The notes beneath the pieces were generated by a model, which saw nothing but the letters and a program-made list of their open reading frames with translations, searched no databases and was not told the origin of the DNA. From positions 1 to 20,188 of IMG/VR virus record IMGVR_UViG_3300048597_000237: DNA of 20,188 nucleotides. The stretch is one strand, 5' to 3'. The translations under genes and the position numbers were made by a program. Source of the stretch: a virus. Of the stretch, positions 1 through 20,188 are shown one piece after another. Within the stretch, counting starts at the first letter, position 1. Each line of letters opens with the position of its first letter.

Positions 1-345
1 TGTCGGCAGCCGACGCGTGGCTTTGGCTGGTCCGAGCCTCAGCGTGTGAGTCGGCCGCGACCCTCGGTGTGGTTCTGCTCCATCACCTGTCAGGCCTTCT
101 TCTGGCAGCGGGCCCGGAGGTCTTCCGCCATGGTTGATCTCACCGAGGAAGAAAAATCCGCCATGCGCCACGCCATGCAGATGGTGGCGGAAGTGATGGA
201 GGAGATCGGCTGGAACACGCGGCTGATCGACCTCACCGAGCCGCAGGTCCTCACCCTCATCGAAGTCGCCGTCGGCGGCTTTCAGGACGCGATGCGCGAG
301 ATCGCCGCGGCCAACAAGCAGCAATTCCCGGAGGTGCCATTTTGA
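1..345 (+). CDS. DUF6511-like zinc-finger protein, 5' end cut off by the window
   Basis: The reading frame is open from base 1 with no stop, so this is the last 114 codons of a longer gene. The first visible residue is Cys, followed by a Pro/Gly-rich stretch and then WFCSITCQ (Cys26 and Cys30), which looks like half of a four-cysteine zinc finger whose other half lies outside the window. A helical, acidic C-terminal part (about residues 44-105, beginning MVDLTEEEKSAM) follows. This layout matches my recollection of DUF6511 proteins, which are common in alphaproteobacterial phages and have no known function. A shorter start at the ATG at 130 is possible, but it would discard the conserved cysteines. 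The stop overlaps the start of the next gene by 4 bases, implying coupled translation in the replication operon. Confidence 0.75.
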   Translation, partial: CRQPTRGFGWSEPQRVSRPRPSVWFCSITCQAFFWQRARRSSAMVDLTEEEKSAMRHAMQMVAEVMEEIGWNTRLIDLTEPQVLTLIEVAVGGFQDAMREIAAANKQQFPEVPF

Positions 346-1112
346 CGCTGGACTTCAACCACACGCGCAGTTTTGCGGAACTGCTCAACGACGCCGTTGA
401 CACAGCCCTGACCGGTGAAAACGCCAAACGGCCGCGCCGCGATTACCTCGGCGGCTCCCGCGTCGGTCATGCCTGCGAACGGGTCCTGCAGTTCGAGTTC
501 GCAGGTGCCCCCAAAGACGATGGCGCAGACTTCCCCGGCCAGACACTGCGCATCTTCGCCATCGGCCATGCGCTCGAGGATCTGGCGATCCAGTGGCTGC
601 GTGCCGCAGGTGTCGACCTCTACACGCGAAAGGGCAACCGCCCCGACGGCGAGCAGTTTGGCTTTGCGGTCGCAGACGGCCGCATCCGCGGCCACGTCGA
701 CGGCATCATTGCTGCTGCCCCCGAGCCGCTGAAACTCGGCGCTCCCGCGCTCTGGGAATGCAAGACCATGAACGCGAAGAACTGGCGCGCCTGCGTCAAG
801 GACGGCGTGGTCGTCTCGAAGCCGGTCTATGCCGCGCAGATTGCGCTCTACCAGGCCTACATGGATGCCAGCGTCCCGGGCCTTGCCTCGAACCCGGCGC
901 TGTTCACCGCGATCAACAAGGACACGGCCGAACTCCATCACGAGCTGGTGCCGTTCAATGCCGAGCTGGCGCAACGCATGAGCGACCGTGCCGTGAGGGT
1001 ACTCTCGGCCACCGATGCCGGCGAGCTTCTGCCGCGCATCGCGCGGGATCGCGGCCACTTCGAGTGCCGGATGTGCGCTTACGCCAACCGCTGCTGGAGC
1101 CTCACCCAATGA
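342..1112 (+). CDS. Cas4/RecB-like PD-(D/E)XK nuclease with Fe-S cysteines
   Basis: This 256-aa protein carries a PD-(D/E)XK nuclease core: Asp120 in VDGIIAA, then Glu139-Cys-Lys141 in LWECKTMN, followed by a YAAQIALYQAYM helix matching the QxxxY motif of the RecB family. Cys45 near the N-terminus and Cys242, Cys245 and Cys251 near the C-terminus are arranged as in Cas4 and AddB nucleases, where one upstream and three downstream cysteines bind a 4Fe-4S cluster. The likely role is DNA end resection in phage recombination or replication; this is inferred from the family. The start is TTG at 342, the only start codon there, with a GGAGG ribosome site just upstream and a 4-base overlap with the preceding gene. 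The stop overlaps the primase-helicase start (ATGA). No CRISPR array or other cas gene is nearby. Confidence 0.9.
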   Translation: MTLDFNHTRSFAELLNDAVDTALTGENAKRPRRDYLGGSRVGHACERVLQFEFAGAPKDDGADFPGQTLRIFAIGHALEDLAIQWLRAAGVDLYTRKGNRPDGEQFGFAVADGRIRGHVDGIIAAAPEPLKLGAPALWECKTMNAKNWRACVKDGVVVSKPVYAAQIALYQAYMDASVPGLASNPALFTAINKDTAELHHELVPFNAELAQRMSDRAVRVLSATDAGELLPRIARDRGHFECRMCAYANRCWSLTQ

Positions 1113-3451
1113 CCGATGAGCGCGAAGACAAGCCCACCGGCGAAGTGATCCACTTCAATCCGTGGCGTGATTTCAATGACGCCGCGCCACAGGACGATCC
1201 GTTCGGCATCGAGCCCGATGCGGACCAACTTGCGACGTTTCTGGATGTGGTCTTCGGCTATTGCGAAGGCCTGATCCCGGTCCGCGGCTTCGTCGACAAG
1301 GGACAGGGCCGCGACGGCAAGCCCAATAACATCTGGATCGAGGCGGATGCCTCGGCCTTCGACAAACTGAAGACCTTTGCCACCTGGGCATGGCGCGAGG
1401 GCGCCGCCCTCTATGTCATCCCCGGCACGGTTGCCGCACAGGGTCAGGCGCGCGCCCATGAGGTCCTGCAGATGCAGGCAATCGTGGTGGATCTCGATGC
1501 AGGCGACATCCCGGGCAAGCTCGCGCATCTGGTTCGCTACCTCGGCACCCCCACGATCACCGTAGAAAGTGGCGGCCGTACGCCCGAGGGCGCCACCAAG
1601 CTCCATGTCTGGTGGAAACTGACCGAGGCGGCGACCGGCCAGGACTTGGCATCCCTCTGCCGTTTGCGCGGCGACATCGCGATGAAGGTGGGCGGCGACA
1701 CACATTTCCGATCGGCGCATCAGCCGATCCGGGTCGCAGGTTCGGTCTATCACAAGGGGGGGTTCCAGCGGCTCGTGCAGATCCGCGACCATCACCCCGT
1801 CGAGGTGGAGCTCGCGGACTTCGCTGAACAGGTTGCAGCCATGCCGGCACTGCCAGGTGTTGGGGTGGAGCCCACGCCTGAAGCCAGCACCAAACCCTCG
1901 CTCGAAGCGATCCTCACGACGCCTGTGCACGAAGGCGGTGCCGATCATTGGACCCGTTTCGAGGGAGCAAGCGCCGCAATCGGTCACTACGTCCGGCTGG
2001 TCCACGACGGCAAGATGACGCCCAACGATGGGTGGGAAGCGATCTGCCAGTACAACGCCGCCATGCTGCGGCCTGCCTGGCCGGCTGAGCGCCTGCAGCA
2101 GGAGGCTGACCGTCTCTGGGCGTTACATGTCCGAAAGAACGGCCCGGCACTGCTGCGCAACGATGCGGACCAAGCCGCATCCCCGGTGACAATGCCGGCG
2201 TATAGGCTGCGCGAGTTGCTTGCCGATAAGTCGCCGATGCCGGACGACATCATCGCGCCGCGTGTCCTGACGCCGGGTGGTCTGTTGGTACTTGGTGGCG
2301 CACCGAAGGTGGGCAAGAGCGACTTCCTCATCAGCCTTCTGGTGCACATGGCAGCCGGTGTGACGTTCCTCGGCTTCACGCCCAACCGAGCTCTCCGCGT
2401 CTACTACCTGCAGGCAGAGATCCAGTATCATTACCTTCGCGAACGGCTCCAGGGCATCAGGCTCGATGCGAGCGTCATTGCGGCAGCGCTCGATAATCTG
2501 ATCGCAACCCCAAAGCTCCGCCTTCTTCTCGATGAGAAAGGTATCGCTCTCGCGGCTGCATCGATTCAGGAACATTTCCCGGACGCGCCTCCCGACATCA
2601 TCTGCATCGACCCGATCCGCAATCTCTTCGATGGCGGCAAGGACGGCGGCGGTGAAAACGACAACGCCGCGATGATGTTTTTCCTCACCGAACGGGTGGA
2701 GCGGCTGCGTGAGACCGTGGCGCCAGACTGCGGCATCATCCTCGCCCATCACACCAAGAAGATGAACCGAAAGGCGGTGCAGGAGGATCCGTTTCAGGCT
2801 CTGTCCGGCGCCAGTGCGCTACGCGGCTTTTACACCTCGGGTCTGCTGATGCACCGCCCCGATGAGGACAGCAGCATGCGCAGGTTGGAGATCGAACTCC
2901 GCAACGGCGCGTCGCTGCCGGCGAAGCTCATCGACAAGGAGAACGGCCGCTGGGTCGAACTCAATCCGATCAACGAGCGGCTGGTGCGCAAGGAAGCGGG
3001 CGCGCGATTTGATGCCGAGCGCTTGCGCAAACGCGACGTCATTCTCGGCATGCTGCTCGATGAAGCCGCCGCCGGACGGTTGTATGTGACGACGCAGTTC
3101 GCCGAGGCCTTCGAGAACCAGGGCGGGCTCGGCAGCAAGCATACCATCCGGGAGCGGATCGGCGTGCTCTCCACCAAGGGCTATGTGAAGTTCGTCCGAG
3201 ACGCGACCACGTTCGGTTTCCCCGCCACCCGCTCCCGCTCCGGCTATCTGTGCGTGGAAGGAATGACCTTCGGTCCTCCCGAGGAGATCACCGACCCGGC
3301 CACCGGCGAGGTCATTTCGACACCGCGTCGGGTGCTGCCCAGCCACTACAAGTGTCCGCAGTCGGGTGCCGTTCTCGCCGTCGAAAATCCCGATGTCTGG
3401 GTCTACCCGGAGGGGTCGGATGACGACCTCTCTCATATGAGCGAGGCATGA
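1109..3451 (+). CDS. Primase-helicase fusion: primase-like N-terminus plus RepA-type AAA ATPase
   Basis: This 780-aa replication protein appears to have three parts. Residues about 40-245 resemble an archaeo-eukaryotic or RepB-like primase domain, with a metal-binding-type Asp128-x-Asp130 (IVVDLDAGD) and a later LHVWW and SAHQPIRVAGS segment. Residues about 375-620 are a RepA/RecA-type ATPase, with Walker A GGAPKVGKS at 396-404, a Walker B strand DIICID ending at Asp501, and LAHHTKK around His547. The remaining 150 residues look like a winged-helix-type DNA-binding tail. The likely job is priming and unwinding at the phage origin. The open frame extends upstream to 593, but the ATG at 1109 overlaps the previous stop (ATGA), and the upstream part is only a shadow of the nuclease gene. 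A palindrome cluster that could serve as its origin follows directly. Confidence 0.88.
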   Translation: MTDEREDKPTGEVIHFNPWRDFNDAAPQDDPFGIEPDADQLATFLDVVFGYCEGLIPVRGFVDKGQGRDGKPNNIWIEADASAFDKLKTFATWAWREGAALYVIPGTVAAQGQARAHEVLQMQAIVVDLDAGDIPGKLAHLVRYLGTPTITVESGGRTPEGATKLHVWWKLTEAATGQDLASLCRLRGDIAMKVGGDTHFRSAHQPIRVAGSVYHKGGFQRLVQIRDHHPVEVELADFAEQVAAMPALPGVGVEPTPEASTKPSLEAILTTPVHEGGADHWTRFEGASAAIGHYVRLVHDGKMTPNDGWEAICQYNAAMLRPAWPAERLQQEADRLWALHVRKNGPALLRNDADQAASPVTMPAYRLRELLADKSPMPDDIIAPRVLTPGGLLVLGGAPKVGKSDFLISLLVHMAAGVTFLGFTPNRALRVYYLQAEIQYHYLRERLQGIRLDASVIAAALDNLIATPKLRLLLDEKGIALAAASIQEHFPDAPPDIICIDPIRNLFDGGKDGGGENDNAAMMFFLTERVERLRETVAPDCGIILAHHTKKMNRKAVQEDPFQALSGASALRGFYTSGLLMHRPDEDSSMRRLEIELRNGASLPAKLIDKENGRWVELNPINERLVRKEAGARFDAERLRKRDVILGMLLDEAAAGRLYVTTQFAEAFENQGGLGSKHTIRERIGVLSTKGYVKFVRDATTFGFPATRSRSGYLCVEGMTFGPPEEITDPATGEVISTPRRVLPSHYKCPQSGAVLAVENPDVWVYPEGSDDDLSHMSEA

Positions 3452-3464
3452 CGTCATATGAGAG
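3430..3464. repeat. Inverted repeat across the primase-helicase stop codon
   Basis: Two 11-base arms, CTCTCATATGA (3430-3440) and TCATATGAGAG (3454-3464), are exact reverse complements separated by 13 bases, and they straddle the TGA stop at 3449-3451. Each arm contains the palindrome TCATATGA; the two copies are spaced 21 bases apart, about two helical turns. There is no T-run after it, so it does not look like a classical terminator. A binding site for a dimeric protein is more likely. Confidence 0.6.
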
Positions 3465-3508
3465 CGGATCGGCACAATCGAACAAAATCAATGGGTTACG
3501 TCTCAAAT

Positions 3509-3530
3509 ATGACAGAGGTGCCTCTGTCAT
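3509..3530. repeat. 22-base palindrome, 10-base arms
   Basis: ATGACAGAGG (3509-3518) and CCTCTGTCAT (3521-3530) are exact reverse complements separated by TG. No poly-T follows in either direction. The short spacer and full symmetry suit a repressor or initiator site better than an RNA hairpin, which would have a two-base loop. Confidence 0.65.
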
Positions 3531-3606
3531 GCCTGACGTCATCCCTCATCATATTTTCGCTGCGAAATCAGCAACTTAGGCAGCCCGGAACAGGAGGGTG
3601 CGAAAG

Positions 3607-3661
3607 CTCCCATACTACGTATGGGAGGGCCAACATGAAGAGTTGGCCCGTCCTCCCATAC
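3607..3661 (+). promoter_or_regulatory. Mutually exclusive hairpins that enclose a ribosome binding site
   Basis: CTCCCATAC occurs at 3607-3615 and again at 3653-3661, and its reverse complement GTATGGGAG lies between them at 3619-3627. The middle copy can therefore pair with either flank. The first option is a 9-bp stem with a 3-base loop. The second is a 16-bp stem (3619-3634 with 3642-3661) with a 7-base loop and one 4-base bulge. Both bury the GGGAGGG at 3623-3629, which sits six bases before an ATG at 3635 that falls in the loop of the larger hairpin. This is the geometry of a switchable RNA element, or of a cruciform at an origin. No T-run follows, so simple intrinsic termination is unlikely. 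Confidence 0.5.
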
Positions 3662-3688
3662 GGTGCGTCACCTCGGGCGCCGCCGTGA
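3635..3688 (+). CDS. Possible 17-aa leader peptide in the hairpin region
   Basis: ATG at 3635 is preceded by an excellent Shine-Dalgarno sequence (GGGAGGG, six-base spacing) and encodes MKSWPVLPYGASPRAPP before a TGA at 3686. A second short frame of 14 codons starts at the overlapping ATG at 3688. Evidence for translation is only the ribosome site and its placement inside the switchable hairpin. It has no recognisable family. The good ribosome site may be chance within a G-rich stem, and I rate this as speculative. Confidence 0.2.
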   Translation: MKSWPVLPYGASPRAPP

Positions 3689-3780
3689 TGATGGCCCGCC
3701 CCAGCGGTGACGTCAGTCCGACACGGACCTGACCAGCACCCCCTGACCATCCCCCATCACCCTTCATGACGGAGACCATC

Positions 3781-4305
3781 ATGGCTTCGAATACCCCAAC
3801 TCTGCCTGTTGTCAGCCCGAGCCCCAAGCCGGGCCATGCGACTGGATCCATCCTCGCCCTCGACCTCGGCACCAGCATGGGCTGGGCGCTCCGGCTCGGC
3901 ACCGAGACCCATAGCGGCACCATGTCCTTCCGCCCCAGCCGCTATGACGGCGGCGGCATGCGCTACGTCCGCTTCCGCCACTGGCTCGATCAGCTGGCTG
4001 TGGCAAGCGAATTGCCCGAGGCCGTCTACTTCGAGGAAGTACGCCGCCACGCCGCGACCGATGCCGCCCATATCTACGGCGGCTTCCTCGCCTGCCTCAC
4101 CGCCTGGTGCGAGGAACGCGGCATCGCCTACCAGGGCGTGCCCGTCGGCACCATCAAGCGGCACGTGGCCGCCAAGGGCAATGCCGACAAGCAGGCCGTG
4201 ATCGACGCTGTGCGCGCCCGCGGCTTCACGCCTGCTGACGACAATGAGGCCGACGCCATCGCCATCCTTCTCTGGGCCATCGAGACCAAGGGAGGCGTGC
4301 TGTGA
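3781..4305 (+). CDS. RuvC-like (RNase H fold) Holliday-junction nuclease
   Basis: This 174-aa protein follows the RuvC layout: Asp28 in ILALDLGTSMGWAL on the first strand, Glu85-Glu86 in VYFEEVRRH, a basic TIKRHVAAKGNADK segment, and a C-terminal acidic cluster ADDNEADAIAI (Asp153, Asp154, Glu156, Asp158) completing the metal site. The length equals bacterial RuvC, and such phage versions resolve branched DNA before packaging; the role here is inferred from that family. The ATG at 3781 is preferred because GGAG lies seven bases upstream. An in-frame ATG at 3766 would add five residues but has no visible ribosome site. The stop overlaps the next gene. It fits a recombination/replication operon with the Fe-S nuclease and primase-helicase upstream. 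Confidence 0.88.
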   Translation: MASNTPTLPVVSPSPKPGHATGSILALDLGTSMGWALRLGTETHSGTMSFRPSRYDGGGMRYVRFRHWLDQLAVASELPEAVYFEEVRRHAATDAAHIYGGFLACLTAWCEERGIAYQGVPVGTIKRHVAAKGNADKQAVIDAVRARGFTPADDNEADAIAILLWAIETKGGVL

Positions 4306-4583
4306 TGAGCGGTGAAGCAATGCTCCTCGATGCTGCGCGCATCGTCGCTGAACGGCGCGTCGCCTACGGCAATCCGGCCACCTCCATGGCGGCGATCGCT
4401 GCACGCTGGTCGGTAACGCTCGGCAGGCCCGTCTCCCCCACAACCGTCGCGCTCTGCCTGATCGATCTGAAGCTTGCGCGCCTCGCGCACGATCCGGCCC
4501 ACGCCGACTCCATCACCGACATCGCGGGCTACGCAGCCGTGCTGCGCGAAGTCGTCACGCAGAATCAGCAGGAAGGAATCTGA
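4302..4583 (+). CDS. DUF6378-like phage protein
   Basis: A 93-aa soluble protein with a conserved-looking core: LLDAARIVAERRVAYGNPATSM, then IAARWSVTLGRPVSP and LIDLKLARLAHDPAHADSITDIAGYAAVL. This pattern (YG[DN]P, LKLARL, DS..D.AGY) is what I associate with DUF6378, a family found widely in phages next to replication and nucleotide-handling genes and with no known function. The fold is likely all-helical. The start could be GTG at 4302 (4-base overlap with the previous stop) or the adjacent ATG at 4305; the GGAGG at 4291-4295 serves both. Translation is probably coupled to the RuvC-like gene. Confidence 0.85.
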   Translation: MMSGEAMLLDAARIVAERRVAYGNPATSMAAIAARWSVTLGRPVSPTTVALCLIDLKLARLAHDPAHADSITDIAGYAAVLREVVTQNQQEGI

Positions 4584-4586
4584 ACC

Positions 4587-5147
4587 ATGGTGCGAGGACG
4601 CAAACGCAAACCAGGCAAACGTTATCCATGCGGCAAACGCATGCGCGAGGAGACGGAGCGTGAGGCCATGTCGACCGTGCTCGAAGCACGCAAGCGGCAT
4701 TTCGGGGTGTCGGGCAAGGAGGCGCGTGACGAACGCCTCGGCACCGCACTCGGACGGCTCGCCTTCAAGGGACTGATCAGCGACGTGCAATACCAGGCTG
4801 GTGTCGCCTTCGCGGATCTCTACCTCCGCCACAACGTGACGGTCGGCCTGCCGATGCCGAGCCCGAGCTCGGTCACGGGGCTTCTGATCAATGAGGGCAT
4901 CTTCGGCGCAAGCCCCAGCGAGCCGGTGCTGGAAGTGATCGAGAAGGTGAAGCGGCGTTATACGGACGCGACAGCAGCCCTCGACGATTGCGACCGCGAG
5001 CAGCGTCTGTCACCGGGACGCCGTCCGACCTTCCTGGTCTATCGGGTGATTTGCGCCGATGAGGACGTGCAGCAGTGGGATGCCGAGGACCTCGGCAATC
5101 TGCGTGTTGCGCTCAACGCGCTGGTGCGCGTGTTCCGCCTCAGGTGA
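4587..5147 (+). CDS. Basic 186-aa phage protein, unknown function; candidate late regulator
   Basis: I do not recognise a named domain. The first 25 residues are very basic (RGRKRKPGKRYPCGKRMREE), typical of nucleic-acid-binding tails, and are followed by a helical region (GKEARDERLGTALGRLAFKGLI, YQAGVAFADLYLRH). A charged middle part follows, and the C-terminus is helical (DLGNLRVALNALVRVFRLR) and may be helix-turn-helix-like. The start has a GGAAGGA ribosome site nine bases upstream, and the gene begins 3 bases after the preceding stop. It is the last gene before a promoter-terminator pair that precedes the structural genes, which is where lambdoid phages encode the Q antiterminator. A Q-like role is therefore an inference from position and charge only, with no visible sequence match. 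Confidence 0.85.
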   Translation: MVRGRKRKPGKRYPCGKRMREETEREAMSTVLEARKRHFGVSGKEARDERLGTALGRLAFKGLISDVQYQAGVAFADLYLRHNVTVGLPMPSPSSVTGLLINEGIFGASPSEPVLEVIEKVKRRYTDATAALDDCDREQRLSPGRRPTFLVYRVICADEDVQQWDAEDLGNLRVALNALVRVFRLR

Positions 5148-5228
5148 GGCTTGTCCACACGACAGGGATACGCCGCGTTTCGCAACAGTGCGTAGCACTT
5201 AGTGCATTGATTTATATCGTGAAAATGG

Positions 5229-5257
5229 CTTGACGACCACTCGCGACGCGGCTAAAA
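5229..5257 (+). promoter_or_regulatory. Candidate promoter, CTTGAC-17-CTAAAA
   Basis: CTTGAC at 5229-5234 and CTAAAA at 5252-5257 are separated by 17 bases, close to the alphaproteobacterial housekeeping pattern CTTGAC-N17-CTATAT. The AT-rich stretch just upstream (about 5205-5226) could act as an UP element. The predicted transcript would begin near 5264 and meet the terminator at 5285 within some 20-50 bases. The first element is a full match and the second is 4 of 6. Confidence 0.5.
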
Positions 5258-5284
5258 GTTCCGATATTGGATGCTTAGAAATGT

Positions 5285-5318
5285 GCCCGGAGATCAGCTC
5301 TCCGGGCCTTTTCTTTTT
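5285..5318 (+). terminator. Strong intrinsic terminator
   Basis: GCCCGGAGA (5285-5293) and TCTCCGGGC (5299-5307) form a perfect 9-bp GC-rich stem with a 5-base loop, followed at once by a T-rich run (5309-5318, nine of ten bases T). It lies only about 20 bases beyond the predicted transcription start and 16 bases before the next gene, whose ribosome site GGAGG lies just past the T-run. It would end both read-through from the replication operon and the short transcript from the promoter at 5229. Confidence 0.88.
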
Positions 5319-5333
5319 CCGGAGGTGTCGAAG

Positions 5334-5906
5334 ATGCGTGTCGTCTTTCTCGATGCCGACGATGTGCGTGTCCGCTTTGAGGCAGCCTGCAACCACCTCG
5401 GCGAGAGTGATGCCGGCCGTGCCTTCTCGATGGCGCTCAACAAGGAAGGTCGCAAGTCCTTCACGAAGATGCGCCGGGCGCTGAGCCTGCAATCGTCGAT
5501 CCCGCGCGGTGCAGTGAGTGCGGCGATGCGCTTCAAGGGATCGACACTGTCCACGCTCTCGACCACGACCTCCGGCTCGGGCCGACATCTGCCGCTGTCT
5601 TTCTTCGGCGCCAAGCAGTTCTCTTACGGCGTGCGTGCCAAGATCTGGGGACGTGCCCAGACCTTCCGCTCGGCCTTTGTGGTCAACCGCTACGGCAACG
5701 GTGTGTTCAAGCGCCAAGGTAAGGCCCGGTTTCCGATCGAACAACTTTGGGGTCCTGCGGTCCCCGTCGAAATGCTACGCGATGAAGCGCACGTTGCCTG
5801 GACCGACCAGCACCCCCGTGTGCTGCGTGAGTCCGAGCGTCTCATCGGACTGATGCTGGCAGGAGCGCAGATTGGCGCAAGCCCGCGCAAGCGCAAAGCA
5901 TCGTAG
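5334..5906 (+). CDS. Prophage minor tail protein Z-like
   Basis: A 190-aa protein whose basic N-terminal half (FSMALNKEGRKSFTKMRRALSLQSSIP), central FGAKQFSYGVRAKIWGRAQTFRSAFVV segment and IEQLWGPAVPVEML motif (about residues 135-148) match the pattern of minor tail protein Z (GPZ) of lambda-like prophages, which acts at the head-tail joint. The start at 5334 has GGAGG eight bases upstream, immediately after the terminator; the upstream extension of the frame would run through the terminator hairpin. Its place far from the tail genes, before the methyltransferase and small terminase, is unusual compared with lambda. The Z assignment rests on motif recollection and is moderate. Confidence 0.7.
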   Translation: MRVVFLDADDVRVRFEAACNHLGESDAGRAFSMALNKEGRKSFTKMRRALSLQSSIPRGAVSAAMRFKGSTLSTLSTTTSGSGRHLPLSFFGAKQFSYGVRAKIWGRAQTFRSAFVVNRYGNGVFKRQGKARFPIEQLWGPAVPVEMLRDEAHVAWTDQHPRVLRESERLIGLMLAGAQIGASPRKRKAS

Positions 5907-5912
5907 GGGGGC

Positions 5913-6034
5913 GGGGCTAGGAGCCCCATTGCGGACTTCTGGGTAGCGCGGTCGCCGCCGCCCGATATTCGCGTGTTTTTTCTGGTTTCGTTTTTCCGTT
6001 TTGTTTTGGTTTCGGGCGTCGGAAAGCCCCGAAA
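5913..6034 (+). other. Spacer with a small hairpin, T-rich tract and second inverted repeat
   Basis: Between the Z-like gene and the methyltransferase lies about 160 bases without a gene. GGGGCT/AGCCCC (5913-5918 and 5922-5927) could form a 6-bp stem. A strongly T-biased tract follows at 5976-6012 (26 T in 37 bases, no A), containing TGGTTTCG twice (5983-5990 and 6007-6014). TTTCGGG/CCCGAAA (6010-6016 and 6028-6034) forms a 7-bp inverted repeat. The order hairpin, long gap, T-run is not that of an intrinsic terminator. A C-poor, T-rich transcript end or a protein-binding tract is possible. Confidence 0.35.
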
Positions 6035-6067
6035 TCAGGGCACTTCTCTTGGCCATCCGGGGGTTCC

Positions 6068-7309
6068 ATGATCGTCACCGAAATGCCGGTCGAGCGGCTC
6101 GTGCCCTATGCCCGCAACCCGCGCAACAACACCGCCGCGATCGATGCGGTAAAAGCCTCGATTGCCGAGTTCGGCTTCCGCCAGCCCATCGTCGTCGACG
6201 AGAAGATGGTGGTAATCGTCGGGCACACGCGGCTAGTGGCTGCCAAGGCGTTGGGGCTCAAGACTGTGCCGGTGCATGTGGCCGAGGGGCTGACGCCCGC
6301 CCAGGCGCGCGCTTACCGCCTGATGGACAATCGCTCGCATGAGAATGCCGAATGGGACGATGAACTGCTGCGGCTCGAGTTCGGTGACCTGAAGCTCGAC
6401 GGCTTCGATCTCGGGCTCACCGGTTTCGATGACGAAGACCTCGATCGTCTCCTGGGCGCCGAACAACTCGATGGATTGACCGACCCCGACGAGGCGCCGG
6501 AGCTGCCCGTCGAGCCCGTGAGCAAACCGGGAGATCTCTGGATCCTCGGCGATCACCGGGTGCTGTGTGGAGATGCCACCGTCTCGACGGATGTCGAACG
6601 ATTGATGGGCGGCCAGCTCGCCGACATGTGCTGGCAGGATCCGCCCTACAATGTCGACTACGGCAACAGCGCCAAGGACAAGATGCGCGGCAAGGACCGT
6701 CGCATTCTGAACGACGCCCTGGGCGATGGCTTCTACCAGTTCCTCTATGACGCCATGCTCAACACGCTGATAGTGACCAAAGGCGCATGCTACGTGTGCA
6801 TGAGTTCATCGGAACTCCACACGCTGCAGAAGGCCTTCACCGACGCGGGCGGCAAATGGTCGACCTTCGTCATCTGGGCCAAGAACACCTTCACGCTCGG
6901 ACGCGCTGACTACCAGCGCCAGTACGAGCCAATCCTCTATGGCTGGAAACAGGGGACCGACCACTTCTGGTGCGGTGCGCGCGACCAGGGCGATGTCTGG
7001 TTCCACGATAAGCCGCGCGTCAATGATCTCCATCCGACCATGAAGCCGGTGGAGCTCGTCGAACGTGCCATCACCAATTCGTCGAAGGGCCGCGATATCG
7101 TTCTCGACCTCTTCGGCGGCTCCGGCTCCACGTTGATTGCCGCCGAGCGCACCGGGCGCGCGTCGCGGCTCATGGAACTCGACCCGAAATATGTCGATGT
7201 GATCGTGACGCGCTGGCAGGACTACACGGGCCAGAAGGCGGTGCTCGACGGCGAGGACCGGACCTTCGACGATCTCAAATCTGTGCGTCTCACCAAGGAT
7301 GCGGCGTGA
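6068..7309 (+). CDS. ParB-domain DNA adenine methyltransferase (beta class)
   Basis: This 413-aa protein fuses two domains. Residues 1 to about 105 are a ParB/Srx-type domain (VERLVPYARNPRNN, IVVDEKMVVIVGHTRLVAAKALGL, RAYRLMDNRSHE). The rest is an amino-methyltransferase with catalytic DPPYNVDYG at 191-199 and the AdoMet-binding LDLFGGSGSTLIAAE around Asp347. Motif IV precedes motif I, as in beta-class N6-adenine or N4-cytosine enzymes such as CcrM; the D-P-P-Y form favours adenine. HPTMKPVELVERAI is also conserved. Such fusions are common in alphaproteobacterial phages and probably modify phage DNA against restriction, or alter host methylation. No restriction enzyme gene is adjacent. The target sequence cannot be read from the protein. 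ATG at 6068 follows a weak GGGGG site. Confidence 0.93.
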   Translation: MIVTEMPVERLVPYARNPRNNTAAIDAVKASIAEFGFRQPIVVDEKMVVIVGHTRLVAAKALGLKTVPVHVAEGLTPAQARAYRLMDNRSHENAEWDDELLRLEFGDLKLDGFDLGLTGFDDEDLDRLLGAEQLDGLTDPDEAPELPVEPVSKPGDLWILGDHRVLCGDATVSTDVERLMGGQLADMCWQDPPYNVDYGNSAKDKMRGKDRRILNDALGDGFYQFLYDAMLNTLIVTKGACYVCMSSSELHTLQKAFTDAGGKWSTFVIWAKNTFTLGRADYQRQYEPILYGWKQGTDHFWCGARDQGDVWFHDKPRVNDLHPTMKPVELVERAITNSSKGRDIVLDLFGGSGSTLIAAERTGRASRLMELDPKYVDVIVTRWQDYTGQKAVLDGEDRTFDDLKSVRLTKDAA

Positions 7310-7524
7310 TGCAGACGCGGCTGATGTCACTCATCGAGTCAGTTGCAAACATCGTCGTGGGCTACGGCGTTGCGGTCGTCACGCAGCTTCTGGTCTTTCC
7401 GCTCTTCGGCCTTGCCGCATCGCTTGGCGACAATCTGATGATCGGGTTGATCTTCACCATCGTGTCGCTGGCAAGATCCTACATGCTGCGGCGTCTTTTC
7501 AATGCGCGGTCTCTGAACGCATGA
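7309..7524 (+). CDS. DUF7220-like small membrane protein
   Basis: A 71-aa protein with two predicted membrane helices, roughly residues 12-32 (VVGYGVAVVTQLLVFPLFGL) and 38-56 (NLMIGLIFTIVSLARSYML), ending in a basic tail (RRLFNARS). The opening QTRLMSLIESVANIVVGYGVAV and the ARSYxLRRLF end fit my recollection of DUF7220, a phage family of unknown function. It probably sits in the inner membrane. The ATG at 7309 overlaps the methyltransferase stop (TGATG), with AAGGA nine bases upstream; a GTG at 7306 would add one residue. A superinfection-exclusion or lysis-helper role is conceivable but has no direct support. Confidence 0.85.
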   Translation: MQTRLMSLIESVANIVVGYGVAVVTQLLVFPLFGLAASLGDNLMIGLIFTIVSLARSYMLRRLFNARSLNA

Positions 7525-7547
7525 AGCCCGCATGGGCTGCGGGCTTC
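7523..7547. terminator. Hairpin between convergent genes
   Basis: GAAGCCCGCA (7523-7532) and TGCGGGCTTC (7538-7547) form a perfect 10-bp stem with a 5-base loop, overlapping the stop of the membrane-protein gene and lying 21 bases from the end of the minus-strand DUF3489-like gene. It can fold in transcripts from either strand. Neither side has a clear T-run, so termination may be incomplete or Rho-assisted. Position between convergent genes is the main support. Confidence 0.6.
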
Positions 7548-7568
7548 GGTGCTGTGTCGCCAGTCTGA

Positions 7569-8048
7569 TCAGATGATGCGGTAGACGCGGCCTCGGCTCT
7601 CGTCCTTCTCGGACGTGATGTTGAGTCCGAGTTTCTTCTTCAGCGCTCCAGCCATGGCACCCCTCGCGGTGTGACTTTGCCATCCGGTGGCGGTCACGAT
7701 CTCATCGAGGGTTGCTCCTGCCGGACGCTTCAACATTTCGATGAGTAAAGCCTGTTTCGTTCCCTCGCGGGTCTTGCGTTTCATCTGGCCCGCAGCCGAC
7801 GGAAGTGCCTCTTCCTCGGTCTCGTTCTCGGTATCTACCAGCACGATCTTCTGCCCATCCTTGGCATAATCGCCATCACGGGCGGGGCCGCGCGGTTCGA
7901 GGATGCCCTTCTTGATGAGGCTCGCAATCGCCGCGCCGTAGGCACGGGGATCCGCCTTTGACCTTGCCCGTTCGCGGGTGGGTACTGTGCCGTTGTTGCG
8001 GCCGACGGCTGTGAGGATGACCTGTTCGGTATCGGTGAGTTTTGTCAT
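7569..8048 (-). CDS. DUF3489-like protein
   Basis: A 159-aa protein on the minus strand. The C-terminal 70 residues (KQALLIEMLKRPAGATLDEIVTATGWQSHTARGAMAGALKKKLGLNI, then SRGRVYRI) are the hallmark of DUF3489 and look like a winged helix or helix-turn-helix. The N-terminal part (LTDTEQVILTAVGRNNG...AAIASLIKKGILEP) also resembles a helix-turn-helix unit. A DNA-binding or regulatory role is inferred; the family has no established function. The start has AAGGAG seven bases upstream. It is one of only two minus-strand genes in the window, apparently co-transcribed with the 74-aa gene at 8150-8374. Confidence 0.9.
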   Translation of the reverse strand: MTKLTDTEQVILTAVGRNNGTVPTRERARSKADPRAYGAAIASLIKKGILEPRGPARDGDYAKDGQKIVLVDTENETEEEALPSAAGQMKRKTREGTKQALLIEMLKRPAGATLDEIVTATGWQSHTARGAMAGALKKKLGLNITSEKDESRGRVYRII

Positions 8049-8105
8049 GGACCTGCTCCTTCGAGGGGTTTCGGAACGGCAAGAGTGCCGGTCCTATGAC
8101 CCCGA

Positions 8106-8126
8106 GCCCCGCATCGAAGGCGGGGC
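8106..8126 (-). other. Intercistronic hairpin in the minus-strand pair
   Basis: GCCCCGC (8106-8112) and GCGGGGC (8120-8126) pair as a 7-bp stem with a 7-base loop, in the 101-base gap between the 74-aa gene and the DUF3489-like gene. No T-run follows on the minus strand, so it may stabilise or process the message rather than end it. Confidence 0.35.
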
Positions 8127-8149
8127 GGAGCGCGTGGTCGGAGGAGCCG

Positions 8150-8374
8150 CTATTCGGCGTGTTCGCCTTCCTTGAAGGCGGCATCGGTGATGCGCTTCAG
8201 GAGCCCCGCATAATGTTCGAGATCGCCGACATGCCCCCAGTGGAGGGTGTCAGGGTCGGTGTGGAAATGCTCGTCACTCAGCGCCGTGATCCGCGCGAGC
8301 ATCGCGTCGATTTCGGACTTCTTGGCGATGAAGGCGGCAAGCGCTTTGCTGTTGTCGGTCGGCCGGTTGCGCAT
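8150..8374 (-). CDS. 74-aa conserved-looking protein of unknown function
   Basis: The protein starts MRNRPTDNSKALAAFIAKKSEI and continues with a short helical, acidic sequence (LHWGHVGDLEHYAGLLKRITDAAFKEGEHAE). It resembles small proteins I have seen beside DUF3489 genes in alphaproteobacteria, but I know no function. The frame stays open to 8464, yet the ATG at 8374 is preferred: AGGAG lies six bases upstream, while the extra 30 residues of the longer version run back across the region holding the perfect palindrome at 8431-8444. It lies upstream of and co-directional with the DUF3489-like gene, and is divergent from the small terminase gene. Confidence 0.72.
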   Translation of the reverse strand: MRNRPTDNSKALAAFIAKKSEIDAMLARITALSDEHFHTDPDTLHWGHVGDLEHYAGLLKRITDAAFKEGEHAE

Positions 8375-8430
8375 CTGGGTCTCCTTGGCTCGAGCCCATA
8401 CACGCTTCATCTGACGGTGAAGCCAAGCGG

Positions 8431-8444
8431 AATGATCGATCATT
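8431..8444. promoter_or_regulatory. Perfect 14-base palindrome in the divergent promoter region
   Basis: AATGATCGATCATT reads identically on both strands and sits in the 107-base gap between the divergent 74-aa gene and small terminase gene. An AT-rich stretch (8448-8467, containing CTATTATTGAACAATTT) adjoins it. This is the expected place for an operator controlling one or both directions. I could not identify confident -35 and -10 elements. Confidence 0.5.
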
Positions 8445-8481
8445 CGATTGCTATTATTGAACAATTTCGGGCTGGGATGGC

Positions 8482-8979
8482 ATGGCGGAACAATCGGGCA
8501 TGATCCCCATCGGCCAGGCGGCGCGCCTTCTGATGATCTCGGAGGAACGTATCCGCCAGCTCGTCAAACAGGGCTATGTGCCGAAATCAGAAAAGCGCGG
8601 ATACGTCCAGCTCGTAGGCGCCGTCCAAGGGTATCTCCGATACCTCAAGGAGGATGAGCGCCGCTCGAGCAAGTCGGCCGCCGATAGCCGGGTGCGTGAT
8701 GCGCGGGCCCTCGAGATCGAACTAAGGATTGCCGAGCGCTCGCGCGACCTGATCCCGATCGAGGATGCCCTGACCGACATGGCGGAATTTGCAGGTCTCG
8801 TGCGCTCGGAGCTGGCGGGGCTCCCCGCGCGGCTGACCCGCATCATCGACGAGCGCCAGAAAGTTGAAACGGAAATCGATGGTATCCTCTCGCGCCTTGC
8901 CGAGCGAGCCGCTCAAAAGGCTGAAAGCCTGGAGGCTGGCCGAAGCCATTCTCCGGCCGGCGCCCCGGCTGCCGCCTGA
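8482..8979 (+). CDS. Terminase small subunit, Nu1-like
   Basis: A 165-aa protein beginning with a winged helix-turn-helix (IPIGQAARLLMISEERIRQLVKQGYVPKSEKRGYVQL, about residues 8-44), as in lambda Nu1, which binds the packaging start site. A basic and acidic helical region (RDARALEIELRIAERSRDLIPIEDAL) and a coiled-coil-like dimerisation stretch follow. It would recognise the cos or pac site and bring in the large subunit. The start at 8482 has only a weak ribosome site (GGGATGG); an in-frame ATG at 8500 is an alternative. Its 3' end overlaps the large-subunit gene by about 100 bases in another frame. Confidence 0.88.
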   Translation: MAEQSGMIPIGQAARLLMISEERIRQLVKQGYVPKSEKRGYVQLVGAVQGYLRYLKEDERRSSKSAADSRVRDARALEIELRIAERSRDLIPIEDALTDMAEFAGLVRSELAGLPARLTRIIDERQKVETEIDGILSRLAERAAQKAESLEAGRSHSPAGAPAAA

Positions 8980-10903
8980 CGAATGGGCGCGCATCAATCG
9001 AATCTATCCGGAGACCTCGGGTCTGCCGGGTCCACGTGATCCATCGATCACGCCCTATGTCATTCCGGTGGTGCGGGCGGTCCATGCCGGCCAACACAAG
9101 CGCGTCGTCATGGTCTGCGGGGCGCAGATGGGCAAGACCGACGGGCTTCTCGACATCATGGGTGCCCGTCTCGATCAGCGTCCAGCCCCGATCCTCTATG
9201 TGGGGCCGATCCGAGACTTCCTGACCGACCAGTTCGAGCCCCGGCTGATGAGCCTTCTCGATGAGGCGGAAACGCTCGCGGCGAAAGTTGTGCGCGGCCG
9301 ACGGATGAAGAAGACGCTGAAGGTCGTGGCCGGTGTTCCGGTGCGCCTTGCACATGCGGGATCTTCGGCTGGACTCAAATCGAGTCCGGCGGCTTTGGCC
9401 CTGGTCGACGAGTACGACGAGATGCTGGCGAATGTGAAAGGCCAAGGCGATCCCCTGGGGCTCGTCGAAGCCCGCGGCGAAACCTATGCCGACTTCGTCA
9501 CCGCGATCACATCGACGCCCTCGCGCGGATTGATCGAAACGCAATTTGATGAACGCAGCGGCCTGACATTCTGGAAACCCGGCGATCCCGAGGCGGTTGA
9601 AAGCGCCATATGGAAACTCTGGCAGTCCGGTACGCGCCATCACTTCTGCTGGCCGTGTCTGCACTGCGAGAAGTATTTCGTGCCGCGCTTCGAGCAGATG
9701 CGCTGGCCGGAGAACGCAACGCCGGCGGAAGCGTCAAAAGCGGCGCAGCTGCAATGCCCGCATTGTGGTGGTCTCCATCACAACGACGACAAGACGGAGA
9801 TGAACGCTCGTGGGCTCTATGTGGCGCCGGGCCAATGGGTCGAGGATGGAGAGGTCCACGGCCACCCGCCCGACAATGCCGTGATCAGTTTCTGGGCGAG
9901 CGGGCTTGCAAGCCCCTTCGTCACGTGGGGCACAAGGGTCGAGCGTTATGTCCGCGCGCTGGCGTCGGGCGATCCCGACCAGGTGCAGACGGCGCTCAAT
10001 GCTGGATTTGGCGAATGCTACACACCGGCCTCGGGGCGAGATGCTCTCGATTGGCAGGAGATATTCCAGCGGCGCGCGCCCTATCAGATGAAGGACGTGC
10101 CTGACGGAGTGTTGCGCCTCGGCATGGCAGTCGATGTGCAGAAGCTGTCGCTCTACTACACGATCCGCGGCTTCGGATCACGCGGCCGGTCCTGGCTCAT
10201 CGACCGGGGCCAGTTGTTTGGTCCCACCGATGATGATGAGGTCTGGAATGCGCTTGCCGATCTGATGCTGACACCCGTTGCTGGCTTGCAGATCGAGCGG
10301 GTCTTCATCGATTCCGGGTTTCGCCCGAACAAGCTCGACGGGGGCGACGAACACAAGGTCTATGAGTTCACGCGGCGTTATCCTTGGCTCGTGTCACCGA
10401 CAAAGGGGCGCGCAACCATGTCGCCGCCTTATCGCGTATCGAAGATCGAGGTGACGCCCAAGGGGAAGCAGGCGTCGTACTCGATCAATCTCGTTTGGCT
10501 TTCGACAGATTTCTTCAAGTCGCTTCTGGTCTCGAGGATCCGCACACCGCTCGATCAGCCGGGGTCGTTCATCGTCCCCGACGACATCGACGAGGATTAT
10601 GCCAGACAGCTGGTGTCTGAGGTTCGGGTCGTCGATTCCGCAACGGGCAAGCCGCAATGGGTGCAGCGATCGAGGCAGAACCACTACCTCGACTGCGAGG
10701 CGCTTGCGATGGCGATCGGATACTCGCTGAACGTCCAGCGCATTCCTGAAGGCGTTCTGCGCGAGCACAGCGAAATACCGCTTGCCGACGAGCAAGGCCA
10801 CGAAATCAACAGCAAGTCTGAGACGGTTGCAGCGCTCGCAGTGGCTGCGGTGCCCGACTTGCGAGCCCGCTTCGCCGGGCTCTCCTCACGTTTGAACAGG
10901 TGA
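8879..10903 (+). CDS. Terminase large subunit, GpA family
   Basis: This 674-aa packaging motor and nuclease has Walker A GAQMGKTDG (Lys86), Walker B ALVDEYDEM (Asp177-Glu178) and a zinc-binding insert with Cys257, Cys260, Cys263 (CWPCLHC) and Cys293, Cys296 (CPHC). The C-terminal RNase H-type nuclease begins at AVDVQ (Asp419). Length and order match GpA of lambda-like phages (641 aa in lambda). It cuts concatemers and drives DNA into the prohead with the small subunit. The ATG at 8879 gives a 101-base overlap with the small subunit; a TTG at 8864 would add five residues. Neither has a strong ribosome site, and coupling is likely. Portal follows after 3 bases. Confidence 0.93.
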   Translation: MVSSRALPSEPLKRLKAWRLAEAILRPAPRLPPDEWARINRIYPETSGLPGPRDPSITPYVIPVVRAVHAGQHKRVVMVCGAQMGKTDGLLDIMGARLDQRPAPILYVGPIRDFLTDQFEPRLMSLLDEAETLAAKVVRGRRMKKTLKVVAGVPVRLAHAGSSAGLKSSPAALALVDEYDEMLANVKGQGDPLGLVEARGETYADFVTAITSTPSRGLIETQFDERSGLTFWKPGDPEAVESAIWKLWQSGTRHHFCWPCLHCEKYFVPRFEQMRWPENATPAEASKAAQLQCPHCGGLHHNDDKTEMNARGLYVAPGQWVEDGEVHGHPPDNAVISFWASGLASPFVTWGTRVERYVRALASGDPDQVQTALNAGFGECYTPASGRDALDWQEIFQRRAPYQMKDVPDGVLRLGMAVDVQKLSLYYTIRGFGSRGRSWLIDRGQLFGPTDDDEVWNALADLMLTPVAGLQIERVFIDSGFRPNKLDGGDEHKVYEFTRRYPWLVSPTKGRATMSPPYRVSKIEVTPKGKQASYSINLVWLSTDFFKSLLVSRIRTPLDQPGSFIVPDDIDEDYARQLVSEVRVVDSATGKPQWVQRSRQNHYLDCEALAMAIGYSLNVQRIPEGVLREHSEIPLADEQGHEINSKSETVAALAVAAVPDLRARFAGLSSRLNR

Positions 10904-10906
10904 CGC

Positions 10907-12508
10907 ATGGGTATGATGGACCTGGTCCGTGACTGGTTTGCGCCAGTCCGCGGCCGCAACGTCATGCCGCCCGACATTCGGGCCGACTTCATGCGCGGCA
11001 ATCGCGGCGTGGTGTTCGGAGGCTGGCGTCCTGCCTTGCGTGAAGCGGCCGATGATGTTGGCACGTCCTGGGATCTCGCCGCTGCGCGTACCATCGATCT
11101 CATCCAGAATTCCGGGTGGATGTCGGGCGCGCTCGATCAGGCGGTTGCCAATACCGTGGGCAATGGTCTTCGCCTCAAGGCGATGCCGGAAAATGAACTT
11201 TTCGGAATGAGCAATGATCAGGCCGAGGAATGGGCGCAGCTCGTCGAGCAGCGCTGGAGCCTCTGGGCGGATCGCCCTTACGAGTGCGATATCGAAGGGC
11301 GACGCACATTCGCGCTGATGCAGGCGGTTGCCTTCCGTTCGTGGTTTGCCACCGGCGAAATCTGGGCGGAGCTTCCGTGGCGGGAACGCCCGGGTGGCCG
11401 TTACGGCACCAAGGTGCGGATCATCCCGCCCCATCGCGTACTTCGCCGTAACGACTCTCTGCGCAACATCATGCAGGGCGTGCGCATGAACGGGGACGGC
11501 ATGCCCGTCGCCTATCTCGCAACCCGCAAGGATCTCTTGCGCGGAACGACCGAAGAATACGAAGTTCTGGCGCGCGATGCGCAAGGGCGGGCCCGTGTCG
11601 TCCATGTCTATGACGGCATGCCGGGCCAGATCCGCGGCATCAGCCCGCTGACGCCCGCCTTGCAGGTGGCGCGCCAGTTCGACCAGCTTTCGGACGCGAC
11701 TTTGACAGCTGCAATCCTGCAGACGGTCTTTGCGGCCTCCATCACTTCGGACGAACCGACTGAGGAAGTACTCGCGGGCCTTCTGACGCCGCAGGAACAG
11801 GCCCGTCTTGCCGCGAGCGGTGTCTCGCCGTGGGACGCCTATGTCCAGGCACAGTCAGGCTGGTACGACAACGCCACCATCAATCTCGGCATCAATGGCC
11901 GGATTGCCCATCTCTTTCCGGGCCAGAAGCTCGAACTGCACCGCGCCCAGCATCCGCATTCCGATTACCGTGACTTCGCCGCCCATCTCTTGCGCGAACT
12001 CGCCCGCTGCATGGGGCTCACCTATGAAAGCGCCACGGCAGACTACACGAACGCCACCTATTCAAGCGTGCGCATGGCCACGGGCGAGATCTTCCAGATC
12101 ACTCTCTATCGCCGCGCCCATCTGATCGCGCCTTTCTGCAATGCCGTCTACGAGGCGTGGCTCGAAGAGGAAATCGCCCGCGGTGGCATCCCGTTCCCGG
12201 GCGGCCTCGAGGGGTTTCTGACAAACCGCTCGGCAGCCTCTCGCGCCATCTGGCGCGGAGCCCCGAAACCGCAGGCCGATGATCTCAAGACCGCCAAGGC
12301 CCACGAGATCTGGAGCCGTCTTGGCGTCATGACTGATGCCGCGATCGCCGAAGAACTCGGCCACGACATCGAGGACGTCTATGCGCAGCGCGCCCGCGAA
12401 ATGGCGATGCGCGAGACCTATGGCCTGCCGGAAGCGCAACACCAGGGCATCACCGGAAACGGCGATCCGTCCGCCACCGACCCTGCTGGGGACAGTCCAA
12501 ATCCATGA
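10907..12508 (+). CDS. Portal protein, lambda gpB family
   Basis: A 533-aa portal matching the lambda family in length (lambda gpB is 533 aa) and in order. The N-terminus is followed by ALREAADDVGTSWDLAAARTIDLIQNSGWMSGALDQAVANTVGNGLRL, the typical opening of this family. Later come FATGEIWAEL, a long central wing and the clip region around LLRELARCMGLTYESATADYTNATYSSVRMAT, a strongly conserved segment. Twelve copies form the DNA channel at the unique capsid vertex. The start is the first of three close ATGs (10907). In lambda, gpW precedes the portal; here it follows. The stop overlaps the gpW start. Confidence 0.93.
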   Translation: MGMMDLVRDWFAPVRGRNVMPPDIRADFMRGNRGVVFGGWRPALREAADDVGTSWDLAAARTIDLIQNSGWMSGALDQAVANTVGNGLRLKAMPENELFGMSNDQAEEWAQLVEQRWSLWADRPYECDIEGRRTFALMQAVAFRSWFATGEIWAELPWRERPGGRYGTKVRIIPPHRVLRRNDSLRNIMQGVRMNGDGMPVAYLATRKDLLRGTTEEYEVLARDAQGRARVVHVYDGMPGQIRGISPLTPALQVARQFDQLSDATLTAAILQTVFAASITSDEPTEEVLAGLLTPQEQARLAASGVSPWDAYVQAQSGWYDNATINLGINGRIAHLFPGQKLELHRAQHPHSDYRDFAAHLLRELARCMGLTYESATADYTNATYSSVRMATGEIFQITLYRRAHLIAPFCNAVYEAWLEEEIARGGIPFPGGLEGFLTNRSAASRAIWRGAPKPQADDLKTAKAHEIWSRLGVMTDAAIAEELGHDIEDVYAQRAREMAMRETYGLPEAQHQGITGNGDPSATDPAGDSPNP

Positions 12509-12756
12509 CCATTCTGACGGATTATGCCGATCCTTGCGCCGTGCTGCCGAGGATCCGCGAGGCCTATTACGCGCTCCTTGAGGGCCGCCGCGCCGAACTC
12601 GTTGAATTCGATGCCGGAAACGGTGTCAGGCGTCGGGTTCAATATGGCCGTGGCGATCTCGGCGCCTTGCGTGCTGAACTCTCCCGCCTCGAAGCGCTCT
12701 GCAATGGTCAATCTGGCCTTCGCCGCCGCTTCGGCCTGCGTTCCGGAGGATATTGA
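12505..12756 (+). CDS. gpW-like head-tail joining protein
   Basis: The 83-aa sequence has the gpW pattern: LPRIREAYYALLEGRRAELVEFDAGNGVRRRVQYGRGDLGALRAELSRLEAL, that is an N-terminal helix, a beta hairpin with the FxxGNG..RRVxY run, and a second helix. In lambda, gpW completes the DNA-filled head so that FII and the tail can bind. Length is slightly above lambda gpW (68 aa). The ATG overlaps the portal stop by 4 bases. Its position after the portal differs from the lambda order A-W-B. Confidence 0.82.
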   Translation: MTILTDYADPCAVLPRIREAYYALLEGRRAELVEFDAGNGVRRRVQYGRGDLGALRAELSRLEALCNGQSGLRRRFGLRSGGY

Positions 12757-14036
12757 TGCCGGGACAATTGCTTCACTTAGCCGACCGTCTCCTCAACACG
12801 CCGCTCTTGCTGCATCCGGCCAAGGCCGAGATCATCCTCGGTGTGTTGAGCGGGAGGATCGGCATCGATGCCGGGCTTTTCGACGGAAATGTCCCGGGTG
12901 CGAGCCGTTTCGTGGGTTCCCAGCGCCGCGAAAGTGGAAGCCGGGCCCTGACCCGTGCCAGCGGTGGCGTGGCGATCGTCCCGGTGCTCGACACTCTCGT
13001 CAATCGCGGAGCCTGGCTCGACAGCCGGTCCGGGATGACGAGCTATGAGGGGATCGCGGCGCAAATCCGCGATGCAGGATCAGACCCGGATGTACGGTCG
13101 ATCCTGCTCGATATCTCCTCACCCGGGGGCGAAGCCTCTGGGATGGCCGGTCTGGCGGACCTCATCCGGTCGGTTCGCCAGACCAAGCCTGTGACGGCGC
13201 TCGTCAACGACATGGCGGCTTCCGCCGCCTACGGAATTGCCAGCGCCGCCAACGAAATCGTGATCTCGCCAACTTCCATGGTGGGGTCGATCGGCGTCGT
13301 GATGCTCCATGCCGACCGCTCTGGCGAGCTCGCGGCACAAGGCGTGAAGCCAACCCTGATCTTTGCGGGCTCTCACAAGGTCGACGGCAATCCGTTCGAA
13401 CCTTTGTCGGACGCGGTGCGTGCCGATCTGCAGGCCAGTGTCGACGCCCATTACCAGCAGTTTCTGGAGGTCGTGGCGGCCGGTCGTGGCAACCGCCTCA
13501 CTGCCGATATGGCGCGCGCGACGGAAGCGAGAACCTTCATCGGCGCCGAAGCCGTAGCACTTGGCCTCGCCGACCGCATTGCAAGTTTCGATGACGTCCT
13601 TTCCGCACTCGCCCAACAACCCCGCCCATCCGGGCGCAACGCTCGCACAGGAGGGATCCATATGAGCACGAACGATGGCGCGCCGGTCGCCGATACCACC
13701 GGTATTTCCATTCAGGAGCGTGACGCCGCCGTGGCCGCCGCGCGCCACGAGGAGCGCGCCCGTATTCGGGCGATTGTGTCCTGTGACGATGCCAAGGGCC
13801 GAGGGGCCCAGGCCCTGATCCTCGCCACGGAAACTGCACTTTCGGTGAGCGAAGCTGAAAAGCTTCTCGCCGCATCGCCGAGGGAAACCGCCGTCGATGC
13901 CCTCGCTTCACGCGCCGCCAGCGGCACCGAGATCGGCTCGAGCGCCGAGCCCCGTGAACCTGATGCAGGCGAGCGCGCCAGCCGCGGCTGGAAGCACGCC
14001 GTAGCTGCCGCCAACCGCCGCTTCGAGACCGCCTGA
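12756..14036 (+). CDS. S49 family capsid maturation protease with C-terminal scaffold part
   Basis: A 426-aa SppA/S49-type protease like lambda gpC. Substrate-groove SSPGGEASG comes first, then catalytic Ser156 in NDMAASAAYG and a candidate general-base Lys208 in SHKVDGNPFEPLS; the Ser-Lys arrangement follows the family. The last 125 residues are acidic, Ala-rich and Glu-rich, resembling the scaffold Nu3. The start is the ATG at 12756 because GGAGGA lies five bases upstream; an in-frame TTG at 12753 is too close to that site. It would process the prohead and portal from inside. The gpW stop overlaps the start by one base. Confidence 0.9.
   Translation: MPGQLLHLADRLLNTPLLLHPAKAEIILGVLSGRIGIDAGLFDGNVPGASRFVGSQRRESGSRALTRASGGVAIVPVLDTLVNRGAWLDSRSGMTSYEGIAAQIRDAGSDPDVRSILLDISSPGGEASGMAGLADLIRSVRQTKPVTALVNDMAASAAYGIASAANEIVISPTSMVGSIGVVMLHADRSGELAAQGVKPTLIFAGSHKVDGNPFEPLSDAVRADLQASVDAHYQQFLEVVAAGRGNRLTADMARATEARTFIGAEAVALGLADRIASFDDVLSALAQQPRPSGRNARTGGIHMSTNDGAPVADTTGISIQERDAAVAAARHEERARIRAIVSCDDAKGRGAQALILATETALSVSEAEKLLAASPRETAVDALASRAASGTEIGSSAEPREPDAGERASRGWKHAVAAANRRFETA
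13662..14036 (+). CDS. Internal-start scaffold protein, Nu3-like
   Basis: In frame within the protease gene, the ATG at 13662 (codon 303) is preceded by AGGAGGG (13649-13655), one of the best ribosome sites in the window, with a six-base spacing. It would give a 124-aa product starting MSTNDGAPVADTTGISIQE that equals the scaffold-like C-terminus. Lambda makes its scaffold Nu3 in just this way, from inside gene C. The sequence is acidic and helical (AAVAAARHEERARIRAIVS). Whether the product is made is inferred from the ribosome site and this precedent. Confidence 0.75.
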   Translation: MSTNDGAPVADTTGISIQERDAAVAAARHEERARIRAIVSCDDAKGRGAQALILATETALSVSEAEKLLAASPRETAVDALASRAASGTEIGSSAEPREPDAGERASRGWKHAVAAANRRFETA

Positions 14037-14050
14037 TAGGAGATCCACAC

Positions 14051-14422
14051 ATGACAGTTTTGATTGAAGGCCTCCATCCGGGCGCGTTCCTGATGACCGA
14101 GGCCAATGGCCAGCGTTCGCGCGACAACATCACGATCGCAAGTGGTGCCGGCATCATTGCACCGGGCAGCGTGCTCGGCCGCGTCACCGCAACGGGCAAG
14201 TATGTGGTGAGTGCCGTGGGTGCGACCGACGGCAGCCAGACGCCTGCCGCCGTCAACATCTACGGCGCAGATGCATCGACCTCGGATGCGAGCATTTCGG
14301 CGATTGTCCGCGACGCTGAGCTCAACGGCCACTGCCTTGTCTACCACGCCGACCGCGACCAGCCCGCCGAGAAAGCCGCAGCGCATGACGCGCTGAAGAG
14401 CCTCGGCATCATCGTGCGCTAA
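14051..14422 (+). CDS. Head decoration protein, lambda gpD family
   Basis: A 123-aa protein near the length of lambda gpD (110 aa), between protease/scaffold and major capsid as in lambda. Features include the LIEGLHPGAFLMTEANGQRSRDNITIASG opening, the APGSVLGRVTATGKYVV turn and DAELNGHCLVYHA near the end, which follow the gpD pattern of a GxVL.. strand and a late acidic-turn segment. Trimers would cap the threefold sites of the expanded capsid. The ribosome site GGAG stands eight bases before the ATG. It follows the protease stop after 14 bases. Confidence 0.87.
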   Translation: MTVLIEGLHPGAFLMTEANGQRSRDNITIASGAGIIAPGSVLGRVTATGKYVVSAVGATDGSQTPAAVNIYGADASTSDASISAIVRDAELNGHCLVYHADRDQPAEKAAAHDALKSLGIIVR

Positions 14423-14437
14423 TTTGAGGAGACATCC

Positions 14438-15472
14438 ATGTCCGTATTGAACATCTTTTCGCAGGACGCTTTCAGCGTCATGCGCCTCACGGATGCTCTC
14501 CGTGAAATCAAGTACACGCCGTCCCGCATCGGCCAGCTCGGGCTCTTCTCCGTCCAGAACGTCGACACCCTCGACATCGGTATCGAGAAGGACAAGGAGC
14601 AGAACATCATGCTGGTGCAGGCAAGCCCCCGTGGCGGCCCCGGCCAAACTTTCGGGCGCTCCAAGCGCTCGATGCGCATGCTCAAAGTGCCGCATTTTCA
14701 GGTCGATGATGCGATCTACGCCGACGAGGTGCAGCAGGTCCGCGCCTTCGGTCAGGAAATGGCTGTCGAACGTCTGCAGGAAAAGATCGCGGAGCGCGCG
14801 GCGGAAGCCTCACAGTTCTTCGCGCTGACCGAGGAGTTCCATCGCCTCAACATCATCAAGACCGGCAAGCTCTTCGATGCAGACGGCACCAGCGTCCTCT
14901 ACGACTACTTCTCTGAATTTGGCGAGAGCCAGCCGACGGAGATCGACTTCGACCTCGACAACGCAACGCCCGCTGAGGGCGCGTTGCGCAAGAAATGCGC
15001 GTCCATCACCCGTCAGATGGGGCAGATCCTCGACGGCTTGCCGTTCACCGGCATTCGCGCGCTCTGCGGTGATGCCTTCTTCGACGATCTCATTGCCCAC
15101 AAGGAAGTGCGCGACACTTACAAGGGCTATGAGCAGGCAGCGACCCTGCGGACGGCCTATGTGAACAGCGGCCAGAGCGGCACCTATGGTGCGTTCGAGT
15201 TTGGCGGCATCACCTTCGAGAACTATCGCGGTGGCCAGAACATCGGCATCGATCCGAACAAGTGTCACTTGTTCCCCGAAGGCGTGCCTGGCCTCTTCCG
15301 CACGGTCTATGCGCCGGCCGACTACATCGAGACCGTGAACCGCCCCGGCCAGCGGCTCTATGCCAAGCAGTGGGAGATGCAGAACGGCAAGGGCGTCAAT
15401 CTGGAGTTCCAGATGAACACGCTCCACTACTGCACGCGCCCCCGCGTGCTCATTCCTGGCAAGCGTACCTGA
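14438..15472 (+). CDS. Major capsid protein, lambda gpE family
   Basis: A 344-aa protein (lambda gpE is 341). The opening IFSQDAFSVMRLTDALREIKYTPSRIGQLGLF, central GGPGQTFGRSKRSMRMLKVPHFQVDDAIYADEVQQVRAFG, and C-terminal YAPADYIETVNRPGQRLYAKQWEMQNGKGVNLEFQMNTLHYCTRPRVLI are the family hallmarks, the last being the most conserved. It forms the HK97-fold icosahedral shell with the decoration protein. The ribosome site GAGGAG is six bases before the ATG. No signal for processing of the N-terminus was seen. Confidence 0.94.
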   Translation: MSVLNIFSQDAFSVMRLTDALREIKYTPSRIGQLGLFSVQNVDTLDIGIEKDKEQNIMLVQASPRGGPGQTFGRSKRSMRMLKVPHFQVDDAIYADEVQQVRAFGQEMAVERLQEKIAERAAEASQFFALTEEFHRLNIIKTGKLFDADGTSVLYDYFSEFGESQPTEIDFDLDNATPAEGALRKKCASITRQMGQILDGLPFTGIRALCGDAFFDDLIAHKEVRDTYKGYEQAATLRTAYVNSGQSGTYGAFEFGGITFENYRGGQNIGIDPNKCHLFPEGVPGLFRTVYAPADYIETVNRPGQRLYAKQWEMQNGKGVNLEFQMNTLHYCTRPRVLIPGKRT

Positions 15473-15480
15473 GGCGAACC

Positions 15481-15897
15481 GTGACTTCGGTCTTCGATGA
15501 ACTCGAGCGCATGGCGTCGGGAGCGGCACTCCAGACTTTCGGCGAGGAAGCCGTCCTGACACCACGTCGGGCCTCGCAATATGTCGAGACAGCTGCGGAT
15601 GCGGATCGCCATTCAGTGTGCTTGCGAGGCATATTCTCTGCCCATGCCGCGCAATCTGATCTTCGCGGTCAGGCGCGCGGGGCCGAGTTTACGGGCGCGA
15701 GCCGTCTGGGCTCCGAGCAATCGGAGTTCTGGATTGCCTGTGAGGCAGCAGAATCACTGGGGTTTCGGCCCGCGAAGGGGGATCTACTCATCCTGCCGGA
15801 TCGCGCTGGAGCGCCCACTTTTGCGGTGTCGGCGGTTCATCCCACCAACATGGGGGACCTCAACCTTCTTCTGGTTCGGGAGGATGTTGACCCATGA
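15481..15897 (+). CDS. Presumed head-tail joining protein, FII-like
   Basis: A 138-aa protein following directly on the major capsid gene, the place of FI/FII in lambda. The start is GTG at 15481, with only a weak GAGG nearby; upstream extension would enter the capsid gene. Sequence: an N-terminal helix (SVFDELERMASGAALQTFGEEAVLTP), then beta-rich segments ending KGDLLILPDRAGAPTFAVSAVHPTNMGDLNLLLVRE. The repeated beta strands, including a KGD-like turn and a C-terminal LNLLLVRE strand, suit the FII fold. FII would link gpW to the tail. The assignment rests mainly on position and length (lambda FII is 117 aa). The ATGA overlap couples it to the next gene. Confidence 0.6.
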   Translation: MTSVFDELERMASGAALQTFGEEAVLTPRRASQYVETAADADRHSVCLRGIFSAHAAQSDLRGQARGAEFTGASRLGSEQSEFWIACEAAESLGFRPAKGDLLILPDRAGAPTFAVSAVHPTNMGDLNLLLVREDVDP

Positions 15898-16703
15898 GCC
15901 TTGCAAGACTTGCCATGCGGATTGCCGCGGCCCGCGCGTTGCGCGGGGCCACCCTTGCGGAAGGGCGCGTCTTCGACAGCGCCATTGCGCCCATCGACCA
16001 GACGATTGCGGAAGAGCGCCAGCCGATCCTGATCATCACGACCGATGACCATGAGATGGAGGTGACGGGCCGCGATCTCTTCCACGGCAACGTTTCCTGC
16101 GACCTCGTGATCGAGGCGGCGATTGCGGCGCGCATCGAAATGGCGGCCGGAGATGACGTTGAGGCAACCATTGCCATTCCCCATACCGACGAGGGTATGG
16201 AACTCGCGCTCGACATAATGGAGCACCAGATCATGGCCGCACTAGCGCGCGAGCGCAGCGCTTGGTCACGGGTCTGGATGAAGCTCGTGCCGCGCGTATC
16301 CCGCCGCCTGTCGCGGCGTGGCGCCTCGGTCGAAAAAGGTGTGCGCTTTGCCGCCCGACAGATCGTTCTCACCTGCGATTTGATTGAAGCGCCAAGCGAC
16401 GGAGCAGCGATTGCCGACGAGACGGCATGGGCCGATCTTCTCGGCGTCATGGGGTCCGATGCGGATCTCGCACCCATTGCTGCGATGCTGCGCAGTGAAA
16501 TCGAGGGGGCTCCTCTCAACGAGTGGCGCCGTGCGGCCAACATACTGGGGATCCATTTGGACACGGTGAGCGCCATTGGCGTTGGGCCGCTGCAAGCTCT
16601 CGCAGGCGAGGTCGTTTCTTTCGAGGAACTGGATTTGACGGGCGGTCCAGAGCCGGTGGTCGTCAGCCAGATTGCCTCGGTCGGTCACATTGCCGATGCG
16701 TGA
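15894..16703 (+). CDS. Tail completion protein, possibly tail terminator-like with an extension
   Basis: A 269-aa protein in the place where P2 has tail completion genes R and S. The first 165 residues (LRGATLAEGRVFDSAIAPIDQTIAEERQPILIITTDDHEME, later VEATIAIPHTD, and FAARQIVLTCDLIE) follow the strand pattern of lambda gpU, the tail terminator, which has VFDGRP.. and an ending ITYE strand. Residues 166-269 form an extra part of unknown role (LLGVMGSDADLAPIAAMLRSEI... VSFEELDLTGGPEPVV). The likeness to gpU is a visual inference, not established. ATGA overlap with the preceding gene supports this start. An 8-base overlap with the gpV start follows. Confidence 0.72.
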   Translation: MSLARLAMRIAAARALRGATLAEGRVFDSAIAPIDQTIAEERQPILIITTDDHEMEVTGRDLFHGNVSCDLVIEAAIAARIEMAAGDDVEATIAIPHTDEGMELALDIMEHQIMAALARERSAWSRVWMKLVPRVSRRLSRRGASVEKGVRFAARQIVLTCDLIEAPSDGAAIADETAWADLLGVMGSDADLAPIAAMLRSEIEGAPLNEWRRAANILGIHLDTVSAIGVGPLQALAGEVVSFEELDLTGGPEPVVVSQIASVGHIADA

Positions 16704-17226
16704 GGTCGTTGAACTTGCCGCCCGCATCGCCGAACTCGAACGCCGTTTCGCCGGGCTCATGCGCCACGGAACGGTCGAGGAAATTGACACCACCAGACAC
16801 CGTATACGTTTGAACTTCGGGAAGGACATCGACGGAAAGCCGTTTTTATCGCCTTGGGTGCCCTACGCCCAGGTGGCCGGCGCCTTGAAGGTCCATACAC
16901 CACCATCGAAGGGACAGCAGTTCACGGCACTCTCGCCGAGCGGCGACTGGCAGCAGGCCATCGCATTGCCGATGACCTGGAGTGATCAGAACGCCTCTCC
17001 CTCAAGCGCCGGCAACGAGCATGTTCTGACCTACGGCGATGTCCGTCTGACCATCCGTGAGCAAATGCTCGAGGCCCGGTTGGGCCCGGTTACCTTGAAG
17101 GTAACAGCCCAAGGCGTTGCCATCATGGGTGGCAAGGTCACCCACGAGGGCAAGAACATCGGCGCCACGCACATACATGGCGGGGTCGTCCCTGGGGGCG
17201 GCCTGACCGACGTGCCTGCGAACTAA
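16696..17226 (+). CDS. Baseplate assembly spike protein, P2 gpV-like
   Basis: A 176-aa protein near P2 gpV in length (211 aa). It contains an N-terminal helix (REVVELAARIAELERRFAGLMRHGTV), an OB-fold-type RIRLNFGKDIDGKPFLSPWVPYAQ, a GQQFTALSPSGDWQQAIALP strand set and a C-terminal repeat-like spike (GGKVTHEGKNIGATHIHGG). His159 and His161 form a His-x-His motif at the tip, which in P2 and other gpV spikes coordinates iron. It pierces the outer membrane when the tail contracts. The start is the ATG at 16696, overlapping the prior stop by 8 bases; a TTG at 16672 is less likely and lacks a ribosome site. Confidence 0.92.
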   Translation: MREVVELAARIAELERRFAGLMRHGTVEEIDTTRHRIRLNFGKDIDGKPFLSPWVPYAQVAGALKVHTPPSKGQQFTALSPSGDWQQAIALPMTWSDQNASPSSAGNEHVLTYGDVRLTIREQMLEARLGPVTLKVTAQGVAIMGGKVTHEGKNIGATHIHGGVVPGGGLTDVPAN

Positions 17227-17245
17227 CATAGAAAAGGATCAGTCC

Positions 17246-17497
17246 ATGCCGCGCTACGCCATCACTGAGAAGGCGGGCCCCTTCGTTGCGACCTATCGCA
17301 ACACGGGGGTCGGAACCGTCCTCGAACTCACCAAACATCAGGCCGCTCATGAGCTTCGGCTCGGAACCCTGAAGGCTCTCGATAGCGTGCAGGTGGGTAC
17401 CCAGCCGCCTCGTCAGGAAACCTCTGCCGTTACTGAAGGCTTTACTGCGAACCTTCCGCTGATGGAAAACAAGCCCCGACGGAACGCCAAGGCCTGA
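17246..17497 (+). CDS. 83-aa protein of unknown function between baseplate genes
   Basis: This short protein sits between gpV and the gp25/W-like gene in a place where P2 has none. Sequence features: MPRYAITEKAGPFVATYRNTGVGTVLELTKHQAAHELRLGTLKAL, then a proline- and basic-rich disordered tail. The Thr-x-x-Gln-Ala-x-x-Glu-Leu-Arg-Leu-Gly helix suggests a small packed domain. I do not recognise it, although small proteins of this kind occur in other alphaproteobacterial phages in the same place. AAGGA eight bases before the ATG supports the start; the gap from gpV is 19 bases and to W is 3. Confidence 0.85.
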   Translation: MPRYAITEKAGPFVATYRNTGVGTVLELTKHQAAHELRLGTLKALDSVQVGTQPPRQETSAVTEGFTANLPLMENKPRRNAKA

Positions 17498-17500
17498 GCC

Positions 17501-17923
17501 ATGGCGCAGGACCTCACCAATCCGTCGGTTGGGCTCGACGCAAGATCGGGCTCGGTGCTTACGGGGTGGGAGCATGTCCTGCAGTCACTCTCCGACATTT
17601 TCACTACTGGCTTCGGTGAGCGAGTCATCCGTGAATGGTACGGCTCGTTCGTCCCGCATCTCTTGGGCCGGCTCATCACGCCCGAGGAAGTGACGCCCTT
17701 TTTCGTCGCCATCACGTCGGCCATCGAGCAATGGGAGCCGCGCTACCGCGTCAGCGAGATCAAGGTGCTGAAGGCGACGCGCGAGGGTGCGCTACATTTT
17801 TACATCGATGGCGAGTATCGCCCGCGCGCGATTTTTGGCGATTTCACAATTGAAGGCGCACGGCGCGTCAATGGTTCGGTCAACGCGGCGGGACTTATCA
17901 TCCGAGAGGAGGACACGGCATGA
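17501..17923 (+). CDS. Baseplate wedge protein, P2 gpW / T4 gp25-like
   Basis: A 140-aa protein, close to P2 gpW (115 aa) and T4 gp25 (132 aa). It has the family's SVLTGWEHVLQSLSDIFTTGFGERVIREWYGS segment, the LLGRLITPEEVTPFFVAITSAIEQWEPRYRVSEIKV helix-strand (the E-P-R motif), and a C-terminal strand ending GLIIREEDT. In contractile baseplates this wedge protein joins the sheath start to gpJ. The ATG at 17501 lies 3 bases after the previous stop, so coupled translation is likely; the 4-base overlap with J continues this. Confidence 0.93.
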   Translation: MAQDLTNPSVGLDARSGSVLTGWEHVLQSLSDIFTTGFGERVIREWYGSFVPHLLGRLITPEEVTPFFVAITSAIEQWEPRYRVSEIKVLKATREGALHFYIDGEYRPRAIFGDFTIEGARRVNGSVNAAGLIIREEDTA

Positions 17924-18780
17924 CACGATTTGCCGTCTTCGATCTCGCATCGCTGCCTTATCCCGGTGTGGTCGAAACCCTCGATATCGAAGCCATCGTC
18001 AATTCGATGCGCAACGACCTCGTCGCGCGCTTTCCGGCTATTGCAGGCGTCATCGATCTCGAAAGCGAACCGGCGCGCAAACTGATTGAGGTGTTCGCCT
18101 ATCGCGAAACGCTTCTGCGCGCCCGCATCAACGATGCCGCGCGGCAGCGCATGTTGGCTTTTGCCAGCGGCACCAATCTCGATGCCATTGCTGCCTATTA
18201 CGGCGTAAGCCGATTTGAGTCCGAAGACGACGGCTCGCTTCGCCGCCGCACGCAGCTCGCCCCAGAGGCGATGCCCCATGGTGGCACCGTCGGATCATAC
18301 AAGTTCATCGCCCTTGAGGCCGCCTTTCCTGATCTCAAAGATGTCGGCGTCGTGGCCCGTGGCCGCGGCCATGTCGATGTCGTGCTTTTGGGCAAGAACG
18401 GACAAGGCAACGTCACTCCAGGCGTCATCGAAAAGGTTCGTGCGAAACTCCTCGCCGATGACGGCGCACCGGTCACCGACGTAGTGACGGTCGTTGGTGC
18501 GAGGATCGTGCCGTATTCCGTTGCCGTCACAGTGCACGTGGCACTCGGTCAAGATCCGGCTTCGGTTCGCGCCAATGCGCTCGCGGCCATCGAAGCCTAT
18601 GTGGCGGAGCGGCATCGCATCGGCGTCACCGTCGCAGCCTCGGGGCTTTGGCGGGCGGCGCATGTAGCGAACGCCGAGCGGGTCGAAGCCACCGCTCCAG
18701 TGTCGGACATATTCGTCGAACCAGACCAGGCAGCCTTCTGCACGGGCATCACCGTCAATGTGGTCGTGCGCGATGTCTAA
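17920..18780 (+). CDS. Baseplate wedge protein, P2 gpJ-like
   Basis: The 286-aa protein resembles gpJ (P2: 302 aa). It opens with FDLASLPYPGVVETLDIEAIVNSMRNDLVARFPAIAGVIDLESEPARKLIEVFAYRETLLRARINDAARQRMLAFASGTNLDAIAAYYGV, a hallmark helix-rich part. It continues with YKFIALEAAFPDLKDVGVVARGRGHVDVVLLG and ends in a beta domain with IGVTVAASGLWRAAHV and VEPDQAAFCTGITV. It links the wedge to the tail fibre proteins in the P2 baseplate. The stop overlaps the next gene by 8 bases. Confidence 0.95.
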   Translation: MTRFAVFDLASLPYPGVVETLDIEAIVNSMRNDLVARFPAIAGVIDLESEPARKLIEVFAYRETLLRARINDAARQRMLAFASGTNLDAIAAYYGVSRFESEDDGSLRRRTQLAPEAMPHGGTVGSYKFIALEAAFPDLKDVGVVARGRGHVDVVLLGKNGQGNVTPGVIEKVRAKLLADDGAPVTDVVTVVGARIVPYSVAVTVHVALGQDPASVRANALAAIEAYVAERHRIGVTVAASGLWRAAHVANAERVEATAPVSDIFVEPDQAAFCTGITVNVVVRDV

Positions 18781-20014
18781 GGAACCTCATCTTCTTCCGC
18801 GCAACGCCACCGACTTCGAAAAGGCCGTTTCTCTGGCGGCCGCACAGGGAACAGGTCTTCCGGCGCATCTCGTCAATGACGTAACGGATCCTTGGAGCTG
18901 CCCTGCGGAACTCCTGCCGTTTCTAGCTCTAGAACGCTCCGTCGATCTGTGGGACCCCGACTGGCCGGTTGAACGTCAACGCTGGGTGATTGCCGAGCAG
19001 GCGCGTCTTCATCGGTTGAAGACGACTGAGGCAGGCTTTCGGGCGCATCTCGCACTGGTGGGGGCCGAGCTCGTTCGGACGATCACACCGCGATCAGATT
19101 TTTTCTCTGCGCCTGAATTTGGCGACGAGGACCGCCAAGCCTGGGTGCGTCAGTTCCCTGAGATCCGCATTCGCAGTTTCGCCCGCGAGGGATTTGATCG
19201 GGTGACTGCGCTATCGGGACCTGCTGACCACGCCGACGCCTATCTCGGCGCCGATAACGGTCCGAGTTTCTTTGCCGATGACGGTTTGAACCCGGGCGAA
19301 GCGCTCGGACGGCAGGCGGTTCTCTTTCGCGATGGAACGGAGGTGCCGCTCCTTTGGTCAGAGGTGACGACCAGTGACGGTCGCTTCTTTGAGCAGATCA
19401 TTCTGCCCGGTGATGCGGGGGCCCTCTATTTCAGCGACGATGCCGGATCACAGGACCATCTTGCCGACCCCGATACGCCAAACCGCATCATCTCGTTCGC
19501 GGCGGCGCCTGAGGAGACCATCGGAGGTTATGCCTATAACCTCGTCCGGCCGTCGCTGACGCCGCTCACCACCTGGCCCGAGCGCGTGACCGCAGAGGCC
19601 ACAGACGATGTGAGCCTCTTCTCGGATGATGTGCCGATAGACCTTGTCTGGCTCGTCGAGTCGCGCGCGCGGTTTCGCGTCTACGACAGCATCCGCCTGT
19701 TCGACTTCGATCGTCCGGGGCAAGTCCCGCTTTCAACCGACTTCGTCGACAATGCGCGCTTTCGCCTCGATCCCCATACGGCCGAACTCACCGTCCGCAT
19801 CATTGGCCGCAAGCCCGAGGCTGCTCTCGAATTCGTCGACGATCACCTCGTCGAGGACGACACGCTGGGTCTTCTGAATGCCGTCGACGCCGTGCGCGTC
19901 AGTCAGTCGGCGCGCGACACTATTCAACTCAACTCGCGTCTCCACACGCCCATCCGGTTTGGCGACGGCAGGGCATTCAAATCGCTTCGCCTCGGCCAGT
20001 GGCTCGAAAGGTAA
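18773..20014 (+). CDS. Baseplate/tail protein I, P2 gpI-like, long C-terminus
   Basis: The first 150 residues fit P2 gpI: HLLPRNATDFEKAVSLAAAQ, DPWSCPAELLPFLALERSVDLWDPDWPVERQRWVIAEQARLHRLKTTEAGFRAHLALVG. The protein is 413 aa, more than twice P2 gpI (176). The added C-terminal 250 residues contain several acidic repeats with the pattern Phe-(Ala/Ser)-Asp-Asp (SFFADDG, LYFSDDA, SLFSDDV). Similar added segments are known to hold receptor- or fibre-joining parts, but here this is inference. The start is the ATG at 18773, inside the end of J, with no clear ribosome site; a start at 18758 (GTG) is less likely. Confidence 0.9.
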   Translation: MSKEPHLLPRNATDFEKAVSLAAAQGTGLPAHLVNDVTDPWSCPAELLPFLALERSVDLWDPDWPVERQRWVIAEQARLHRLKTTEAGFRAHLALVGAELVRTITPRSDFFSAPEFGDEDRQAWVRQFPEIRIRSFAREGFDRVTALSGPADHADAYLGADNGPSFFADDGLNPGEALGRQAVLFRDGTEVPLLWSEVTTSDGRFFEQIILPGDAGALYFSDDAGSQDHLADPDTPNRIISFAAAPEETIGGYAYNLVRPSLTPLTTWPERVTAEATDDVSLFSDDVPIDLVWLVESRARFRVYDSIRLFDFDRPGQVPLSTDFVDNARFRLDPHTAELTVRIIGRKPEAALEFVDDHLVEDDTLGLLNAVDAVRVSQSARDTIQLNSRLHTPIRFGDGRAFKSLRLGQWLER

Positions 20015-20018
20015 TTTC

Positions 20019-20188
20019 ATGGAAAAGCAACGCATCTTCCGGTCGCGCCAGAACGTGACCTTCGGCGATCTCAATTCGATCCAGACCTATGCCGACAAGA
20101 CCTTTTCCGATGTGGTCAACGACCTCCTCGTGAGCGGAAAGGGCTATGCCGGTTTCCTTGCGACCCGAGACAGCGCCACGACCGTCGA
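20019..20188 (+). CDS. Probable tail fibre or baseplate protein, cut by the window end
   Basis: The frame starts at 20019 (MEKQRIFRSRQNVTFGDLNSI) and continues for 56 codons to the window end with no stop. It starts 4 bases after the gpI stop, with only a weak AGG site. In P2 the next gene after I is H, the tail fibre, so this is the most natural guess; the sequence seen does not itself show a fibre repeat. Other baseplate or fibre-linked proteins could also lie here. Confidence 0.7.
   Translation, partial: MEKQRIFRSRQNVTFGDLNSIQTYADKTFSDVVNDLLVSGKGYAGFLATRDSATTV

Follow-up and report, generated by a model that had tools for sequence, protein, structure and literature searches.

A hairpin with two alternative pairings in the probable replication origin of a group of alphaproteobacterial prophages

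Downstream of a primase-helicase gene, the virus record analysed here (the window, 20,188 bases) carries a short sequence that can pair with either of two identical copies flanking it, and this locus raises the question of what such an arrangement serves. The gene order in the window is as follows: a Cas4-like exonuclease, the primase-helicase, the spacer of interest, a RuvC-like resolvase, DUF6378, a neck gene, a ParB-methyltransferase and the terminase genes. The spacer (3452-3765) extends from the primase-helicase gene (1109..3451, + strand) to the gene of the RuvC-like Holliday junction resolvase (3781..4305, + strand, PHROG 159), for which the tool placed the start at 3766, the ATG at 3781 being also possible. 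A preliminary description of this DNA had proposed an RNA switch or attenuator over the ribosome site of a very small gene, or alternatively a two-state cruciform at an origin. The comparisons reported below favour a structure for the start of DNA replication over an RNA switch that controls a very small gene.

Direct reading of the + strand located the first arm, A1 (CTCCCATAC, state 1), at 3607-3615, followed by the loop TAC (3616-3618), by the arm A' (GTATGGGAG, 3619-3627), which is common to both states, and by the arm A2 (3653-3661, state 2), a second copy of A1; the competition of these two copies for A', as previously described, was thereby confirmed. Between A' and A2 lies an inner hairpin B (3627-3649, + strand) with the stem GGGCCAAC/GTTGGCCC, in which 3627-3634 pairs with 3642-3649, and the loop ATGAAGA. 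The A1:A' stem comprises 9 bp with no mismatch. Pairing A':A2 lengthens to 11 bp (3618-3628/3652-3662) and runs on into stem B, the two together forming a long hairpin with a short bulge on its 3' side. Because A' is used in both, states 1 and 2 are mutually exclusive. Folding of 3590-3700 as RNA yielded -52.7 kcal/mol (z -3.5), and none of 200 shuffles did as well. For the 68-nt core, the long hairpin of state 2 was the more stable of the two folds both as RNA (-28.9 against -25.5 kcal/mol for state 1, a gap of 3.4) and as DNA (-17.6 against -14.7 kcal/mol, a gap of 2.9). The A, A', A arrangement exceeds chance: when the spacer was shuffled 2000 times with its dinucleotides preserved, the 9-nt version never arose and a 7-nt version arose once.

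The element is widespread among relatives. Its exact pattern, CCCATACNNNGTATGGGAGGG, was found in 87 stretches of viral contigs, and a protein-based search identified 175 loci with adjoining helicase and RuvC-like genes. Genome matches were mostly from Rhodobacterales and Hyphomicrobiales, e.g. Paracoccus, Jannaschia, Hyphomicrobium and Devosia. Among 192 distinct helicase-RuvC spacers of alphaproteobacterial prophages, 183 contained a hairpin of A/B architecture, falling into about a dozen sequence families (for example CTCCCATAC-TAC-GTATGGGAG, CCACCCCC-TTC-GGGGGTGG, CCACCCCT-TTC-AGGGGTGG and CCCTATTC-TAC-GAATAGGG) in which B and another copy of A usually come after A1:A'. The INPHARED set yielded no relative nearer than Wolbachia phage WO, in which the spacer measures merely 32 bases. 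In four loci (L294, L305, L319 and L321) the matched helicase stretch contained one in-frame stop each, which may reflect decay or misassembly of these copies. Additionally, in other phages, RuvC-only loci giving no match to this helicase (such as L013, L035 and L069) displayed inverted arrays of repeat words surrounding a GC-rich hairpin that precedes RuvC.

To assess conservation of the pairings, the loop and the end of A2 served as anchors for the arms, because MAFFT had put the 3' arms in wrong places when aligning different families. The count covered 13 distinct combinations at seven stem positions, ten wrong or doubtful hairpin picks having been removed by hand. In this sample, which consists of few families whose related members are not independent, 89 of the 91 cells were paired for A1:A' and 90 for A':A2, the best of 2000 shuffles reaching 87; sliding the arms against each other gave far fewer pairs. 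Position 1 read C-G-C or T-A-T across A1-A'-A2, a triple change, and position 2 read A-T-A, C-G-C or T-A-T. At positions 8-9 the A':A2 pairing was retained more often than A1:A'. Likewise, the letters of inner stem B differ between families and its pairing persists. The architecture is reduced in some groups: family F6 (L023, L052, L053 and L056) and locus L311 possess A1:A' and B and have no A2, and the A1:A' stem of family F7 is short. Within family F1, the heptamer CCCATAC is constant throughout. The covarying pairs show that selection has maintained both pairings in most families. The preliminary description had named a lack of covariation in both stems as grounds for refutation; the comparison did not refute it, and the exclusive stems are conserved with compensatory changes. 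It is worth noting that, on the + strand, the A helices show nine G-T pairs against two A-C mismatches, a hint, from few and related events, that the + strand copy folds, be it RNA or DNA.

The surroundings of the hairpin bear on whether it belongs to the preceding or to the following gene. In 185 distinct spacers, the IHF consensus WATCAANNNNTTR was counted 128 times on the + strand and was absent from the - strand, compared with 0-2 occurrences in shuffles. The window has one exact and one near-consensus site. The first, AATCAATGGGTTA (3486..3498, + strand), lies about 121 bp upstream of the hairpin and is kept in relatives on the + strand only; the second, AATCAGCAACTTA (3566..3578, + strand), is one letter from the consensus and stands at a position, about 42 bp upstream of the hairpin, that recurs in several families. 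Distances between the last IHF-like site and A1 group around two values, about 42 and about 121 bp, regardless of hairpin family or repeat word, whereas the distance between A' and RuvC varies from 72 to 503, an extra reading frame lying between them in some relatives. This combination of fixed and variable spacing indicates that the hairpin is a part of the upstream array rather than a leader of RuvC. In four loci (L003, L090, L105 and L074) the frame inserted between hairpin and RuvC displays CxxC motifs that appear Zn-ribbon-like by eye. Other relatives (such as L128, L058, L025, L035 and L075) possess a second hairpin shortly upstream of the RuvC start, absent from the window, whose stems vary (GACGACGGCGG/CCGCCGTCGTC, GGACGGCAGCC/GGCTGCC and GGACGACGACGG/CCGTCGTCGTCC) around a constant loop, CCGCCAAGNAC. 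It gave no Rfam match in loci of the L008-L128-L058 type and, from its sequence, looks like a putative RNA or protein-binding leader of RuvC.

An element acting at the RNA level was nevertheless considered, in which the spacer would be co-transcribed with the operon and its two RNA folds would control processing, stability or downstream expression. The hairpin does lie on the coding strand of the flanking genes, its RNA fold is significantly stable, and the excess of wobble pairs is as expected if the + copy folds. However, that excess equally fits single-stranded + DNA, and the position of the element is tied to the IHF sites and the helicase end, not to RuvC, from which it is separated by an inserted frame in some relatives. 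A simple scan of the spacer returned no promoter-like or terminator-like site, and no Rfam family matched it. No U tract follows the GC stem, as an intrinsic terminator or attenuator requires, and the attenuator proposed earlier is not supported. A function at the RNA level is consequently judged unlikely.

Still less probable is a DNA operator in which a dimeric protein would recognize three copies of the half-site A, the hairpin potential being a by-product of symmetry. A1 and A' indeed form a perfect palindrome about a 3-bp centre, with A2 as a further copy, and the invariant CCCATAC of family F1 would suit a protein-binding site. However, an operator needs neither the pairing of stem B to hold while its letters change, nor the pairing of A' with A2 at positions 8-9 to be retained where A1 differs, and the predominance of G-T pairs over A-C mismatches at paired sites also argues against it.

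In the CI RNA of phage P4, one segment is complementary to two flanking identical ones (seqA, seqB and seqC). The present element resembles this RNA and the C4 antisense RNA of P1 in that one segment complements two others, and an antisense-RNA immunity with A' as the active segment and A1 and A2 as its targets could be imagined on this ground. It differs from both by its spacing, by the lack of outside targets and by its location after a replication gene. Of 12 large prophage records, 11 had CTCCCATAC only inside the element (once per strand) and the twelfth lacked this sequence; its occurrence nowhere outside the element argues against such targets. Moreover, A1 and A', with three bases between them, would presumably close on each other at once, CCCATAC is unchanged while the repeats vary, and the Rfam search produced no C4 match, all of which leave this immunity a very improbable function. 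As for the regulated 17-codon gene of the preliminary description, its GGGAGGG (3623-3629) and the ATG at 3635 that begins the frame do exist in the window at a ribosome-site spacing, but any ATG at the corresponding place is lacking from all but 5 of 72 distinct related elements, by which the buried-site gene is refuted as a general function and retains practically no chance.

The spacer also contains repeats. The first phage-specific repeats (TCATATGA at 3433-3440 and 3454-3461, TGACGTCA at 3449-3456) overlap the 3' end of the helicase gene; TCATATGA is confined to this area (3433..3461) within the window, and an additional copy of TGACGTCA lies at 3534..3541. A perfect 10-bp palindrome, ATGACAGAGGTGCCTCTGTCAT (3509..3530), is predicted as a likely binding repeat; it sits between both IHF-like sites and differs from the other repeats of the spacer. 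Every lineage has its own repeat word, located partly within the 3' end of the helicase gene, and this word tracks the letters of the recognition helix in the C-terminal winged-helix-like domain of the helicase. Helix GSKHTIRE was associated with ACTCATA or AGTTAGG, GGQTVIRD with CAGATTTC, GGKTGILD with AATCCGG, GGETSIRN with CCGCAA, GGKDTIRD with CCGAAAC and GSQYTIR with CTTTGTC. Over 65 dereplicated loci, and controlling for the helicase core, helix and repeat word were correlated with a partial r of 0.51, a value reached in none of 2000 permutations. Repeat-word cosine was 0.60 for loci with the same helix and divergent cores, against 0.01 for a different helix and similar cores. Covariation of helix and word is thus strongly supported and is the pattern that would be expected of a protein binding these repeats; a part in origin recognition has been proposed for such winged helices in fusions of a related kind (PMC5862659). 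Recognition-helix letters and repeat words may together be regarded as a natural DNA-recognition code of a phage winged helix. In a co-variation test, the hairpin class was tied more closely to the winged-helix type than to the primase domain; this may result from linkage, yet it does not favour an ssi-like reading of the hairpin by the primase domain.

The protein combines an N-terminal archaeo-eukaryotic primase-like domain, a RecA/RepA-like helicase (AAA_25) and the winged-helix-like domain, according to Pfam (AAA_25), PHROG (primase/helicase) and an AlphaFold model of mean pLDDT 69.6, whose domains are better than the whole. Its best PDB structure matches were S-2L PrimPol, RSF1010 RepB' (3h20 and 3h25) and RSF1010 RepA (1g8y). 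Likeness of the primase domain to RepB' is at the fold level (Foldseek E 6e-8 for 3h20 and 1e-6 for 3h25) and includes the complex with initiator DNA. Assignment of a RepA-like hexameric helicase was based on Pfam AAA_25 and on 1g8y (E 1.5e-4, TMt 0.56), one of many RecA-fold matches. A sequence search of the PDB gave no match for the primase-helicase; catalytic-type motifs were kept in 30 sequences of this protein.

Taken as a whole, these sequence comparisons make it very probable that the spacer is a phage DNA replication origin, with the repeats as candidate iterons and with putative IHF sites. The origin location put forward in the preliminary description is thus supported by the IHF-consensus sites, the covariation of repeats and helix, the protein fold and the GC skew. 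The repeat word CATATGA was nearly confined to the origin spot in six large prophage records, as was the IHF consensus in the five of these records that contain it. The detrended GC-skew minimum was no more than 0.7 kb from the element in three of six records and 2-4 kb away in two others; the sixth, with its minimum elsewhere, shows no support, and since the records are related the GC skew supports the origin in part. Both propositions jointly, namely that 3452-3765 is the origin of a temperate phage and that the hairpin is its structured initiation site, are slightly favoured, and the chances of the hairpin being specifically a priming or assembly site appear evenly balanced. An attachment site was also considered and set aside, helicase and RuvC presumably remaining adjacent in integrated prophages.

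Under the origin interpretation, the primase-helicase would bind, through its C-terminal winged helix, the repeats lying next to and within the 3' end of its gene, a prediction to which the covariation lends strong support. IHF, by its consensus and fixed spacing, would bend the array at two sites, the helicase part would open the DNA, as its fold suggests, and the exposed strand could then fold into the A/B hairpin, where the primase part or the assembling complex would land and prime. Pairing of A' with the upstream copy A1 or with the downstream copy A2 would allow local re-pairing. A conserved two-state switch, one state permitting and the other blocking priming or helicase assembly, can be suggested only tentatively. 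If true, initiation would be set by local re-pairing, the ssi-like site would carry its own control, and this phage family would be one whose initiator and iterons shift specificity together. The locus points to a specific, testable origin in a large group of uncharacterised alphaproteobacterial prophages. It also offers a natural experiment, consisting of dozens of winged-helix recognition sequences matched to likely DNA words and of a hairpin whose two pairings both survived selection. The covariation lends support to the published proposal that AEP-helicase fusions recognize the origin with their winged helices, and the idea of a stem-loop origin as in pRN1 becomes testable in phages.

Several known systems share parts of this organization. 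In phage P4, the winged helix of the primase-helicase alpha reads origin repeats (PMC4234260), as proposed here; however, alpha has a Toprim-type primase, unlike the window protein, and the text of that report describes no such hairpin at the P4 origin. In RSF1010 (IncQ), RepC recognizes the iterons, RepA separates the strands and RepB' makes primers at the ssi stem-loops (PMC4234260), and ssiA is a 21-nt hairpin with single-stranded flanks that is read by RepB' (PMC4434180), its length being that of 3607-3627 in the window. Shared with the RSF1010 oriV are iteron-like repeats, a RepA-like helicase fold, a RepB'-like primase fold and a hairpin at the initiation region. By contrast, one fused polypeptide is found here in which the winged helix replaces the separate RepC, none being identified among the genes scanned, and the repeats follow the helicase's own winged helix instead of being bound by RepC. 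IHF-consensus sites, three A arms and two exclusive folds also set apart the present locus, which belongs to a phage and not to a plasmid. RSF1010 has two ssi hairpins, one per strand, with a GTG 3' of the hairpin, whereas here there is one compound element, across whose representatives a GTG start motif in the ssiA-like position was not consistent.

pRN1 depends on a stem-loop that lies downstream of its primase-helicase gene and has a conserved structure and a variable sequence, and phage BIP-1 has been proposed to resemble it (PMC4234260). Likewise, the hairpin described here lies just 3' of a primase-helicase gene and keeps its structure while its letters change, and both replication proteins have a C-terminal winged helix. 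However, pRN1 relies on an SF3 helicase instead of an AAA_25/RepA-like one, and has no iterons and a single long stem bearing a large loop, in contrast to the repeats, IHF-consensus sites and short alternative stems observed here. The present locus combines the arrangements of RSF1010 and pRN1, and is best read as an origin like theirs, yet with all functions probably contained within one polypeptide.
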